Below are positions 1-64,000 of a DNA stretch of 64,000 bases, piece after piece. This DNA is from Pseudonocardiales bacterium. Lineage in GTDB: Bacteria > Actinomycetota > Actinomycetes > Mycobacteriales > Pseudonocardiaceae. The notes beneath the pieces are model-generated. The model made no database searches and was not told where the DNA came from. It saw only the letters and a program-made list of their open reading frames with translations. Every line of letters starts with the position of its first letter. The first letter of the stretch is position 1. The stretch is from NCBI GenBank assembly GCA_019247305.1, contig JAFAPC010000171.1, forward strand, positions 1-64,000. The letters run 5' to 3'. The translations under genes were made by a program, and so were the position numbers.

Positions 1-2
1 CC

Positions 3-1148
3 GTGGTGGCGGCCAGCGAGGTGCTCGCTCGGCAGTCCGGCCCGGCGTGGGACGCCGCGCCGCTGATCCAGGGCGCGGCAGACGACGATTTCGCCATGCC
101 GGCGGCGACCACCGAGATCGGGGTCTTCGCCCACCTGGCCGATCAGCTGGCCGCAGCGTTCCAGGGGGGCGGGGAACTGCTCTACGGCTTCGCCGAACAC
201 CGCCTGGACACCACCTGGTTGGCGTCCTCGACCGGGCTGCGCCGCCGCTGGGTGCAGCCCACCGGCACCGTGGAGCTTAATGGCAAGATCGCTGACGACC
301 TCACCCGCAGTGCCTGGGTCGGGGTGTACACGGCGGATTTCACCGATGTGGACCTCGCCGCGCTCACCGCTGAGGTGCGCCGTCAGCTGAGCTGGTCGCG
401 GCGGCGGCTGGAGCTGCCAGCGGGTCGGTACGAGACCATCCTGCCGCCCTCGGCGGTCGCCGATCTGATGATCTTTCTGGCGTGCTCGATGGAGGGCCGG
501 GCGGCGCACGAGGGGCGCTGCGCGTTCGCCGCCCCCGGCGCAGCGGTCAACGGCACCCGGATCGGTGAGCGGCTCACCGACCTCCCGCTCACGCTGTCCA
601 GCGATCCGGCCGCGCCGGGCCTGCGGACCGCGCCGTTCCTGGCCACCATTGCCTCGGCCGACTCGGTGAGCGTCTTCGACAACGGCGCCCCGACTTCTCG
701 AGTGGACTGGCTGCGCGAGGGCACGGTGAACGCGCTGGCCTATCCCCGGGCGGCTGCGGCGGAGCTGGGTGGGCAGTTCACCCCTCCGCCAGAGAACCTG
801 ATGCTGACCGGGGGTTCGTCGGCGTCGACCGAGGAGTTGGTGGGGCGCACCGAGCGTGGGCTGCTGCTGAGCTGCCTGTGGTATATCCGTGAGGTCGATC
901 CGGTGTCGTTGCTGCTTACCGGGTTAACCCGGGACGGGGTGTACCTCATCGAGGGCGGTGAGGTGGTCGGTCAGGTGAACAACTTCCGGTTTAACGAGAG
1001 CCCGATCGACCTGATCCGGCGCGCCAGTGAAGTCGGCGCGACGCGTCGCGCACTGGCTCGGGAGCTCAAGGAGTGGGTCTCCCGCACCGCGATGCCCCCT
1101 ATCCGGATTCCCGACTTCAATATGTCCTCCGTGAGCCCGGCCAGCTAG
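3..1148 (+). CDS. TldD/PmbA-family peptidase subunit (TldE-like), 5' partial
   Basis: C-terminal 381 residues of a TldD/PmbA-family protein; the true start lies before the window, because family members run to about 450 residues. The C-terminal block around residues 305-340 (LLTGLTRDGVYLIEGGEVVG, then a NNFRFNESP run) is the usual family signature. No HExxxH zinc motif is visible, which fits the non-catalytic partner TldE/PmbA rather than TldD; TldD normally sits immediately upstream. In characterised bacteria the TldD/TldE pair processes modified peptides and antitoxins. No link to the lasso cluster 27 kb away can be shown. The gene ends with TAG just before a short tandem-repeat array and the PEP carboxykinase gene. 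Confidence 0.85.
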   Translation: MVAASEVLARQSGPAWDAAPLIQGAADDDFAMPAATTEIGVFAHLADQLAAAFQGGGELLYGFAEHRLDTTWLASSTGLRRRWVQPTGTVELNGKIADDLTRSAWVGVYTADFTDVDLAALTAEVRRQLSWSRRRLELPAGRYETILPPSAVADLMIFLACSMEGRAAHEGRCAFAAPGAAVNGTRIGERLTDLPLTLSSDPAAPGLRTAPFLATIASADSVSVFDNGAPTSRVDWLREGTVNALAYPRAAAAELGGQFTPPPENLMLTGGSSASTEELVGRTERGLLLSCLWYIREVDPVSLLLTGLTRDGVYLIEGGEVVGQVNNFRFNESPIDLIRRASEVGATRRALARELKEWVSRTAMPPIRIPDFNMSSVSPAS

Positions 1149-1161
1149 CGACCCGACGCTG

Positions 1162-1205
1162 ACTATCTGAGGCTGAACTATTGGGGGCCAAACTATCTGG
1201 GGTTG
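1162..1205. repeat. Three imperfect 15-bp tandem repeats
   Basis: Three copies starting at 1162, 1177 and 1192 share ACTATYKGGGGC-like sequence, and a weak fourth copy starts near 1206. They fill the gap between the TldE-like stop and the PEP carboxykinase start. The reverse complement of the array at 42204-42243 has a closely similar unit. The role is unknown; each copy contains an ACTAT core that resembles an actinobacterial -10 element. Confidence 0.6.
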
Positions 1206-1263
1206 ACTGTGAGGTATTTCTCATTTGCAAGTCGCTACGCTGGTGACTCTCCGGGGCTACCCT

Positions 1264-3117
1264 GTGACGGTGGTGCCCATCCTGGGTCTTGGCGATGCTC
1301 CGACCAACCATGCACGGCTGCGCGACTGGGTGCGCGACACCGCAGCGCTCACCCAGCCCGATCGCATCGAGTGGTGTGATGGATCGGAGCAGGAGTGGGA
1401 CCGGCTCACCACCCAGCTGGTCGCCACCGGCACGTTCACCCGGCTGGCGGGCAAGCCGAACTCGTTCTGGGCCGCCTCGGATCCCTCCGACGTGGCCCGG
1501 ATAGAAGAGCGCACGTTCATCTGCTCGCGCGCTGAGCAGGACTGCGGCCCCACCAACAACTGGATGCACCCGGACGACATGAAGTCGATCATGACTGGGT
1601 TGTACCGGGGATGCATGCGCGGTCGGACCATGTACGTGGTGCCGTTCTGTATGGGCCCGTTGGGGGACCGGAGACCCAAACTCGGCGTCGAGATCACCGA
1701 CTCCGCCTACGTGGTGTGCTCAATGAAGATCATGACCAGGATGGGTGCGGTGGCGCTGCGCAAATTTACCTCACCGGAGGGCGGTGATGCGGACTTCGTG
1801 CCCTGCCTGCACTCGGTGGGCTACCCGCTGGAGCCCGGCCAGGCTGACGTGCCCTGGCCGTGCAACGACACCAAGTACATCAGCCACTTCCCCGACGAGA
1901 AACTGATCTGGAGTTACGGTTCCGGCTACGGTGGTAACGCGCTGCTAGGCAAGAAGTGCTACGCGCTGCGGATCGCCTCGGTGCTGGCCCGCGACGAGGG
2001 CTGGCTCGCCGAGCATATGCTGATCCTCAAGCTGACCAGCCCGCAGCGGGTGACCCATTACGTCGCGGCCGCGTTCCCCTCCGCTTGCGGCAAGACCAAC
2101 CTGGCCCTGCTCGAGCCGACCATCCCCGGCTGGACGGTCCAGACCTTGGGGGATGACATCGCCTGGATGCGTTTCGGCGCCGATGGTCGGCTGTACGCGG
2201 TGAACCCCGAGGCCGGGTTCTTCGGCGTGGCCCCGGGCACCAGCTGGAAGACCAACCCCAACGCCATGCGCACGCTGCGCTGCGGCAACTCCATTTTCAC
2301 CAATGTCGCGCTCACCGACGACGGCGACATCTGGTGGGAGGGTATGGAGCCGGTGCCGGCGCACGCCACCTCGTGGACCAAACAGGACTGGACGCCGGCT
2401 GATGGCGCCACCGGACAGCGCGGCGCGCACCCGAACTCCCGGTACTGCACGCCGATGGCGCAGTGCCCGGTGCTCGCCGAGGAGTGGGACGATCCAGCCG
2501 GGGTGCCGATTTCGGCGATCCTGTTCGGCGGCCGCCGGGCCAGCACGATCCCGCTGGTCAACGAGGCCTTCGACTGGCAGCACGGGGTGTTTCTGGGCGC
2601 CACGCTGTCCAGCGAGAAGACCGCGGCGGCGGTCGGTGGGCTCGGCGAGGTGCGCCGCGACCCGATGGCGATGCTGCCGTTCCTCGGCTACCACGCCGGC
2701 GACTACTTCCAACACTGGATCAACGTCGGCAAGGGCGCCGACGCCGGTAAGCTCCCGAAGATCTTTTATGTGAACTGGTTCCGCCGCGGCGTTGGCCAGC
2801 GCTACCTGTGGCCCGGTTTCGGGGAGAACAGCCGCGTCCTCAAGTGGATCATCGAGCGGGTCGAGGGTCGGGCGTCGGCGGCCGACACCGCGATCGGCCG
2901 GGTACCCACCCCGGACCAGCTTGATCTGTCCGGCCTGGACACCCCGATCGAGGACGTCAGCGCCGCCCTCGCGGTGGACATCGACGAGTGGCGGGCTGAG
3001 CTCCCCCTCATCGAGCAGTGGTTTGACAAGATCGGCGACGCGCTCCCCACCCCGCTGCGCGACGAATTCATCTCTCTCCACCACCGCCTCCTGCATCCAG
3101 CGGGCTCAGCGGGGTAA
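1264..3117 (+). CDS. pckG: Phosphoenolpyruvate carboxykinase (GTP)
   Basis: Converts oxaloacetate plus GTP to PEP plus CO2, the entry step of gluconeogenesis in actinobacteria. The protein is about 617 residues, the family's usual size. Diagnostic motifs are APTNH near the N-terminus, the PEP/oxaloacetate segment [16 protein letters not shown], the GTP kinase loop FPSACGKTN and the late [10 protein letters not shown] block. I prefer GTG at 1264, which leaves about 12 residues before APTNH as in mycobacterial PckG. A TTG at 1225 with GAGG 10 nt upstream is the alternative. The gene is followed after 47 bp by a monocarboxylate-type symporter, which fits growth on lactate, pyruvate or similar substrates. 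Confidence 0.95.
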
Positions 3118-3164
3118 ACACGACCGGATAACTCCGCTGCGCCTGCGGTGCCCATAATGTCGGG

Positions 3165-4802
3165 ATGTCGTTGGTCGTGTTTGGGGTGCTGTTCGCCCTC
3201 GTGACGGCGCTGGGGTTCTTCGCGTCGCGGTGGCGGGGTGGTGGGCGTTTCGATCACCTCGACGAGTGGGGGCTGGGCGGTCGCGCCTTCGGCCCGTGGG
3301 TCACCTGGTTTCTCATCGGCGGGGACCTCTACACCGCCTACACCTTCGTCGCGGTGCCCGCGCTGATATTTGGCGCTGGGGCGATGGGATTCTTTGCGCT
3401 GCCCAACACCGTGCTCGTCTACCCGCTGGTGTACCTGCCGCTACTCCGGTTGTGGTCGGTATCCCGGGCACACGGTTATGTGACCCCTGCGGACTTCGTC
3501 CACGGCCGTTACGGATCGCCGACCCTGGCCCTGCTGGTGGCGGTCACCGGAATCGTCGCGACCATGCCCTACATCGCCCTGCAACTGGCCGGGCTGGAGG
3601 CGGTGCTGCGCACCATGGGCCTCAACGGGACCGGACTGGCCGGGCACGCCCCCTTGTTTGTCGCGTTCCTGATCCTCGCGGTCTACACCTACCGGTCCGG
3701 CCTGCGGGCTCCCGCGCTGATCGCCTTCGTCAAGGACGGGCTGATGTACCTGGTGATTATCGCCGCAGTGGTCATCCTGCCGATCAAACTCGGCGGCTGG
3801 GGTGCCATCTTCGACGCCGCGAACACGAAGTTCACCGCCACGCCTGCCCAGAGCGGTGGAATTCTACTCAACGCCACGAACCAACTGCAGTACGTCACGT
3901 TAGCGTTGGGCTCAGCACTCGCGCTGTTCCTTTACCCGCATGCGGTGACCGGCGTCCTGGCCGCCCGGAGCAGCACCGTGATCAAACGTAATATGGTGGC
4001 GTTGCCGGCGTATTCACTGATGCTGGGGCTGCTTGCGTTGTTGGGTTATGCAGCGATCGCGGCGCACACGCACCCGATCGTCAATGCGGCCACCGGCCGG
4101 CCGGACTCCAACACGGTGATCCCGATGCTCTTCGCGGGACAGTTCCCGTCCTGGTTCGCCGGTGTCGCGTTCGCGGCCATCGGGATCGGCGCGCTGGTCC
4201 CGGCGGCGATCATGTCGATCGCGGCGGCGAATTTGTGGACCCGCAACATCTACCGGGCATACCTGCATCGCGACGCCACCGCCGCGCAGGAGGCGCAGCA
4301 GGCCAAGATCGCTTCGCTGGTGGTGAAGTTCGGGGCGGTGGCCCTGATCGTCCTCATCGACCCGCAATACTCGATTGACCTGCAGCTGATCGGTGGTGCC
4401 ATCATTCTGCAGACGCTGCCCATGGTGGCGATCGCCCTCTACACCCGCTGGTTGCACGTCGCGGGCTTGGCCGCGGGCTGGGTGGTGGGTATGGGATGGG
4501 GTCTGGCGCTGCTCTTTGGGATTCCCAACCGGGCCAGCGGCAAGCAGCATTTCGGCGGGTCGGCACTCGCGCTGAACGAGGTGTCGATCCTGGGCTGGCA
4601 TCCCTTCGCCGGCTCACCGACGCAAATCTACGTCGGATTTATCGCGCTCACCGGCAATCTCGTGGTCGCGGCGCTGGTCACCCTCGTGCTGCGCCCGATG
4701 CGGATCGCGGGCGGGACCGATGAGACCACCCCATTGGACTACTCGCCAGTCGAAAGCCCTGGGTACTCAAAGATGCGTGAGCACCTGCAAGCCCACCCCT
4801 AA
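3165..4802 (+). CDS. Sodium:solute symporter family permease (MctP-like)
   Basis: A 545-residue integral membrane protein with about 13 hydrophobic segments and the SSS-family layout. The N-terminal part (a DEWGLGGRAFGPW block followed by FLIGGDLYTAYTF) resembles monocarboxylate permeases of the MctP type, so pyruvate, lactate or acetate are the likely substrates. The substrate is inferred from family resemblance only. The small DUF3311-type partner often found with such permeases is absent. A CATAAT hexamer at 3152-3157 lies just in front of the ATG, so a leaderless transcript is possible. Same strand as pckG, 47 bp downstream of it. Confidence 0.85.
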   Translation: MSLVVFGVLFALVTALGFFASRWRGGGRFDHLDEWGLGGRAFGPWVTWFLIGGDLYTAYTFVAVPALIFGAGAMGFFALPNTVLVYPLVYLPLLRLWSVSRAHGYVTPADFVHGRYGSPTLALLVAVTGIVATMPYIALQLAGLEAVLRTMGLNGTGLAGHAPLFVAFLILAVYTYRSGLRAPALIAFVKDGLMYLVIIAAVVILPIKLGGWGAIFDAANTKFTATPAQSGGILLNATNQLQYVTLALGSALALFLYPHAVTGVLAARSSTVIKRNMVALPAYSLMLGLLALLGYAAIAAHTHPIVNAATGRPDSNTVIPMLFAGQFPSWFAGVAFAAIGIGALVPAAIMSIAAANLWTRNIYRAYLHRDATAAQEAQQAKIASLVVKFGAVALIVLIDPQYSIDLQLIGGAIILQTLPMVAIALYTRWLHVAGLAAGWVVGMGWGLALLFGIPNRASGKQHFGGSALALNEVSILGWHPFAGSPTQIYVGFIALTGNLVVAALVTLVLRPMRIAGGTDETTPLDYSPVESPGYSKMREHLQAHP

Positions 4803-4913
4803 CCAGCCACCTAGATCCCCATGCACCTCCCCACCCGCCCCCGCAGGGTCTCATGGATGCTTGTGCACCCTGGTGAGCCGGAATAATGGGTCCTGGTGGA
4901 CGGAGGTGGCGCG

Positions 4914-5549
4914 GTGTTCACCGATCGTGCCGACGCCGGGCGGCGGCTAGGTCAGCGGTTGCAGCATCTGCGCGGAGCGGACGTCGTAGTCCTGGGCCTG
5001 CCCCGTGGCGGGGTCCTGGTCGCGGCGGAGGTGGCCGATGCCCTCGGCGCTTCGCTGGATGTGATCGTGGTGCGCAAGCTGGGGGTCCCGGCGCAGCCCG
5101 AGTTGGCCATGGGCGCTATTGGCGAAGGCGGGGTGCGCATTCTGCTCCCCGAGGTGATCCACGTCACCGGGGTGGCCCTCGACGCGGTGGCCGCCGTGGA
5201 GTGCCGGGAGCGCGCTGAGCTGGAGCGACGCGTCCAGCGGCTCCGCGGTAATCGACCTCGCCTATCGCTCGTCGGGCGCAGCGCGGTGGTGGTCGACGAT
5301 GGCATCGCCACCGGATCTACTGCACGGGCCGCCTGCCAGGTTGCCCGCGCTCAGGGTGCGGCCCGCGTTGTCCTTGCTGTCCCGGTGGCGCCCTCCGATG
5401 TGGTCCACCGGGTGCACGACGGCGCCGATGAGGTGATCGCTTTGGTTACCCCCCGGGCGCTCCAGGCGATCGGCGGGTGGTACGCCGACTTCTCTCCCAG
5501 CACCGAGGAGGAGGTCATCGCCTGCCTGCACAGTGCTGTCAGGGGATGA
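4914..5549 (+). CDS. Phosphoribosyltransferase domain protein
   Basis: Type I PRTase fold of 211 residues. The PRPP-binding loop AVVVDDGIATGSTARAA is near residue 125, and a PRGG motif near residue 35 is typical of the stand-alone actinobacterial proteins annotated simply as phosphoribosyltransferase. The substrate is unknown. The start is set at GTG 4914 because GGAGG at 4902-4906 lies 7 nt upstream; an in-frame GTG at 4896 has no such site. It is convergent with the alcohol dehydrogenase gene, and each gene ends inside its own copy of a 16-bp repeat. Confidence 0.85.
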   Translation: MFTDRADAGRRLGQRLQHLRGADVVVLGLPRGGVLVAAEVADALGASLDVIVVRKLGVPAQPELAMGAIGEGGVRILLPEVIHVTGVALDAVAAVECRERAELERRVQRLRGNRPRLSLVGRSAVVVDDGIATGSTARAACQVARAQGAARVVLAVPVAPSDVVHRVHDGADEVIALVTPRALQAIGGWYADFSPSTEEEVIACLHSAVRG

Positions 5550-5567
5550 GGGCTGTCAGGGGATGAG
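5535..5567. repeat. 16-bp tandem duplication at the convergent gene ends
   Basis: GCTGTCAGGGGATGAG occurs at 5535-5550 and again at 5552-5567 (period 17). The first copy contains the stop codon of the phosphoribosyltransferase, and the second contains, on the other strand, the stop codon of the alcohol dehydrogenase. Confidence 0.8.
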
Positions 5568-6575
5568 GACGGCTGCACCGTGCACCCGGTCGGCCGCCAG
5601 ATCGCTCAGGGCGGTATCCGCCCGGTCCAGCGGGTAGTCGGTGGTGACCACGCGCAGCCGGTGCTGGGCGGCGAATCGCAGGAACTCGTGACCGTCGTGG
5701 CGGGTGTTGGCGGTAACGCTGCGGACCTGACGTTCCTGGAACAGGTGCTGCTGATAGTGCAGCGCCGGAATGTCGGTCAGGTGGATGCCGGCCAGTGCCA
5801 GGGTGCCACCCCGGTCGAGCGCGGCCAGCGCGACGGGCACCAACTCCCCGGCGGGGGCGAACAGGATCGCGGAGTCGACCGGCTGCGGGGGCGCGTCGGT
5901 GGCGCTGCCCACCGACGCGGCGCCGAGAGCCAGGGCGAGTTCTCGGGCCGGGGCACTACGGGTCAGCACGTGCACGCTCGCGCCCTGCGCCAGGGCGATC
6001 TGCGCGGTGAGGTGCGCGCTGGCACCGAACCCGTAGAGGGCAAGATGACCGCCCCGTGGCAGGTTTGCCCGAGCCAGCGCTCGCCACCCGATAATGCCCG
6101 CGCACAGCAGCGGCGCGAGCTCGGCGTTGGGATAGCCCTCAGGCAGCGGATAGGCGTAGTCGACGGGCACCGTGGTGCCCTCGGCGTACCCGCCGTCGGC
6201 GTCCCACCCGGTGTACTCCGAGTGCGGGCACAGGTTCTCCGATCCGCGGGTGCAGTACCGGCACCGCCCGCAGGTGTGGCGCAGCCAGGCGATGCCGACC
6301 CGCTGCCCCATCGTGAACGGGCCGGTGCCGTTGTCCCCGGCGCCGATGACCTCACCGACCACCTCGTGGCCAGGCACCACACCAGGGCGGTGCACGGGGA
6401 GCTCCCCCTCGGTGACGTGCAGGTCGGTGCGGCACACCCCGCAGGCCAGCACCCGCACCAGCAGCTCATCGGCCGCCGGCTGCGGCGGCGACTCCTGGAC
6501 CCGGCACAGCGGCTGAGTACTCATCGCCCCCGGCTCCCGTACCCGCCACGCCCACATCACCCCATCATCGCGCAC
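5556..6575 (-). CDS. Zinc-dependent alcohol dehydrogenase, AdhA type
   Basis: Medium-chain dehydrogenase of 339 residues. Catalytic zinc ligands are visible as GVCRTD (Cys), PGHE (His-Glu) and a Cys in the LLCAG segment. The structural zinc site is the four-cysteine [16 protein letters not shown] Rossmann glycine pattern (YGFGAS) follows. Overall it matches the AdhA-like class of NAD(P)-dependent alcohol dehydrogenases in mycobacteria and relatives. The physiological alcohol is unknown. It is monocistronic on the minus strand, with 253 bp to the divergent methyltransferase gene. Confidence 0.9.
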
Positions 6576-6828
6576 CAGGTCCGGCTAGGGTGGTGGCACT
6601 GGAGCCCGATCGCGGCTGCTAACGCACGGTCCGACGCGGCGGTTTACCTCTCAACGAAGATCGTTATTTACTCCAGCGGGGCCACGGATGGTCGGTGTGT
6701 CATCCGAGCACCACGCCATACTGAGTTGGCTCCTGGCCTGGTCGGTCTGGTATAGGTTTGTCGTCCCTGGCGAGCGCAAGGGCGATGTGACGTACGGTTC
6801 TTCTCCGTGAAGGGATGGGTGAACGAGG

Positions 6829-7638
6829 GTGTCGCACCCAGTCGGGACGCTGGTTGACAACGGTTCGGCTCCGTGGACTATTGCGGGGATTCGGGACTGC
6901 TGGTTGGGCGGATCACACCACAATGTGGCCGATCACGATCTCGCTGAGTGCATCTTGCTGGGGGCGCCGCATCTGGCGGACGTGGTGCGCGTCTATCGGG
7001 TGTTCCTGGGTCGTGTGGTGCGGTATCTGGTGGGTGCGGGTGTGCGGCAGTTCCTGGATCTCGGATCGGGCCTGCCGACTGCGGGCAACGTGCACCAGGT
7101 GGCGCAAGCTCTCAATTCTCGTTGTCGCGTGGTGTACGTCGATATAGACCCGAGGGTTGTGGCGGAGAGTCATCTTTTGTTGATCGGTGACCACGATGCC
7201 ACTATTATGCACGCCGACTTGCGCCAGCCTCAGCGGGTCCTTGATGCTATCAGGCGAGATGGATTGCTTGACCTGAGTGTGCCGGTCGCCGTGCTCGCGA
7301 CCGATGTGTTGCATCATATCCCAGACACCGACCATCCAGCCGAGATTATGGCGGCCTACATGGGTGCGGTATGTTCCGGTAGCTACCTGTCTGTCGCGCA
7401 TAGTGGTTATGATGAGGGGCTCATCGCCGGCCTGGTAACCGTTCGTGATTTTTGCCAAGTTCCGGTTCCGTTGCTGACTTTCCGTTGTCTTAGGCAGATC
7501 ACGGAATTCTTCAGCGGGCTCGACCTCGTACATCCAGGTATTGTCCCGTTTCCGTTGTGGCACTCTGAGTCAGGCGAGGATCTGCGGGCGGACCCAGAAA
7601 TTTTTCCGGCGTATTGCGGACTTGGCCGGAAACCGTGA
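6829..7638 (+). CDS. DUF574-type SAM-dependent methyltransferase
   Basis: A 269-residue protein of the actinomycete S-adenosyl methyltransferase family (DUF574, PF04672). It has the N-terminal WLGG.HHNVADHD block (a variant of the family's LLGGKDNF-type motif), the SAM-binding FLDLGSGLP motif and an ATDVLHHIPD segment. Most members have no assigned substrate. The gene is more AT-rich than its upstream neighbours and ends 4 bp from the convergent UbiA gene, so it probably belongs to the same acquired terpene locus. Methylation of the terpene product is inference. The start is GTG at 6829; the ribosome-binding site is weak. Confidence 0.8.
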   Translation: MSHPVGTLVDNGSAPWTIAGIRDCWLGGSHHNVADHDLAECILLGAPHLADVVRVYRVFLGRVVRYLVGAGVRQFLDLGSGLPTAGNVHQVAQALNSRCRVVYVDIDPRVVAESHLLLIGDHDATIMHADLRQPQRVLDAIRRDGLLDLSVPVAVLATDVLHHIPDTDHPAEIMAAYMGAVCSGSYLSVAHSGYDEGLIAGLVTVRDFCQVPVPLLTFRCLRQITEFFSGLDLVHPGIVPFPLWHSESGEDLRADPEIFPAYCGLGRKP

Positions 7639-7642
7639 TGAG

Positions 7643-8554
7643 TTACGTTCCGCGGGCGACCAGGGAGGGGAGTAACGCCAGAAGTATGTCTGCAACCATC
7701 ACCGAGGAGAGGTCTCGTCGGCGTAGCTGTGTAGGATTTGGTAAAGAAAAGTTGGGTAAACGGTGCAGTAGGACGAGCTTGCTGCGGAGAAAAGGCCCAT
7801 TGACGGTCACTCCCGCCAACGCCCACAGCGGCCCGTAGCGCCACCACAGACCCCAGCCGAGCAGACCCATTCCGACGACGGTCGCATGGCAGGAGATTAT
7901 GATCGTCGACCGTGTGCCGTATCGGACGGTCGGTGTGGTCATTCCGGTCGCTTTATCGCCCATCTGATCTGGTACCGTCCACCAGAGGGTGCGTCCGGTA
8001 ATCAGTGCTCCGAGCCCGATGAAGATCAGCCACGCTGATCCGGTGAGGTCGGGTCGGGCAGCGCTGTAGGAGACGAGACTTGGCAGCGGTCCGTAGATCA
8101 GTGCAAGCGTGACGGGGTTGGCGAGCCCTCGGCGTTTAAGTCGGACTGGCTCAAGATTATAGAGCAGGCAGAATGCAACGGTCAGCGCTACGCCGACCGC
8201 GATGAGCGCGCGGTCCAGCCACAGTGAAATCGCGGTAGCTATTGCTAGCGCGATTGTCATTTCTGTCGCGGCCCAGCTCATGGCCTGGTGACGGCCAAGC
8301 CGGAATGCCGCGTGGGCGATGTGACGTTTACCCCGGGTGTGCGCGTCGGTTAAGATGTCGACGGCGGCGTTGAGCGGGTTTCCGCCCACGATGGACAGGA
8401 AGTTCGCGGTGACGCAGAGGAGTACCGGCCCGGTGAACAGCTGGTAAACGTCGCTCGCCGCATAGCAGGCACCCACCACCGCGTGGCATAGATAGTGAAA
8501 CGGGAACGGGTACTCAAGGCGGTGAATTCGGACGATATCTCGCCAGTTGCTCAT
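7643..8554 (-). CDS. UbiA-superfamily prenyltransferase or terpene cyclase
   Basis: A 303-residue polytopic membrane protein of the UbiA superfamily. The first Asp-rich motif is NAAVDILTD (NxxxDxxxD) near residue 60. The second is DQMGDKATG (DxxGDxxxx) near residue 195, lacking the last Asp of the canonical form. A YNLEPVRLKRRG segment follows the superfamily pattern between the motifs. Members either prenylate aromatic acceptors or act as ionising terpene cyclases. No aromatic-building gene is near and a class II diterpene cyclase sits in the same operon, so a class I-like cyclase acting after it is an attractive possibility but unproven. It is last in the operon and overlaps the P450 gene by 4 nt. 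Confidence 0.8.
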   Translation of the reverse strand: MSNWRDIVRIHRLEYPFPFHYLCHAVVGACYAASDVYQLFTGPVLLCVTANFLSIVGGNPLNAAVDILTDAHTRGKRHIAHAAFRLGRHQAMSWAATEMTIALAIATAISLWLDRALIAVGVALTVAFCLLYNLEPVRLKRRGLANPVTLALIYGPLPSLVSYSAARPDLTGSAWLIFIGLGALITGRTLWWTVPDQMGDKATGMTTPTVRYGTRSTIIISCHATVVGMGLLGWGLWWRYGPLWALAGVTVNGPFLRSKLVLLHRLPNFSLPNPTQLRRRDLSSVMVADILLALLPSLVARGT

Positions 8555-9852
8555 AACGGTATTTTCCGCGGTGCCCTACGGTGTGGGGTAATCGACATTC
8601 GTAAACTCCGGGCCAGGGTCATGGCAGGGCCGCGCAGCTCAGAAACACCGGCTTCCGGGTTGACGCAGTGCAACTGACAGCGCCGGAGCACTGCGGCGGC
8701 GATCATGCGGACCTGCACCATGGCCAGCTCACTACCCAAACAGCGCCGGGTTCCACCACCGAACGGAAAATAGTACTGGCGGGGTACTCGGTGACCGAGG
8801 AAACGGGTCGGGTTGAATCGGCGTGGCTGGGGAAACAGGTCCGGTTGATGATGCGCAAGGTACATGCAGGGAGTGAGGATGGTGCCCGCCGGTAACGACT
8901 TGCCGAGCAGTTCACCGTCCGCGGGCAGCATCCGCTTCCCGGCGAAGATCGCAGGCGGAGACAGTCGCAGCGCTTCGTGGATCACGGCATGCAGCAGCGG
9001 AACCTGCGTGGGATCTGAGCCGTCGTTGGAGGTGGCGCTCAGCTCGGCGATGACGTCACGATAAATTTTTTCGTCGCGGCTTAACCAGTACAGTATCCAT
9101 GCCGCCGTTGATGCGCTGGTCTCATGCCCGGCGAACAGCAGGGACATGACCTGGTCCCGCAGTTTCTCATTATCGAGCACCCCGAGCGGTTGTTCACCCG
9201 CCAGCAGTCGGGCTGCCAGCGCAGCCGGTTGGGTGGTCGCAGTGGCTTTCGCGCTACGCAGCACCATGTCGTCCAGTTCGTGGCGGCCACGGAGAGCGGA
9301 CCGCCGAGTGTAGATCGACAATGCCTGCGCCGGGAGGTAACGGTAGGCTAAGGTGCGGCTACGGGAGCCCAGCACACTGTCGACACGAGCGCTGAATAAT
9401 GCGAGTAACACGTCGTCTACGTGGCCCAAGACAATCTGGCTGATGACGTAGAGCGTGATCTTCCTGGTCCATTCGATTAAGCTGATAATGGCTCCTGGGG
9501 GCAACATGTCGATGGCGGCGTGGACGGTGTGGGAAATAATGTTGTGGTAAATCCGCAACTGATGCCCACTCAGCGCGGGACCGAGCACTCGCCGGTACGC
9601 GGCGTGCCGGAGGCCTTCGGTGCCCAGCAGGGACGTTCGCCCGACCAGGGGGCGCAGCGTGCGGCTGGGCACATGGTGCAGCTGCCGGTCGGTTCGGAAA
9701 ATCCAGTCAATCCCCTCCGGGTGCCATACCAGCAGCCGCGGCGTGGGCCGCGCGCGAAGCTCAAGAACACCAGCGGGATCGCCCTCGTGGGAGTCCAAGA
9801 AGGGTAACGTCTGGAACGCGAAGCGGAACTCGTTTCGGTTCATGAGCCTCAC
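8551..9852 (-). CDS. Cytochrome P450
   Basis: A 433-residue bacterial P450. Visible motifs are the I-helix oxygen-binding segment AGHETSAST, the K-helix EALR (ExxR) and the heme-binding loop FPFGGGTRRCLG with the cysteine ligand, all in order. It is translationally coupled by ATGA overlaps to the diterpene cyclase upstream and the UbiA gene downstream, so it most likely oxidises the cyclised terpene. No dedicated ferredoxin or ferredoxin reductase gene lies in the locus, so redox partners must come from elsewhere. Confidence 0.93.
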   Translation of the reverse strand: MRLMNRNEFRFAFQTLPFLDSHEGDPAGVLELRARPTPRLLVWHPEGIDWIFRTDRQLHHVPSRTLRPLVGRTSLLGTEGLRHAAYRRVLGPALSGHQLRIYHNIISHTVHAAIDMLPPGAIISLIEWTRKITLYVISQIVLGHVDDVLLALFSARVDSVLGSRSRTLAYRYLPAQALSIYTRRSALRGRHELDDMVLRSAKATATTQPAALAARLLAGEQPLGVLDNEKLRDQVMSLLFAGHETSASTAAWILYWLSRDEKIYRDVIAELSATSNDGSDPTQVPLLHAVIHEALRLSPPAIFAGKRMLPADGELLGKSLPAGTILTPCMYLAHHQPDLFPQPRRFNPTRFLGHRVPRQYYFPFGGGTRRCLGSELAMVQVRMIAAAVLRRCQLHCVNPEAGVSELRGPAMTLARSLRMSITPHRRAPRKIPL

Positions 9853-11525
9853 CCCGCTCTCTCCTGTTCAGTCTCTTCGGTGTCCCGCTCTGCTGTGTCC
9901 GGCACTGGTGGGGTCCAATAGTCGATGAACGCGGCGACGTGGGGATTGGTGTATGCCTGGTGCAGCGCGGCCAGTCCCTCGGCTCGCACCACCCGGACCG
10001 GTGTATACAGGTCCTTGTCATGCCACAGTGGTGGGTCCGGATCGGGCGGATGGTCTCCGCCGGACCGTTGCAGAAAGACGCACCCACGGGCGACGGCTTG
10101 CTCAACCGCGCTGTCAGATCGCGATACGCGCGTCCGCAACAAGGTTTGCACCGCGTATGCGGTCTCCTCGTAGGTGCCACGCCATCGTCCCCATGACCCA
10201 TCCGCCCGCTGACTGTCGAGCAGCCATTCCACGGCTCCCGAAACCGCGGCGGTGGATGCGGTGCGGCTGTGGCGGTGCAGCGCCGTGGCGCAACGCGCGG
10301 TCGCGTAATAGGGCGAGGCGTGCCATTTGTCCCACCAGTATCCATCAGCTTCCTGGTGGTCACGTAGCCACCCCGCAAGCTTGCCCATCGCGGCTCGGTG
10401 GCGAAAGCGCTGCGGAAAATTGTGCTCCAGATACCTGCCAAACGTCTGGAGAATGTGGGCGTTGGTGCTGGTCGAGGGCGTGCGTTCGTTGGGAAAACAA
10501 CTGAAATGGGCGTCCACCCGGTAGGCCCACAGACAGTCCAGTGAGCGGGGGCTACCCACTTGCGCCAACGCGTATAAGGTTACCGCCGTGTCGTCCGAGT
10601 CCGGCGGGAGACCGGGGCCGGCGGCAACACCCCCCGCACCGAACGCAGCGTGCAAGCTGTCCACGATCTCGGGCGGCACCCGCACGCCGATGCCCGCCGC
10701 GGTGAGCGTGGCCAACACCCAGGCCCGCTCGAAGACGGTGATCGGGGTGACCCCTGGCACCGGACCGCCACCACGGTGCTGCACGGCGTGCAGATAATCC
10801 ACCACCGTGGGGCAGCCGGTGCCCTCTGGGAGCCAGGCCGCAGTCGCCGCCGGTGAGCAGCCCACCGCGCCGTGCACCGGGTGGATAAAGGGGGCGCCCC
10901 GCACCAGGGGACCAACAGCCTCCAGCGAATGCCACAGCTTGGTCGGCAGGTCGTGACCGTGGCACCGCAGATGGCGCAGCCGCGCCAGCAGTCCGTCGTC
11001 CACGCCAGGGGGCAAGCGCAGCCGACCACCCTCGCGCCAATGCTCCAGGCCGCTGACCGGTGCTGAGCCGAACCCGGCCAGGTGCGTATTGACCTGCTCG
11101 ACCAGAGCGGGAATCACGATCTCCGCCGCGATCGTATCCGGGAGGGCGATTCGCGCGTCAGCTCCCAGCCACCCGAACAGCGTTTGCAACCCACGGTCGG
11201 CCGAGCTGAGCACGTCCGCGTAGTCGAGCGCTGGCTCGCTGCCGCCGTGGCGCCATCGTCGCAGGCTCGTCAGCAACGCCTCCGTGGCGCTCAGCGTCGG
11301 AACGAGGCCGTACCCATCCGGAGCGCCCCAGCTGCCGTCTCGACGCTGGGCGCCCAGCAGAAAGAGCACTCGTTGCGGGTGTCCGGCAAGCCACGGCGCC
11401 AGCGTGACCAGGCGAGCGGTCTCGTAGACCGAGGGTGAGACCGCGCCGCAGGAGTCGGACGACATCTCGGCCACCAGGGCCGCCGCCGCGTTCATCTTCG
11501 CTGCCCGTGGCGCCCGTGCACCCAT
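9849..11525 (-). CDS. Class II diterpene cyclase (DxDD type)
   Basis: A 558-residue protein related to squalene-hopene and copalyl-diphosphate cyclases. The protonating DxDD motif is PDSDDTAVT near residue 315. QW-type repeats are visible near the N-terminus (RRDGSWG) and C-terminus (QRADGSWG). This is the usual length for actinomycete bicyclic diterpene diphosphate synthases, which convert geranylgeranyl diphosphate to copalyl-, halimadienyl- or clerodanyl-type diphosphates. The exact skeleton cannot be read from the sequence. No class I aspartate-rich DDxxD terpene synthase and no GGPP synthase are present in the window. It is the first gene of the three-gene minus-strand operon, starting at ATG 11525. 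Confidence 0.88.
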   Translation of the reverse strand: MGARAPRAAKMNAAAALVAEMSSDSCGAVSPSVYETARLVTLAPWLAGHPQRVLFLLGAQRRDGSWGAPDGYGLVPTLSATEALLTSLRRWRHGGSEPALDYADVLSSADRGLQTLFGWLGADARIALPDTIAAEIVIPALVEQVNTHLAGFGSAPVSGLEHWREGGRLRLPPGVDDGLLARLRHLRCHGHDLPTKLWHSLEAVGPLVRGAPFIHPVHGAVGCSPAATAAWLPEGTGCPTVVDYLHAVQHRGGGPVPGVTPITVFERAWVLATLTAAGIGVRVPPEIVDSLHAAFGAGGVAAGPGLPPDSDDTAVTLYALAQVGSPRSLDCLWAYRVDAHFSCFPNERTPSTSTNAHILQTFGRYLEHNFPQRFRHRAAMGKLAGWLRDHQEADGYWWDKWHASPYYATARCATALHRHSRTASTAAVSGAVEWLLDSQRADGSWGRWRGTYEETAYAVQTLLRTRVSRSDSAVEQAVARGCVFLQRSGGDHPPDPDPPLWHDKDLYTPVRVVRAEGLAALHQAYTNPHVAAFIDYWTPPVPDTAERDTEETEQERAG

Positions 11526-11723
11526 AGCCGTCCCCCAACGATGAGGGCTGCCTACCCAACCGCACGGAGCCAGCCGCAGTCGTCACACGGACGACAATAC
11601 TGTCCAGCTACCTAATGTATGGCTACCTACTATAACTCAGGGTTCCCTGTGTCAGCGACGCCCCAGTAGCGTGATGTCGCAGCCGGGTGACGCTCCGGCA
11701 ACCTCCCGTCTGGGTGTCTTTTC

Positions 11724-11750
11724 TTGACTCGTTCCAGACAGTCCTGGAAC
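11724..11750. promoter_or_regulatory. FurA operator and promoter
   Basis: A TTGACT hexamer at 11724-11729 abuts a perfect 7-bp inverted repeat, GTTCCAG (11731-11737) and CTGGAAC (11744-11750), with a 6-bp spacer. The arrangement TTGACT..TTCCAGA resembles the autoregulatory furA site described in mycobacteria. It sits 13 bp before the ATG of furA, so autorepression of the furA-catalase operon is expected. Confidence 0.7.
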
Positions 11751-11763
11751 AGTGGCTCACGTC

Positions 11764-12282
11764 ATGGTCTACACGGACATCTGCCACCAACTGCGCCGGG
11801 CGGGACTGCGGGTGACCGTGCCGCGTCAGGCGGTGCTGCAATGGTTGGCTGAGCACCCGCACGCCACTGCTGAGCAGATCCGTTCCGGGGTGGCGCAGCG
11901 GCTGGGATCGATCTCCCCTCAGACCGTCTACGACGTGCTGGCCGCCTGCACCGCTGCGGGGCTGGTGCACCGCATGGAGCCGGCCGGGCACCCGGCCCGG
12001 TTCGAACGCCGAACCGGTGATAATCACCACCACGTGGTGTGTCGCCTGTGCGGACACACCGAAGACGTCGACTGCGCCGTTAACGTTCCGCTGTGCTTGA
12101 CGCCCAGCGATGACCACGGTTACCTACTCGACGAGGCTGAGGTGGTGTTCTGGGGACGCTGCCCCAGCTGTCAGGCTCGGCTGTCAAGCTCGGCTGGGGG
12201 CAAGGCGGCAGCCCCGGACAGCTCCCCGAACAACCCTACCGACACAAACCCCTTTTACCCCCATCAGGAGGCACCACAGTGA
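11764..12282 (+). CDS. furA: Fur-family transcriptional regulator (FurA/CatR type)
   Basis: Winged-helix Fur protein of 172 residues. The N-terminal DNA-binding part has [14 protein letters not shown] and [12 protein letters not shown] metal-binding HHHVVC segment and two Cys pairs (CRLC, CPSC) follow. The position directly upstream of catalase, with a 4-nt overlap, is the classic FurA/CatR arrangement in which the regulator represses itself and the peroxide-detoxifying enzyme. I chose ATG 11764, which gives the usual short N-terminus before the helix; GTG 11752 is also in frame. The C-terminal tail of about 30 residues after the last Cys pair is low in complexity. Confidence 0.92.
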
Positions 12283-13751
12283 CCGGCGTACAGCCCAGGC
12301 CGACGACGACGGATGCCGGTATCCCGGTCGCGAGTGATGAGCACTCGCTCACCGTCGGCCCGGACGGACCGATCCTCCTGCAGGATCACTACCTTATTGA
12401 GCAGATGGCGCAGTTCAACCGCGAGCGCATTCCGGAGCGCCAACCGCACGCAAAGGGCGGCGGCGCTTTCGGCCGGTTCGAGGTGACGAACGATGTCAGC
12501 GCGTACACCAAAGCGGCGGTGTTCCAGCCGAACACCACGACTGACGTGCTGATCCGGTTCTCCACGGTGGCCGGCGAGCGTGGCAGCCCCGACACGTGGC
12601 GTGATCCCCGTGGTTTCGCGGTGAAGTTCTACACCACCGAGGGCAACTACGACATGGTCGGCAACAACACGCCGATCTTCTTCATCCGTGACCCGATGAA
12701 GTTCCAGCACTTCATCCGCTCCCAAAAGCGCCGCGCGGACACCAACCTGCGCGACCATGACATGCAGTGGGACTTCTGGACGCTCTCGCCGGAGTCGGCT
12801 CACCAGGTCACCTGGCTGATGGGCGACCGGGGCATTCCGAAGACCTGGCGGCACATGAACGGCTATTCTAGCCACACCTACATGTGGGTTAATGCCGAAG
12901 GTGAGAAGTTCTGGGTCAAGTATCATTTCAAGACCGACCAGGGCATTGATTTCCTCACCCAGGAGGAGGGCGACCGCTTGGCCGGGGAGGACGGCGACTA
13001 CCACACCCGTGACCTGTACCAGGCGATCGAGCGCGGGGACTACCCGAGCTGGACCCTCAAGATGCAGATCATGCCGTTCGAGGACGCCAAGACCTACCGG
13101 TTCAACCCGTTCGATTTAACCAAGGTGTGGCCGCACGGCGACTACCCGCTCATCGAGGTCGGCCGGATGACGCTGGACCGCAACCCGACCGACTACCACA
13201 CCGAGATCGAGCAGGCCGCCTTCCAACCCAACAACCTGGTGCCTGGTATCGGCCCGAGCCCGGACAAGATGCTGTTGGCCCGGCTGTTTTCCTACGCTGA
13301 CGCCCATCGGGCGCGCATCGGCGTGAACTACCAGCAGCTGCCGGTGAATACGCCGCAGTCGCCGGTGAACAGTTACAGCAAGGATGGCGCGATGCGCTAC
13401 CACAAGGTCTCCGACCCGGTGTACGCGCCGAACTCCAAGGGCGGGCCGCAGGCCGATACCGCGCGCTACGGTGAGCCGGCCGGGTGGCACACCAGCGGGG
13501 AGATGATGCACAGCGCCTATTCGCTGCGCGCCGAGGACGACGACTGGGGCCAGGCGGGCACCCTGGTCCGCGAGGTGCTCGACGACGCGGCCCGGCAGCG
13601 GCTGGTGAACAACATCGTCGGCCATCTGCTCAAGGGTGTGACCGAGCCGATCCTGCAGCGGGCCTTCGAGTACTGGCGCAACGTGGACAAGGATCTGGGG
13701 GACCGGGTCGAGCAGGGGGTGCGCGCCAGACAATCCTCGAGCGCGGCCTGA
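12279..13751 (+). CDS. katA: Catalase (monofunctional heme, small-subunit clade)
   Basis: A 490-residue monofunctional catalase that disproportionates hydrogen peroxide. The distal histidine is in RQPHAKGGG, the distal asparagine in GNNTPIFF and the proximal heme-ligand tyrosine in [10 protein letters not shown]. Length and motifs fit the small-subunit KatA-like clade rather than KatG. The start is GTG 12279 with AGGAGG at 12266-12271, inside the end of furA. A strong hairpin follows the stop codon. The symbol is by family only. Confidence 0.95.
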
Positions 13752-13766
13752 GCCGAAGAGTTTCTT

Positions 13767-13804
13767 GCGGGGGCCCGGCGTACTAGGGGATGCCGGGCCC
13801 CCGC
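13767..13804 (+). terminator. Catalase terminator hairpin
   Basis: Perfect 13-bp stem, GCGGGGGCCCGGC at 13767-13779 pairing with 13792-13804, loop of 12 nt, starting 15 bp after the catalase stop. There is no U-tract, as is common for actinobacterial hairpin terminators. Confidence 0.75.
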
Positions 13805-13873
13805 GCACCCGGAAGTAGGGCGCCTCGTGGGAGGGTTGCCGCGTCGGAGGAGTCAGCCGGAGGAGTCAGGGTC

Positions 13874-14434
13874 ATGGGGCTCACCGTGGTCGGCATCGGT
13901 GGGTCGATGCGTGCGGACTCGCAATCGGAGCGGGCGTTGAGCGTGGTTCTCCAGGGTGCCCGCCTCGCCGGTGCCGACACCGTTGCGATCACCGGCACGG
14001 ACCTGATCCTGCCGTTCTACGACCCTGCGGTGCTGGAGCGCACTGCGCTGGCGCACCGGTTGGTGGACGCGTTGCGGGAGGCCGACGGCGTGGTGTTGGT
14101 CTCACCGGGCTATCACGGCACCGTCTCCGGGTTGGTGAAAAACGCGTTGGACTACGTCGAGGACCTGCGCGTCGATCCTCGGCCCTACTTGGACGGGCGG
14201 GCGGTCGGCTGTGTGGCGATGGCCCTGGGCTGGCAAGCGACCGTGACCACACTGACCGCGCTGCGCTCGATCGTGCACGCGCTGCGCGGCTGGCCCACGC
14301 CGCTGGGTGCGGCGCTGAACTCCGCCGAGGTCAGCTTCGATGACCGCGGCGTCCCCTCCGATCCCGCGGTCGAGCGCACACTGCGGACGATCGGGGAGCA
14401 GGTGGTGCAGTTCGCGCAAGGCCACGCCACTTAA
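13874..14434 (+). CDS. NADPH-dependent FMN reductase family protein
   Basis: Flavodoxin-like fold of 187 residues. The flavin phosphate loop GSMRADSQSERAL is near the N-terminus, and SPGYHGTVSGLVKNALDYVE is the characteristic second motif. It likely reduces FMN or a quinone/azo substrate with NAD(P)H. The start is ATG 13874, and the ribosome-binding region is duplicated: GGAGGAGTCAG occurs at 13846-13856 and 13859-13869, of which only the second is at normal spacing. It lies downstream of the catalase terminator and is probably a separate unit linked to redox stress by position only. Confidence 0.85.
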   Translation: MGLTVVGIGGSMRADSQSERALSVVLQGARLAGADTVAITGTDLILPFYDPAVLERTALAHRLVDALREADGVVLVSPGYHGTVSGLVKNALDYVEDLRVDPRPYLDGRAVGCVAMALGWQATVTTLTALRSIVHALRGWPTPLGAALNSAEVSFDDRGVPSDPAVERTLRTIGEQVVQFAQGHAT

Positions 14435-14500
14435 ACGCACCCCGCAGGAGGCCTTTGCTGATTTTACCCGTACCGTGCACTCCGATTCCGCATCCGGAGA

Positions 14501-15049
14501 TCAGTGGCCGCCGAAGAACCACTCGCTTGCTGCGGGGCGCTCTTCGGAGATGTAGTACTCGCTCATGTTCTTGGCGAACTCAGCTCGGGAGATGTAGCCG
14601 TCGCCGTCCAGGTCGAGGTAGCTGAACGCTCTGGTGGCATGGTCATCCGTCAGGCCATAGGCCTGCAGGTACAACGAGAACTCGCCGAGGCTGAGCTTTC
14701 CGTCGCCGTTCCCGTCGATCGTGTCGAAGACCAGTTGGTTGCCCTGGATGGCATGCGTGAGGGCGTCGGGCTCGCTGCCGACCCAGGCTTCGACGAAGGC
14801 GAGGTACTCCTCAAGGGTCACCTGGCCGTCACCGTCGGCGTCCCCACCCTTGAAATAGGCGTCCCACCACCCCCGGTGGGCCTCGACGATCTTCTCTGCC
14901 TCAGCGCTGCCCGGCTCGAGGCCCCGCAACCGCACGACCTCCTGACCGAGGTGCACGAAGTCACCTTCGGTGACGACCCCGTCCTTGTCGTGGTCGAAGC
15001 GGTAGTAGGCGATCGCCAGCTTGCGCTTGACGAACTCCGATATCGCCAT
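14501..15049 (-). CDS. Calerythrin-like EF-hand calcium-binding protein
   Basis: A 182-residue cytosolic protein with four EF-hand loops in order: DHDKDGVVTEGD, DADGDGQVTLEE, DGNGDGKLSLGE and DLDGDGYISRAE. Length and arrangement match calerythrin of Saccharopolyspora erythraea, a sarcoplasmic-calcium-binding-type buffer protein. All four loops keep acidic residues at the first positions, and loops 2-4 have the typical DxDGDG or DxNGDG core. It is probably a calcium buffer or sensor; partner proteins are unknown. It lies alone on the minus strand. Confidence 0.92.
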   Translation of the reverse strand: MAISEFVKRKLAIAYYRFDHDKDGVVTEGDFVHLGQEVVRLRGLEPGSAEAEKIVEAHRGWWDAYFKGGDADGDGQVTLEEYLAFVEAWVGSEPDALTHAIQGNQLVFDTIDGNGDGKLSLGEFSLYLQAYGLTDDHATRAFSYLDLDGDGYISRAEFAKNMSEYYISEERPAASEWFFGGH

Positions 15050-15708
15050 CGTGTCCCCCCTGGGTTGCGTTCCCTGCGCAACGGCGCCGCCTTGCCGCCG
15101 CGGATCATCCCTGCACCCGTGTCAATCATCACCCACGGCGAGGCTGCCCGCCAGAACCCGACTCCCACCCGATCGTCGGGTGGGCCGGTTATTGGCGGGT
15201 GAGGAAGGCGAGGGGTTTGGGCCAGGCCCGTCAGCGTTCAACAACAACACCTGAGCCCGGTGCGCCACACGGTACGCCGCGGTCCGCGACCTGGCCAAGG
15301 TGTCCCCAACTTCTCACTGCCTATTGGATATCGCCAACGGCGCCACTGCTCGACTCATACCTCATAGCATAATACACAGTGGGTGCACCCCAACTAGACT
15401 TCCGACTCAGCGTCGTCGTTACCTTCGGCTAGCGAGGCGTCGCCTCAGACCGCCGAGCGGGGGCAGCTGAGTTGAGCATTGGGCACTGACCCGGCAGGTG
15501 CCGGACGCCGGGGACCCCATGATCACTGCTTGGGTGCCAAAAGCGACAGGATGTGTCGCTTTTGGCACCCAAACAGTGATCTTCCCAAGCGTGATCACCA
15601 AGCAGGGCAGCCAAGCTAGGCTTTGAGGTGACCGACGCAGAGCGGACGCCCACGGCAGGCCGGGGGAGAACGTTGCTCAAACACCCAAGTTTCGACGACC
15701 TAGTTGAT
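15050..15708. other. Gene-free stretch with a long inverted repeat
   Basis: No reading frame here looks like protein in either direction. The stretch includes an AT-richer patch around 15350-15400 and the inverted repeat at 15521-15581 described separately. Confidence 0.5.
15521..15581. repeat. 28-bp near-perfect inverted repeat with 5-nt loop
   Basis: The left arm 15521-15548 begins GATCACTGCTTGGGTGCC and pairs with 15554-15581 with a single mismatch; the loop is GGATG. A further half-copy of the arm start (GATCACGCTTGGG, minus strand) lies at about 15585-15598. The length and near-perfect symmetry fit a REP-like or MITE-like element better than a simple terminator. The function is unknown. 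Confidence 0.8.
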
Positions 15709-16563
15709 CTAGGCGGGTTTGCGGCCCCACGCCTGAAAGGACAAGCTGTAGATGACGAAGGTCTCGGGCTGCGCGAGGTGTTCCTGGAGCTCCGCGGCTA
15801 GGCGGTCTAGCTGGTCAGCGGTGAGGAACCTACCGTTGATGATCCGGTTGCGGAAGATGCCGATGAATGTCAGGAGCAGCCAATGGTAGGGATCGCTTGA
15901 GCGCCAGATGCGAGCCTGCGCGTCGAGGGAGATCTCGGTCAGGCCAGCGTCACGGAGCAGCGCGGGCAGGCGCCGGCCGATGAACGGGTCTAATCCGGCG
16001 GCCTTCCATGCCGCGATGAGTGCCTCGAAGAGCACCGTCCACGCTGGGTGCGCCGGTTCGCAGCTCCACGCAGTCATATCCACGTTCCCCACCGCGATCC
16101 ATCCTCCGGGGCGCACCACACGGACCATTTCGGTCACGACGTCCTGCGGCGCCGGAACGTTGATGAGCAGGAGGCGCTCGTGGGCGAGATCGAAGTAGTC
16201 TGCGGGCAGTCCGGTGGACGCTGCGTCCCTGTGAACCAGGGTGACGTTGGTCAGGCCGTGCTCGGCGATGGTGCGCTCGGCAAATTTGATCATGCGAGGC
16301 TCGTTGTCCAGCCCCACGACCTCACCAGTCGGTCCAACGCGAGCGCTGAGCAGATCCAGCACGCCGAGCGGACCGTAGCCCACATCAAGGACGCGCTGTC
16401 CTGAGCTGACGCCTAGATGTTTCAGGAGACGCTCGGCTTGTGAGCGGTATATCTCCCACTGGACTAGCAGGCGTGCGTGTTCGCTGTCGTCAGCCCCAAG
16501 GATGTACTGGTGGGCTGCGCGGGTGTCCGTCATGGCCATCACGTTAATGTCGGCTGCTTTCAT
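15709..16563 (-). CDS. Class I SAM-dependent methyltransferase
   Basis: A 284-residue Rossmann methyltransferase. SAM motif I is VLDVGYGPLG near residue 60, the acidic end of strand 2 is GLDNEP, and a post-motif HRDAAS follows. The YQWEIYRSQAE-like lead and a C-terminal cap resemble UbiE/polyketide-type methyltransferases. In family members the first motif is often GxGxG; here it is GYGPLG. The substrate is unknown. ATG 16563 is used, but in-frame ATG codons at 16539 and 16533 are also possible. Monocistronic. Confidence 0.8.
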   Translation of the reverse strand: MKAADINVMAMTDTRAAHQYILGADDSEHARLLVQWEIYRSQAERLLKHLGVSSGQRVLDVGYGPLGVLDLLSARVGPTGEVVGLDNEPRMIKFAERTIAEHGLTNVTLVHRDAASTGLPADYFDLAHERLLLINVPAPQDVVTEMVRVVRPGGWIAVGNVDMTAWSCEPAHPAWTVLFEALIAAWKAAGLDPFIGRRLPALLRDAGLTEISLDAQARIWRSSDPYHWLLLTFIGIFRNRIINGRFLTADQLDRLAAELQEHLAQPETFVIYSLSFQAWGRKPA

Positions 16564-16814
16564 GGTCGTGTGCCGAGGCTATGCACGGAGGACCCGGTGC
16601 ACTGGCACGACGAGCTCGGTGCCGGGATAGTTTCGCGGTATGAAGGCTGTGCGTGTCGTTCAGGACACCGAGTCGTTCGCCGCCGACTACCCTAGGCTAG
16701 GGACGACTGACGCGCCGCAGTGGATGAGTGTTCAAACGCTCGATTCGCCCGAGCAGATACCGGTCAGGCGCCTGCTGGCGGATGCCTTCAGGGCGCAACA
16801 CCAGGAGGTCATCG

Positions 16815-17246
16815 ATGAACCTACGCAGGAAGGCCTGGCAGTTGCCGGTGCGGCTGGCCGCCGGGAGCTACCTCATCAACTCGGGGCTGTTGAAATGGGG
16901 CGCTGACGAGACCACCGCGAAACAATTGGCGGGGCTCGCCGCGGGCACCTACCCGTTCCTGGCCACGCTCAACGCGCGGTTGTTCGTCACGGCATTGTCC
17001 ACCAGTGAGATCGCCATCGGAGCTGCGGTGCTCGTGCCGTTCGTGCCCGCCGCCGTCGCCGGGACGGCCCTGACCGCGTTCTCGGTTGGTCTGCTCGGGC
17101 TTTACCTGCGCACGCCGGGCATGCGGCGCGAGGGAAGCCTGCTACCCACCGAGCAGGGCATCCCGCTGTCTAAGGACGTCTGGTTGGCGGCCATCGGAGC
17201 ATCCCTGGTCATCGACGGCCTACTCAGGCCGGGCGGCCGGTCCTGA
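16815..17246 (+). CDS. Small DoxX-like membrane protein
   Basis: A 143-residue protein with about four hydrophobic segments and the general DoxX/MauE-like layout. The start ATG 16815 is fixed by AGGAGG at 16803-16808, 6 nt upstream. Longer in-frame readings begin upstream but their extra residues do not look like protein. Function unknown; relatives are often linked to thiol-redox or membrane stress. The 3' end overlaps the tail of an XRE fragment on the other strand. Confidence 0.65.
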   Translation: MNLRRKAWQLPVRLAAGSYLINSGLLKWGADETTAKQLAGLAAGTYPFLATLNARLFVTALSTSEIAIGAAVLVPFVPAAVAGTALTAFSVGLLGLYLRTPGMRREGSLLPTEQGIPLSKDVWLAAIGASLVIDGLLRPGGRS

Positions 17247-17466
17247 CGAGCGTCGGGTCAATGGGACCAAAGTCGTTGAGCGCCAGCCGGATACTCGGCA
17301 GCGTCGTCAACGCAGCGGCCGACGCCCGGTCGGGCGGGAGATAGGGCTGGCCGGTCAGGTCTGCCACCGAGCAGCCCAGAGCGTTGGCCAGGTCCTCGAT
17401 CAGCCCGCGACGATGCCGGATCATCCGGGCACGTGCCCCGATCGCCGACGCATCCGGAGCGTCCAT
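17224..17466 (-). pseudogene. XRE-family regulator remnant
   Basis: An 80-residue reading frame with the start (GARARMIRHRRGL) and end (EDLANALGCSVADL, then ALTTLPSIRLALND) of the helix-turn-helix region of actinomycete XRE regulators. The core recognition helix between them is deleted and the large C-terminal domain is missing. Interpreted as a deleted relic at the edge of the 17-20 kb decay zone. Confidence 0.55.
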
Positions 17467-17468
17467 CA

Positions 17469-17606
17469 GAGGTGGACACGCTGTTCAGCGACACCGTCTC
17501 GGGCAAGAGCAAGAGTACGAACCGCCCGCATCTGTAGGCGATGCTCGCGTTCGTCCGTGTCGGTGACGCTGTCATCGTGCACTCGATGGACCGCTTGGCC
17601 CGCAAC
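17469..17606 (+). pseudogene. Tn3-type resolvase (serine recombinase) relic
   Basis: The translation from 17469 gives EVDTLFSDTVSGK, a TNRPHL block, a TAG stop at 17535-17537, then AMLAFVRVGDAVIVHSMDRL and ARN. This is the middle of a TnpR-type serine recombinase (normally VD.vf.DkaSGK...RPqLdeMLafvReGDtvvvhSMDRLARN). The N-terminal catalytic serine region and everything after ARN are gone or unrecognisable. It is direct evidence of a decayed transposon here. Confidence 0.8.
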
Positions 17607-17727
17607 CCCACTGCCCGCACCTCGGTCGGTGCGATAACCCGTGGGTTCCGGTGCAGGTTCCAGTCCACCGGGGACACCGGTCGAGGACGAGAACGCGCGC
17701 AGCGCGGGGTCGGTTAGGCTCCCCGCC

Positions 17728-17943
17728 GTGGATGCCATCAACAGCCTAGATCCTCGGGAGCCGCAGCCCGGCGTCCCCGTGAGGCCGGAGCAGAAAGCCC
17801 TCGCCGACCGCGTTCTCACCGAGATCCTCAAGGAGCTCGGTGGTAAGCCGGCACTCGCTGACTATCGGCGGGTCTATGCCACTCTTGGCGTGGAATGGCC
17901 CGGTGAGCAGCGCATCCGTGAGCTGTACCCCGTCGCGGGGTGA
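17728..17943 (+). CDS. Small protein upstream of PIN-like gene, possible antitoxin
   Basis: A 71-residue hydrophilic protein starting at GTG 17728. A TAGGCT hexamer about 7 bp upstream could make the message leaderless. No domain is recognised. It overlaps the following PIN-like gene by 4 nt (GTGA), the usual antitoxin-toxin arrangement, which is the only basis for suggesting an antitoxin. Confidence 0.5.
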   Translation: MDAINSLDPREPQPGVPVRPEQKALADRVLTEILKELGGKPALADYRRVYATLGVEWPGEQRIRELYPVAG

Positions 17944-18323
17944 TCGGCGGGAAGGTCGTTGATCCCAGCGCCCTGGCCGCGCATGTGGGCGGCAGCTTCG
18001 CCATGGCGACCTGGCTGGCGGTGGCCAACGAGCTGAGCATCGTCCTGTACGTGCCGGCACTGGCGATGGTGGAGGTCCGCGCGGTGTATCCGGACGCCCA
18101 GGCGGTGTTGTCCCGACTGTTGGCGCACCCCTCAGTGATCCACGCGGACCTGACCCGTGCCCAGGCCCGGGAAGTCGCCCGGTTACTCGCCGAGTCCCAG
18201 GCCTGGGACGGCACCGCCGGTCGCGTGGTCCTGGTTGCCCGAGAGCGGGGCTGGCCGGTGCTGACCGCCGACCCGGGCCGGCTGCGACGGATCGCCCCGG
18301 ACCTGGACCTCGACCTGCTGTAG
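17940..18323 (+). CDS. PIN-domain-like protein, possible VapC-type toxin
   Basis: A 127-residue protein starting at GTG 17940. The N-terminal VVDPSALAAH and the C-terminal VLTADPGRLRRIAPDLDLD follow the PIN-fold pattern (Asp after the first strand, TAD near the end), as in VapC ribonucleases. The middle acidic residue (Glu in MVEVRAVYP) is at a plausible place. The first strand reads DPSAL rather than the common DtSal/DaSal. Probably a toxin of a type II pair with the gene before it; activity is not proven. Confidence 0.55.
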   Translation: MIGGKVVDPSALAAHVGGSFAMATWLAVANELSIVLYVPALAMVEVRAVYPDAQAVLSRLLAHPSVIHADLTRAQAREVARLLAESQAWDGTAGRVVLVARERGWPVLTADPGRLRRIAPDLDLDLL

Positions 18324-18355
18324 CGTGCGACATCCCGTGAATTCAGTGAAACTGA

Positions 18356-19200
18356 GGGTTCGACGCCGACCTTCGCGACAAGTGCGAGATGGCCAAGCGG
18401 ATGCTGAGCACCACACCGCAGGCGCGGGTCTTCACGTCGGCGTCTGGCAGGAACTTCCAGATCCAGGTGACCCGGGAGCAGTTGGAGTCGTTGACCGCTG
18501 ACCTGCTGCGACGCACACACGACATGATGGACGAGGCGATGGAGGACGCCCACCTATCCTATGCCGACATCGACCGAGTGCTGCTGGTCGGTGGCTCGAC
18601 GCGGATGCCGATGGTAGGCGAGCTCGTAGCCCGGGTGACCGGTAAGAAACCGGAACTGTCGATCAACCCCGACGAAGCGGTGGCCCTCGGCGCAGCGATC
18701 CAGGCCGAGATCGTGGCCGCCGAGTCTCGCGGCCAGGCTCCTGGGCTCGCGTCCGGCCAGCCGCTGGTGATTCGCGACGTCTGCTCACAGAGCCTGGGTG
18801 TGATCGCGGTCGAGGACAAGATGGGCCGGCTGGTCGAGTTCAATTCCGTGATCATTCCGCATAACAGCAAGATTCCGCACAAGCACAGCGGAATGTACCA
18901 GACGGTGCAGGACAATCAGACCCAGCTGGAGATCGCGGTGACCGAAGGCGACGACCGTGATATCAAGTACGTCACCGTGGTTGGCAAGAGCCTGCTGAAG
19001 ATTCCGCCGTACCCGGCGGGCGCCCCGGTCGAGGTGATCATGTCCTATGACATCGACGCAGTAATTCACGTTGAGTTGAAGTGGTGGACCGCACCACTAA
19101 CCAACACCTTGGTGAGTTCGAGATCGACCGGGAAGCCAACCTTGACCAAGCTCAGGTGAAGCAGATGCGTATAGCGATGAACGCGTTAGAGGTCTCATGA
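18356..19200 (+). pseudogene. Truncated, frameshifted dnaK-like gene
   Basis: Hsp70 remnant. Reading starts at FDADLRDKCEMAKR, well inside the nucleotide-binding domain, so the N-terminal ATP-binding half is missing and stops precede it. The part that remains has LLVGGSTRMPMV, NPDEAVALGAA and the substrate-domain start. Near 19078 one G appears lost (ttgaagtggtgg for an expected ttgaaggtggtgg). Beyond it, the other frame continues as VVDRTTNQHLGEFEIDREAN and stops at TGA 19198-19200, overlapping the grpE ATG by 4 nt. That restored ATGA coupling shows the original gene ended there. Confidence 0.8.
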
Positions 19201-19721
19201 ACCACGTTACCAACGAGGCGTCGGCGACGACGCCCAACGGGCTCTCGGCGATCGAAGCCCGGCTCGACGAGCTCACCGACCTGTTCCGCCGGCGGCTGCG
19301 CGACGACAAAGACAAGCGCCGGCTCATCGATGAGGCGCACGAGCGCGCCCGGGCAGCCGAGGTCGGGCCATTCCGCCAGTTCCTGCACCCGGTGGTGACC
19401 GGGGTGGCTCTGGTTATAGACCGGCTTGACGCCTACGAGGGCACCGATCCCAGCTTTGCTGTGTCGATCCGCGACGAGCTGCTCGACGTGCTCGCTCGCC
19501 ATGGCGTACTGCCTGTCCCCGACTCCGGACCTGTGGATCCGCTGTGGCATGAGGTGGTAGACGTGGACGGTGCGCAAGCCGGGCAGATGGCAGTGTCGCG
19601 GGTAGTGCGCCGAGGATTCCAGCACGCCGGCTGGGTGTTCCGGCCGGCGCGGATCATAGCGGCCCCGCTTCCCGAGCCGGATCAAGGTACGCCGCCGGTC
19701 GATAATGCAGGCCTGTCATAG
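19197..19721 (+). CDS. GrpE-like nucleotide exchange factor
   Basis: A 174-residue GrpE-family protein. A charged coiled-coil N-terminus (EARLDELTDLFRRRLRDDKD) leads into a C-terminal part with LARHGVLPV and a region matching the GrpE beta domain (VSRVVRRGFQHAGWVFRPAR). Such actinomycete GrpE-like proteins usually accompany a variant DnaK. Here the dnaK partner directly upstream is a relic, so this protein is orphaned unless it serves the housekeeping DnaK. Confidence 0.75.
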   Translation: MNHVTNEASATTPNGLSAIEARLDELTDLFRRRLRDDKDKRRLIDEAHERARAAEVGPFRQFLHPVVTGVALVIDRLDAYEGTDPSFAVSIRDELLDVLARHGVLPVPDSGPVDPLWHEVVDVDGAQAGQMAVSRVVRRGFQHAGWVFRPARIIAAPLPEPDQGTPPVDNAGLS

Positions 19722-19789
19722 CCCACCGCCGTCACCGTGCCGCTGCGGGTCTGGCCGGGCCTGCCTATGAACAGCAGCGAGCGAGAGAA

Positions 19790-20164
19790 TCAGTGCGCGG
19801 GGAGGTGTAGCTGCCGCAAGACGCTGTCCAGGTCAGCCGGCGCCTCGGTGGTGGCCCAGCGCTGCAGGACGTCGGCGGTAGCGAGCGCTAGACGCTGGGC
19901 GTCGAGGGTGCTGGCAACCTCGCGCATCTCCGGCGCCCACCGCCAGGCTCGGGCGGCGACACTGGGCAGGAAGTCCCGGTTGGTGAGGATGTCGCGGGGC
20001 ATCCGCTGGGCCTCAATCAGCAGGGTGTCAGTGATGCCGTGATCGTCAGCCAGGGCATGCGCGAGGGCGGCGGCGAGGCGGCTGGTTCGCTGGAAACAGG
20101 CGAAGGCCATCTTCAGCGCGCTGGCGTGACCCGGGTGCTCCTCGAGAATGACCGCGTCGACCAA
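19790..20164 (-). pseudogene. C-terminal fragment of a DUF1932 dehydrogenase
   Basis: A 124-residue frame matching the C-terminal helical domain (DUF1932) of phosphogluconate-dehydrogenase-like NAD(P) enzymes: HASALKMAFACFQR, then an all-helical stretch. The whole N-terminal Rossmann domain is missing and upstream sequence changes abruptly to unrelated DNA at about 20165. Read as a truncated relic. Confidence 0.6.
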
Positions 20165-20250
20165 TGAGCGAGGCGCTCACTCGTTGGTCCTGGGTAGCGC
20201 AGGGTCGGTGGGGGTATGGGTGAAGCTGCGGCGCGAAACGACTTCAACCC
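20165..20250 (-). pseudogene. Fragment copy of the HTH/TPR regulator 3' end
   Basis: The plus-strand sequence here (gaggcgctcactcg ... gtgaagctgcgg, then gcgcgaaacgacttc) closely matches the 3' end of the regulator at 26758-26920, with about 80 bp between the two blocks deleted. It is a broken duplicate inside the decay zone. Just after it, 20242-20311 (+) reads as FNPYGRFRLDLSKRVDPD followed by a stop, which could be a transposase C-terminus (low confidence). Confidence 0.6.
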
Positions 20251-20413
20251 CTACGGGCGGTTCCGGCTCGACCTGAGTAAACGCGTCGACCCCGACGTGA
20301 AGGCGGCATGAACGCTCGCAGGCACACTGCATGGCCTTTGAAACGGCGAGCGAGGTCGGGGAGGCGTGGATGTGGGATCACTCGGAACACGCTAGCGTTA
20401 CAGGTGCAGGAAA

Positions 20414-20445
20414 CTGAATTGTTCAGATGTACTCTGTGTTCAGAG
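20414..20445. promoter_or_regulatory. Twin palindromes in front of the XRE gene
   Basis: CTGAATTGTTCAG (20414-20426) and CTCTGTGTTCAGAG (20432-20445) are two adjacent dyads sharing a GTTCAG half, ending a few bases before ATG 20449. Placement suggests an autoregulatory operator for the XRE protein. The core TGAAYTGTTCA recurs at 26428-26438. Confidence 0.55.
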
Positions 20446-20448
20446 GTT

Positions 20449-21336
20449 ATGATGATCAGTCCGTATGTGCGTCGGCAGCGGCTCGCGGTGGAACTGCGGC
20501 GGTTGCGGGAGGATGCCGGGGTCAAGCACGCGGATCTGGCGACGCAGACCGGCCAGTCGCGGATGAAGATCACCCGGTTGGAGAACGGACACAACGTCCG
20601 GGACGGCCAGGCGGCAGTGATGAAGATCATCGATGCGCTAGGAGTGACCGGCGAGCGGTGGACAGAGATCATGACCCTGGCGCGGGACGCGGCGGCGCGG
20701 GGGTGGTGGGCATCCTACGGTGAGGCGATGGGTGCCCGGCAGGCCCTGTATGCGGATTTGGAGGCCGGCGCGGCCGCGATTGCGGAGTTCCAGCCGTTCG
20801 TTCCGGGGTTGGTGCAGACGCCGGAGTTCGCATACCAGCGGCAAGTCGCGGAGTCTGAGATCGGACCGGTGACATTCCAGTCGCAGCCGGCGGTGGAGGC
20901 GCGTCAGACGCGTCAGCGGATGCTGCGTCGCCCGGATGGCCCCTCGTATGAGGTGGTGCTGGATGAGATCGCGGTGCGCCGCTTACCGGCTCCGCCGGAG
21001 GTGGTGGCCGCCCAGTTGGAGCATCTCGTCGCGGTTGCCGAGGAGCCCGGGATCACCGTGCGGGTGCTGCCGGTGCGGTCTCGGATCGAGGGGTACGTAG
21101 TGCCGCGCTCGGCGTTCTCGCTCTACAGCTATCCCGATCCGAAGGACCCGCAGGTGGTCGCGGTGGATACCGTCACCACCGATGTGGTGCTCAGCTCGCT
21201 GACTGAGGATGCTCAGGTTAAGCGCTATTTCACGCTGTATGAGCGGCTGCGCTGCGCCGCCCTGTCCCCGCGGGAAAGTGTGTCGTTTCTGGCGGAGACG
21301 GCCGCCGAGCTCACTGACACGCAAGGATCGGCATGA
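20449..21336 (+). CDS. XRE-family regulator with DUF5753 domain
   Basis: A 295-residue protein. The helix-turn-helix is at about residues 10-65 (LAVELRRLREDAGVKHADLA, MKITRLENG) and is followed by the DUF5753 ligand-type domain (FVPGLVQTPEFAYQ, EVVLDEIAVRRL, ITVRVLPV). These regulators occur in large families in Actinomycetes next to DUF397 proteins, as here. ATG 20449 sits just after two operator-like palindromes, so autoregulation is likely. The gene overlaps the DUF397 gene by 4 nt. Confidence 0.9.
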   Translation: MMISPYVRRQRLAVELRRLREDAGVKHADLATQTGQSRMKITRLENGHNVRDGQAAVMKIIDALGVTGERWTEIMTLARDAAARGWWASYGEAMGARQALYADLEAGAAAIAEFQPFVPGLVQTPEFAYQRQVAESEIGPVTFQSQPAVEARQTRQRMLRRPDGPSYEVVLDEIAVRRLPAPPEVVAAQLEHLVAVAEEPGITVRVLPVRSRIEGYVVPRSAFSLYSYPDPKDPQVVAVDTVTTDVVLSSLTEDAQVKRYFTLYERLRCAALSPRESVSFLAETAAELTDTQGSA

Positions 21337-21623
21337 TGATTTACACTCTCGGGGCCGTCGCTGAGCTGGTGAGCCCGTGGCGCAAATCGCGGTATTCCAA
21401 CGGCGGCGACAACTGCGTGGAGGTAGCGACCTGGCGAGGCGGGATCATCCTCCGCGACTCCAAGGACCCGGGCGGCCCGGCGATCACGGTAGATCGTGAG
21501 CAGTGGCATCTGTTCCTGGTCGAGTTCCTGGCCAGGCACACCGCCGCCGCGGTGCGGTCGGCACGCGGATCGGGTGGCATCCGCAGTACCCTGTGGACGG
21601 GGTCGCCCCGTGCCAGCCGGTAG
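21333..21623 (+). CDS. DUF397 domain protein
   Basis: A 96-residue protein. The core WRKSRYSNGGDNCVEVA, LRDSKDPGGPAI and the following W of the DUF397 family are all present. DUF397 proteins are small partners of XRE/DUF5753 regulators and are thought to modulate them, with pairs behaving like toxin-antitoxin or developmental switches. The C-terminal tail after the domain (about 30 residues, Arg/Ser-rich) is unusual for the family. Coupled to the XRE gene by ATGATG overlap. Confidence 0.9.
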   Translation: MMIYTLGAVAELVSPWRKSRYSNGGDNCVEVATWRGGIILRDSKDPGGPAITVDREQWHLFLVEFLARHTAAAVRSARGSGGIRSTLWTGSPRASR

Positions 21624-21666
21624 GGCTTGCTTCCACCCCGGCATAATCCAGAGAGAACCCGCCACC

Positions 21667-22224
21667 ATGACGGGAACTGACACCTCGACACCGGCAGCCG
21701 AGTGCCAGGTCGCCTGGGCGGCTTCTCGCAACGGCCGGCCGGTGGTGTATCTGCTGGTCGGGCTGACCGGGTCGGGGAAGACCACCTACGCCGCGCAGCT
21801 GGTGGCTCGCGAGGGGGTGGTGCACTTGAGCGTGGATGAGGCCCTGGCCGCCCGGCATGGCCGCTATGGCATCGACTATCCCGAGCCTGAGCATAAGGTG
21901 CGTGAGGCCCCGATCGTGGCCGAGCTCACCGCGCGGATGGTGGAGCTGGTGCGGGCCGGACGGTCGGTGGTGTTCGATCATGGCCTGTGGCTCAGGTCCG
22001 AGCGGGACGCGTACAAGAGGATGATTACTGAGGCTGGCGGGTGCTGGCGGCTGCTGTATTTCAAGGCTGGACGGGAGGTGCTGCTGACACGGCTGGCGCA
22101 GCGCAACGCCCGCGCCGCCACTGATGGTACCGCATTGATGATTACACCAGAGGCGTTGGAGGATTTTTACGGGCGTTTCGAGGAACCCGATGGTGAGGGG
22201 GAGCAGATTCTGCTGCAACGCTGA
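21667..22224 (+). CDS. P-loop kinase / AAA-type ATP-binding protein
   Basis: A 185-residue protein with a Walker A GLTGSGKTT near residue 40, an aspartate-containing LSVDEAL and a basic lid region (LAQRNARAA). It looks like a small P-loop kinase of the AAA_33/zeta-toxin-like group that includes antibiotic and nucleoside kinases. The substrate is unknown. It follows the XRE-DUF397 pair by 43 bp and is convergent with the glycosyltransferase operon. Confidence 0.75.
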   Translation: MTGTDTSTPAAECQVAWAASRNGRPVVYLLVGLTGSGKTTYAAQLVAREGVVHLSVDEALAARHGRYGIDYPEPEHKVREAPIVAELTARMVELVRAGRSVVFDHGLWLRSERDAYKRMITEAGGCWRLLYFKAGREVLLTRLAQRNARAATDGTALMITPEALEDFYGRFEEPDGEGEQILLQR

Positions 22225-22243
22225 TCGCATGGCGAGGTGACCT

Positions 22244-23245
22244 TTAGGGTCCGGGGGTTCCGCGCAGGAGCCGGGCGAGCCGGTGGCTTGCGGTGATCAG
22301 GATGTTCAGCTGGGTGTGTAGTCGGGGCAGGATGCTCCGTTCGGGTGCTGCGTCGGTAGTGGTCATCGGTGCTGCTGGCCTGATCTGTCCTTCCGGCGAT
22401 GGTGGTCGCCAAGCCTGGACCACGGCGCTGGCTTGGGCGGGCCACCAGGTTGGGAGGGCGGTGAGGCAGACGGGACGGAACGCGACTGCGGCGCCGGTGA
22501 CGTCGAGCCCGCCGCCGTGCTGGCTGATGTGGTCCAGTAGGCGCTGGGCCTCGCACCGCACGGCCGGGCTGGTTTCCCGCCATACCCCGGTGGTGAAGCT
22601 CTCGACCCGCCGCTGCAGGTCGGCGACGATGCCGGCCCGCCATTTGAAGTGGTGTATCGGCACCACCGCGTCAGCCGGGGGTCGGTGGCCGGGGGCGCGG
22701 TGGTTGCCGGAAGTCACCGCAACCGAGGAGTGCGCGAGCACAATCTTACGTGGGTCGCCACGGAGCAGCTCGTGGGTGAGCAGCCCACCCAGGGGATAAC
22801 TGCGGTCCAGACCCACGGCCGGTGTCCACAGGCAGAAGCCGCCGTCTGCGGCGACCCGGTCGAGCAGCAGCCCACCCAGCACGGCTTGGCCGCTGTCCTG
22901 CGCGGTCCTGATCGAAGCCCGCAGCCCGTCGGGGTGGTGCTGGAACTCATCGGCGTCGGCCAGCAGATGCCAGCCCTTCCTGGCGCGGGCGCGGAGCTGG
23001 TCGCGCAGGATGCTGTTGGTGTGCTCGTGCCACCCACCGCCGGCCAGCAGCGCCGGGTCAACGCCGGTGGCCGCCCGGAGAGTGGCAGCGAGCTCGTCGC
23101 GCAGCGTGGTACTGGCGGTATCGGGGCAGTGCAGGGCGATCGCGAAGTGGTCCACCCCCAGGTCGCGGTAGTGGGCGCACCAGGCGCTTAACAACGCCGG
23201 CTCGACCGGTCCGATCACTGCGATTAGCGTGACGGGCCCGCTCAT
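22244..23245 (-). CDS. Glycosyltransferase, GT2/GT92-like
   Basis: A 333-residue protein starting MSGPVTLIAVIG. The sequence LLADADEFQHHPDG carries the metal-binding DxDE seen in GT92/GT2-like transferases that read Tyr-Arg-like acceptor surfaces. CAHYRDLGVDHF is the typical lead. The C-terminal 60 residues are Pro/Ala-rich and probably a linker or tail. It is the last gene of a four-gene minus-strand operon in which every junction is a 4-nt ATGA overlap. The sugar and acceptor are unknown. Confidence 0.75.
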   Translation of the reverse strand: MSGPVTLIAVIGPVEPALLSAWCAHYRDLGVDHFAIALHCPDTASTTLRDELAATLRAATGVDPALLAGGGWHEHTNSILRDQLRARARKGWHLLADADEFQHHPDGLRASIRTAQDSGQAVLGGLLLDRVAADGGFCLWTPAVGLDRSYPLGGLLTHELLRGDPRKIVLAHSSVAVTSGNHRAPGHRPPADAVVPIHHFKWRAGIVADLQRRVESFTTGVWRETSPAVRCEAQRLLDHISQHGGGLDVTGAAVAFRPVCLTALPTWWPAQASAVVQAWRPPSPEGQIRPAAPMTTTDAAPERSILPRLHTQLNILITASHRLARLLRGTPGP

Positions 23246-24510
23246 CGCGCACCGATGCCAGGCAGGGCGCGGAAGCACTCGGCGTAGGCCAGCACGGCGT
23301 CCTGCGGCGAAGACAGCCCCAGCAGACTGACCGCGTCCGCGCCGGGCCGAGCCGGCGGGCAGGCCAGAGCGTCATCCAGGACTCGCACCAGGCTGGCCGG
23401 GTCACCGGCGGTGAAGACGCGCAGCCAGCGCTGGTCACCAAGCTGGCGGCACAGCCGCTTATCGTGGTCGGAAACCACCAGCGGGATCCCGTGGCGAGCC
23501 GCGTCGCAGACCAGCCCGCTCTCGGTCACGGTACCGGGGCGGCGGGCCACGAGCAGCAGGTCGGTGGCGGCGTAGGCAGTGCGCAGCTGCCGCTCCGTGA
23601 GGGCATGATGCACCACGCGAAGACGCGCTCCCAATAGCACCCGCCACCGCCATAGCAACGCCTCATCCAGCGGGGTACCGGCGACCAGAACGACCGGGTG
23701 GCCGGTGAGCCGACCGAGGGCAGCGTCGATAGTAGCGACGTCCTTGTACGGCCACCAACCCCCAACCAGGGTGATCACCTTCTGTGTCTCGGCGATGCCC
23801 CAGCAGTCGCGGGCGGTGGCGCGTTCGGCCACGGTGATGCGCTCGCCCGGCACGGTGAGCGCGAAGGACCGCACCACCGTCGGGATCCCCGGATGCTCGC
23901 AGGCCACGCCCTCGCGCACGCCTGAGGTCGGGCACACCACCACCAGCCGGTCCCAGCCCCGCCGGGTGAGCCGATCCAACAGACGCAGCGGCCGGTCCTG
24001 AGTGGTGACGACATCGTGGGTGATGCGCACGTGCGGGCCTCCCAGCAGCGCGGCCAGCCCGGGGAGCCCTTCGCTAGCGGTCAGCAGGACCGGCACCGCT
24101 CCGGGCAGCTCGGCGGCGATGCGCAGTGCGGCCGCCTCCGCCGCGCACCGGGACAGCAGGGTGATCTGGTGCGGGAACCGGCGGTGCCGCGCGAACCGGC
24201 GCAGGCGTGCGCTCACCCGGGTGCCGATGCGGGCCAAGAGGTGCAGTGCCCTGGCCTCTAGGGCGCTCGCGGCGGGCTTGATGGTGAGCTGGGCGCCAGC
24301 GCGGCGCAGCTCGGCACGGGCGTGTTCGTCGATACCATTCAGCGCGATCAGCACGACCGGCCGCCCTTGGCGTCGGGCGGCGTGGGTGAGCGCGAGCGCG
24401 GCCGGGTACCAGTGACCGCCAATATGGTTGGTATCACGTTCAATCAGCACCAGCGGACTCCTGCTCACAGTCACTCCACCACCAGCGGGCGTGGCCCTGA
24501 GGGCGCTCAT
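23242..24510 (-). CDS. Glycosyltransferase, GT4-like
   Basis: A 422-residue GT-B-type protein. The first half has DTNHIGGHWYPAALALTHAA, and the second half the nucleotide-sugar part (VITLVGGWWPYKDV, ARRPGTVTESGLVCDAARHG) with the conserved Glu region. It most likely transfers a sugar in a cell-surface or secondary-metabolite glycan. The position inside the overlapping four-gene operon implies a joint product with its neighbours. Confidence 0.75.
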   Translation of the reverse strand: MSALRATPAGGGVTVSRSPLVLIERDTNHIGGHWYPAALALTHAARRQGRPVVLIALNGIDEHARAELRRAGAQLTIKPAASALEARALHLLARIGTRVSARLRRFARHRRFPHQITLLSRCAAEAAALRIAAELPGAVPVLLTASEGLPGLAALLGGPHVRITHDVVTTQDRPLRLLDRLTRRGWDRLVVVCPTSGVREGVACEHPGIPTVVRSFALTVPGERITVAERATARDCWGIAETQKVITLVGGWWPYKDVATIDAALGRLTGHPVVLVAGTPLDEALLWRWRVLLGARLRVVHHALTERQLRTAYAATDLLLVARRPGTVTESGLVCDAARHGIPLVVSDHDKRLCRQLGDQRWLRVFTAGDPASLVRVLDDALACPPARPGADAVSLLGLSSPQDAVLAYAECFRALPGIGAR

Positions 24511-25238
24511 CCGCCGGGTACCGCGTGCCCGAGCTGGGCGAAGTGCTCATCCAGCCACTGCGGGTCGTTGAGCAGCGCCCAGACCGTGGAATTGTCCCTG
24601 GCCCACTGGGCGAAGGCGATCCCGTCAGCGGCGCCTTGGCGGGCCCAGGCACCGAAGGGACCGTGGCCGATGTGTTGCCAGGCGTGCAGCCGGTGCTCGG
24701 CTTCCTCGGAGCGGACCCGGCGGTAGTCGCAGCCGCGGGTGAGCATGGCGCACTCCCGGAATCCTGCCCGCCAGGTGTGCCGCGGACTGGCGTCGAACGC
24801 GGTGTCCCCGGCTACGGCTGGGACGAATTCCGGTCGGCCAGGCAGGCCGGCGAGCACATCGACCGCACTAGGCACCCTGCCGAGGTGACGGAAGGCGCTG
24901 CGGCGGCAGAGTTTCAGCCCACCGTAGCCATAGACCAGGCCGTTGACCGGGTTGCGGGTGCGCCACACCCGCATCGGCACACCCGCTGGCAGCGGTGTGA
25001 CCGTGCCCGGATCAAAGCTGGTGTCGATGGCCAGGTCGGCGTCAGCGAGGAAGAACTCCTCGGTGTCGACTAGCTCGGCGCACAGCCGGTACGCCCGGCC
25101 CATCCCCCGGACTCCGTGCAACCGCTTCACCGCGCCGAACACCCCGATCAGGCGCCGGTGGTGCCGCTCGGCGCGCGGTTCGTCGTAGGACAGCAAGACG
25201 CATTCCCGCGCCGGAGCCATCCCGGCAGCCGTGCTCAT
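24507..25238 (-). CDS. Putative glycosyltransferase, GT-A-like
   Basis: A 243-residue protein starting at ATG 25238 (MSTAAGM). The segment EFFLADADLAIDTSF contains a DxD, and VYGYGGLKLCRRSAF resembles acceptor regions of GT-A sugar transferases. I do not recognise a named family. The start is chosen because ATG 25238 overlaps the upstream stop in the same ATGA pattern as the other junctions; a longer in-frame reading exists but would overlap the neighbour by about 90 bp. Confidence 0.6.
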   Translation of the reverse strand: MSTAAGMAPARECVLLSYDEPRAERHHRRLIGVFGAVKRLHGVRGMGRAYRLCAELVDTEEFFLADADLAIDTSFDPGTVTPLPAGVPMRVWRTRNPVNGLVYGYGGLKLCRRSAFRHLGRVPSAVDVLAGLPGRPEFVPAVAGDTAFDASPRHTWRAGFRECAMLTRGCDYRRVRSEEAEHRLHAWQHIGHGPFGAWARQGAADGIAFAQWARDNSTVWALLNDPQWLDEHFAQLGHAVPGG

Positions 25239-26449
25239 GCCAGGGCCTCGACGAAGCGGGCCGCAGCCGATGCTGGGGTAAGGACTTCGGTGAACCGCCG
25301 CGCCGCCGCACTGTGCCGGATCCAAAACACCGGGTCGCTGATCAGCCGCTGCGCGAGCTCGACGGCCTGGTCCTCGTGGTCGAACAGCAGTTGCTCATCC
25401 ACCGCCTCGGCCAACCAGCCCATCCGGGGCGCGATCACCGGCACGCCCATCGCCTGGCAGTCGATCACCGACATTGACCAGCTACACCCCGGGCGGAACG
25501 GGGCGAACGCGACGTGGGCCCCCGCGAGCACCTCGCGATAGGTCCGCCGGTCCCCGCCGTCGCTGAGTACCTCCACACCATCCAGCTCAGACAGCACCCG
25601 GCGGTACCGTTCCGGGCTGGGATCCAACCTGGTGCGTCCGGCGCGGCGGGTGCCGAACACATCCAGCACCCGCACCCGCGCGCTAGTGGCCACCGTGAGC
25701 CGGCGAGCGAGGTCAACAAAGCGGCTGGTGCCGTAATGGGCGTAAAGCCGATGGTTGTACACTGCGACCGGATCACCACCTGGTGGCCTCGTCTCACCGC
25801 GGCGCACCACACGGGGGTCCCGGGCGGGCATCACGATCCGCAGCCGGTCACCGAGCTCGAGGTTCAGCTGCGCGGCCGCGCCGGTGATCCAGTCATGAGA
25901 GGTCTGGGAGTGCACCAGCGCCCGGTCGCAGGCCAGTACACCGGAGAAGAACTGCAAGATCACTGACATACCCAGATCACCGTCGTCCAACGACGGGTCG
26001 TGTACGATCTTTCCTGCGGTGTCGAGGTGGAACGGCACGTAATGGCAGTAGCCGGCCAGCATGCCCGCGCTGCCGGTCTCCAGCATCACCGCTCGCAGCG
26101 CCGGTGCGTTCTCCATCTGGTTGGTGAACACCACAGCTGGCCGGCTCGCCTGCACCAGGTGTGCCGCCTCGTCCATGTCCAGCCCGAACCGGGCCCGGTA
26201 TTTTGTGCCTGGCACCGCGGTCGGCAGTGACCGGATCCGCGGATCCGGCAGCACCGCTGGGCAGGCGATGGAGATCTCCGCCCCCTGATCAGCCAATGCC
26301 GGCAGCAGCACGTTCGCGAAGATCCATCCCGAATCCGCCGACAGCCGGTCCGGGTTACTCACATTCAGCAGGTACAGCAGCGAGCCGAACACCCATCCAC
26401 CTCCCGCAAACGAACGGTTATAGAAATTGAACTGTTCAGTCAGCGTCAA
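25235..26449 (-). CDS. Glycosyltransferase, GT-B-like
   Basis: A 404-residue protein, the first gene of the operon. The N-terminal FNFYNRSFAGGGWVFGSLLY is a typical sugar-transferase lead, and the C-terminal half has AHVAFAPFRPGCSWSMSVID, QAMGVPVIAPRMG and a DHEDQAVEL segment as in GT1/GT4 folds. The start is a TTG at 26449; a TGAACTGTTCA palindrome overlies the first codons, so a bound regulator would block initiation directly. The intergenic region upstream is rich in small palindromes. Confidence 0.7.
   Translation of the reverse strand: MTLTEQFNFYNRSFAGGGWVFGSLLYLLNVSNPDRLSADSGWIFANVLLPALADQGAEISIACPAVLPDPRIRSLPTAVPGTKYRARFGLDMDEAAHLVQASRPAVVFTNQMENAPALRAVMLETGSAGMLAGYCHYVPFHLDTAGKIVHDPSLDDGDLGMSVILQFFSGVLACDRALVHSQTSHDWITGAAAQLNLELGDRLRIVMPARDPRVVRRGETRPPGGDPVAVYNHRLYAHYGTSRFVDLARRLTVATSARVRVLDVFGTRRAGRTRLDPSPERYRRVLSELDGVEVLSDGGDRRTYREVLAGAHVAFAPFRPGCSWSMSVIDCQAMGVPVIAPRMGWLAEAVDEQLLFDHEDQAVELAQRLISDPVFWIRHSAAARRFTEVLTPASAAARFVEALA
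26428..26438. promoter_or_regulatory. Operator-like palindrome over the GT operon start
   Basis: TGAACTGTTCA is an exact dyad around one central base, lying over codons 4-7 of the first glycosyltransferase gene. It nearly matches the palindrome CTGAATTGTTCAG before the XRE gene at 20414. Confidence 0.45.
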
Positions 26450-26764
26450 CTGTGGCTAGTGTCGCCTTCTTCACTAGAGAAGGCAAGCAGTACGAAGGTA
26501 GCGCCCATGACGCACACCCCAACGGCCTAGTAGCAGCTCGGGCTGCATCCCTGAAAAGGCGCGAAAGGGAAAATGGTGAGCAGTAGGGCAGCGTAAGATC
26601 CATATCTATCGCAAACGAACGTTCGCGTTACAAACCTACGGACGGAACGTTCTCACAGACCGGAAGCTGTAACGCTTGCCGTGTACGCGCCACCGTCACG
26701 CTGTCAGGGGTTCGTGATGCCCACCGCCAGACTCGGGTGCAGCAACCGACCATGACCGAGGCGC
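26450..26764. other. Intergenic region with paired GAACGTTC palindromes
   Basis: No gene seen. Two copies of the 8-bp dyad GAACGTTC at 26617-26624 (extended to CGAACGTTCG) and 26645-26652 are spaced 28 bp centre to centre, as for paired regulator sites. They lie between the start of the glycosyltransferase operon and the 3' end of the HTH/TPR regulator gene. Confidence 0.4.
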
Positions 26765-28097
26765 TCACTCGGCCCCGGGGAGCGCGGGGTCGGTCGGGGT
26801 ACGGGTGAAGCTGCGGATTTGGTCGTACAGGTCCAGCGCGAGGGCGCTGGTCTGGTACTTGGGCCGCCGCAGCGCGCGACCCACCTGGTGAAGGCGGCGC
26901 GAAACGACTTCGATGCGGCGCTTGGTGGCGATAGCCAGCACGTCCTGAAGCTGTTCCGCGGTGCCGTCAAGATCGTCACGGCCGGGCCGGGCCGCAGCAA
27001 GGTCCAGCCGAGCCGAGCACAGCTCGCCGAGACGGCGCTGCTCCGGGGGGTCGGCTTCGTAGAGCTCGACGGCGTGAGCCGCGTCCCGCTCAGCGTCGGT
27101 GAGACTGTCCTGTCCCCCCAGCCACAGCCGTGCGTTCGCGGCGTGGTAGCTCTGCTTGGCGAGGGGGAACACAAGCATCCCGCCGGGGTCGTCCGCGCCC
27201 CGAACCTCGTCGCGGGCCTGCTCAGCACGAGCCAGCGCGTTCTGGGTTTCGCGCTGGTCGCGCATCCGGGCGTGCGCCCGGGCCTCGATCGAGGCCAACC
27301 GGACCCGGGCCGTCCCGGTCTCCGGGACATAACGCCAGCCGTCCGCCGCCAGCTCGACGGCGGTGCGGGGCCGCTCGTCCCAGTAGGCCACCAGGCTCTG
27401 CATGCCCCGTACACCAGGCGCGCAACGCGTTGTTCCCGGCCAGCTCAGCGCACAGGAACGCGGTGCGGGCGTGCGTCTCGGCGGCGGGCAGCCAGCCCAA
27501 GTCGAAGGAGGCGTTGGCGAGCACGCCACACAGCGCCCCCGCCACCAGATACAGCTCCCGGCTCTGATCCGGGTACTGACGACCTTCCAGCAGCTCGAAC
27601 GCCCGGTTGCGCAACGCCCGTACCTCGACAAAGAGCGGGTAGACCGGCCGGTTCGGGTAAGTTGTCACGATCCGCACCAGGTCCGCGCGGAACTGCTCCA
27701 GGGTGTGCGGGCCGACGTTGGACTGCTCAGCGAACTGCCCGAAATGGGCCGACTCGGAAGCGGCCATCGCCACCTCCCTCTGCACTGCCGGATCGTCCAC
27801 CGAGCCGAGTACCTCGAGCGTAGCGACCTCAATCCGACGCGCGGGATCGGGCGGCCCGAACAGCCGCTCGGCGCTCTCCCCAAACATCTTCTCCAGCACC
27901 CGGCACGCCGCCGGATACGGAAGACCACCGAGGTTACCCGCCATCCAGCGAGCCACGTGCCGGGTTGACACGCTGATCCGTTCGTCGAGCTGATCCGCTG
28001 TGCGGATGAAGTCTCTCTGAAACTCAGCCCTGGTCCGCCGTAACTGGCGCACCAGCTGCTCCAGCCTTGTCCGCGGCAGCAGCTCAGAACCGGACAT
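26765..28097 (-). pseudogene. HTH/TPR regulator, frameshifted
   Basis: The N-terminal frame begins MSGSELLPRTRLEQLVRQLR at ATG 28097, with GGAGG upstream. It carries a helix-turn-helix (STRHVARWMAGN) and TPR-like helices up to AGNNALRAW near 27412. There an extra T (cctggtgtacgg for an expected cctgggtacgg) shifts the frame; the other frame continues RGMQSLVAYWDERPRTAVEL down to 26765. Without the shift the protein would be about 443 residues. Its 3' end is partly duplicated at 20165, and it is distantly related to the fragments at 58668 and 63387. It stands next to the lasso cluster but in the opposite direction, so it could have regulated it. Confidence 0.75.
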
Positions 28098-28416
28098 CCC
28101 CCTCACCTCCCGAGCGCAGGGTTGAGCACCCGACGGGAGCACTGTAGGGAATCTGGTAGGCCAATGGTCGGCCTGAGCACGCCGATGTCCGGACCACGTC
28201 CGCTCCCCGTCCCCACTCGTCGAGGTGATGTCCACCGCCACCCCGGCACTCTCAGCGGCTGAGGAGTTGCGCCCGCCAGGGCGCTGACCTCGGCCGCGAG
28301 ATCCTTCGGGCGATACAACTACTGTCAATAGCTCTGTAGTAACGGTTACGGTGAGATGGCATCAGGGAAGTAGGCCGCCTGGTCTTGTCCAGTGCACGCC
28401 GAGGAGGGGAGTGGCA
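28098..28416. promoter_or_regulatory. Divergent region between regulator and lasso operon
   Basis: 319 bp without a gene. An imperfect dyad, ACTAC...GTAGT, around 28319-28343 lies about 75-95 bp before the lasso precursor start and is the best candidate control site. No clear -35/-10 pair can be called. Confidence 0.35.
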
Positions 28417-28569
28417 ATGAACGAGGCTGTCCAGACTCGTGTGAGCGACGTGGAACCGTATGAGCCACCGGAGCTGACGGTAGTAGGTGAATTTGGTGAG
28501 GTGACCAAAGGTAATTACAGCAGACCGCACTCGGATGACAGTGATGCCGGTGGTTATTGGTCGCCGTGA
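28417..28569 (+). CDS. Lasso peptide precursor
   Basis: A 50-residue precursor starting at ATG 28417 with a strong GGAGGGGAG site upstream. The leader is residues 1-31 and contains YEPPEL, the YxxPxL motif read by B1/PqqD-like proteins, and Thr at position -2 (leader end EVTK). The predicted core is GNYSRPHSDDSDAGGYWSP: Gly1 and Asp9 would form a nine-residue macrolactam ring, with tail residues 10-19. Asp10 and Asp12 (before Ser and Ala) are outside the ring. The downstream PIMT-like enzyme makes an aspartyl methyl ester or aspartimide likely. The gene stops 3 bp before the cyclase GTG. The exact core start is inferred from the Thr(-2) rule. Confidence 0.9.
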   Translation: MNEAVQTRVSDVEPYEPPELTVVGEFGEVTKGNYSRPHSDDSDAGGYWSP

Positions 28570-28572
28570 ACC

Positions 28573-30512
28573 GTGCTGACAACTGGCCGTGGTGATCGCC
28601 GCAGCCGCAGCGGTATCCGGTGGTGGTGTGCGCTGCCGGACCTGGACACGGCCACGTTCGCAGCGCGTTTGCTCGCTACCGAAGCCGACACCGTAGTCGC
28701 CCACGGTTCCGGTCGGCCGTGGCTGTTCGGCTGCGGCATCGCCGATGAGTTCCGCATAGTCGTGGTCGGGCTGACGCGAGTCGCGGTGATCGGCACCTGC
28801 CTAGCCACCGATCTTGAGCTGAGGACGCACGTCGAATCCACAGTCCGGCGCGACAATGTCGATCCTCTCACCACGCTGCCCGGTAGTTACCACCTCGTTG
28901 TGAGCGGCCCAGCCGGAATGCTGGTGTTCGGAGACATCGTCGGGTTTCGGCGCGTCTTCACTACCCAGACTGGCGCTACCACGGTAGCCGCCAGCCACGC
29001 GGGCGTACTGCGCCGCCTGGTCAATGCGCCGGTGAGCCGCACTTGGTTGGCCGCTCGGTTGGCCAGCCCGGAAATGCCCAGCCTGCTGCGTGAGTCACTA
29101 AGCCCGTTCGAGGGTGTCCGTGTGATCCCCCCTGGCCATTGCCTTACGGTGCACCATGACGCTACCCGGCACACGCTGTGCTGGGCACCACCGCCAGCGG
29201 TCGAGCCGTTGTCGGACGGCGCTCGCGTTCTGGCGGAGGCGCTCACCAGTGCCGTCGCCGGCCGGGTGAGGGCTGCCGGCAGGCCCATCAGTGGTCCGAT
29301 TGCCGGCCCAGCCGTCAGTGTTCAGCTCTCCGGTGGCTTGGACTCCACTGCGGTGTCCTGCTTGGCCGGGAATGCTATCTGGGATCGGTCGGTACTGCTG
29401 TTGGTAACGACGGCATCGATCTCACCCGGCAATGATGACCTCAGCTGGGCGCGCCAGGTCGCCGACCATCTCATTCCGGCAGAACACCTGGTGCTCGGCG
29501 CCCAGGAGACTCCTTGTTTCTTCGACGACCTGCCCGCTGTGGAGACCGAGATGGACGAGCCCGCACCGTTCACGGCTGCGGCGGCACGGGTGCGCCATCT
29601 CGCGGCTGTGCTGGCCGGCTGTGGTGTACGGGTACATCTCAATGGTCAAGGCGGCGATGAGGTGCTCCTTGCGCCGTTGACCTACCTCCATGACGCACTG
29701 CGTGCTCACCCACGACAGGGCTGGAGACATCTGCGAGGGCAGGCCGCGCTACGCGACCTGAACGTGCTGCGCTTGACGCGCTCGATGCTGGCCACACCTT
29801 CCTTCGGAAGTGGTTGCGTTGGGCCGCCGGCACCCTGCGAACCGAGGCGCCCACCGAGATAGTGGCCGCAGGCTGGGAAGCTCAACCCCTGCTGGCGCAA
29901 TGGGCCACTAGCGACGCCGAACAGCTCGTCCGTGCCGCGATCCTGGCCGCCCAACCGATCGCCACGGCCGGGCGGGGCACACACGCCGCCCTCGCGCGGA
30001 TCCGGTCCACGGCCTATCGCGCGGCTCTCTACCGAGATGCGCTCGCCAGCTACGGTGTGCGCACCGAGTTCCCCTTCTTCGACCGCGCCGTGCTGGAGGC
30101 GTGCCTTGCCGTTCGTCCCTGGGAGCGGTCCGATCCCTGGCAGCCCAAACCACTGTTGCGGGCTGCTCTCGCCGATGTGGTTCCCACGCATCTGCTGGCG
30201 CGGCGCACCAAGGCCCACTACAACGACGATATCTACCGGGGCTGGAAAGCCAACCGCCACCACGTGGCTGAGCTGCTCGACGACTCGCGGCTATGCGAGC
30301 TTGGCTTGGTCGACGCAAGCGTGCTGCGCCGCTGTGTGCGCTCGTTTGGCCCATCCGGACTGGCACCAGCCTTTATTACCGACACTATTGCGTGCGAGGT
30401 CTGGCTGCGCAGCCTAACCTCACCGTTCACCTGCGATCGGGAGTCTGATGATGTCTGCGCTCAACACGAGGGTGTCCCTGATCCACGGAGTATTGAGCAC
30501 CGTGGTGGATGA
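28573..30512 (+). pseudogene. Lasso cyclase (asparagine-synthetase-like), single-base frameshift
   Basis: Frame 1 from GTG 28573 gives the N-terminal amidotransferase-like part and the ATP-pyrophosphatase loop VQLSGGLDSTAVS, then NGQGGDEVLLAP, to about 29805. The continuation is in another frame from FLRKWLRWAAG onward, with the usual lasso-cyclase tail (EFPFFDRAVLEACLAVRPWE, PKPLLRAAL, LLARRTKAHYNDDIY). Adding one C at 29805/29806 (ttccggaag instead of ttcggaag) joins SF-RKWLRW and yields a protein of about 646 residues, normal for actinobacterial cyclases. Either the gene is inactivated or the base was lost in sequencing. The 3' end overlaps B1 by 65 nt. Confidence 0.88.
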
Positions 30513-30723
30513 CGGCCTGACGCTGTTGGATGAGCGGCGCGGTATGATCTATCACCTCAACCACACTGGCGCCGCCGCGCTGTTGGCGCTGCTCAACAGC
30601 GGGATCGAGGCCGCCGTCACCGCGCTGTGTGCCCGGTATGCCGTCACCGCACAGACCGCCCGGCGCGACATCACCAGGCTCCTCGACGAGCTGCTTGTCC
30701 ACCGTCTGGTCGTGCTCCAGTGA
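30448..30723 (+). CDS. Lasso B1 (PqqD-like leader-binding) protein
   Basis: A 91-residue PqqD-fold protein: strand-rich start VLSTVVDDGLTLLDERRGMI, YHLNHTGAAALLALL, then helices ending RRDITRLLDELLVHRLV. B1 (RRE) proteins bind the leader YxxPxL motif and deliver the precursor to the B2 protease and the cyclase. The start is ATG 30448, within the last 65 nt of the cyclase. It ends in GTGA, overlapping the B2 start. Confidence 0.93.
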   Translation: MMSALNTRVSLIHGVLSTVVDDGLTLLDERRGMIYHLNHTGAAALLALLNSGIEAAVTALCARYAVTAQTARRDITRLLDELLVHRLVVLQ

Positions 30724-31139
30724 GCGCGCCGATCGCCCTGGCGCTACCGCGCAGCCTGTCACTCGGCGAACGCTGCACCGGGTTGCTGGCGGTGACGGCA
30801 GCCACTGTGCTGCTGAGCGTCACCAGGGCACGTCCAGGCAGGATTCGTCGGGTCCTGAGCGCGCTGCGCCGCGGCGGTCACGACGCCGATGTTCCGTGTG
30901 CCGAACGGGCCTATGGCATCATCACCACAGTCAACCTCAGATGCGCCAGCGGGCATGACTGCCTGCGCCGGTCGCTGGCCATCATTCTGCTGTGCCGAAT
31001 GTGGGGTGCTCGCGCTACCTGGCGGGTCGGGTTCCGCTCACCGCCACCGCAGTCCCATGCGTGGGTCGAAGCAGCCGGCCAACCCGTCTGCGAGACGGTG
31101 AACCCCCACACGATCTACACGCCGATCATTACTGTCTGA
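30720..31139 (+). CDS. Lasso B2 leader peptidase (transglutaminase-like)
   Basis: A 139-residue transglutaminase-like cysteine protease that removes the leader. The catalytic Cys is in GHDCLRRSLAIILLCR and the catalytic His in SHAWVEAAGQPV. The C-terminal part (INPHTIYTPIITV-like block) ends as in actinobacterial B2 proteins. The start GTG 30720 overlaps the B1 stop as GTGA; longer readings upstream would run through B1 and are rejected. Confidence 0.92.
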   Translation: MSAPIALALPRSLSLGERCTGLLAVTAATVLLSVTRARPGRIRRVLSALRRGGHDADVPCAERAYGIITTVNLRCASGHDCLRRSLAIILLCRMWGARATWRVGFRSPPPQSHAWVEAAGQPVCETVNPHTIYTPIITV

Positions 31140-31154
31140 GAGGACGCCGCAGCT

Positions 31155-32285
31155 GTGCCCGAGGCACTCACGACCCGGCTTACCGCGTTCGCCGCATCGC
31201 TGCGCGAGGCCGGCGCGATCCGCTCAGACGCCGTCGAGCAAGCCTTCGCCAGCGTGCCTCGACACCAGTGCGTCCCCGAGTTCCGTTACGGCCCGCAGAC
31301 CATCAGGGTGGCCCAGGACCAGCTACCGGAAAGCGAGGTCTTGGACATCGTCTACTCCCACCAGTCGCTGCTGACGAGCACGGGGCGAGATGGCGGCCTG
31401 CCCTCATCCTCTTCGGCACCCCCGCTGATGGCCCGGATGCTCGAAGCCCTCGAGCTGGAGCCCGGCATGCGGGTGCTCGACATCGGTGCCGGCACCGGCT
31501 ACAACGCTGCGCTCATCGCCACCATCACCGGCGCGCCCGTCCACACCATCGACGCTGACGCGACTACCGCCCACGCCGCGGCCGAATCCATCCGCCGGCT
31601 TGGACTTGACCATCAGGTCACGGTCCGCCGCGGTGACGGCTACCTCGGCGCACCCTCCGGCGCCCCCTACGACCGGATCATCATCACCTGCGGTGTCGCG
31701 GGCTTGTCTCCACCCTGGCTTGACCAACTCACCCCCGACGGCCTCATCCTCGCTCCGATCGCCCACGGTGGGGTGCATCCCATCCTGGCCGCGCGCCGTC
31801 ACGACGGTGTCCACGCCAAGGCCGCCCTGTGGGCCGACTTCATGCCCGCAGCTGGACCATTACGCCCGCCGGAGCTGGTGGGCCACGACCCCGCCGACTA
31901 CCTCGCCCCCGCTCCAATCACCCGGATCCCGGAGGCGAGCCCGGCCCGCACCGCGGCCACCTACGACGACCTGTGGTTCTTCCTGGCCACCCGAGATGAT
32001 CGGATCACCCGCGCCTACCTGGACGACGACAGCATCGACCCGAGCAAGGGCACCTGCGCATTACACGTCCCGGCGTGTGGCACAGCGTGGGTGCAGATCG
32101 ACGGCACCATCGCCGCGGTGGGTGAGGCCGCCGTGGCGGCCACGTTACACACTCTCATCCGCGCCTGGGAAGCCACCGGCCAACCCGAGCTCACCCAGTT
32201 CACCAGCAGCTTTGCCCAGGTCGGATCACCTCAGCAGCCGTTACTGACACCGCGGCACTGGACCCTGGCTGACGTCCGCTGCTAG
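31155..32285 (+). CDS. PIMT-like O-methyltransferase of the lasso cluster
   Basis: A 376-residue protein of the protein-L-isoaspartate O-methyltransferase family. A substrate-side SHQSLLTS block precedes the SAM-binding MRVLDIGAGTGYNAALI, and the C-terminal extension of about 150 residues is longer than housekeeping PIMT (about 220). The start is GTG 31155, 15 bp after B2. Established work on PIMT-containing lasso clusters (cellulonodin-2, lihuanodin) shows that such enzymes methylate an Asp side chain that then collapses to an aspartimide. The same fate for an Asp of this core is the natural expectation. Its stop shares CTAG with the convergent ACT-GNAT gene. Confidence 0.88.
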   Translation: MPEALTTRLTAFAASLREAGAIRSDAVEQAFASVPRHQCVPEFRYGPQTIRVAQDQLPESEVLDIVYSHQSLLTSTGRDGGLPSSSSAPPLMARMLEALELEPGMRVLDIGAGTGYNAALIATITGAPVHTIDADATTAHAAAESIRRLGLDHQVTVRRGDGYLGAPSGAPYDRIIITCGVAGLSPPWLDQLTPDGLILAPIAHGGVHPILAARRHDGVHAKAALWADFMPAAGPLRPPELVGHDPADYLAPAPITRIPEASPARTAATYDDLWFFLATRDDRITRAYLDDDSIDPSKGTCALHVPACGTAWVQIDGTIAAVGEAAVAATLHTLIRAWEATGQPELTQFTSSFAQVGSPQQPLLTPRHWTLADVRC

Positions 32286-33337
32286 GCCAGGCTGACCTGG
32301 GTCGGTGCGCTTGAGCTGAGTTCCTCCGATTGCAGGGCGGCCCGGACGCGTAGCGCGCCGCCCTCCAATCGGCCGCGCGGGCGCAGCCCGGCCCGGCGCA
32401 GCACCCGGGTCAGCGCGCCGTTGCCCACTTGGGACACCGCGGTGAGTTCGGTAATCTGATCGGTTCGGGCCAGCTCCACCAGTTTGCGGGCCAGCGCCGT
32501 GCCAACCCCTCGGCCTTGCCAGACGTCCTCCACCAGCAGCGCGGCCTCGGCCCTGCCTCCTCCGGTGCAGACTAGGTTCGCCAACCCGACGGCAGCGCCA
32601 CCGTCGGGGGTTACCGCGAGCACGCTGGTGGAGCCGTCGGCGCCGATCAGCTGCGCCAGCACGGCCGCCGCCAGCACCGGTCTGGTGGGCAGCGACCGCA
32701 GCGCCCGGGTGTGCGGGGAACAGCGCGCGTGCAGCGCGGCGACCAGCGGCGCGTCTGCGGCGGTCGCGGCTCGCAGCACCACCTCGGACCCATCAGTCAG
32801 CTGCACGCTGGCTCGGGGCGGGGCCAGCCGACGCCCGTCGGGGGAGGACCCCGCGAGCTCGAGCAGTGCCGCAGCCCGGGAGATCTCGGTGGCGGTGAAC
32901 GGCCAGCTGCGGCGGAGCCGCACCCGGGTCGTCCCGGTGCCGACCTCGGCCTGATGCGCAGCGGGTGGCGCACCATCTCCGGCCAGCTCAGCGCGCAGCA
33001 GGGCGGCCACCGCCTGCGCGGCGCTGCCCGGGTCGACCGCGACGCAGTGCGCCAGCGCCAGCGCGGTGCTCACCGGATCGGCCAGTGCCTGCGCGTCGGC
33101 CTGCACCACCACCGTGACGCGGAACCCGGCGGCCTCGATGGTTTCCACCAGCGTCGGCACCGCGAGCCGGGGTGGCACCCGGACGAGCAGCTCATCGGTG
33201 ACCGCCCCGTCCTGGGTCGGTTCCCCCACTACATGGAGGGAGACGATATTGGCCCCGCAGCCGCCGATCGCCGCGGCGAGCGCGCCCAGCCTGCCGGGTT
33301 GATCGGCCACGTCGACGTGCAGCCGCCACAGGGTCAC
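32282..33337 (-). CDS. ACT domain plus GNAT acetyltransferase-like protein
   Basis: About 351 residues. The N-terminal ACT domain (LHVDVADQPGRLGALAAAIG, then ANIVSLHVV) normally senses amino acids. The C-terminal GNAT domain has the acetyl-CoA loop VWQGRGVGTALARKLVELA. Fusions of this kind resemble amino-acid-controlled lysine acetyltransferases of actinobacteria, but acceptor and ligand are unknown. I favour GTG 33337, which lies 8 nt from AGGAGG; GTG 33346 would overlap that site. Confidence 0.8.
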   Translation of the reverse strand: MTLWRLHVDVADQPGRLGALAAAIGGCGANIVSLHVVGEPTQDGAVTDELLVRVPPRLAVPTLVETIEAAGFRVTVVVQADAQALADPVSTALALAHCVAVDPGSAAQAVAALLRAELAGDGAPPAAHQAEVGTGTTRVRLRRSWPFTATEISRAAALLELAGSSPDGRRLAPPRASVQLTDGSEVVLRAATAADAPLVAALHARCSPHTRALRSLPTRPVLAAAVLAQLIGADGSTSVLAVTPDGGAAVGLANLVCTGGGRAEAALLVEDVWQGRGVGTALARKLVELARTDQITELTAVSQVGNGALTRVLRRAGLRPRGRLEGGALRVRAALQSEELSSSAPTQVSLA

Positions 33338-33415
33338 GGTGACCACCTCCTGGCCTAGTTTCCGCTTCCGGCATTACCGCTACGTTGACCAAGGGTAAAG
33401 TTCACCCAGCCGGAA

Positions 33416-35335
33416 TCAGACCGCTGAACGCGTGCTATCCCCGACCGAGCCGGCAATCGGGTTACCGCCGGCTGAGCCGGCAATCGGGTTACCGCCGAGC
33501 ACCTCGCGGACGAACGCCACCTCAATGGCGGCGTGCCGGAGGGTCTCGGCTACCACGAGCGATCCATGTCCCGCGTCGTAGCGGTAGCACCGGTAAGGCT
33601 TGCCCAGCTCGGTGAACCGGGCAAGGTAGTTGTCGATCTGACGGATCGGGCAGCGCGGATCGTTTTTCCCAGCCAGTAGCAGCACCGGGGCACGCACCTC
33701 GGCCACGTAGCTGATGGGGGAGGCCAGTCGGTAGAGCTCGGGCAGCTCATCGGGCGAGCCGCCGAACAGAGCTCGGTCAAAGGCCCGCAGCGGTTCCATC
33801 TCGTCGGCGTAGGAGGCCACGTAATCGGCTACCGGGATCCCGGCGATCCCGGCCGCCCAGCGCTGTGGCTGCCTCCCGAGGGCGAGCAGGGCCAGATACC
33901 CGCCCCACGACCAGCCCGCCACCACGCATGCTGCCGGGTCGGCGAACCCGCTGGAGATCGCCCAGTCGTGGACGGCCGCGATGTCCTCCGTCTCGGTCAG
34001 CCCCGGTCGGCCTTCGATCGCGTCCCGCCAGGCCGAGCCGTAGCCGGTCGATCCGCGGTAGTTGACGTGGACCACGGCGAAGCCGGCGTCCAGCCAGAGC
34101 GCTCGGACCGCGGAGAAGCGGTCCTCGTCGGCCGCATGGGGTCCGCCGTGCAGCAGGAACACGGTGGGCAGCGGACCCTGGGGAGCCTCGGCCGGCGTGG
34201 CCACCAGGGCGTGCACCGCTCCGTGTGGGGTGGGCACGAGCTGGTCGGCCAGGGGTTGTGAGCCGGGGGCCGGCTCGCCCTGGGGCGCCAACAGCGCCCG
34301 GTCGGTACCATCCGGGTGCAGGGCTCGGATGGTGGGTGGCTGGGCGGCGCAGGACCAGGCGTACTCGACGGTGCCATCCGGCCGGACCGTCGCCCCGCCG
34401 ACGGTGCCGCGGGGAATGTCCAGCGCGCTCAGCTCACCGGTACTGAGCTGGTATCGGTGCAGGGTGGAGCGGGCCGCGTGCTGGTGTGCGACGAGCAGCG
34501 CGGTGCCGTCGGGGTACCAGTCGGCGCTCACCTCACCGGGCAGCTCGAGTGCGATCTCGGTCTCGGTGTCCGCTGCGACGTCCCAGATCAGCAGCTCTGC
34601 TCGGCCGCGCCGTTCGTGGCCGAGCAGGAGTCGGGGGTCGCCCGCCCGGGGGGCGAAGCCAAGCACCTCCAGGCCTTTGCCGGGGCCGTCCCACTTCTCG
34701 GCGAGACGCCTGCCGGCGGTGTCCCCCTCCGTGGTGAGCACCCGGATCGCGGGGTGGCGGGAGTCGCCGTGCTCGGAATGCATGATCGCGAGCAGCCGTT
34801 CGTCGCGGGACAGGGCGCCCACCCCGGCGTCGTGCTCGCTGCGGTAGACGACCTGGGCGGTGCCGTCTCGTGAGATCCACACTGTGGTGCCCTCGTCGGT
34901 GGAGGCGCCGATCACCGCGCTGCGCCGGCCGAGGTCCAGCCCGGCTGGGTAGCCGGGCGTGGTGCCCGGCACAGCCGGTTGGGGCTCCTCGTCGGCGGGC
35001 CGGCCGCCGAACGGCTCGGTCACCCAGCTGCCGAACTCGTCACCGTCGGTGTCGGCGAACCACCACACCTGCGCACCGTCGGGTGTCAGGGTAGCGATGT
35101 GGGTGCCGCATGGCCGGTCGGTGACTTGCCGGTGCGTGCCGGTGGCGCGGTCCCAGGCGTAGATCTCCCAGGTGCCTGATGCGTTGGAGATGTACAGGCA
35201 GCGGTCTGGGGCGTCTTGGGCCCACTGGGGCAGGCTGACCCGGGGCGCGGTGAACCGAGCCCGCCAGCGGGCCTCCGCTTTCGGGTCGTCGAACAGGGTG
35301 TCAGGGACGGTGGCGGAATGCGGCGCTGCGTTCAC
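33416..35335 (-). CDS. S9-family prolyl-oligopeptidase-like peptidase
   Basis: A 639-residue protein with a beta-propeller N-terminal part (TolB-like repeats) and a C-terminal alpha/beta-hydrolase. The catalytic Ser is in VVAGWSWGGY, the Asp in AGKNDPRCP and the His in YDAGHGSLV. No signal peptide is seen, so it is probably cytosolic and cuts short peptides. The last 24 residues contain a nine-residue duplication (GGNPIAGSA, GGNPIAGSV) caused by a 27-bp tandem repeat. The start GTG 35335 is preceded by an ACTATCAGGGGG run similar to the 15-bp repeat units elsewhere in the window. Confidence 0.88.
   Translation of the reverse strand: MNAAPHSATVPDTLFDDPKAEARWRARFTAPRVSLPQWAQDAPDRCLYISNASGTWEIYAWDRATGTHRQVTDRPCGTHIATLTPDGAQVWWFADTDGDEFGSWVTEPFGGRPADEEPQPAVPGTTPGYPAGLDLGRRSAVIGASTDEGTTVWISRDGTAQVVYRSEHDAGVGALSRDERLLAIMHSEHGDSRHPAIRVLTTEGDTAGRRLAEKWDGPGKGLEVLGFAPRAGDPRLLLGHERRGRAELLIWDVAADTETEIALELPGEVSADWYPDGTALLVAHQHAARSTLHRYQLSTGELSALDIPRGTVGGATVRPDGTVEYAWSCAAQPPTIRALHPDGTDRALLAPQGEPAPGSQPLADQLVPTPHGAVHALVATPAEAPQGPLPTVFLLHGGPHAADEDRFSAVRALWLDAGFAVVHVNYRGSTGYGSAWRDAIEGRPGLTETEDIAAVHDWAISSGFADPAACVVAGWSWGGYLALLALGRQPQRWAAGIAGIPVADYVASYADEMEPLRAFDRALFGGSPDELPELYRLASPISYVAEVRAPVLLLAGKNDPRCPIRQIDNYLARFTELGKPYRCYRYDAGHGSLVVAETLRHAAIEVAFVREVLGGNPIAGSAGGNPIAGSVGDSTRSAV
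33447..33497. repeat. 27-bp period direct repeat in the S9 C-terminus
   Basis: Two identical 24-bp blocks, 33447-33470 and 33474-33497, with period 27, so the reading frame is kept and the encoded tail is duplicated. Confidence 0.85.
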
Positions 35336-35395
35336 CCCCCTGATAGTGCCGCATCGGTTCGGGTCTGCGCCCTCGCCGCACGGCGACAGGCGACG

Positions 35396-35866
35396 TTAGC
35401 GGGCGAGGCGCCGCGCGGTGTCCCTGAGCACCTCGGTCAGCACGCGCTGAGCTGCCGAGCCCATTTTGCTCAGCACTGCCTGCAGCTGGCGAGCGGTGTC
35501 AGGGTCGATCTTGCCGAGCATCTGGGCTGAGGTGCTGGTCACGGCCAGCAGGACGCGTCGCAGGTCGTCGGGGTCTGGCGTACGGTGGACCAGCCCGGCC
35601 CGGGCGAGCCGATCGACCATCGCGCTGGTGGCCGGTGGTCTGGTGCCTAAGGCCTCGGACAGCGTCATCAGCGTCATCGGCGCCTTCGCGCTGATGAAGT
35701 GCAGCGCGATCAGCTGGGACAGGGTTAACTCGCTGCCGGCCCAGGCGGCGGGGCGGGTCGACACCATCTTCCGCAGGTAGCCGGCAAGCCAGCGGGCGTC
35801 CTCAGTCGTCACCATCGATTCTGCGACCGCGCCTTCGCCGTCTGGGCCCGCATTCGTGACCTCCAT
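35396..35866 (-). CDS. MarR-family transcriptional regulator
   Basis: A 156-residue winged-helix protein: LTLSQLIALHFI, then MTLMTLSEALGTRPPATSAM, VDRLARAGLVHRTPDPDDLR with the conserved D..R of the wing, followed by a C-terminal dimerisation helix. Target genes are unknown. It is monocistronic on the minus strand and divergent from the LCP gene, with about 500 bp between them. Confidence 0.85.
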   Translation of the reverse strand: MEVTNAGPDGEGAVAESMVTTEDARWLAGYLRKMVSTRPAAWAGSELTLSQLIALHFISAKAPMTLMTLSEALGTRPPATSAMVDRLARAGLVHRTPDPDDLRRVLLAVTSTSAQMLGKIDPDTARQLQAVLSKMGSAAQRVLTEVLRDTARRLAR

Positions 35867-36380
35867 CGCTCACGTGTGTTCATGGAACCAACGCGAGCAG
35901 TCGAACGCAAGAATCCGCTGGTAAGACCCCACTTTCGGGCAGCCCGGTCCCTAGCGGGGATCGGCACACCGGCCCTGCCCGGGCGGGTCATCAGATGCGC
36001 CGACCGCCAGCGCCGACCGCGCACGGGTCACATCGCCGCCACCCGGCCCGCGAGCCAGGTATGGTGCGCGCGGATAACCGGAACCCGACATTCGGCGATG
36101 GCTGGTGACGGGTGATCCTATCCTCCAACAGTTCCCGGGACTACGCGCGCAGCGCCCGGTGACCGCAGGCGCAGGGAGTGGTGTGGCTGGTGGAGACAGA
36201 CGCTCGGGTCACCGCGGGCATGCCCGCGGTGACCGTCCGCGTCACGCGCTGCGTCCCGGGCGGGAGCTGCCCCCCGGAGGTCTGGTTTTCCCCGATCAGG
36301 GACCATGGGCTGGTTCGACAGGGGGTGATCGCGGGCGGCGGGCGGCGCTCCCGCCGCGGTTTGACCCCCAGCGCCCCCGG
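35867..36380. other. Long divergent region with a perfect 28-bp palindrome
   Basis: No gene is convincing here, although one frame stays open through to the LCP gene. It contains the palindrome at 36207-36234. Confidence 0.4.
36207..36234. promoter_or_regulatory. Perfect 28-bp palindrome
   Basis: GGTCACCGCGGGCA at 36207-36220 is followed directly by its exact reverse complement at 36221-36234, with no spacer. It lies between the divergent MarR and LCP genes, about 150 bp before the preferred LCP start. A dimeric-regulator site or cruciform is more likely than a terminator in this divergent setting. Confidence 0.6.
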
Positions 36381-37982
36381 GTGCCCTCCGCGGGGCATGC
36401 CGGACGGGCGCAGGCCCGGGACCGTGGTGGCCGGGACGGTTGGCCCTCCGGGCGTCGCTCGGCTCGCCGCCGTACTCGCCAGTGGGGGTTGATCGCGCGC
36501 TGGGCAGTGGCGGTGGTGTCGTCGCTGGTGTTGACCGTCACCGGGTATGGCTGGAGCCAATACCAGGATCTCCTGATGGGGATTGGTAGATCGGATGCGA
36601 TCCGCGGCGATGCCCCTAAATCGGCGAGCGGTGACACCAACATTCTCATCATGGGATTGGATAGCCGACTCGATGAGAACGGTCACCCGCTACCATCGGA
36701 GATTTACCAGGCGTTGCATGCCGGTGACCAGCAGGTCGGCGGGTACAACGCCAACGTGTTGATGCTGGTCCACCTCCCGGGCGATGGCTCCAGGGCCACG
36801 GTTATCTCCATTCCCCGAGACGACTACGTCAGCCTTCCCGGGGCCCCAGACGGCATCGCGAAAGGAAAGATCAAGCAGGCGTATGGGTTTGCCTTCGACC
36901 AGGAACATCGAAAGCTGGTGGCTGCGGGCGTGACCGACCAGGCCAGCCTGGAACAGCAAAGCCGCGACGCCGGTCGCCAGGAAGAGCTCGACACGGTCGC
37001 CCAGTTCTTGGGGGGTGTGCCGATCGACCACTTCGTGGAGGTGACGATGGTGGCCTTCTACCAGCTTGCCCAGGTGGTGGCGCCGATCACAGTGTGCCTA
37101 AATGAGGACACCCGGGACAGCTACTCTGGCGCGAACTTCCACCGGGGGTATCAGCAGATCGACGCCGCCCAGGCGGTGGCGTTCGTCCGCCAGCGCCGCG
37201 ACAATGCGCATCCGCAGCTGAACTTCACCGACCTGGACCGGGAACGTCGCCAACAGGCTTTCATCGCCTCGCTGGTTTATCAACTTAAGCAGGCCGGGAC
37301 GTTTCTCAACCCGGTTCGGCTGCGTGAGCTGATCACTGTGGTCAAGCAGAACATTGCCGCCGATACCGGCCTGGAGCTGTTGCCCTTTGCTCAGCACGCC
37401 TCCCTGCTGAGCGGCGGAAATATCACCTTCACGACCCTGCCGATCGTCCGCTTCGGCACAGATCCCGCCGGCGAGGACGTCAACATCGTCGACGTACCGC
37501 AGATTCAGGCCCTCGTCCACAACCTGATTGGTGCGCACATCCCTACAGCGCCTGATCCTACCTCGCCTGTTCCCGGGTCCGGCCCCAAACAATCGGGCAG
37601 ACAATCGGGCACCGTGGATGTGGTCAATGCCACCAACCGAAACGGGCTGGCAGCTGGGCTGGAACACGCCCTGGCCGTTACCGGCTTCACTCCCGGTGTC
37701 ACCAGCAACGCTCGTCGCTACCGGAATACTACGATAATCTATTATCCGGCTCCCGGCTCCGCGGCGGCGGCGAACACCTTGGCCGGAATGCTCGGCGGGC
37801 CACCGACGGAGCTGGACGCGACGGTGCCGGCCGGGCACCTCCGGGTGGTCCTAGGGGCTGACTACACCATGCCCGCTACCCTCGGCGCTCGCAGCACCGG
37901 CGAGGCCTCGCCCCCCACGTCCACGCCGCCAGCACCGGACCTCAACAGCGTCTCCACCACCGGCATCCCCTGCGTCACCTGA
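36381..37982 (+). CDS. LytR-CpsA-Psr family protein with LytR_C domain
   Basis: LCP enzymes transfer undecaprenyl-linked glycans to peptidoglycan on the outer face of the membrane. A basic N-terminus and one TM helix (AVAVVSSLVLTVTGYGW) precede the LCP domain (TNILIMGLDSR, ISIPRDDYV, a QAYGF segment, then AVAFVRQRRDNAHPQ and a DLDRERRQQAFI block with the conserved Arg). A C-terminal LytR_C domain (VDVVNATNRNGLAAGL) follows. The start is uncertain: GTG 36381 is used, TTG 36489 directly before the TM helix is possible. An in-frame extension to 36105 has unlikely composition and crosses the palindrome. Confidence 0.85.
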   Translation: MPSAGHAGRAQARDRGGRDGWPSGRRSARRRTRQWGLIARWAVAVVSSLVLTVTGYGWSQYQDLLMGIGRSDAIRGDAPKSASGDTNILIMGLDSRLDENGHPLPSEIYQALHAGDQQVGGYNANVLMLVHLPGDGSRATVISIPRDDYVSLPGAPDGIAKGKIKQAYGFAFDQEHRKLVAAGVTDQASLEQQSRDAGRQEELDTVAQFLGGVPIDHFVEVTMVAFYQLAQVVAPITVCLNEDTRDSYSGANFHRGYQQIDAAQAVAFVRQRRDNAHPQLNFTDLDRERRQQAFIASLVYQLKQAGTFLNPVRLRELITVVKQNIAADTGLELLPFAQHASLLSGGNITFTTLPIVRFGTDPAGEDVNIVDVPQIQALVHNLIGAHIPTAPDPTSPVPGSGPKQSGRQSGTVDVVNATNRNGLAAGLEHALAVTGFTPGVTSNARRYRNTTIIYYPAPGSAAAANTLAGMLGGPPTELDATVPAGHLRVVLGADYTMPATLGARSTGEASPPTSTPPAPDLNSVSTTGIPCVT

Positions 37983-38028
37983 GACTCTGTGTCACCTGAG
38001 CCCTGGGGTGCACGCTGGGGGGGTGGGT

Positions 38029-39093
38029 ATGGATGAGTTGATGTTGACATTGTCTCCGCTGCCGCCGTTGACGTGGGGGCGGTTACTGACCGCGTGGACG
38101 CCTAACCCGGGAGTGCTGGTGGCGGTCACCGCGCTAGGGGTGGCTTACGGGCTGGGGGTGCGCCGGCTGCGCCGAAGGGACGTGGGCCGGGGAGGGGTGG
38201 TGTGGCCGGCCGGCCGGGTGTGGTGGTTTCTGGCCGGGTTGGGGTCGATCCTGCTGGTGACGGTGAGTGCCGTCGGCGTCTATGCTGGCAGCCTGTTCTG
38301 GGATCGCGCGGTGCAGAACATCACACTGCTCATGATTACGCCGATGTTCCTGGCCTTGGGTGCGCCGCTGACTCTGCTCCGTACGGTACTCCCCGCGCCG
38401 GCCGTCCGAGCGGCCAGCCGGGTGCTGCACAGTAAGGCTGCCCGCGCCCTGAGCTTCCCCGTGGTGGTGACCGCCGCGCTGATCGCTCCGCTGTTCGTCC
38501 TGTACCTGACGCCGCTGTATGCGGCCAGCCTGCAGTCAGCGGCCGTCGGTGGGGTGGTGGGCGTCGGTTTGGTCGCCGCCGGGTTCTTGTACTTCTGGAC
38601 CCGGTTTCGCATCGACCCCACCCCCCGCGCCGATCCGTACCTGCTCACCATGGCGATCAGTGTTGCAGAAGTGATCTTTGATGGGGTGTTGGGGTTGATC
38701 CTCTGGCTGGGGCCGCTGCTCGCCCCGCACTACTACCAGGCGTTGCACCGGGGGTGGGGGCCGGATCTGCGACTGGATCAGATCATCGGCGCTGGGGTGT
38801 TGTGGATCGGTGGTGATCTGGCTGGCCTGCCCTTCCTCGCCGTGGTCGTGACCCGGATGATGCGGGAAGACCAGCGCCACGCCGCGGCCATCGACGCTGA
38901 ACTTGACACTCTCGACGCCTGCGCGGAGGCTGCGGCACCCTCCCCGAACGCCCCCCTGCCCACCCAGCCCCGGCTGTGGTGGGAGGACCACCCGGAACTA
39001 GCCCAACGATTCCGCCACTCTGGTGCGATAGTTTCGGCCAACGGAACACCACACGGCAGCACCCACCATCGGGACCAGGGGCCACGACCATGA
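38029..39093 (+). CDS. CtaG-type cytochrome c oxidase assembly factor
   Basis: An integral membrane protein of about 354 residues with seven or so TM segments and the caa3_CtaG signature (WDRAVQNITLLMITPMFLAL, GAPLTLL, later DQIIGAGVLWIGGDLAGLPF). These proteins help copper insertion or assembly of the heme-copper oxidase. The start is ATG 38029; GTG 38008 is an upstream alternative. A hydrophilic C-terminal tail of about 70 residues follows the last TM. Confidence 0.85.
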   Translation: MDELMLTLSPLPPLTWGRLLTAWTPNPGVLVAVTALGVAYGLGVRRLRRRDVGRGGVVWPAGRVWWFLAGLGSILLVTVSAVGVYAGSLFWDRAVQNITLLMITPMFLALGAPLTLLRTVLPAPAVRAASRVLHSKAARALSFPVVVTAALIAPLFVLYLTPLYAASLQSAAVGGVVGVGLVAAGFLYFWTRFRIDPTPRADPYLLTMAISVAEVIFDGVLGLILWLGPLLAPHYYQALHRGWGPDLRLDQIIGAGVLWIGGDLAGLPFLAVVVTRMMREDQRHAAAIDAELDTLDACAEAAAPSPNAPLPTQPRLWWEDHPELAQRFRHSGAIVSANGTPHGSTHHRDQGPRP

Positions 39094-39121
39094 CACAAGT
39101 GACGGGCAGGCATCGGGGAAT

Positions 39122-40798
39122 ATGACGAGTACCCATACGCGGGCGGTTCTGCCCCTTGTGGCGGCCACGCTCATAGCGTCGTGCGGTGTGACCGGTGCAG
39201 CAGGCAGTCCAGCCGGTCAGGATAATGTCCCGCCCCTGGGGTTTGATTGTCGGCTCTGCCGACAGGGGCCCAACCAGGATCACATCAGGACGCTCACCGC
39301 CGTCCTGGACACCATGACCAAGCACTACGCACAGTTCGCCGAAGCTAGCCCGGGACCGCAAGACATTCTTGACTACAACATCGGTGAACTGTGGAAGAAG
39401 GGCATCGACGGAACGGGAACGACCATCGCGCTTCTCGAAGGCTGGGACGACCCACAGATCAACGAGGTCATCAGGACGTTCGACCAGAAATACGGTCTCC
39501 CTGATCCGGACATTCAGACTATCTATCCCTCAGGCGGCGGTCACCTGCCCGCTCAATGCCCGCCGGGGATGGTCGCGCTGGGCAGCTACGGTTCGTGTGA
39601 CGCGTGGAAAGCCGAACTTGAGCTCGACGTCGAGGCGGCCCATCTGATCGCGCCGTACGCAAAGATACTGATTACCGCGACTCCGGCGGACAGCGAGGTC
39701 ACTGATGACGGCGCGAGCCAGGTCGCGCCCCCAGAGATGATGCAGGCGCTGGAATATATCAGCAGGAACCATCTGGCCGACGCCATCTCGATCAGCGACG
39801 GAACGGGCGAGAGCACCTACCGCTACGGCAAGGCGGAAATCACCGCGCAGGACCCCGGCCTGCTGTCCGCGGCGGCTGCCGGCATCCCGGTGGTGGCGGC
39901 GACCGGCGACTGCGGCGTGGTCCAGAACCTCCCGACGGCCACTTCGCAGTGTGGGAACACCACCCTGACGCCGGATACCGCGACTTGGGATGATTCTCCC
40001 TGGGTCACCGCGGTCGGCGGCAGCGTACCCAACCTCGACCCCCAGGGACGCCGCGCTGGCCCCAACCCGCTGTGGCATCGCGGCAAGCTCTCCGCAGGCG
40101 CCGGCTACTCCTCGGTGTATCCGCGGCCGACCTATCAGGACCGGGTCAACTCCATCACCGCCAGCACCATGCGCTCGGTCCCCGACATCACCATGGATGC
40201 TCAGGACGGGACGTCTGAGGCGGCGCCGCTGTTCGCTGGCGTGCTTGCTCTGGCTGCTCAGGTGAATCAGGGCAGCGTTGGTCCCATCAACCAGGTGCTC
40301 TACGACGTCTTGGGCCCGCGCGGGACGCCCGCCGGAATAGTCGACGTCGTTAAGGGGAACAACTCAGTGACCTCGGGACCGGTTTTTGTCCCCGGATTCA
40401 CGGCTACCACCGGATTTGATGTGGCCAGTGGCTGGGGCACCATTGACGCGAGCAGGTTCGTCCCGGAGCTCGTCGCGGCGATCCGTACCCAGAACAGGCC
40501 TGACTCCCTGCAGCGTCAGGCCCACGACGCCTTAGCACGACTACAGCAGACCATTGCGCTTACCAGTACCGACACGGGTCCCGGTGGCACGACGTCCGTG
40601 ACGGCGACCGGTTTCCTGCCGCGCCACCCCGTCAAGCTCGACATCGACAACCACGAGATCGCCACCATCACGGCGAACACCCTGGGATCGGTTTCCTACG
40701 TCGTCGACCCGATGCGGCTGAAGCTACTCCGGGGAAAACATACCCTCACCCTAAGAAGCATGTTGTTGACCGCGACGACGGATTTTACGACAACGTGA
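39122..40798 (+). CDS. Sedolisin-family (S53) serine-carboxyl protease, lipoprotein
   Basis: A 558-residue secreted protease. The signal peptide ends in LIASCG, a likely lipobox. Catalytic elements are the Glu-Asp pair in AELELDVEAAH, the Asp in AATGDCGVV and the Ser in DGTSEAAPLFAG. A C-terminal Ig-like domain of about 90 residues (TSTDTGPGGTTSVTATGFLP) follows. The large activation propeptide usual for sedolisins is short here (about 60 residues). It probably acts at the cell surface. A long hairpin downstream is its likely terminator. Confidence 0.85.
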   Translation: MTSTHTRAVLPLVAATLIASCGVTGAAGSPAGQDNVPPLGFDCRLCRQGPNQDHIRTLTAVLDTMTKHYAQFAEASPGPQDILDYNIGELWKKGIDGTGTTIALLEGWDDPQINEVIRTFDQKYGLPDPDIQTIYPSGGGHLPAQCPPGMVALGSYGSCDAWKAELELDVEAAHLIAPYAKILITATPADSEVTDDGASQVAPPEMMQALEYISRNHLADAISISDGTGESTYRYGKAEITAQDPGLLSAAAAGIPVVAATGDCGVVQNLPTATSQCGNTTLTPDTATWDDSPWVTAVGGSVPNLDPQGRRAGPNPLWHRGKLSAGAGYSSVYPRPTYQDRVNSITASTMRSVPDITMDAQDGTSEAAPLFAGVLALAAQVNQGSVGPINQVLYDVLGPRGTPAGIVDVVKGNNSVTSGPVFVPGFTATTGFDVASGWGTIDASRFVPELVAAIRTQNRPDSLQRQAHDALARLQQTIALTSTDTGPGGTTSVTATGFLPRHPVKLDIDNHEIATITANTLGSVSYVVDPMRLKLLRGKHTLTLRSMLLTATTDFTTT

Positions 40799-40842
40799 CC
40801 GAAAGGCCCACAGCGGCAGGGGAGGCGCGCGAGGCGCTGTCG

Positions 40843-40901
40843 GTGAACTCGACGTCACCGACGTTGCGGGGCCGGCGCTACGTCGGTCCCGTCGAGTTCA
40901 C
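40843..40901 (+). terminator. Long hairpin after the sedolisin gene
   Basis: The left arm 40843-40864 pairs with 40880-40901: 12 bp (GTGAACTCGACG), a 2-nt mismatch, then 8 bp (ACCGACGT); the loop is GC-rich. It lies between the sedolisin stop and the preferred moeA start at 40972, which argues against the longer moeA reading from 40795. Confidence 0.65.
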
Positions 40902-40971
40902 GGCGCTGCACCCCACCCCGCTAGGTCCCGGTCCTGTTCGGGCAGCGTCCTCGTTTAGGCTGTCTGGGTGT

Positions 40972-42210
40972 GTGACGGCGATGCGGGACTGTCCTGATCT
41001 TGACCCTGTCGGCCATGCCTTCCTGACGTGGCAGCGAGCCTGCGCACAGGCTGGATGGCGACCCCAGCTAGGCACTGAGCGGGTGGGTGTGGCGGACGCG
41101 GTCGGCCGAGTGACGGCCGCGCCGGTGCATGCTCGGTGGTCCTCGCCAGCGTACGAGGTGGCCGCGATGGATGGGATCGCCGTCCTCGCTACCGACACCA
41201 CCGCTGCGTCGGAGACCTCCCCGCTGCTGCTGACCCCTGAGCGGTTCGACCCAGTCGATACCGGAGACCCGCTCTCGCCCGGGCGCGATGCCGTCGTGAT
41301 GCGCGAACATGTCCAGTATCAGGACGACGGTGCTGCCCGGCTGGTTGCGCCGGTAACCGCGGGCCGACACGTTCGGCGTATTGGTGAGGATGTGCGGGCG
41401 GGTGAGCCGCTGCTCCCCGCGGGCCACCGATTGCGCGCGGTCGATGTGGCCGTGGTGGCCGCAGCGGGACACGTTGACCTGACGGTGTGGGAAAAACCAG
41501 TGGTCGCCGTCCTGCCTACCGGTGACGAAGTGCGGCCCATCGGATCAGTCATCGGCCGCGGGGAGGTCCTCGATACGAACTCGCTGATGTTGGCTGCGCA
41601 CGCGCGTGAGGCAGGATGTGCGACAGTAGTGCTCCCGGTCGAACGCGACGACCCGAGCCGAATCGCTGCCGCCGTGCACGGGATTGCTGCTCAGGCCGAC
41701 CTCGTGGTCATCATCGCCGGCACGAGCGCAGGTCGCGGCGACCACACGGGGACCGTGCTGGCCGAGCTAGGCCAGGTGGCGGTGCGGGGGGTGGCGATGC
41801 GCCCTGGCCATCCCGTGGTTCTCGGACTCCTTCACCTCACCCGGCCCGTTCCGGCCATCGGCGTGCCTGGCTACCCGGTTTCGGCGGCTCACGTCTTCGA
41901 GACCTTTGCCCTGCCGCTGATTGGATTATTGCTGGGTACCCCCACCGACAAGCGGCCCACGGTGCGAGCCCGGCTCACCCAGGCGGTGAGCTCCCCACCG
42001 GGGATCGACGAGCACATCCGGGTCAGGCTCACCCGGGTGAACGAGCTAAGCGGTGATCGGGGTGGCTACGCAGCGATCCCGGTCGGCAAGGGCGCTGGTG
42101 CACTCAGCTCCTTGATGCGTGCCAACGGCTTGCTTCGGATACCTGCGGGATCAAGCGGCCACGAGCTCGGGGCTGAGGTCGTGGTGGAGCTGCTGCGCGG
42201 CGCCCCTTGA
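40972..42210 (+). CDS. moeA: MoeA-like molybdopterin molybdotransferase
   Basis: Inserts molybdate into adenylylated molybdopterin, making the Mo cofactor used by the nitrate reductase 6 kb away and other enzymes. 412 residues from GTG 40972, the usual MoeA length. Motifs are VAAMDGIAV, VAVLPTGDEV and a GTSAGRGDHT block that replaces the common GGvSvGDyD. An upstream in-frame reading from 40795 would add 59 unlikely residues and cross a hairpin, so it is rejected. Other moe/moa genes are not in the window. Confidence 0.85.
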   Translation: MTAMRDCPDLDPVGHAFLTWQRACAQAGWRPQLGTERVGVADAVGRVTAAPVHARWSSPAYEVAAMDGIAVLATDTTAASETSPLLLTPERFDPVDTGDPLSPGRDAVVMREHVQYQDDGAARLVAPVTAGRHVRRIGEDVRAGEPLLPAGHRLRAVDVAVVAAAGHVDLTVWEKPVVAVLPTGDEVRPIGSVIGRGEVLDTNSLMLAAHAREAGCATVVLPVERDDPSRIAAAVHGIAAQADLVVIIAGTSAGRGDHTGTVLAELGQVAVRGVAMRPGHPVVLGLLHLTRPVPAIGVPGYPVSAAHVFETFALPLIGLLLGTPTDKRPTVRARLTQAVSSPPGIDEHIRVRLTRVNELSGDRGGYAAIPVGKGAGALSSLMRANGLLRIPAGSSGHELGAEVVVELLRGAP

Positions 42211-42243
42211 TACTGTGCCCTTGATACTTGGGCCCCTGATAGT
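42204..42243. repeat. Imperfect 14-15-bp repeats after moeA
   Basis: TTGATACT at 42207 and 42221 and CTGATAGT at 42236 sit in units of 14-15 bp with C-rich flanks. Reversed, the unit is ACTATCAGGGGCC-like, close to the array at 1162-1205. Confidence 0.5.
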
Positions 42244-42370
42244 GGGCGCTGTGGAATTCTGCGTTGGCGTGCTGAAACATGACGGTGTGGTGTCACGTTA
42301 AGCTGAGGCGCTGTCGTGGGCCCCTGCGACTGTTACCCCGACACCCCCAGGTGAGGTTGGTGTTTGTGAC

Positions 42371-43186
42371 GTGAGCCCGAGTCCGCGCATTGCCACGCTT
42401 CCGCCAGAGTGGAGCCGCAGTAAGCTCGCCGTGGTGATCCCGACCTACAATGAGGCGGATACCCTCCCGGTTCTGGTGAAGCATCTGTTCGCGCTGCCCT
42501 TGCCGGGGCTGGCGGTTATCGTGGCCGATGACAACTCGCCTGACGGCACCGGCGCCATCGCCGATGACCTCGCGGCTGCGGAGAACCGGCAGGGCCAGGA
42601 TCGCATGGTGGTCCTGCACCGGCCGGGCAAGGCCGGTATCGGGCGGGCGCATGCTGCGGGGATGCTTGCCGCGTTGGAGCGGGGCTTTGACTACGTCGCT
42701 CAAATGGATGCTGACCTGTCGCATCCTCCCGAGGCAATCCCCGGCATGCTGGGGACCCTGCTATCGCTCGACGCGGGAGTCGTCATCGGCAGTCGCTACG
42801 TCAATGGGGGCAGTCTGAGTAGCGACTGGGGGCGCAATCGGCGGTTCCTGTCGGCGTTTGCAAATGTCTACGTGAACGCGATCCTCGCGTTGCGCATCAG
42901 GGATGCCACAGCCGGGTTCAAAATATGGCGGGCGGATGTGCTCGCTCAGATCGATCTGGCGCATTTGCGCAGTAAAGGATACAGTTTTCAGGTCGAGATG
43001 AACTACCGATGCACACACCTCGGGTACTTGGCTGTCGAGGTGCCTATCCATTTCGAGGAGCGCTTGACGGGGGTGAGTAAGATGGGGTTGGCTGACAAAT
43101 GGGAGTCAATGAAGCTACCGTTTACTCTGCGTCGCCAAGGCCGTCGTCGACGTGCAAGCTCTCCCCGGTCCGGGCGGCCGGCCTAG
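42371..43186 (+). CDS. Polyprenol-phosphate mannosyltransferase (GT2)
   Basis: GT2 enzyme of 271 residues that charges polyprenol phosphate with mannose from GDP-mannose for lipoglycan and protein mannosylation. Motifs are VVIPTYNEADTLPVLV, VADDNSPDGTG, the metal-binding QMDADLSHPP and VVIGSRYVNGG. The gene lacks the acyltransferase domain fused in mycobacterial Ppm1, as in many other actinomycetes. The start is GTG 42371. A hairpin terminator follows at 43355. Confidence 0.92.
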   Translation: MSPSPRIATLPPEWSRSKLAVVIPTYNEADTLPVLVKHLFALPLPGLAVIVADDNSPDGTGAIADDLAAAENRQGQDRMVVLHRPGKAGIGRAHAAGMLAALERGFDYVAQMDADLSHPPEAIPGMLGTLLSLDAGVVIGSRYVNGGSLSSDWGRNRRFLSAFANVYVNAILALRIRDATAGFKIWRADVLAQIDLAHLRSKGYSFQVEMNYRCTHLGYLAVEVPIHFEERLTGVSKMGLADKWESMKLPFTLRRQGRRRRASSPRSGRPA

Positions 43187-43354
43187 GCGAGGTTTCCCTG
43201 ACTCAGCAAGGCGCGGGCATCCGCCTCACAGTTCCGACTCGGCCGCCGCCCGCGTGCTGGCGGCCGGTGCCGACCACGATGTGTCAGAGGTTCGTGCGGA
43301 GCTGCGCGCCCATACTCAGGTCCTGAATGTGTTGCATCCGCCACGATACCCGCA

Positions 43355-43391
43355 CGGCACCGCCACCGACGGAAAGTCGGTGGCGGTGCCG
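43355..43391. terminator. Perfect 16-bp hairpin between convergent genes
   Basis: CGGCACCGCCACCGAC at 43355-43370 pairs exactly with 43376-43391; loop GGAAA. It lies between the mannosyltransferase (+) and the small membrane peptide (-) and could stop transcription from both sides. Confidence 0.8.
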
Positions 43392-43457
43392 ACCGGGACG
43401 GGTGGGTGACGAGCCGCTGAGCGAAGAGCACAGCATGTTCGTGCCCACACCGGCGCG

Positions 43458-43613
43458 TTAGTAATAGTGCCGTCGACCGCCCACCGGGCGCCCGATGGCC
43501 CCGAGCAGCTCCAGGATCACCCCGACCACGATCAGGATAATCCCGAGAGTGATCAGAATCGACATCGGGAGCAGGTACCCCACCACAAGCAAGATTATCC
43601 CAAGAACAATCAT
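43458..43613 (-). CDS. 51-residue membrane peptide (DUF6131-like)
   Basis: A short gene with ATG 43613 and a perfect AAGGAGG site upstream. The product MIVLGIILLVVGYLL... has two hydrophobic stretches separated by PMSILITLG and a basic C-terminus with RPVGGRRHYY. It matches the small DUF6131-type membrane peptides common in actinomycetes; function unknown. Confidence 0.8.
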   Translation of the reverse strand: MIVLGIILLVVGYLLPMSILITLGIILIVVGVILELLGAIGRPVGGRRHYY

Positions 43614-43827
43614 GGTTCCTCCTTCGAGCTCGTACCAGCCACGTTACGACACATTCGTCGGGTCTGCTCGTGACAACGATCCACACGGGACTCTTCGCTG
43701 ACCATGAGGCAGCCGACGGGCCGAGCCAGGTGAGTCACGGGAGTCCCCGGTACGGCGCCAGGGTGAGTACGGCCCCCGGGGTGAGCGAGGCGCTGGAGTG
43801 AGGCTGGTGGGAGCGATGTGACATGGT

Positions 43828-45030
43828 GTGGCGGTGGCACTGGGCGGCCGAGTCTGGCGGCGGGCGGCCGTGGTGGTCGTCGGGTTGGCCGCGGCCGCAC
43901 TGGTGGGGCGGGTGCTGTTCGACAGCAGCGACGAGCTGCTGACCGCCGCCGACACCTTGACGTCGGTCCGGGCCGGGTGGGTGGTGGTGGCTGTCCTCGT
44001 CGAGGTGCTGTCCTATGCGGCGCGGGGCCTCGCGAGTGCGGTGGTGCTCCGCCGTGGAGGTGGTGGGGGCCGCGGAGGTGGTGGGGTGGGCCCGATGACC
44101 CTGACACTGGCCACTCTGGCTGGCGATGCGGCAGCGTACTGCCTGCCGTTCGGCTTTGCCGCCTCCGGCGTGGTAATGGTAGGTGTGTTGCGTCGCCGTC
44201 AGGTGGGTGCGGCGTTGGCCAGTTGGATGTTCGCGGTGTCCTCGGTGTGCTACGTCGCGGCAATCACGGTGCTGACCATCATCGCGGTCCAGATTCCCGG
44301 CGAGGATGACCCGGTTCCTGGCTTGCAGGCGATTAGTGCCGTGTTCCTGGGCGTGCTGGTCCTCCTCGGCGGTGGGTATGCCCTGCTGCGTCGGCCCGCC
44401 TTCCGGCGCGGACTCGCCCGAGCCTTGCCCGGCGTGCGCCGGAGGTCCGCTCGCCAACGCCTACCCGGGCCAGCCAGCCGAGGTGAGCGCCACCGATTCG
44501 GCCTGCTCCCGCCGACGGCGCGGGCCCAGATCAGAGCCGGCACCTCGACCCTGCGAGCAGGTTTCCGAAACTGGGCGGACCAACTGCGCACCGTCGCGCT
44601 GACCCCGGCGGCGGGCTGTGCGGCCTTCGCCCTGATGATGGTGTCCTGGGTGGCTGATGTCACCGTGCTGGCGCTGGCCTTCCTGGCGTTGAGCACCACG
44701 CCGCCGTGGACCGGGTTGCTGCTGGCCTACTGCGCCGGGCAGATCGCGGCGAGTTTGCCGGTGACTCCTGGGGGGATTGGGGTCGTGGAGGGCAGTATCA
44801 CCGTGGCCCTGGTCGCCTTCGGCGGCGCCGAGACCATCACGCTGGCCGCTGTGCTGCTCTACCGACTGATCTCCTACTGGGCCTGCATCCCCGCCGGAGG
44901 GCTGGCGTGGCTGGCCCTGCGAGCGACCTCGCGCGCTCCGGTGCCGTTGGTTGCCGGCGCGCGTCCAGACCCGGTGGCCAGTCCAGATCCGGTGGCCACC
45001 GGGGCCACGGAAGTGGAACCGACGTCATGA
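43828..45030 (+). CDS. Lysylphosphatidylglycerol-synthase-like membrane protein
   Basis: A 400-residue polytopic protein of the LPG_synthase_TM/UPF0104 family. Several TM segments, the central LPVTPGGIGVVEGSITVALVAFG block and late YRLISYWACIPAGGLAW are typical. It has only the flippase-like part, without the aminoacyltransferase domain of MprF. It probably has a lipid-transport or membrane role. A Gly/Arg-rich run near residue 75 and a long basic loop near residues 190-235 are notable. The start is GTG 43828; 43834 is possible. Confidence 0.82.
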   Translation: MAVALGGRVWRRAAVVVVGLAAAALVGRVLFDSSDELLTAADTLTSVRAGWVVVAVLVEVLSYAARGLASAVVLRRGGGGGRGGGGVGPMTLTLATLAGDAAAYCLPFGFAASGVVMVGVLRRRQVGAALASWMFAVSSVCYVAAITVLTIIAVQIPGEDDPVPGLQAISAVFLGVLVLLGGGYALLRRPAFRRGLARALPGVRRRSARQRLPGPASRGERHRFGLLPPTARAQIRAGTSTLRAGFRNWADQLRTVALTPAAGCAAFALMMVSWVADVTVLALAFLALSTTPPWTGLLLAYCAGQIAASLPVTPGGIGVVEGSITVALVAFGGAETITLAAVLLYRLISYWACIPAGGLAWLALRATSRAPVPLVAGARPDPVASPDPVATGATEVEPTS

Positions 45031-45503
45031 CTGCCCGCCCGTGGGGTCGCTGCGCCGTGGTGGCCGCAGCCGCGGTTGCGATTGGCTTCGTGGTGGCGTG
45101 TTCGGGACCGCGCAGCGGGGCCTCAATCACCGGCGACATCTCCAGTTGCGCGGCGGTGCTGCCGTTAGCGAACAACATCGTCCACGACGAGGGCACATTG
45201 ACCCTGATCCGGCGGATCAGCAAGAATGACGCCGACGAGCTCAGTCGAAAGCTGGGGGCAACTCCACCAGCACCGCCGCGGCCACCCGCGAGGCGAGCTG
45301 GGTCGCATCGCCGCCCAGCTCGGCCCAGGTGGCCCAAGTCCTGCCTGGTGGTTTACCACGGTAGCTACCCGCCGGGAACAATCGCCGGGGCCAGCCCACC
45401 AGCGGTGGCCGGTCACTACACCCTGATGGTGCTCCGGGTCCGACATCCCTCAGTCGAGCAGATCCTGGTCACCGACCGCCTCCCCTCCTTCCTGAACCGC
45501 TGA
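45027..45503 (+). CDS. Putative lipoprotein
   Basis: A 158-residue protein with a signal sequence ending GFVVACSGP, a lipobox-like cysteine near residue 25. The mature part has no recognised domain; the middle (PPAPPRPPARRAGSHRRP) is low in complexity. The start ATG 45027 overlaps the upstream membrane-protein stop by 4 nt, so both are made together. The stop lies in three 8-bp repeats (TGAACCGC). Confidence 0.6.
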   Translation: MTARPWGRCAVVAAAAVAIGFVVACSGPRSGASITGDISSCAAVLPLANNIVHDEGTLTLIRRISKNDADELSRKLGATPPAPPRPPARRAGSHRRPARPRWPKSCLVVYHGSYPPGTIAGASPPAVAGHYTLMVLRVRHPSVEQILVTDRLPSFLNR

Positions 45504-45524
45504 ACCGCTGAACCGCTGACCCAG

Positions 45525-45875
45525 CTAACACCCGGCACCCTCATCCCGGCGTACCTCAGCCAGCTCAAGCACGATCTGGCCGTCCTCTTCCCACACCGGG
45601 TAGGTCGCCACCGCGTAGTCCCCCGTGGAGCACGATCCGTCGGTCAGGGTGAAGGCGTGGCCGTGCAGGGGGCAGACCACCCGATGCCGGTCGATCTGCC
45701 CGTCGGCGAGCGGGCCGCCCGCGTGCGGGCACACGGCGTCGGTTGCCCGCAGCTCGCGGGCGCGGGTCCGGAACACCGCGACCTGCCGGCCGTCGATGGC
45801 GAAGGCGCGGCCCTCGCCGAGGGGAATCTGCTCCAGGGGGCCAAGCCGGTATCCGCTGCCGGCCCGGGCGCTCAC
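45525..45875 (-). CDS. nirD: Nitrite reductase small subunit (Rieske)
   Basis: A 116-residue Rieske [2Fe-2S] protein. The cluster boxes are CPHAGG and CPLHGHAF. NirD is the small subunit of NADH-dependent assimilatory nitrite reductase. The gene is coupled to nirB by a 4-nt overlap. Confidence 0.93.
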   Translation of the reverse strand: MSARAGSGYRLGPLEQIPLGEGRAFAIDGRQVAVFRTRARELRATDAVCPHAGGPLADGQIDRHRVVCPLHGHAFTLTDGSCSTGDYAVATYPVWEEDGQIVLELAEVRRDEGAGC

Positions 45876-48430
45876 CGGACCGGAACCTGGGGTAGGGGAG
45901 CATAGGGCGACGGGACCTGGGGGCGGGGGACCAGCGGCAGCGGGATCAGGGGCAGCGCGTCGGCGAACTGGCCGCTGGTGACCGGGTCGCGGCCCTCTAA
46001 CCAGGGATCGCGGTGGGCGTCCAGCGACTCCTGCATCCGGGCCGCCAGGCCGGCCACGACGCCGTCCCGGTCATCCACCAGAATCGCCTTCAGCTCATCG
46101 ATGCCGATCCGCGGCACGAAATCATAGGTACGCTCCAGCCACCGCGCGTTCTCCCGATAGAACTGCAGGAACACCCCGGTCAGCCGCAGCGCCTCGGCGT
46201 GGCTGGCCACCCGGGCCAGCACGTCGCCCTTGCGCACCGACGCCCCGGCGGCACCCCCGACGTAGAGATCCCACTGGCCCTCGCCAACCGCCACCAGGCC
46301 GACGTCCTTGACCAGGGCCTCCGGGCAGTTACGGGGGCACCCAGCGACGGCCAGCTTCAGCTTCGCCGGGCTCTCCAGGCCCTTGTAGCGCTCCTCTATG
46401 TCGATGCCCAATCGGGTGGAGTCGCCGAGGCCGAAGCGGCAGAAGTCGGTGCCGACGCAGGTCTTCACGGTGCGGAAGGTCTTGCCGTAGGCATATCCGG
46501 AAGGCATGTCGAGGTCGGCCCACACCCTGGGCAGGTCTTGCTTGCGCACGCCCAGCAGGTCGATCCGCTGGCCACCGGTGATTTTGATCATCGGGATGGC
46601 GTAGCGGTCGGCGACGTCGGCGATGCGGCGCAGCTGGCTGGCGGTGGTGACCCCGCCGGAGATCCGTGGGATCACCGAGAAAGTGCCGTCCCGCTGGATG
46701 TTGGCGTGGACCCGGTCGTTGATGTACCGGGCGTCCCGCTCATCGAGGTACTCCCGGCCCCACAGCATGCTCAGCAGCGAGGCGAGGGGCATTTTGCTGG
46801 CGGCGTCTTCGCCGTTCGGGGCCAGCTCGGCGAACACCGCAGATACCGACCGCAGCCCGCGGCGGCGGATCTCGGCGATCAGCTCCGGCTTCTCCAGCGG
46901 GATCGCCGGGACGTACCACCGCGCGCTCGCGTCCTGCACGATGTCACCGCCGGCGGCCCACTCCACGATGTCGCGGACCAGCTCCTTGCAGGCACCGCAG
47001 CCCTTGCCGGCGCGGGTCGTGGCCATCACGCCCGCGACGCTGGTGGTGCCGGCCCGCACGCACCCCACCAGGTCGCCCTTGCGCACGCCGTTGCAGTTGC
47101 AGACCTGAACGCCTTCGTCCATCTCGGCCGCGCCCTGCTTGTTGTCCGGCGCGGCCAGATCGAGCAGCAGCTCGACCCGCTCTTCGGGCAGTGGCAGCGC
47201 CCGGTCGAACGCCTGGGTGAGGAACGCGACCTTGCCGGTGTCCCCGAGCAGGGTGGCCCCGACCAGCTTGTCGTCACGCACCACGACGCTCTTGTAGATC
47301 CCGCGGCGCGGCTCGCAGATGCGGACGAATTCATCGTCCGCGCGTTCCGGGCGCTTAATGCCCATCGCGGCCACCTCCACGCCGGCCACCTTGAGCTTGG
47401 TGGCGTTGCGCGAGCCGTGGTAGGCGGCGCGCGGGTCGGCGCCGGTGATGTGGTCGGCCAGCACCTTCGCCTGCTCCCACAGTGGTGCGACCAGCCCGTA
47501 CACCTCACCCCGATGCTGGGCGCACTCGCCGAGGGCGTAGACGTCAAAGTCCTCCACGGTGCGCATCTGGTCGTCGGTGACGATCGCCCGCTGCACGGTC
47601 AGGCCGCAGGCCACCCCGAGCCCGACATTGGGCCGGATGCCGGCGGTGACCACCACCATGTCGCAGTCGATGGTGCTGCCGTCGGCGAACCCCACCCCGG
47701 TCACCGCGCCGTTGCTGCGGATCGCGGTGGTGCGCGCCCCAGTGTGCACGGTGATACCCAACCGCTCGACGAGGCGGCGCAGGATAGCACCGGCTTCGTC
47801 GTCGAGCTGCTGGTTCATCAGCACCGGCCCGGACTGCACGACGTGCACCGCCAGCCCGTGCTGCCGTAGGCCGTAGGCGGCTTCCAGCCCGAGCAGCCCG
47901 CCACCGATCACCACGGCCCCCCGATCACCACCGGCAGAGCACCGCCCCTGGGCGTAGCGGAGCATCGCGGTGGTGTCGTCCAGGGTGCGGAAGCCGAAGA
48001 CACCCGGGGTGAGGCGGTGGTTGTCCACCCACATGCCGTCCATGGGCGGGAAGAACGTTCGGCTGCCAGTGGCGATGATCAGCTTGTCGTACCGCACGAT
48101 CGAGCCGTCGTCGCCGAAGACGACGTGGGCGAACCGGTCGATCCGCACCACCCGAACTCCGGCACGGAGGATGATCCCGTTCTCGGCATACCAGCCCAGC
48201 GGGTTGAGGAAGATCTCTTCGAGGTCGGACCCGTCCTCGGCCAGCACCTGGGAAAGCATGATCCGGTTGTAATTGCCGTACGGCTCGTCGCCGAACACCG
48301 TGATCCGGAACTGCTCGCCGCCGTCGCGGGCCAAGATTTCCTCCACAACCCGCGCCCCCGCCATCCCGTTGCCGATCACCACCAGCTCACGACGCAGCGC
48401 GGGCTCCGGACCCAGCTGGGAGGCCACCAT
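45872..48430 (-). CDS. nirB: Nitrite reductase [NAD(P)H] large subunit
   Basis: An 852-residue protein that reduces nitrite to ammonium. In order: FAD/NAD(P)H-binding domain (VVIGNGMAGARVVEEIL, later VVIGGGLLGLEAAYGL), BFD-like [2Fe-2S] (CNCNG, GCGACK), then the siroheme and 4Fe-4S half (TCVGTDFCRFG, AVAGCPRNCPEA with the cluster cysteines). ATG 48430 follows the nitrate-reductase stop by one base. A longer frame upstream from 48571 lies inside the nitrate reductase gene and is rejected. Confidence 0.95.
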   Translation of the reverse strand: MVASQLGPEPALRRELVVIGNGMAGARVVEEILARDGGEQFRITVFGDEPYGNYNRIMLSQVLAEDGSDLEEIFLNPLGWYAENGIILRAGVRVVRIDRFAHVVFGDDGSIVRYDKLIIATGSRTFFPPMDGMWVDNHRLTPGVFGFRTLDDTTAMLRYAQGRCSAGGDRGAVVIGGGLLGLEAAYGLRQHGLAVHVVQSGPVLMNQQLDDEAGAILRRLVERLGITVHTGARTTAIRSNGAVTGVGFADGSTIDCDMVVVTAGIRPNVGLGVACGLTVQRAIVTDDQMRTVEDFDVYALGECAQHRGEVYGLVAPLWEQAKVLADHITGADPRAAYHGSRNATKLKVAGVEVAAMGIKRPERADDEFVRICEPRRGIYKSVVVRDDKLVGATLLGDTGKVAFLTQAFDRALPLPEERVELLLDLAAPDNKQGAAEMDEGVQVCNCNGVRKGDLVGCVRAGTTSVAGVMATTRAGKGCGACKELVRDIVEWAAGGDIVQDASARWYVPAIPLEKPELIAEIRRRGLRSVSAVFAELAPNGEDAASKMPLASLLSMLWGREYLDERDARYINDRVHANIQRDGTFSVIPRISGGVTTASQLRRIADVADRYAIPMIKITGGQRIDLLGVRKQDLPRVWADLDMPSGYAYGKTFRTVKTCVGTDFCRFGLGDSTRLGIDIEERYKGLESPAKLKLAVAGCPRNCPEALVKDVGLVAVGEGQWDLYVGGAAGASVRKGDVLARVASHAEALRLTGVFLQFYRENARWLERTYDFVPRIGIDELKAILVDDRDGVVAGLAARMQESLDAHRDPWLEGRDPVTSGQFADALPLIPLPLVPRPQVPSPYAPLPQVPVR

Positions 48431-48431
48431 C

Positions 48432-50915
48432 TCACCCAACCTCCACGACGCCGAAATCGACCACGACAGTCCCGATGAGCCCTTCCGGCGCGGCCAGGTG
48501 TAGCTCGAGGGTCGTCTCATCCTCCAGGTTCTCCACCACGCGCAGCGCGACGTGGGTGTTGGCACGGGCACCGATCGGGAAGTAGCGCGCGGGCGTCCCG
48601 TCCCGGATCAGCACCACGATGATCAGCTCGTCGGTGCTATTGCCGCCGCGGAAATACAGCGGTTGGGCGCTCACGCCCATCGGTACCCGATAGCTCAGAT
48701 CGGGGTGGAGGGGCACGACCTTGTCCATGCCCTGGCCCTCGAACGGGTAGATTCCCTGCAGGAAGCGGGGTGTGCTGTGCATGCCGGTCCTCCGGATACT
48801 GGTCGGGTCAGGTACTGGAGTGAGATCACGGGCGGGGACCGGCTCGACGGCCACCGCGCACGTCTTGAATTCCGGCATCCGCGAGTGCGGGTCCAGCCGG
48901 GGAATGGTCAGCGCGTTCACACTGGCGGCCTCTCCCCAGTGGAACGGCACAAACACCGTCTCCGGCCGGATCGCGTTGGTGATCCGGGCGCGCAGCACCG
49001 CGCTGCCCCGGCGGGTGGTCAGCCGCACCGGCTCCCCGTCCGCCACCCCGACCAGCCGGGCCAGCCGGGGATGCAGCTCGGCGAAGGCCGTCGGCTCGGC
49101 GGCCCGCAGCGTCGGCGCCCGGCGGGTCTGGGTGCCGGACTGGTAGTGAGTGCGGGTCCGACCGGTGGTGAGCACGAACGGGAACCGCTCATCGGGCGGC
49201 TCGTCGAGGCCACCGGAACGCACCACGTGGAACCGGGCGCGGCCATCCGGGGTCGGGAAAGACTCGGTGAACAGCCGTGGGGTGCCTGGGTGCCCGGGAG
49301 ACGGGCACGGCCAGAACAACTCCTCGCCGGCCGCCAGCCGGTCCAGCGTGATCCCGGTGTAGTCGGCCGGCCCGCCCGCGCTGGCCCGGCGCAGCTCGTC
49401 GTACACCTCGCCGGCGTCGGCGCTGAAGAACCGGCCGCGCCCTAGCCGGAGCGCCAGACTTCGGAGAATCTCCAGGTCGCTGCGCGCCCCCGCCGGTGGC
49501 GTCGTGCTCCGGCGGCGCAGCAGCACCCGGCCCTCGAGGTTGGTCATCGTGCCGTCCTCCTCAGCCCACTGCGTGGTGGGCAGCACGACGTCGGCCCGCT
49601 CGGCCGTCTCCGAGCAGAAGAAGTCCGACACGACCAGGAAGTCCAAGGCGTCCAGCCGCTCGACGATGTGGGTACTGTTCGGCGCCGAGATGACGATGTT
49701 GGAGGCCAGCACGAGCAGCACCCGGACGCCGCCGTCGGTGCCCAACCGGTCGAGCATCTCGTAGGCGGAGTGCCCCGGCCTGGGCAGCTCGTCAGGGTCG
49801 ACGCCCCAGATGGCAGCGACGTGCGCCCGCGCCGCCGGGTCGGTGAGGTGACGGTAGCCGGGCAGCTGGTCGGCCTTCTGCCCGTGCTCCCTGCCGCCCT
49901 GCCCGTTGCCCTGGCCGGTCACCGTGCCATACCCGCTGCCTCGACGGCCAGGCAGACCCAGCGCGAGCGCCAGGTTGATCCACGCCTGCACGGTGTCGGT
50001 GCCGTTGGCGTGCTGCTCGGCGCCGCGGCCGGTGAGCACCATGGCGCTACGCGCACCGGCCAGCAGCCGGACGGCCTCAGCGAGCGCGGCAACCGGTACC
50101 CCAGTGAGGCGCTCCACCCGGTCCGGCCAGTCAGCCCGGACGGCGCGGCGCACAGCGTCGAACCCATTGGTCCGGGCCGCGATGTAGGCGGAGTCGAGTA
50201 GCCCGTCGCGGATCGCGACGTGGAGCATGCCGTTGGCGAGGGCCAGATCGGTGCCCGGCGCGGCCTGTAGGTGCAGATGGGCCCTCCGCGCGGTGGCGGT
50301 GGCTCGCGGGTCGACCACGATGTGCCGGGCGCCGCGCGCGCGGCCCTGCTCGAACCACTGCATCGCCGGAGGCATCGTGTCAGCCGGGTTGCTGCCGACG
50401 AGCAGCACGACGTCGGCTGCGGCGACGTCGGACAGCGGGAACGGCAGCCCGCGGTCGATGCCGAAGGCTCGTTGGCCAGCCGTCGCCGCCGAGGACATGC
50501 AGAATCGGCCATTGTAGTCGATGGCCGAGGTGCGCAACGCGACCCGGGCGAACTTGCCCAGCTGGTAGGCTTTTTCGTTGGTCAGGCCGCCGCCCCCGAA
50601 ACAGCCCACGGCGTCGGGCCCGTGCGCCCGCTGGGCGCGTCGGATCGCGGCGGTGACCCGGTCCAGTGCCTCGTCCCAGCTCCCCGGCCGCAGCGGCGCG
50701 GCGCGACTGTCTCGCACCAGCGGCTGGGAAATCCGCTCGGGATGGTCCAGCAGCTCGGCGGCCGTCGCGCCCTTGATGCACAGTCCGCCCCGGTTCACGG
50801 GGAAGTCTTCGCGGGCCGCCAGCTCGACTGTGGTGCCGCGCGGCGTGAGCGTGATGCCGCACTGCAGCGAGCAGTACGGGCAATGCGTGGCTGTCGCGGC
50901 CGGAGCTGCGCTCAC
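48432..50915 (-). CDS. Assimilatory nitrate reductase (molybdopterin oxidoreductase)
   Basis: An 827-residue Mo-bisMGD enzyme. The N-terminal 4Fe-4S site is CPYCSLQC plus a later Cys (GGLCIKG). The Mo-ligand Cys is in FCMSSAATAG, and substrate-cleft and dinucleotide segments (TGQGNGQGGREHGQKADQLP, and LPTTQWAEEDGTMTNLEGRV) follow. About 115 extra residues after the usual C-terminus (from HSTPRFLQGIY) form a fused domain, seen in other actinomycetes as well. The start is GTG 50915. It forms an operon with nirBD: nitrate to nitrite to ammonium. Confidence 0.9.
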   Translation of the reverse strand: MSAAPAATATHCPYCSLQCGITLTPRGTTVELAAREDFPVNRGGLCIKGATAAELLDHPERISQPLVRDSRAAPLRPGSWDEALDRVTAAIRRAQRAHGPDAVGCFGGGGLTNEKAYQLGKFARVALRTSAIDYNGRFCMSSAATAGQRAFGIDRGLPFPLSDVAAADVVLLVGSNPADTMPPAMQWFEQGRARGARHIVVDPRATATARRAHLHLQAAPGTDLALANGMLHVAIRDGLLDSAYIAARTNGFDAVRRAVRADWPDRVERLTGVPVAALAEAVRLLAGARSAMVLTGRGAEQHANGTDTVQAWINLALALGLPGRRGSGYGTVTGQGNGQGGREHGQKADQLPGYRHLTDPAARAHVAAIWGVDPDELPRPGHSAYEMLDRLGTDGGVRVLLVLASNIVISAPNSTHIVERLDALDFLVVSDFFCSETAERADVVLPTTQWAEEDGTMTNLEGRVLLRRRSTTPPAGARSDLEILRSLALRLGRGRFFSADAGEVYDELRRASAGGPADYTGITLDRLAAGEELFWPCPSPGHPGTPRLFTESFPTPDGRARFHVVRSGGLDEPPDERFPFVLTTGRTRTHYQSGTQTRRAPTLRAAEPTAFAELHPRLARLVGVADGEPVRLTTRRGSAVLRARITNAIRPETVFVPFHWGEAASVNALTIPRLDPHSRMPEFKTCAVAVEPVPARDLTPVPDPTSIRRTGMHSTPRFLQGIYPFEGQGMDKVVPLHPDLSYRVPMGVSAQPLYFRGGNSTDELIIVVLIRDGTPARYFPIGARANTHVALRVVENLEDETTLELHLAAPEGLIGTVVVDFGVVEVG

Positions 50916-51077
50916 CCGATTAGCATCGGCGATGACTGTTACTGCCCGGTTGACGCTCCGTTACGTCGTCGGGCGGGCGCCAACCGGTGCTCGTCGCGTC
51001 CCCGCGTACCGATCTCCGGGGCCCAGCCCGCTTCCCCGGCAAAGTAGCGGTAACAACTATCGCCTACCGTCGCATTC

Positions 51078-53618
51078 ATGGGCGACTTCGCCGCTCCGCG
51101 GATCGGGGTCGAGGAGGAATTCCACCTCGTCGATCTCCAGACCAGGGCAGCGTCGCCAGCGGTGGAAGTCATGCTCGACCAGTTGGCTGGCGAGTCGTTT
51201 GCGCCGGAACTGCAGCGCTCCCTGGTCGAGGCCAACACGCTGCCGTGCGAGAGCCTGAAGGAGCTGCGGGCCGAACTCTGCCGGCTGCGCCACCGGTTGA
51301 CCGAGGTCGCCGATCCCCTCGGCCTCGGCGTGGTGGCCGCCGGAACGGTTCCGCTGGTCAACTTGTCTGGCACGGACATCTCAGCCGGCGCCCGCTACGA
51401 GCGGATGCAGCATGAGTATCAGGTGCTGGTTCGTGAGCAGCACATCTGCGGGGCCCAAGTGCACGTTGAGGTGCCCGATCGAGACGTCGCGGTCGCCGTC
51501 GTGCAGCACGCGGCGCTGCACCTGCCGACCTTCCTGGCCCTGTCCGCCAGCTCGCCGTACTGGCGGGGGGTTGATAGCGGGTACGCCAGTTACCGCTGCC
51601 TGGTCTGGCAGCGGTGGCCGACCGCCGGCCCGCCCGGGCCGATGCGCACCGCCGCAGACTACGACGCCATGGTGGCCGATCTCCTCGCCTCAGGAACGAT
51701 CAGTGACCCCGGCATGCTCTATTTCGACATCCGTCCCTCGGCGCACCTGCCCACCGTCGAGCTGCGGATCTGCGACGCCTGCCCTGCGGTGGATGACGTG
51801 GTGCTCATCGCTGGTCTGTTCCGGGCGCTGGTGCAGCGGGCCCGGGAGTGGATCGCTGAGGGCAGGCCGTTCCCCCAGACCCGCCATGAGCTGCTGCGGG
51901 CGGCAACCTGGCGGGCGGCCCGGTCCGGGCTGGAAGGAGACCTCGTCGACCTGGCCAGCCCGTCCGGTCCAGCTTTGGTAGCGCCCTCGCTGCTCGTCGA
52001 ACGGTTGATCAGTGTGTTGCGGCCGGCGTTGGAGGCATCCGGTGACTGGGAGCAGGTGTGTGAGCTGTCCCAGCGGGCCTTGGTCGCCGGCAGCTCGGCG
52101 GCGCGCCAACGCCGGATGTTCGGCCGGCGCGGCGAGCTCACCGACGTGGTGGACGACCTCCTCGCGCAGACCCGCGGCGAGCCCCTACACCGTGACCCGC
52201 CAACCACGGTGCCAGCGACACCGACCCTGCTGGAGGGCTATCGCTGCGCTGGCTACGACGAAGCGGTGGCGGAGGACGGCCGGGTTGCCCCGCACTACGG
52301 TTGGATGTTCCGGGCGCTGGACCGGCTGGGAGCCCACGGCATGCGGGCGGCGGTGTCGGCGATGCACACCGAGCAACGGGCCCGGGGCGTGACGTTCCGG
52401 GTGGCCGACGAGCCGGACCGGTTGTTCCCCCTGGATCTGGTGCCGCGCATCATCACCGCCCAGGAGTGGGCGACGCTGACGCCAGGGCTGATCCAGCGGG
52501 TGCGCGCGCTGGACGCCTTCCTGCACGACGTCTACGGCCAGCAGGAGGCCATCCGGGATGGTGTGCTGCCGGCGTCGGTGGTCCTTGACTCGCCCGGCTG
52601 GAGCTGCTTTGGGGCACTGCCGGCCGCGCGCATGGTGCGCGCCGCCATCAGCGGGATTGACCTGGTGCGCGAGCGCGCGCAGCGCTGGTTGGTGCTCGAG
52701 GATAACCTGCGGGTGCCCTCGGGCGTTGGGTATGCGATGACCAGCCGGCGGCTGGTGCGTAGCGTGCTGCCCGACCTGGAGCCACCCACCGGCCTGGTCC
52801 CGCTGGAAGGTTTACCGGAGCAGGTGCGCGCGACGCTGCGGGCCTGGGCTCCCCCGGACGGCGACGACACGATCGCGCTGCTGAGCGCCGGTCCCATCGA
52901 CGCGGCGTTCTACGAGCATCGGCTGTTGGCGGAGCAGATGGACCTGCCGCTGGTCACTCCCGAGGAGCTCACGGTCACCGAGAGCGGGGTGTTCGCGCAC
53001 GGCCGGCGCCTCGGGGTGCTCTACCGGCGGCTGGACGAACAGGCCTTGCTCGACGCGACCGGGGCGGACGGCCGGCCCCTCGGGCCGGCGATCTGCGCGG
53101 CCGTGGCCGCGGGTCGGGTGGTTTTGCTCAACGCGCTGGGCAACGGGGTGGCCGACGACAAACGGGTGTACGCCTACGTGCCAAACATGATCACCTACTA
53201 TCTGGGTGAGCAGGTGCTGCTCGCCCAGGTGCCCACGTACCCGTGCGCTGACCCGTGCCATCTCGCCCACGTGCTGGACCGGCTCGACGAGCTGGTCCTC
53301 AAGCCGGTGAATGGCTATGGCGGCCATGGCGTCGTGATCGGACCCGATGCTGAGCGGGCTGAGCTGGCCGAGCTCGCCGCCACGATCCAGGAGCGCCCGC
53401 AGGACTGGGTGGCCCAGGACCTGGTGTCGCTGTCCACCCACCCCACCTTCACCGGCACCCGGCTGGAGCCGCGGGCGATCGACTTGCGGGCGTTCGTCCT
53501 GCTCGGTACGCGCGCCGAGGTGGCACCAGCCGCCCTGACCCGAGTCGCCTCCAGCGGCACCACGGTCGTCAACTCCTCCCGTGGCGGCGGCGCGAAGGAT
53601 ACCTGGATCTTGCGGTGA
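51078..53618 (+). CDS. Carboxylate-amine ligase (GCS2) fused to circularly permuted ATP-grasp
   Basis: An 846-residue fusion. The N-terminal half is YbdK/GCS2-type glutamate-cysteine-ligase-like (IGVEEEFHLVDL, EANTLPCESLKEL, VHVEVPD). The C-terminal half is a circularly permuted ATP-grasp of the DUF404/407 type (VLEDNLRVPSGVGYAMTSRR, LKPVNGYGGHGVVIGPD). Both halves form amide bonds, so the product is probably a small peptide or amide. It is followed after 12 bp by an asparagine-synthetase-like amidotransferase and then an S9 peptidase: an operon for a peptide-like metabolite. Confidence 0.85.
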   Translation: MGDFAAPRIGVEEEFHLVDLQTRAASPAVEVMLDQLAGESFAPELQRSLVEANTLPCESLKELRAELCRLRHRLTEVADPLGLGVVAAGTVPLVNLSGTDISAGARYERMQHEYQVLVREQHICGAQVHVEVPDRDVAVAVVQHAALHLPTFLALSASSPYWRGVDSGYASYRCLVWQRWPTAGPPGPMRTAADYDAMVADLLASGTISDPGMLYFDIRPSAHLPTVELRICDACPAVDDVVLIAGLFRALVQRAREWIAEGRPFPQTRHELLRAATWRAARSGLEGDLVDLASPSGPALVAPSLLVERLISVLRPALEASGDWEQVCELSQRALVAGSSAARQRRMFGRRGELTDVVDDLLAQTRGEPLHRDPPTTVPATPTLLEGYRCAGYDEAVAEDGRVAPHYGWMFRALDRLGAHGMRAAVSAMHTEQRARGVTFRVADEPDRLFPLDLVPRIITAQEWATLTPGLIQRVRALDAFLHDVYGQQEAIRDGVLPASVVLDSPGWSCFGALPAARMVRAAISGIDLVRERAQRWLVLEDNLRVPSGVGYAMTSRRLVRSVLPDLEPPTGLVPLEGLPEQVRATLRAWAPPDGDDTIALLSAGPIDAAFYEHRLLAEQMDLPLVTPEELTVTESGVFAHGRRLGVLYRRLDEQALLDATGADGRPLGPAICAAVAAGRVVLLNALGNGVADDKRVYAYVPNMITYYLGEQVLLAQVPTYPCADPCHLAHVLDRLDELVLKPVNGYGGHGVVIGPDAERAELAELAATIQERPQDWVAQDLVSLSTHPTFTGTRLEPRAIDLRAFVLLGTRAEVAPAALTRVASSGTTVVNSSRGGGAKDTWILR

Positions 53619-53630
53619 GAGGAGCGTGCG

Positions 53631-55421
53631 ATGTGTGGCATCGCTGGCGAGATCAGATTTGACCAGACGGCGGCCAGCATCGACGCGGTCACCACCATGA
53701 CCGCCGCCCTGCATCGTCGCGGCCCTGAGGGCTGGGGCATCCACGCTGGCGGCCGCAGCGCGCTCGGCCACCGCCGGCTGAAGATCATCGACTTGTCGGA
53801 TCGGGCCGCGCAACCCATGGTCGATCCCGAGCTGGGCCTGACCGTCGTGTTCAACGGCTGCCTCTACAACTACCGCGAGCTACGTCGCGAGCTGCGTGCC
53901 GCCGGTTACCGGTTCTTCTCCGACTCCGACAGCGAAGTGCTGCTCAAGGCCTATCACCGCTGGGGCCCCCGCTGCGTCGAGCACTTCCAGGGCATGTTCG
54001 CCTTCGCCGTGCTAGAGCGCGAGAGCGGGCGGCTGGTGCTCGGCCGCGACCGACTCGGGATCAAACCGCTGTACCTCACGCAGAACGCCAGCCGGCTGCG
54101 CTTCGCCTCTACGCTGCCCGCCCTGCTCGCCACCGGTGAGGTGGACACCACGATCGACCCGGTGGGGCTGCACCACTACCTGAGTTTCCACTCCGTCGTG
54201 CCCGCTCCCCGCACGATCCTGGCCGGGGTGGAGAAACTGCCGCCGGCCACGGTGCGCACCGTGCATCCCGATGGTCGTCGGCAGGACTGGCAGTACTGGC
54301 AGCCGATGTTCTCCCGGAGCGGTCCCGGTCCGGGCCGGGATGGCAGGGAGATCACGGACTGGCCGGGCGCGGTCCTTGCGGCGCTGCGGCTCGCGGTGGC
54401 GCGACGGATGGTCGCCGACGTTCCGGTGGGCATCCTGCTCTCCGGCGGCCTCGATTCCAGCCTGGTGGTGGCGCTGCTGGCCGAGGGTGGTGGGTCGCGG
54501 CTGCGCACGTTCAGCGTCGGGTTCGAAGCCGCCGGCGGGGAGTCGGGGGATGAGTTCGGCTACTCCGACCAGGTCGCGGCGCACTTCGGCACCGAGCACC
54601 AGAAAATCATGATCAACTCTGACCGGCTGCTTCCGGCGGTGGACGCGGCCATCGACGCGATGAGCGAACCGATGGTCAGCCATGACTGTGTCGCTTTCTA
54701 CCTGCTCTCGGAGGAGGTCTCGCGCTCGGTGACCGTGGTGCAGTCCGGGCAGGGCGCGGATGAGATCTTCGCCGGCTATGACTGGTATCCACCGCTAGCC
54801 AACGTGCCCCGGGAGCAGGCCGCAGCAGCCTACTCGGCGGTGTTCATCGACCGCCCGCACGCCGAGCTGGCCGAGCTGCTCGAACCGGAGTGGCTGGCCG
54901 AGTCCGACCCCAGCCGGGCCTTCGTCGACGCGCACTTCGGCGCTCCCGGCGCCGACACCGCACTCGATGCGGCGTTGCGTCTGGACACCACTGTCATGCT
55001 GGTTGATGACCCGGTCAAGAGGGTGGACACCATGACGATGGCGTGGGGACTGGAGGCGCGGGTGCCGTTTTTGGACCACGAGCTGGTCGAGCTCGCCGCC
55101 GCCTGCCCACCCGGGCGCAAGCTCGCCGCGGGCGGGAAGGGAGTACTCAAGGCGGCCAGCCGCGGCGTCGTCCCAGATACGATCATCGATCGGCGCAAGG
55201 GTTACTTCCCGGTGCCGGCGATCCGGCACTTATCCGGCCCGTTCCTCGACCGGGTGCGCGAGGCGGTGACGGACCCGGTGGCCAAAGACCGTGGTCTGTT
55301 TCGCCCAGACCGGTTAGCGCGGATGCTCGCCGACCCCAACACCGAGCGCACCACCCTGGGATCCAACGCCTTGTGGCAGGTCGCTCTGCTGGAAATGTGG
55401 CTGCAGGGCAGGGGGATTTAG
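53631..55421 (+). CDS. AsnB-like glutamine amidotransferase (NAGGN-amidotransferase type)
   Basis: A 596-residue glutamine-hydrolysing synthetase. The N-terminus MCGIAGEI provides the Cys2 nucleophile, with GLN-type GPEGWGIHA nearby. The C-terminal synthetase has the ATP loop ILLSGGLDSSLVVAL and QGADEIFAGYDWY, and ends LDHELVELAAACPPGRKLA. It resembles the amidotransferase of the N-acetylglutaminylglutamine-amide trio more than housekeeping AsnB. The likely reaction is amidation of the carboxylate made by the ligase upstream. Confidence 0.8.
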   Translation: MCGIAGEIRFDQTAASIDAVTTMTAALHRRGPEGWGIHAGGRSALGHRRLKIIDLSDRAAQPMVDPELGLTVVFNGCLYNYRELRRELRAAGYRFFSDSDSEVLLKAYHRWGPRCVEHFQGMFAFAVLERESGRLVLGRDRLGIKPLYLTQNASRLRFASTLPALLATGEVDTTIDPVGLHHYLSFHSVVPAPRTILAGVEKLPPATVRTVHPDGRRQDWQYWQPMFSRSGPGPGRDGREITDWPGAVLAALRLAVARRMVADVPVGILLSGGLDSSLVVALLAEGGGSRLRTFSVGFEAAGGESGDEFGYSDQVAAHFGTEHQKIMINSDRLLPAVDAAIDAMSEPMVSHDCVAFYLLSEEVSRSVTVVQSGQGADEIFAGYDWYPPLANVPREQAAAAYSAVFIDRPHAELAELLEPEWLAESDPSRAFVDAHFGAPGADTALDAALRLDTTVMLVDDPVKRVDTMTMAWGLEARVPFLDHELVELAAACPPGRKLAAGGKGVLKAASRGVVPDTIIDRRKGYFPVPAIRHLSGPFLDRVREAVTDPVAKDRGLFRPDRLARMLADPNTERTTLGSNALWQVALLEMWLQGRGI

Positions 55422-55426
55422 CTGAG

Positions 55427-57235
55427 TTGTCCGGCCTGGATTGGCTCGCTGGCGAAACCTGCACCTCACCTGCCCTGTCACCGGATGGCCGTACCCTGGC
55501 CGTGGTCTCCGACCGCGACGGCACACCCCGGGTCTGGCTGAGCCCACTGGCGCAGCCCGGCCCGCCGGTGCGGCTGGACACCGGCGAGGATTACGTACGG
55601 ATGGTCAGCTGGTCGCCCGACGGCAAGTGGCTGTGCCTGATGAGCGCGCCCGGCGGCGGCGAGCGCACCCGGGTCTGGGCGCTGCGCCCGGATGGCTCCG
55701 AGGCCCGGGTCGTTGCCGCGACGCCGGCGGGGGTGGCGTTGCTCGGCTGCTGGCAGCCCGGCGGGCACGTCATGGGTCTGGTCCACAGCAGCGTGACGGG
55801 TCCGGCCACGCTCGTCACGTACCTGGTGGATGTGTGCTCTGGCCGTCGCCGTCGGCTGGTAAGCGGCGTGGCGGCCAGGGTGTGCACCGTCAGCCACGAC
55901 GGGCGCTACGCCGTGGTGCGCCTCGGCGCCCGTGGGCAGCGCCGGCTGCTGCTGATTGACACCCGGACCGCTCGCCAGGCCGAGTTGCTCGGCGCCGACG
56001 CGACCGTCGCCGATGCCTGCTTCGCTCCCGACGCTCGAACGATATACCTGCATACCGACGCCCATCGGGAGTTCGCCGCGCTGCTTGCGCTGCCCAGGGT
56101 CGCGGCCGGCTATCCCGAGGCGGCCCAGCTTATCGCCGCCCGCGACGGGACGGAGCTGGAGCGGTTCGCCCTTGAGCCGACTGGCCGGGCAGCGCTGACG
56201 GTGTGGAACGCCCACGGGCGCAGCGAGCTGGAGCTCGTGGAGTTGCCAGGCGGGCAATGTCGCGCGCTGCCGGCGCCACCGGCGGAGGTGGTGATGGGCG
56301 CTCAGTTCGCTCGGGACGGGAAGTCCCTGGTGCTCGCCGTGGAGTCAGCCGTCGAGCCGCCACACGTCCTGCGCTATCCGCTCCCGCCGGCCGAACCGGT
56401 GCGGCTGGCGCCCACCCGCCTTCCGCCCTGGCCGCTGGATGCGCCAGCCCGCCCGCAACTGCACTGGTGTCGGGCCCGGGACGGCCTGGCGCTGAGCGGC
56501 TGGCTTTACCGATCGGCCGGAGCGCTCGGCGCGGTGCCCACGCTTCTGTGGTTGCACGGCGGCCCGGAGGCCCAGGAGCGTCCTACGTTTAACCCGCTCT
56601 ACCAGGCGTTGCTGAGCCACGGTGTCGCGGTGTTCGCGCCGAACGTGCGTGGCTCGTCGGGTTTTGGGCGTGCCTTCGTCGACGCTGACGTGCGCTTGCG
56701 TCGGTTCGCCGCCATCGATGACGTCGCCGACGTGGCCCGCTACCTGGTGGACGCCGGGCTCACCGATCCCACCGCACTTGGCTGCGGTGGGCGCTCCTAC
56801 GGCGGTTATCTGACGGTCGCCGCGATGGCGCGGTATCCGGCGTTGTTCCGGGTCGGCGTCGACGTCTGCGGCATCATCGATTTCGAGACCTTCTTCGCCC
56901 ACACCGAGCCCTGGATCGCGGCGGCGGCGGTGAGCCGCTACGGCGACCCGCATCGAGACACCGGGCTGCTGCGGGAGCTCTCGCCGATTCATCGGGTCGG
57001 GCAGCTCAGCGCCCCCCTGCTGGTGGTGCACGGCAGCCAGGACACCAACGTGCCCCTTATCCAGGCCGAGCAGCTCATCGCCGCCTTGCGGGACCGCGGC
57101 GCGCCAGTCAGTTATCTGGCGCTGCCTGAGGAGGGGCATGAGATCCTGGGCACCGCCAGCCGCACGGTCTTCGTGCGCGAGGTGGTGCACTGGCTCCTCC
57201 GGCATCTGCTCGACGTCGATGAGCGCAGCGCCTGA
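55427..57235 (+). CDS. S9-family peptidase (prolyl oligopeptidase-like)
   Basis: About 602 residues. A seven-blade-type beta-propeller (SPDGRTLAVVSDRDG, SWSPDGKWLCLMS) precedes an alpha/beta-hydrolase with Ser in GGRSYGGYLTV, Asp in HGSQDTNVP and His in EEGHEILG. The start is set at TTG 55427, 5 bp after the amidotransferase stop, with AGGGGG about 11 nt upstream; readings further upstream lie inside the amidotransferase gene. The third gene of the operon may degrade or recycle the peptide product, taking the place of the M42 peptidase of the proteobacterial trio. Confidence 0.82.
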   Translation: MSGLDWLAGETCTSPALSPDGRTLAVVSDRDGTPRVWLSPLAQPGPPVRLDTGEDYVRMVSWSPDGKWLCLMSAPGGGERTRVWALRPDGSEARVVAATPAGVALLGCWQPGGHVMGLVHSSVTGPATLVTYLVDVCSGRRRRLVSGVAARVCTVSHDGRYAVVRLGARGQRRLLLIDTRTARQAELLGADATVADACFAPDARTIYLHTDAHREFAALLALPRVAAGYPEAAQLIAARDGTELERFALEPTGRAALTVWNAHGRSELELVELPGGQCRALPAPPAEVVMGAQFARDGKSLVLAVESAVEPPHVLRYPLPPAEPVRLAPTRLPPWPLDAPARPQLHWCRARDGLALSGWLYRSAGALGAVPTLLWLHGGPEAQERPTFNPLYQALLSHGVAVFAPNVRGSSGFGRAFVDADVRLRRFAAIDDVADVARYLVDAGLTDPTALGCGGRSYGGYLTVAAMARYPALFRVGVDVCGIIDFETFFAHTEPWIAAAAVSRYGDPHRDTGLLRELSPIHRVGQLSAPLLVVHGSQDTNVPLIQAEQLIAALRDRGAPVSYLALPEEGHEILGTASRTVFVREVVHWLLRHLLDVDERSA

Positions 57236-57258
57236 TGTGTGCTAGGCGCCGGGCCGGG

Positions 57259-57975
57259 TTATACCGCAGTGTCAGGGGCGTAGACCTGCACCACGCCGTC
57301 GGTTTCGCGGACCTGCAGTGTGGGCAACGGCCGGGGTGGCACGGCCAGCTGGTAGCGCAGCAGGTGGCCATCCAGGGCGAAGGAGGTGGTGTGGCAGGGG
57401 CAGTCCAGCCGCCGGGCCGACGCGTTGAGGGCGAGTGTGCAGCCGAGGTGGGTGCAGATTCCCGACACGGCCGCCACGGCGCCGTCGGTGCGGGTGATGA
57501 ACCCGGTCACCGTGCCGAGGTCGAAACGCTGGACCGCGCCCTCGGTCAGCTCCGTGCTGGTGCTCACCGTGTGCCACGTGCCGGTGTTCGGCGTGAGGGT
57601 CTCCTGCGCGGTGCTCGGTGCGGGCTTGCCGCTGGTGAGGGCGTGCTCAGCCGCAGCACCCGCCGCTGCGGCAACCGTGGCGATCCCGGCGGCCCTGGCG
57701 ACCAGCGCGCGCCGGGTGGTGTTCGCTCCCAACCAGCTGGGCCGCGCGGGGGCAACGTGGGAGGGCCGGTCGGTCTCGGTGGCCAGTGCGGCGCTCAGCC
57801 GCTGGTGCAGTTCCTCGCGGAACTCCGCACGGGGTGTCGCGCCGTCCGGTTGGGCGGCCCGCAGCGTGATCGCCGCCCGCAGCTCGGGGAGGTCGGCCTC
57901 GCCCGCGCGGAACGGCCGTGGGCGCCGACCCGCCAGCAGGTCCGCGATGAACCGGCGCGCTCCCCGAGTACTCAT
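57259..57975 (-). CDS. Membrane-anchored Rieske protein with anti-sigma-like N-terminus
   Basis: A 238-residue protein. The N-terminal 80 residues are helical and charged like cytosolic anti-sigma regions. A twin-arginine-like TTRRALVARAAGIATVAAAA segment anchors it, and the C-terminal Rieske [2Fe-2S] domain has CTHLGC and CPCHTTSF. It is coupled by ATGA overlap to an ECF sigma factor, so it may be a redox-sensing anti-sigma. The role is inferred from position and layout. Confidence 0.75.
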   Translation of the reverse strand: MSTRGARRFIADLLAGRRPRPFRAGEADLPELRAAITLRAAQPDGATPRAEFREELHQRLSAALATETDRPSHVAPARPSWLGANTTRRALVARAAGIATVAAAAGAAAEHALTSGKPAPSTAQETLTPNTGTWHTVSTSTELTEGAVQRFDLGTVTGFITRTDGAVAAVSGICTHLGCTLALNASARRLDCPCHTTSFALDGHLLRYQLAVPPRPLPTLQVRETDGVVQVYAPDTAV

Positions 57976-58565
57976 GGTTTCACCTCCAACAGTTGCGCGG
58001 CTCGGCGCAGGGCCCGGTGCTGGAGCACCTTCGCGTACGTGACGCTCACGCCCAGCGCGGCCGCGGCCTCCCGCACCGAGCAGGAGTCCAGGAACCGTAA
58101 CTGAAGGATCCGCCGGTACGGTTCGGGGAGCTGTTCCAGAATCGCCGCCGCTAGCCCGGCGGCCGGCGAGGGCGTCTCGGCCTGGGCCGGCACCGCTTCG
58201 AGGACGTCCTCATCGGTCAGCGTGGTGACCTCCCGGCCTAGCGTGCGCCGCCAATAACCGGCCAGCACCGTCCGCGCGGTGGCTAGTAGGTAGGCGCGCA
58301 CCTCCGGCACGCTGGCCGAGACCCGCAACGGGCGTAGCGCGGCCAGGAACACCTCCGCGGTCAGGTCCTCCGCATCCGGCCGGTTACCGACCTTGGCGTA
58401 CATCAACCGATACATCCGATCGACATTGTCTCGGTACACTGCTTCCCAGTCGGGGTAAAACTCACCACTGACCACACGTAACTGTGCCGCTTGCGTGAGG
58501 TGTTCGTCACTGCCCGATTCGTCACTGGCCCGCTCACGCCGTGTCTCTCGCACCACCTCCGCCAT
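57972..58565 (-). CDS. ECF-type RNA polymerase sigma factor
   Basis: A 197-residue sigma-70 family protein. Region 2 has YRLMYAKVGNRPDAEDLTAEVFLAAL and region 4 has LEQLPEPYRRILQLRFLDSCSVREAAAALGVSVTYAKVLQHRAL, the ECF pattern. The sigma gene is first in the pair, followed by the Rieske protein with a 4-nt overlap. Confidence 0.92.
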   Translation of the reverse strand: MAEVVRETRRERASDESGSDEHLTQAAQLRVVSGEFYPDWEAVYRDNVDRMYRLMYAKVGNRPDAEDLTAEVFLAALRPLRVSASVPEVRAYLLATARTVLAGYWRRTLGREVTTLTDEDVLEAVPAQAETPSPAAGLAAAILEQLPEPYRRILQLRFLDSCSVREAAAALGVSVTYAKVLQHRALRRAAQLLEVKP

Positions 58566-58667
58566 CCTCCACCACAGCTATCGTCCAGCCCAGTCACCGA
58601 CCCCTACTCATGGATAGCCCTGTGGGTTACACCAGCCGGCGCTGGTTCCCCTGTGGGGCGCCTGCGA

Positions 58668-59252
58668 TTAGCTCGGGATGGTGGCAATTCGTCGGGCGGT
58701 CCGGACGAGGTCCTGGGCGTCGGTGCCGGGTCGGGTGTCCAGGGCTGCGGCTAGCGGGATCAGTCGTTCCCGGCGGGTGGCGACGGAGTGCAGGCCGCGC
58801 ACCTCCTCGAGGGCGTGGTGGGCCAGCGTCAGCCCCTGGGGCTCTCCCGCTCGGATGTGCACCTCGGCGAGGCGAAGCTCGGCCAAGGTGCGGGCCCGGC
58901 GGTGGCCCTCGCCGTAGCTGCCCAGCGCTTTGGTAGCGAACTGCTCGGCGGCCTCCAGCCGGCCCAGGTCCAGCGCAATCCCTGCGGTTGAAAGATCGGC
59001 GCCTGCGCGCTCGAACGCGCCGGGAGGTTCCCATCCGTCGTTCGCTTCGGCGAGGCAGCGGTCAGCCTGTTTGGGACCGCCCATGATGGCGTAGGCGGTC
59101 GCGGAACTTCGGACCAGCCGCGCGGTGAGGATCGGTAGCCGGGTGTCCTCAGTGTGTGGGCTCGCCGGGGTGGCGCGCCTCCCACATTTCGGACAGCGGA
59201 CCCAATAAGGCTCAGACCGGCCCGTGATGGCGCTCATGGGATGGTCCAACAC
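58668..59252 (-). pseudogene. HTH/TPR regulator 3' fragment, copy 1
   Basis: A frame of up to 194 residues whose last 150 (SATAYAIMGGPKQADRCLAE to RTARRIATIPS) are nearly the same as the end of the gene at 63387-64000. The N-terminal HTH part is missing, and the upstream end (with CPKCGRR) is unrelated sequence. Together the two copies flank the pheST block as direct repeats. Confidence 0.7.
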
Positions 59253-59803
59253 AGCGATGGCCCCTCACCCTTGGCCGGACGTGCCGCGATGGACAGTCCC
59301 AACCCCTCGGTCCGGGTGGTTTGGCTCTGCGGCGCGATCCGCAGGCCAGCCCCCGGGGGCCAGACCGTTCAATCCATCCTGCGCCGGCTTGCGCGACCAC
59401 GCGGTAGGTGCTGAGCAAGCCGGGGACGTCTGCCTCAACCGCCGGCCGGAGCCTGATCTGCGCAGGACGACTGAGGCCAGCCAGGACGAGTGTAGGCAAT
59501 GTGATCCACTCGAGTGCTCCCGCCTCCTCCCAGCCCAGCCGGCGATTGGGGGCGGCTACCGTATTGCTGTTGCTCTCGATCAATAGCCTGCGCTACCAGT
59601 CGGCCGTCCTCGTCGAAGATGCCCCAGGCTCGCTGCGCCCGCCATTCGGAGATCCACGCGGGGGGCGGTGTCCGATCACTGCCGAAGGTGGCGCGGCCCA
59701 GCTCCCACGCTGCGGCTAGATCCTCGTGCGTCAGCGGACGAACGCCGTGCTGCACACGGGCATCGTCTAGCGTCGAATCTGAACCACTCACGGTTGATGT
59801 CAC
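59212..59803 (-). pseudogene. Eis-like GNAT acetyltransferase, decayed
   Basis: ATG/GTG 59803 overlaps the pheT stop by 4 nt. The first frame (VRPLTHEDLAAAWELGRATF, WGIFDEDGRLVAQAIDREQQ) is the N-terminus of an Eis-type GNAT. It degrades after about residue 80; a second frame to 59212 picks up IRLRPAVEADVPGLLSTYRV, an internal Eis-like segment, with the middle deleted or scrambled. No intact acetyl-CoA site remains. It was once the third gene of the pheS-pheT operon. Confidence 0.7.
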
Positions 59804-62226
59804 TCACGAAGTCGCGCACCGAGTTCGCGTTCGAGAACTGCGATGGCCTCCGATCGCGCGGCGGCGATCATGTCGCCAGTAAGCGTGGCGTCTTGGGGGC
59901 GTAGCGTGACGCGCAGCGTGACCGACCGGTGGTGCTCGGGGACCCAGGCGCTGCGGAACTCGTCGACGAACGTGACCCGGTGGATCAACCCGTTGGCGCC
60001 CGCCACGGTCGCCTGGATTGTAGTCCATCTGATGCTGTCGGCGACGATGAACGACAGGTCGAAGTCGGCGTCGGGAAGCTCCGGGACCGGTTCGTAGCGG
60101 TTTTCCCTGGATTCGTGAACGGACAGCCCGTCCAGATCCAGCTCAAAGCAGGCAACCTGCACGGTGTCGATCCCCGCGAGCCTGCGGCATCGCTGGGTCA
60201 GCAGGCCAAGCGTGCCGATCTGCGTGCCGCCCGCGGTCACGGCTAGGCGGGCGGATCGGTCAGCCCACGGGGCAGTGCTGGCGTCGGTGAACTGCAGATT
60301 GGTGAGGTGGGTGTGGCGGCGCAGCATCTCCAGCACCCCCTTGGCCCGCTGGAACAGCGCCGGGCCGTCGGCACCGACGAACGCCCCGGCCGCCATGCGG
60401 GCCAGAGGCGGTAGTGGCTCGAAAATGCTGCGGTAGGCAACGAGGGTGCCCTCCGCGAAGGCGACCCCGACCTCGAACAGGTCGAAGGACTGCGCGTAGC
60501 GCAGGTTGCCCGCCACCGCTTCGAGGAGATTGGGCACCAGCGAGGAGCGCAGTGAGTTGCGGTCTGGGGCAGGCGCTCCCTCCAACCGTATCGTCTTGTC
60601 CTTGTCACATCCGGCGGCTAACAGCATGCCGTCCGCAGCCCAGGGGTAGGTGACGATTTCCTGCATACCGGCCCGCAGGGCGAGTTGCTCTCGGACGATC
60701 CGATCTAGCGGTTTTCGATTGAGCTGACGTACGGGCGTAAGAGCCACCGACAGTGGTGCTGTGGAGATGTTGTCATACCCGTAGATGCGCGCGACCTCTT
60801 CGACGATGTCGATGGGCAGCGAGACATCGCCGGTAGAGCGCCACGTCGGTGCGGTGAGGGTCAAGTGTCTGTCCGTGCCTGCGACCTCGAACCCCAGCGA
60901 CGTCAGGATGCGGCGGATCTCGGCGACGTCCAGGGTCTGGCCGATCCGGCTGGTGAGGAAGTCAAGGTCCAGTTCGACCTGCGTCGGTGGGGTTGGGTCG
61001 AGGTCGACGTCCTGCATGTCGGCGACGATCGCGTCCGGTGCGATCTGGGCGAGGACGGTCAGGAACAGGTCGAGCGCCGCGTCAACACGTGGCGTGTCGA
61101 GCCCCTTCTCGAACCGCGCGGAGGCTTCGGTACGCGTCGCGAGCCGCTGAGATGACCGGCGGATGACCTCGGGTCGGAAGGTCGCGACCTCCAGCGCGAA
61201 CCGCGTGCTGCCCTGGGTCACCGCGGAAGCCGAGCCGCCCATGATGCCGGCGAGGGCTACCGGTGTCTCGCCGTCACGGATGACCGGTGTGGACGCCTCC
61301 ACCTCGCGACTCTCACCGTTAAGAAGATCGACCTTAGTGGTCGATCCGCATGTCGAGACGGAAAGCGGAAGGGTGATGCGATCGGCATCGTAGACGTGGG
61401 TGGGCTGTCCGACGGTGAACATGACGTAGTTGCTCAGGTCGACGCAGAGGTTCACGCTGCCTTCGCCGATGCGCGCCAACCGGCTGCGCAGCCATAGCGG
61501 CGCGGTGTCGTTCCCCGCTAGGGAGAACGTGACCACCACCAGCCGCTGGCACAGAGCAGCGTCGAGATCGCCGACCAAGCCGTCGACGCGCGGCGGGCGC
61601 TTGGCAGCGCTCAGCGGCTTCAGCTCCAAGCCGTAGATTGCGGCGAGTTCGCGAGCGATGCCGTAGTGGCCCCACAGATCCGGCCGGTTGGTCAGCGACT
61701 TGTTATCGATCTCCATCACATGATCGTTCCAGTGCAGGGCGTCGGCGACCGGGGTTCCGACAACAGGATCCGTTTCCGCTAGATCGAGTGCCGTCCCGCT
61801 CGGGCTCCCGGGAAACAGCCGTTGCAGCCGCAGGTCTGCGGCAGTGCAGATGACGCCACCACTGAGCACTCCAGCGACCTTGGTAGCGACCACCTCGGCC
61901 GTAGCATCGGCTCGACCCGCCACCGCCAGCTGCGCGCCGGGCAGCGCGACCGCGACCGTGCCACCCACCGCCACGCTCGCAGCGCGGGTGACCACGGCAA
62001 CAGACTCGCCCACCCCGACATCGCACGTGGCGACCAGGTGCCCACGATCACCCACCGGCTCCAGCGTCAGGACGCGCCCGACCACGATGCCGACGAGGGA
62101 CCCTGAGAGGTCCACCTGGTCTTCGACCTCGACCGTCCTGAGGGTCAGCTCGCGAGCGACATCGGCAACGTTGAGGTCCGTCGGCAGGTCGACGAAGTCA
62201 CCCACCCACTCCAAGGAGATCTTCAC
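59800..62226 (-). CDS. pheT: Phenylalanyl-tRNA synthetase beta subunit, divergent copy
   Basis: An 808-residue PheT that builds the alpha2beta2 enzyme with PheS. Domains in order: N-terminal tRNA-binding OB fold (MKISLEWVGDFVDLP), B3/B4 editing domain (IDNKSLTNRPDLWGHYGIAREL), B5 (EVEASTPVIRDG region), core and C-terminal FDX-ACB (ADFDLSFIVADSIRWTTIQ). The sequence is less like typical actinobacterial PheT than expected for a housekeeping copy. Ten bp after pheS, and overlapping the decayed GNAT at its end. Confidence 0.88.
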   Translation of the reverse strand: MKISLEWVGDFVDLPTDLNVADVARELTLRTVEVEDQVDLSGSLVGIVVGRVLTLEPVGDRGHLVATCDVGVGESVAVVTRAASVAVGGTVAVALPGAQLAVAGRADATAEVVATKVAGVLSGGVICTAADLRLQRLFPGSPSGTALDLAETDPVVGTPVADALHWNDHVMEIDNKSLTNRPDLWGHYGIARELAAIYGLELKPLSAAKRPPRVDGLVGDLDAALCQRLVVVTFSLAGNDTAPLWLRSRLARIGEGSVNLCVDLSNYVMFTVGQPTHVYDADRITLPLSVSTCGSTTKVDLLNGESREVEASTPVIRDGETPVALAGIMGGSASAVTQGSTRFALEVATFRPEVIRRSSQRLATRTEASARFEKGLDTPRVDAALDLFLTVLAQIAPDAIVADMQDVDLDPTPPTQVELDLDFLTSRIGQTLDVAEIRRILTSLGFEVAGTDRHLTLTAPTWRSTGDVSLPIDIVEEVARIYGYDNISTAPLSVALTPVRQLNRKPLDRIVREQLALRAGMQEIVTYPWAADGMLLAAGCDKDKTIRLEGAPAPDRNSLRSSLVPNLLEAVAGNLRYAQSFDLFEVGVAFAEGTLVAYRSIFEPLPPLARMAAGAFVGADGPALFQRAKGVLEMLRRHTHLTNLQFTDASTAPWADRSARLAVTAGGTQIGTLGLLTQRCRRLAGIDTVQVACFELDLDGLSVHESRENRYEPVPELPDADFDLSFIVADSIRWTTIQATVAGANGLIHRVTFVDEFRSAWVPEHHRSVTLRVTLRPQDATLTGDMIAAARSEAIAVLERELGARLRE

Positions 62227-62236
62227 GACCCCGCTC

Positions 62237-63295
62237 CTATGCGAACTGACCGAGGAACCGCAGGTCGGCGCTGTGCATCAGGCGCACGTCGTCGATCCCG
62301 TACCGCATCATCACCAGTCGGTCAAGACCAACATTGACGTAGAAGCCCGTCCACCGGTCTGGGTCGAGCCCGCCAGCACGCAGGACATTGGGATGTGGAC
62401 ATCCGCCCGGCATAACCTCGATCCAGCCCACCTGGCGGCAGGTGCGGCACCCCTTACCGGTGCAGACCTGGCACATCATATCGATCTCAAAACCGGGCTC
62501 GACGAAGGGAAAGAACCCGGTACGCATGCGCGTGGGCACCGGCCGCCCGAACACCGTATCGAGAATCGTGTCCACCAGGAACTTGCCGGACGTGAACGGG
62601 ACGTCCTCATCAACAATGAGTACCTCGTACTGGAAGAAGGCGCGTTCGTGACGGGCATCGGTGCTCTCGTTGCGGTACACGCGACCTGGGTAGACAAACC
62701 GGAACGGGGGCGGATGCTCGCGCATGTATCGGACACTCGCGCCGGTCAAATGCGGACGCAAGCACAGCCGACCCGCACCAGCCTTGTCTAGACAACCCTC
62801 CAGCCAAAAGGTGTCCATGCTGTCTCGCGCCGGGTGGTCAGGAGGGAAATTCATATAGTCGAATTCGAACAGCTCACTACTGATTTCCGGGCCCTCGTAG
62901 ACCTCGAAGTTCAGCGCCGCGAACGCGTCGTTGAGGTCATACATCAACTGAATCGTGGGGTGCAGCCCGCCGACACCCACAACCGGCGCCGGCAGCGTGA
63001 CGTCCAGCGGTGTGGCGAGCGCCGGTTCGGAGTCGAGCAACTCCTGCTCCCGAACGGCCAATGCCTCCTGGACCTCCGCCTTCCCTAGGGCAACCCCGAT
63101 CTGCTTGCGGTCCTTTGCCTCAAGCGCTCCGATTGAGCGGCGGACCTCCAGCAAAGCCCCTGCCCTGCCGACAACCTCACGGCGCACGTCGTCCAACTCA
63201 GCCATCGTCCGCGCGCCATGGATCTCCAGCAATGCCCGCTCACGTATGGTGGCAAGCTGCTCGAGTAGATCTCTCTCTGCCCTTGGGCCGCTCAT
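62237..63295 (-). CDS. pheS: Phenylalanyl-tRNA synthetase alpha subunit, non-actinobacterial type
   Basis: A 352-residue PheS: coiled-coil tRNA arm at the N-terminus, then the class II core with HPTIQLMYDLNDAFAALNF, the FEFDYMNFPPDHPARDSMDT substrate segment and GLDRLVMMRYGIDDVR (motif 3). A CQVCTGKGCRTC insertion with four cysteines, likely zinc-binding, is not in usual actinobacterial PheS but is familiar from Patescibacteria and some other phyla. This suggests horizontal transfer and a second PheRS, with self-resistance as a possible role. No anti-codon-linked T-box leader is seen upstream. Confidence 0.88.
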   Translation of the reverse strand: MSGPRAERDLLEQLATIRERALLEIHGARTMAELDDVRREVVGRAGALLEVRRSIGALEAKDRKQIGVALGKAEVQEALAVREQELLDSEPALATPLDVTLPAPVVGVGGLHPTIQLMYDLNDAFAALNFEVYEGPEISSELFEFDYMNFPPDHPARDSMDTFWLEGCLDKAGAGRLCLRPHLTGASVRYMREHPPPFRFVYPGRVYRNESTDARHERAFFQYEVLIVDEDVPFTSGKFLVDTILDTVFGRPVPTRMRTGFFPFVEPGFEIDMMCQVCTGKGCRTCRQVGWIEVMPGGCPHPNVLRAGGLDPDRWTGFYVNVGLDRLVMMRYGIDDVRLMHSADLRFLGQFA

Positions 63296-63386
63296 TACGA
63301 TATCTCACATTGTCGGGAGGTTGGCACGGTCACGCGGTGAGGGCCGAATCCTATCGGACGACGTCGCTGGGTGGGCCGCGCCACCG

Positions 63387-64000
63387 TCAGCTCGGGGTGG
63401 TGGCGATTCGTCGGGCGGTGCGGGCGAGGTCCTGTGCGTCCGTGCCGGGTCGGGCTTCCAGCGCGGCGACCAGTGGGACCAGCCGTTCCCGGCGGACGGC
63501 GACCGAGCGCAGGCCGCGCACCTCCTCGATGGCGTGGCAGGCCAGCGTCAGCCCCTGAGGTTCTCCGGCGCGGATGTGCACTTCGGCGAGGAGAAGCTCG
63601 GCCAGGGTGCGGCTCCGGCGGTGGGCCTCGCCGTAGCTGCCCAGCGCTCTGGTAGCGAACTGCTCGGCAGCCTCCAGCCGACCCAGATCCAGCGCAATCC
63701 CTGCGGTTGAAAGATCGGCGCCTGCGCGCTCGAATGCGCCGGGGGGTTCCCATCCGTCGTTCGCTTCGGCGAGGCAGCGGTCAGCCTGTTTGGGACCGCC
63801 CATGATGGCGTAGGCGGTCGCAGATTGCCGCCTCAGCCGTGTGGTCACGGTGAGGAACCGGGAATCACCAGCGGGCATGGGTGCCGAGGGGGACTTGCTG
63901 GGCGGGAACATGCGCAGCCGGAACTGTCCGAGCTGAAACAGCTTCAGCGCGTCGTTGGGGTGCCCGCTGCGGACCAGCGTCATTCCAGCGTGCCAGGCGG
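63387..64000 (-). CDS. HTH/TPR regulator 3' part, copy 2 (partial at window edge)
   Basis: The C-terminal TPR half of a regulator; the frame stays open to the window end (AWHAGMTLVRSGHPNDALKL), so the HTH part is beyond it. Its last 150 residues nearly match copy 1 at 58668. It stops 91 bp after the pheS start on the same strand, so it is upstream of pheS in transcription order. Confidence 0.7.
   Translation of the reverse strand, partial: AWHAGMTLVRSGHPNDALKLFQLGQFRLRMFPPSKSPSAPMPAGDSRFLTVTTRLRRQSATAYAIMGGPKQADRCLAEANDGWEPPGAFERAGADLSTAGIALDLGRLEAAEQFATRALGSYGEAHRRSRTLAELLLAEVHIRAGEPQGLTLACHAIEEVRGLRSVAVRRERLVPLVAALEARPGTDAQDLARTARRIATTPS

Follow-up and report, generated by a model that had tools for sequence, protein, structure and literature searches.

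The locus at positions 28417–32285 of the plus strand raises the question of which residue a PIMT-type methyltransferase modifies when it accompanies a lasso peptide whose predicted ring offers no aspartate except the ring-closing one, and whether the cluster can form a lasso at all. It lies within the window, that is, the whole 64,000-nucleotide stretch of Pseudonocardiales DNA analysed here.

Gene Content of the Cluster

The sequence-only reading had described a precursor, a cyclase (C), B1, B2, and a 376-residue PIMT-type enzyme (M) in this order on one strand. Coordinates and family profiles agree with that description, except that C is present in its place as two frames and not as a single open reading frame. 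The title and reasoning of that reading were silent on the frameshift, and a "repaired cyclase" appeared only in its proposed check. The features are as follows.

28401..28410, plus strand: likely ribosome-binding site GAGGAGGGGA ahead of the precursor start, proposed from the sequence
28417–28569, plus strand: lasso precursor (NF033521 lasso_leader_L3, 29.6 bits against a cutoff of 19)
28417..28509, plus strand: precursor leader, ending YEPPELTVVGEFGEVTK (NF033521; alignment of 14 precursors)
28510..28566, plus strand: core GNYSRPHSDDSDAGGYWSP (11 distinct related cores compared)
28573..29862, plus strand: N-terminal part of C, first frame (Pfam Asn_synthase; NF033561 below cutoff)
29806..29816, plus strand: frame-change stretch in C (tblastn against locus L009 and one intact relative)
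29814..30512, plus strand: C-terminal part of C, second frame (Pfam Asn_synthase; NF033561 below cutoff)
30448..30723, plus strand: B1, PqqD-like leader-binding protein (PF05402 passed; NF033530 63.3 bits against a cutoff of 70)
30720..31139, plus strand: B2, transglutaminase-like leader peptidase (PF13471; NF033537 above cutoff)
31155..32285, plus strand: M, PIMT-type methyltransferase, 376 amino acids, GTG start (Pfam PCMT, 6e-33)
32166..32186, plus strand: WEATGQP, the WxxxGxP motif of M (alignment; motif named in PMC13001092)
26765..28328, minus strand: divergent upstream gene (codon-usage segments 27417–28064 and 26789–27406)

The 3′ end of the second-frame part of C overlaps B1. The sequence-only reading had stated that no ABC exporter accompanies the cluster. 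A Pfam search of 20 window segments, a subset of its open reading frames that includes both cluster flanks (approximately 20.4–28.1 and 32.3–37.5 kb), identified no ABC transporter domain, and none is annotated within 6–8 kb of two plasmid-borne relatives, for which the gene table is incomplete. The divergent upstream gene, which by its look might at a guess encode a regulator, is also split in two frames, near 27407–27416; Pfam searches of both its segments gave no matches, and no homologs were found at E 1e-8 among the fetched loci that exceed 6 kb. Likewise, the downstream S9 peptidase and GNAT genes have no counterpart at E 1e-20 in these loci.

Precursor and Core Motif

As a rule, lasso leaders carry a Thr at position −2. 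The window precursor combines a lasso leader and this Thr with a core, GNYSRPHSDDSDAGGYWSP, that starts with G1, contains no Asp or Glu in residues 1–8, and has D9 within positions 7–9, where an Asp or Glu is expected. These features fit the core proposed from the sequence alone, in which D9 is predicted to close the ring onto G1.

Relatives were collected by family, order, and class searches in which the best few candidates per genome were scored, the order and class sets being even samples. Twelve loci, the window included, have recognizable A, C, B1, B2, and M, a count that leaves out L057 (G003), which is truncated by the end of its contig, and L102 (G919), where a run of N covers part of C. 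The closest complete clusters found are those of Actinoalloteichus caeruleus DSM 43889 and A. spitiensis, whose core differs from that of the window in one residue and whose M is 64% identical. Relatives with an open cyclase are located on two sequenced plasmids, NZ_CP016354.1 of Prauserella marina and NZ_CP128847.1 of Streptomyces flavofungini.

All 14 precursors compared (11 distinct cores), from loci found mostly via M and read with a pattern that itself demands G1, D9, D10, one of G/S/T/A/N at position 11, D12, A13, G14, and Y16, share the motif S8-D9-D10-[G/S/T]11-D12-A13-G14-x-Y16. S4, S8, D9, D10, D12, A13, G14, and Y16 are invariant in 11 of 11 distinct cores, so that both loop aspartates are conserved throughout, and residue 11 is Ser in five, Gly in five, and Thr in one. 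The leader of L048 has Ala in place of Thr at −2. Judged from its codons, the core is kept by selection, beyond chance, because synonymous changes far outnumber non-synonymous ones (13 to 1 against L048 and 9 to 1 against L009). The claim that the ring holds no Asp besides the ring-closing one is correct for the window and for eight of the 11 distinct cores, but does not extend to the whole group, since the core of G649 has D6 and two Streptomyces-type cores have D2.

The pattern DDxDAGGY occurs at 12 places in 11 of the 390 family genomes, with no match in the reversed control, and 11 of these places are lasso precursors. Nine of the 11 adjoin M on the same contig; the other two, both in G252, end at contig ends, and two M genes of this genome start other contigs. 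Around the match in G146 only weak matches were obtained (best E 0.015). Unrelated cores occur in four loci that have a lasso-type cyclase but no M within the 12–13 kb fetched.

The Methyltransferase

M matches TIGR04188 and TIGR04364, both below their cutoffs, and its best sequence match among solved structures is 1DL5. The alignment reveals a GAGTGY SAM motif and a C-terminal extension with WxxxGxP, the motif of RiPP-associated PIMTs (PMC13001092), and the gene directly adjoins the lasso genes. The motif is present in 16 of 18 group-2 M rows, its Gly being absent in L103 and L104. Relative to its homologs M has a pN/pS of 0.41. An AlphaFold model, built from a five-row alignment, was poor (mean pLDDT 59, mostly below 50 in the C-terminal region). 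In the M tree the group-2 rows require two label changes, not one, and a non-lasso M (L059) is possibly nested among them. No lasso genes were found by tblastn around L059 or the other relatives L052 and L058 (43–50% identity among the three), and a 58% match elsewhere in the same genome (C35) is a truncated group-2 relic. A virus-borne home for M was dropped after one scan of viral contigs returned no relative.

The catalytic part of M is of the PIMT type, as would be expected of a housekeeping repair enzyme placed next to the cluster by chance. We reject this explanation as extremely improbable, given the RiPP-type extension with its motif, the identical gene order in 12 loci, and the constant company of one core motif, for which all 11 lasso-precursor places either adjoin M or end at contig ends in a manner consistent with it.

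Predicted Target Aspartate and Proposed Pathway

A 2023 genome-mining study (PMC10787088) describes lasso peptides that are associated with a PIMT homolog and form a second group, in which the Asp to be modified is predicted to be a loop residue, and a 2026 review lists "group 2" lassimiditides with a predicted loop Asp and names A. caeruleus (PMC13001092); for A. caeruleus LHW52806 the loop placement is likewise a prediction. From the species named we infer that the window motif is the published group-2 motif. Both characterized lassimiditides are of the ring type, the loop-modified ones being predicted and uncharacterized (PMC13001092); the accessible part of PMC13352647 describes ring aspartimides only, and no characterized group-2 peptide was recognized in the open-licence literature, judged by titles and abstract openings.

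Like group 2, the window combines lasso genes, a PIMT homolog, and a conserved predicted loop Asp. With cellulonodin-2 and lihuanodin (group 1, DTAD ring motif) it shares a PIMT-type M with WxxxGxP and would share a nine-residue ring closed at Asp9 (PMC13001092). These peptides, however, are modified at Asp6, which is followed by Thr, whereas the window core reads PHSD instead of D(T/S)AD at positions 6–9, thus lacks D6, and has its candidates, D10 and D12, in the loop. The statement that the modified Asp of these two peptides lies in or next to the ring therefore holds for "in", at core position 6, but not for "next to". Graspetides, lanthipeptides, and pamtides/imiditides have related methyltransferases with a C-terminal extension, but carry other backbone modifications or none; in graspetides and lanthipeptides the modified Asp is commonly followed by Gly (PMC13001092).

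Taken together, the window very probably harbors a cluster of the predicted group 2, with an M that targets a loop Asp, most likely Asp10. Of the two, D10 would be the likelier target on account of its C-terminal neighbor, which in every core is Gly, Ser, or Thr. Such residues also follow the modified Asp at established RiPP-PIMT sites (ring-type lasso peptides have Thr or Ser there, other classes Gly and further residues; PMC13001092). After D12, by contrast, every core has Ala. Modification of Asp12 by the same type of cluster is unlikely by comparison of these neighbors, since the main text of PMC13001092 does not list Ala as an n+1 residue, but it retains an appreciable chance: D12 is conserved as strictly as D10 (in all 11 distinct cores), so that the choice depends on the n+1 argument, D12 sits deeper within the loop, and the accessible text of PMC10787088 mentions one conserved loop Asp and gives no position. 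A loop aspartimide at Asp10 or Asp12, as first suggested for this locus, thus fits the core comparison, but its presentation as a wholly new placement had to be abandoned in view of PMC13001092 and the accessible text of PMC10787088. The novelty of the loop placement is largely pre-empted; what is added here are the motif of 11 cores, the preference for D10, and the breaks in C.

In an intact relative, we infer, B1 would present the leader and B2 would remove it, whereupon C would activate Asp9 and link it to Gly1 around the tail. In the folded lasso, M would methylate the loop Asp, most likely Asp10, with SAM; the next backbone amide would attack the ester and expel methanol, yielding an aspartimide that may open to isoAsp or Asp. 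A folded substrate is required by M of the ring type (PMC13001092) and would presumably be needed here as well. Since the modified site is not part of the ring, its conversion to isoAsp would not enlarge the ring, and the Thr/Ser n+1 rule of group 1 could therefore relax to Gly/Ser/Thr.

The Broken Cyclase

An intact asparagine-synthetase-like cyclase is missing from the window: C is read in its first frame as far as about 29805, and from about 29817 onward it matches relatives in another frame. Because C is split by this frameshift, the window copy as sequenced would probably make no lasso. C is broken in six of the 12 complete loci (the window and five others), at six different positions, and open in the other six, and it is largely or wholly missing in three further loci (L044, L045, and L104). 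In-frame stops account for three of the six lesions, and four lesions fall within residues 355–404 of the 600-residue protein. The C genes of two sister genomes that share 99.2% identity over 11.8 kb are stopped at different places, each being open at the stop site of the other. No breaks in B1, B2, or M were seen across the 12 loci. The pN/pS values of the two halves of the window C relative to its homologs, computed with in-frame stops masked, are 0.40 and 0.29. A set of 27 candidate lasso cyclases served as controls for C.

These observations favor, on balance, a decaying relic in which C is truly lost, M and the other genes are leftovers, and the strain makes no modified lasso. Such decay is consistent with frameshifts in both C and the neighboring gene, with the lesions and absences of C at different places in relatives, with in-frame stops that differ even between sister genomes, and with the presence in the same genome of the truncated group-2 relic and of a group-1 cluster lacking most of C. 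However, C is open in half of the complete loci, and the C halves, M, and the core all look constrained, meaning that C could only have been lost recently. The undiminished constraint on C would also suit a functional cluster with an assembly or sequencing error, a reading that we regard as quite possible yet short of probable: the genome is a draft (206 contigs, 87.7% complete, 6.87% contamination), and the second frameshift lies only 2.4 kb away, but neither the independent lesions in relatives, with in-frame stops among them, nor the freedom of B1, B2, and M from breaks would be expected from such errors. A third explanation, which appears decidedly unlikely, is that selective loss of the cyclase gene recurs in nature, with M and the core left intact, since the loop modification by M serves self-protection. 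With no exporter present, losing M first would do harm, and the surviving lesions would consequently lie in C; aspartimides as possible immunity factors are a speculation in PMC13001092. Still bolder is the idea that C works as two coupled halves, suggested by the four lesions within residues 355–404 and by a GTG in the second frame of the window C that overlaps the first-frame stop.

Implications

The scattered lesions in C are a warning against expressing the window cluster or the two Actinoalloteichus clusters. The 11 near-fixed cores, together with the open-cyclase plasmid clusters of P. marina and S. flavofungini, make the choice between D10 and D12 directly testable. If the loop Asp were converted to isoAsp without unthreading, this would reveal the role of the Thr or Ser that follows the ring Asp in group 1.

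Gene content and affiliation of the cluster

The cluster of the window runs in one direction from the lasso precursor (A) over the asparagine-synthetase-like cyclase (C), the leader-binding protein (B1) and the leader peptidase (B2) to a PIMT-type methyltransferase (M). Sequence and profile matches bore out the coordinates, gene order and core that the sequence-only reading had proposed.

Genes of the window cluster and its upstream neighbor

26765-28328, minus: divergent upstream neighbor of the cluster, a possible regulator gene whose reading frame changes near 27407-27416
28417-28569, plus: A, passing the NF033521 (lasso leader) cutoff
28573-30512, plus: C, in two frames, both parts matching NF033561 below its cutoff
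30448-30723, plus: B1, passing Pfam PqqD, just under the NF033530 cutoff
30720-31139, plus: B2, above the NF033537 cutoff
31155-32285, plus: M, 376 aa, above the Pfam PCMT cutoff

Elsewhere in the window, an ORF at 18389-19159 (plus strand) matches Hsp70 in its later half alone (positions 256-473 of a 599-position profile); the one segment scanned upstream of it (17940-18320) gave no family match.

As far as the 2023 genome-mining account goes, 67 PIMT-associated lasso clusters fall into two motif groups, one of which has a conserved Asp in a putative loop (PMC10787088). This loop-Asp type is the predicted group 2 of a later review, which names A. caeruleus LHW52806 (PMC13001092). By its sequence, the window cluster is a further case of group 2; because both papers already describe this group, it is an addition to a predicted kind and not the new placement that had been considered earlier. 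The modified residue, the product and lasso formation are putative for group 2 as a whole.

Among solved structures, the best sequence match of the window M is 1DL5, with only the catalytic part covered; 1DL5 is the Thermotoga PIMT with a C-terminal extension (PMC13001092). The motif WxxxGxP occurs in 16 of 18 group-2 M sequences and is missing from loci L103 and L104. In a tree of 27 sequences, the window M clusters with those of genomes G053 and G012 and two Actinoalloteichus copies (support 100/99), and the group-2 members require 2 label changes vs. a shuffled mean of 7.8. At E 1e-3 or better, the window M matches 42 places in its own 5.2 Mb genome, which suggests that this organism has many PIMT-type enzymes.

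Distribution

With M as query, matches at E 1e-70 or better were obtained in 15 of 390 genomes of the window's family, inferred to be Pseudonocardiaceae, the window's own among them. Even samples of the order and the class yielded 3/298 genomes, all in the window's family, and 5/394 genomes, four of them from outside it, respectively; a search of one further family (3/35) returned only genomes already in the class-sample result. Two of 72,556 plasmids matched at E 1e-40, and the scan of viral contigs with M found no relatives. On genome contigs the same query gave 19 loci, of which 15 are distant (27-36% identity) and four are close, with 50-64% identity along almost the full query length: A. 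caeruleus, A. spitiensis, Amycolatopsis sp. GM8 and a Prauserella muralis plasmid. Recognizable A, C, B1, B2 and M occur together in 12 loci (the window, L009, L010, L011, L012, L048, L054, L055, L056, L103, L105, and L106). Three group-2 clusters are plasmid-borne, those of P. muralis (L011/L053), Prauserella marina (L054/L107) and Streptomyces flavofungini (L106), and helix-turn-helix and DUF397 genes lie upstream of the latter two.

Core motif and candidate target of M

Fourteen precursors, from the 12 complete loci and two of genome G252, gave 11 distinct cores. All 11 share G1, S4, S8, D9, D10, D12, A13, G14, and Y16, although the core-reading pattern itself demanded G1, D9, D10, G/S/T/A/N at position 11, D12, A13, G14, and Y16; the loci were mostly found via M, not via this pattern, and no complete locus lacks the motif (0/12). 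At the DNA level, a pattern encoding DDxDAGGY (with x restricted by codon) occurs at 12 places in 11 of the 390 family genomes, and its reversed control at none. Eleven of these places are lasso precursors (the remaining one, in G146, is not), and nine of the 11 adjoin M on the same contig; both others belong to G252 and sit roughly 400 bases short of contig ends, and in that genome two M genes stand at the start of other contigs. The cores of four lasso-type cyclase loci whose fetched 12-13 kb contain no M (C45 of the window's genome, G252:C49, G098:C105, and G373), chosen by visual inspection, are unrelated.

On sequence evidence, the core is under strong selection; codon changes in the window core are 13 synonymous and one non-synonymous vs. 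L048, and nine and one vs. L009. L048 (genome G006, core at 3625) is the only one of the 14 precursors with Ala instead of Thr at leader position -2. The core of L103 (genome G649, 3938-4000), GSYSRDTSDDSDAGKYYHADG, carries a ring-type D6-T7-x-D9 plus a loop-type D10-S11-D12 and looks as if both motif groups had been combined.

In the window core, D9 is the sole acidic residue at any of the positions where rings usually close, and D10 and D12 are the loop candidates. D10 is followed by Ser (five cores), Gly (five) or Thr (one), whereas D12 is always followed by Ala. According to the review, ring-type lasso peptides have Thr or Ser directly after the modified Asp, and lanthipeptides typically have Gly, with Thr, Asn and Asp also on record. 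Characterized graspetides have Gly there, with Ser, Arg, Thr, Asn, Lys, Met, and His as predicted alternatives, and one imiditide has His; the main text makes no mention of Ala (PMC13001092). These neighbors therefore favor, without proving, D10 over D12 as the target of M. In ring-type peptides, Thr after the modified Asp steers hydrolysis back to Asp, since formation of isoAsp would widen the ring, with unthreading of the peptide as the result (PMC13001092). At a loop site, isoAsp would carry no such penalty, which would fit the tolerance of Gly after D10.

Lesions of the cyclase

The window C is broken as sequenced: frame 1 matches relatives until about 29805, and another frame takes over at about 29817, at a join that is in frame in L009. 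An assembly error is a live alternative, because the assembly is in draft form, with 206 contigs (completeness 87.7%, contamination 6.87%). Both halves look constrained in comparison with L009 (pN/pS 0.40 and 0.29), so any real loss of C would be recent. The window is also one of six among the 12 loci with a broken C, each at another place (in L054 numbering: L009, 79; L048, 355; L103, about 358; window, about 386; L012, 404; L011, about 533); C is open in L010, L054, L055, L056, L105, and L106. The lesions comprise three in-frame stops and three frameshifts, and the frameshifts could be sequencing errors. L009 and L012, 99.2% identical over 11.8 kb, have separate in-frame stops in C, each being open where the other is stopped; they differ by nine codons in C (two of them the stops), eight in M (no stop), one in B2 and none in A or B1. 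As a control, stops were counted in 27 further cyclase-like matches from 80 genomes; three of these contain stops, not all necessarily internal (Fisher p 0.014 vs. 6/12). Four of the six lesions fall within residues 355-404, to which we give little weight (chance about 0.03, a rough bound).

In the 12 loci, B1, B2 and M showed no internal breaks; a few tblastn matches extend beyond the final stop codon of B2 or M. Three more loci, L045 (G012), L044 (G053) and L104 (G953), have an open M with C largely or wholly missing; L044 in addition has fragmented B1 and B2, and L104 lacks A to B2.

The window's genome contains two further loci, both incomplete. On contig C35 (L060, about 1369-3400), a group-2 relic lacks A, C, B1, and B2 and has a truncated, internally deleted M; its upstream flank and M ends are 82-93% identical to the G006 locus. 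On contig C96 (L082, about 2407-4572, minus strand), a group-1 type cluster has the precursor MAKQPYIQPTLVALGDVRSFTLGRKSYDTADMKNYYN with DTAD at core positions 6-9, a 352-aa PIMT and matches resembling B1 and B2, and lacks the larger part of its cyclase.

Aspartimides have been speculated to be immunity factors (PMC13001092), and M might, speculatively, protect its producer. If so, damage to M while C is still open would harm the cell, and C would be the first to acquire lesions, as is seen in these loci.
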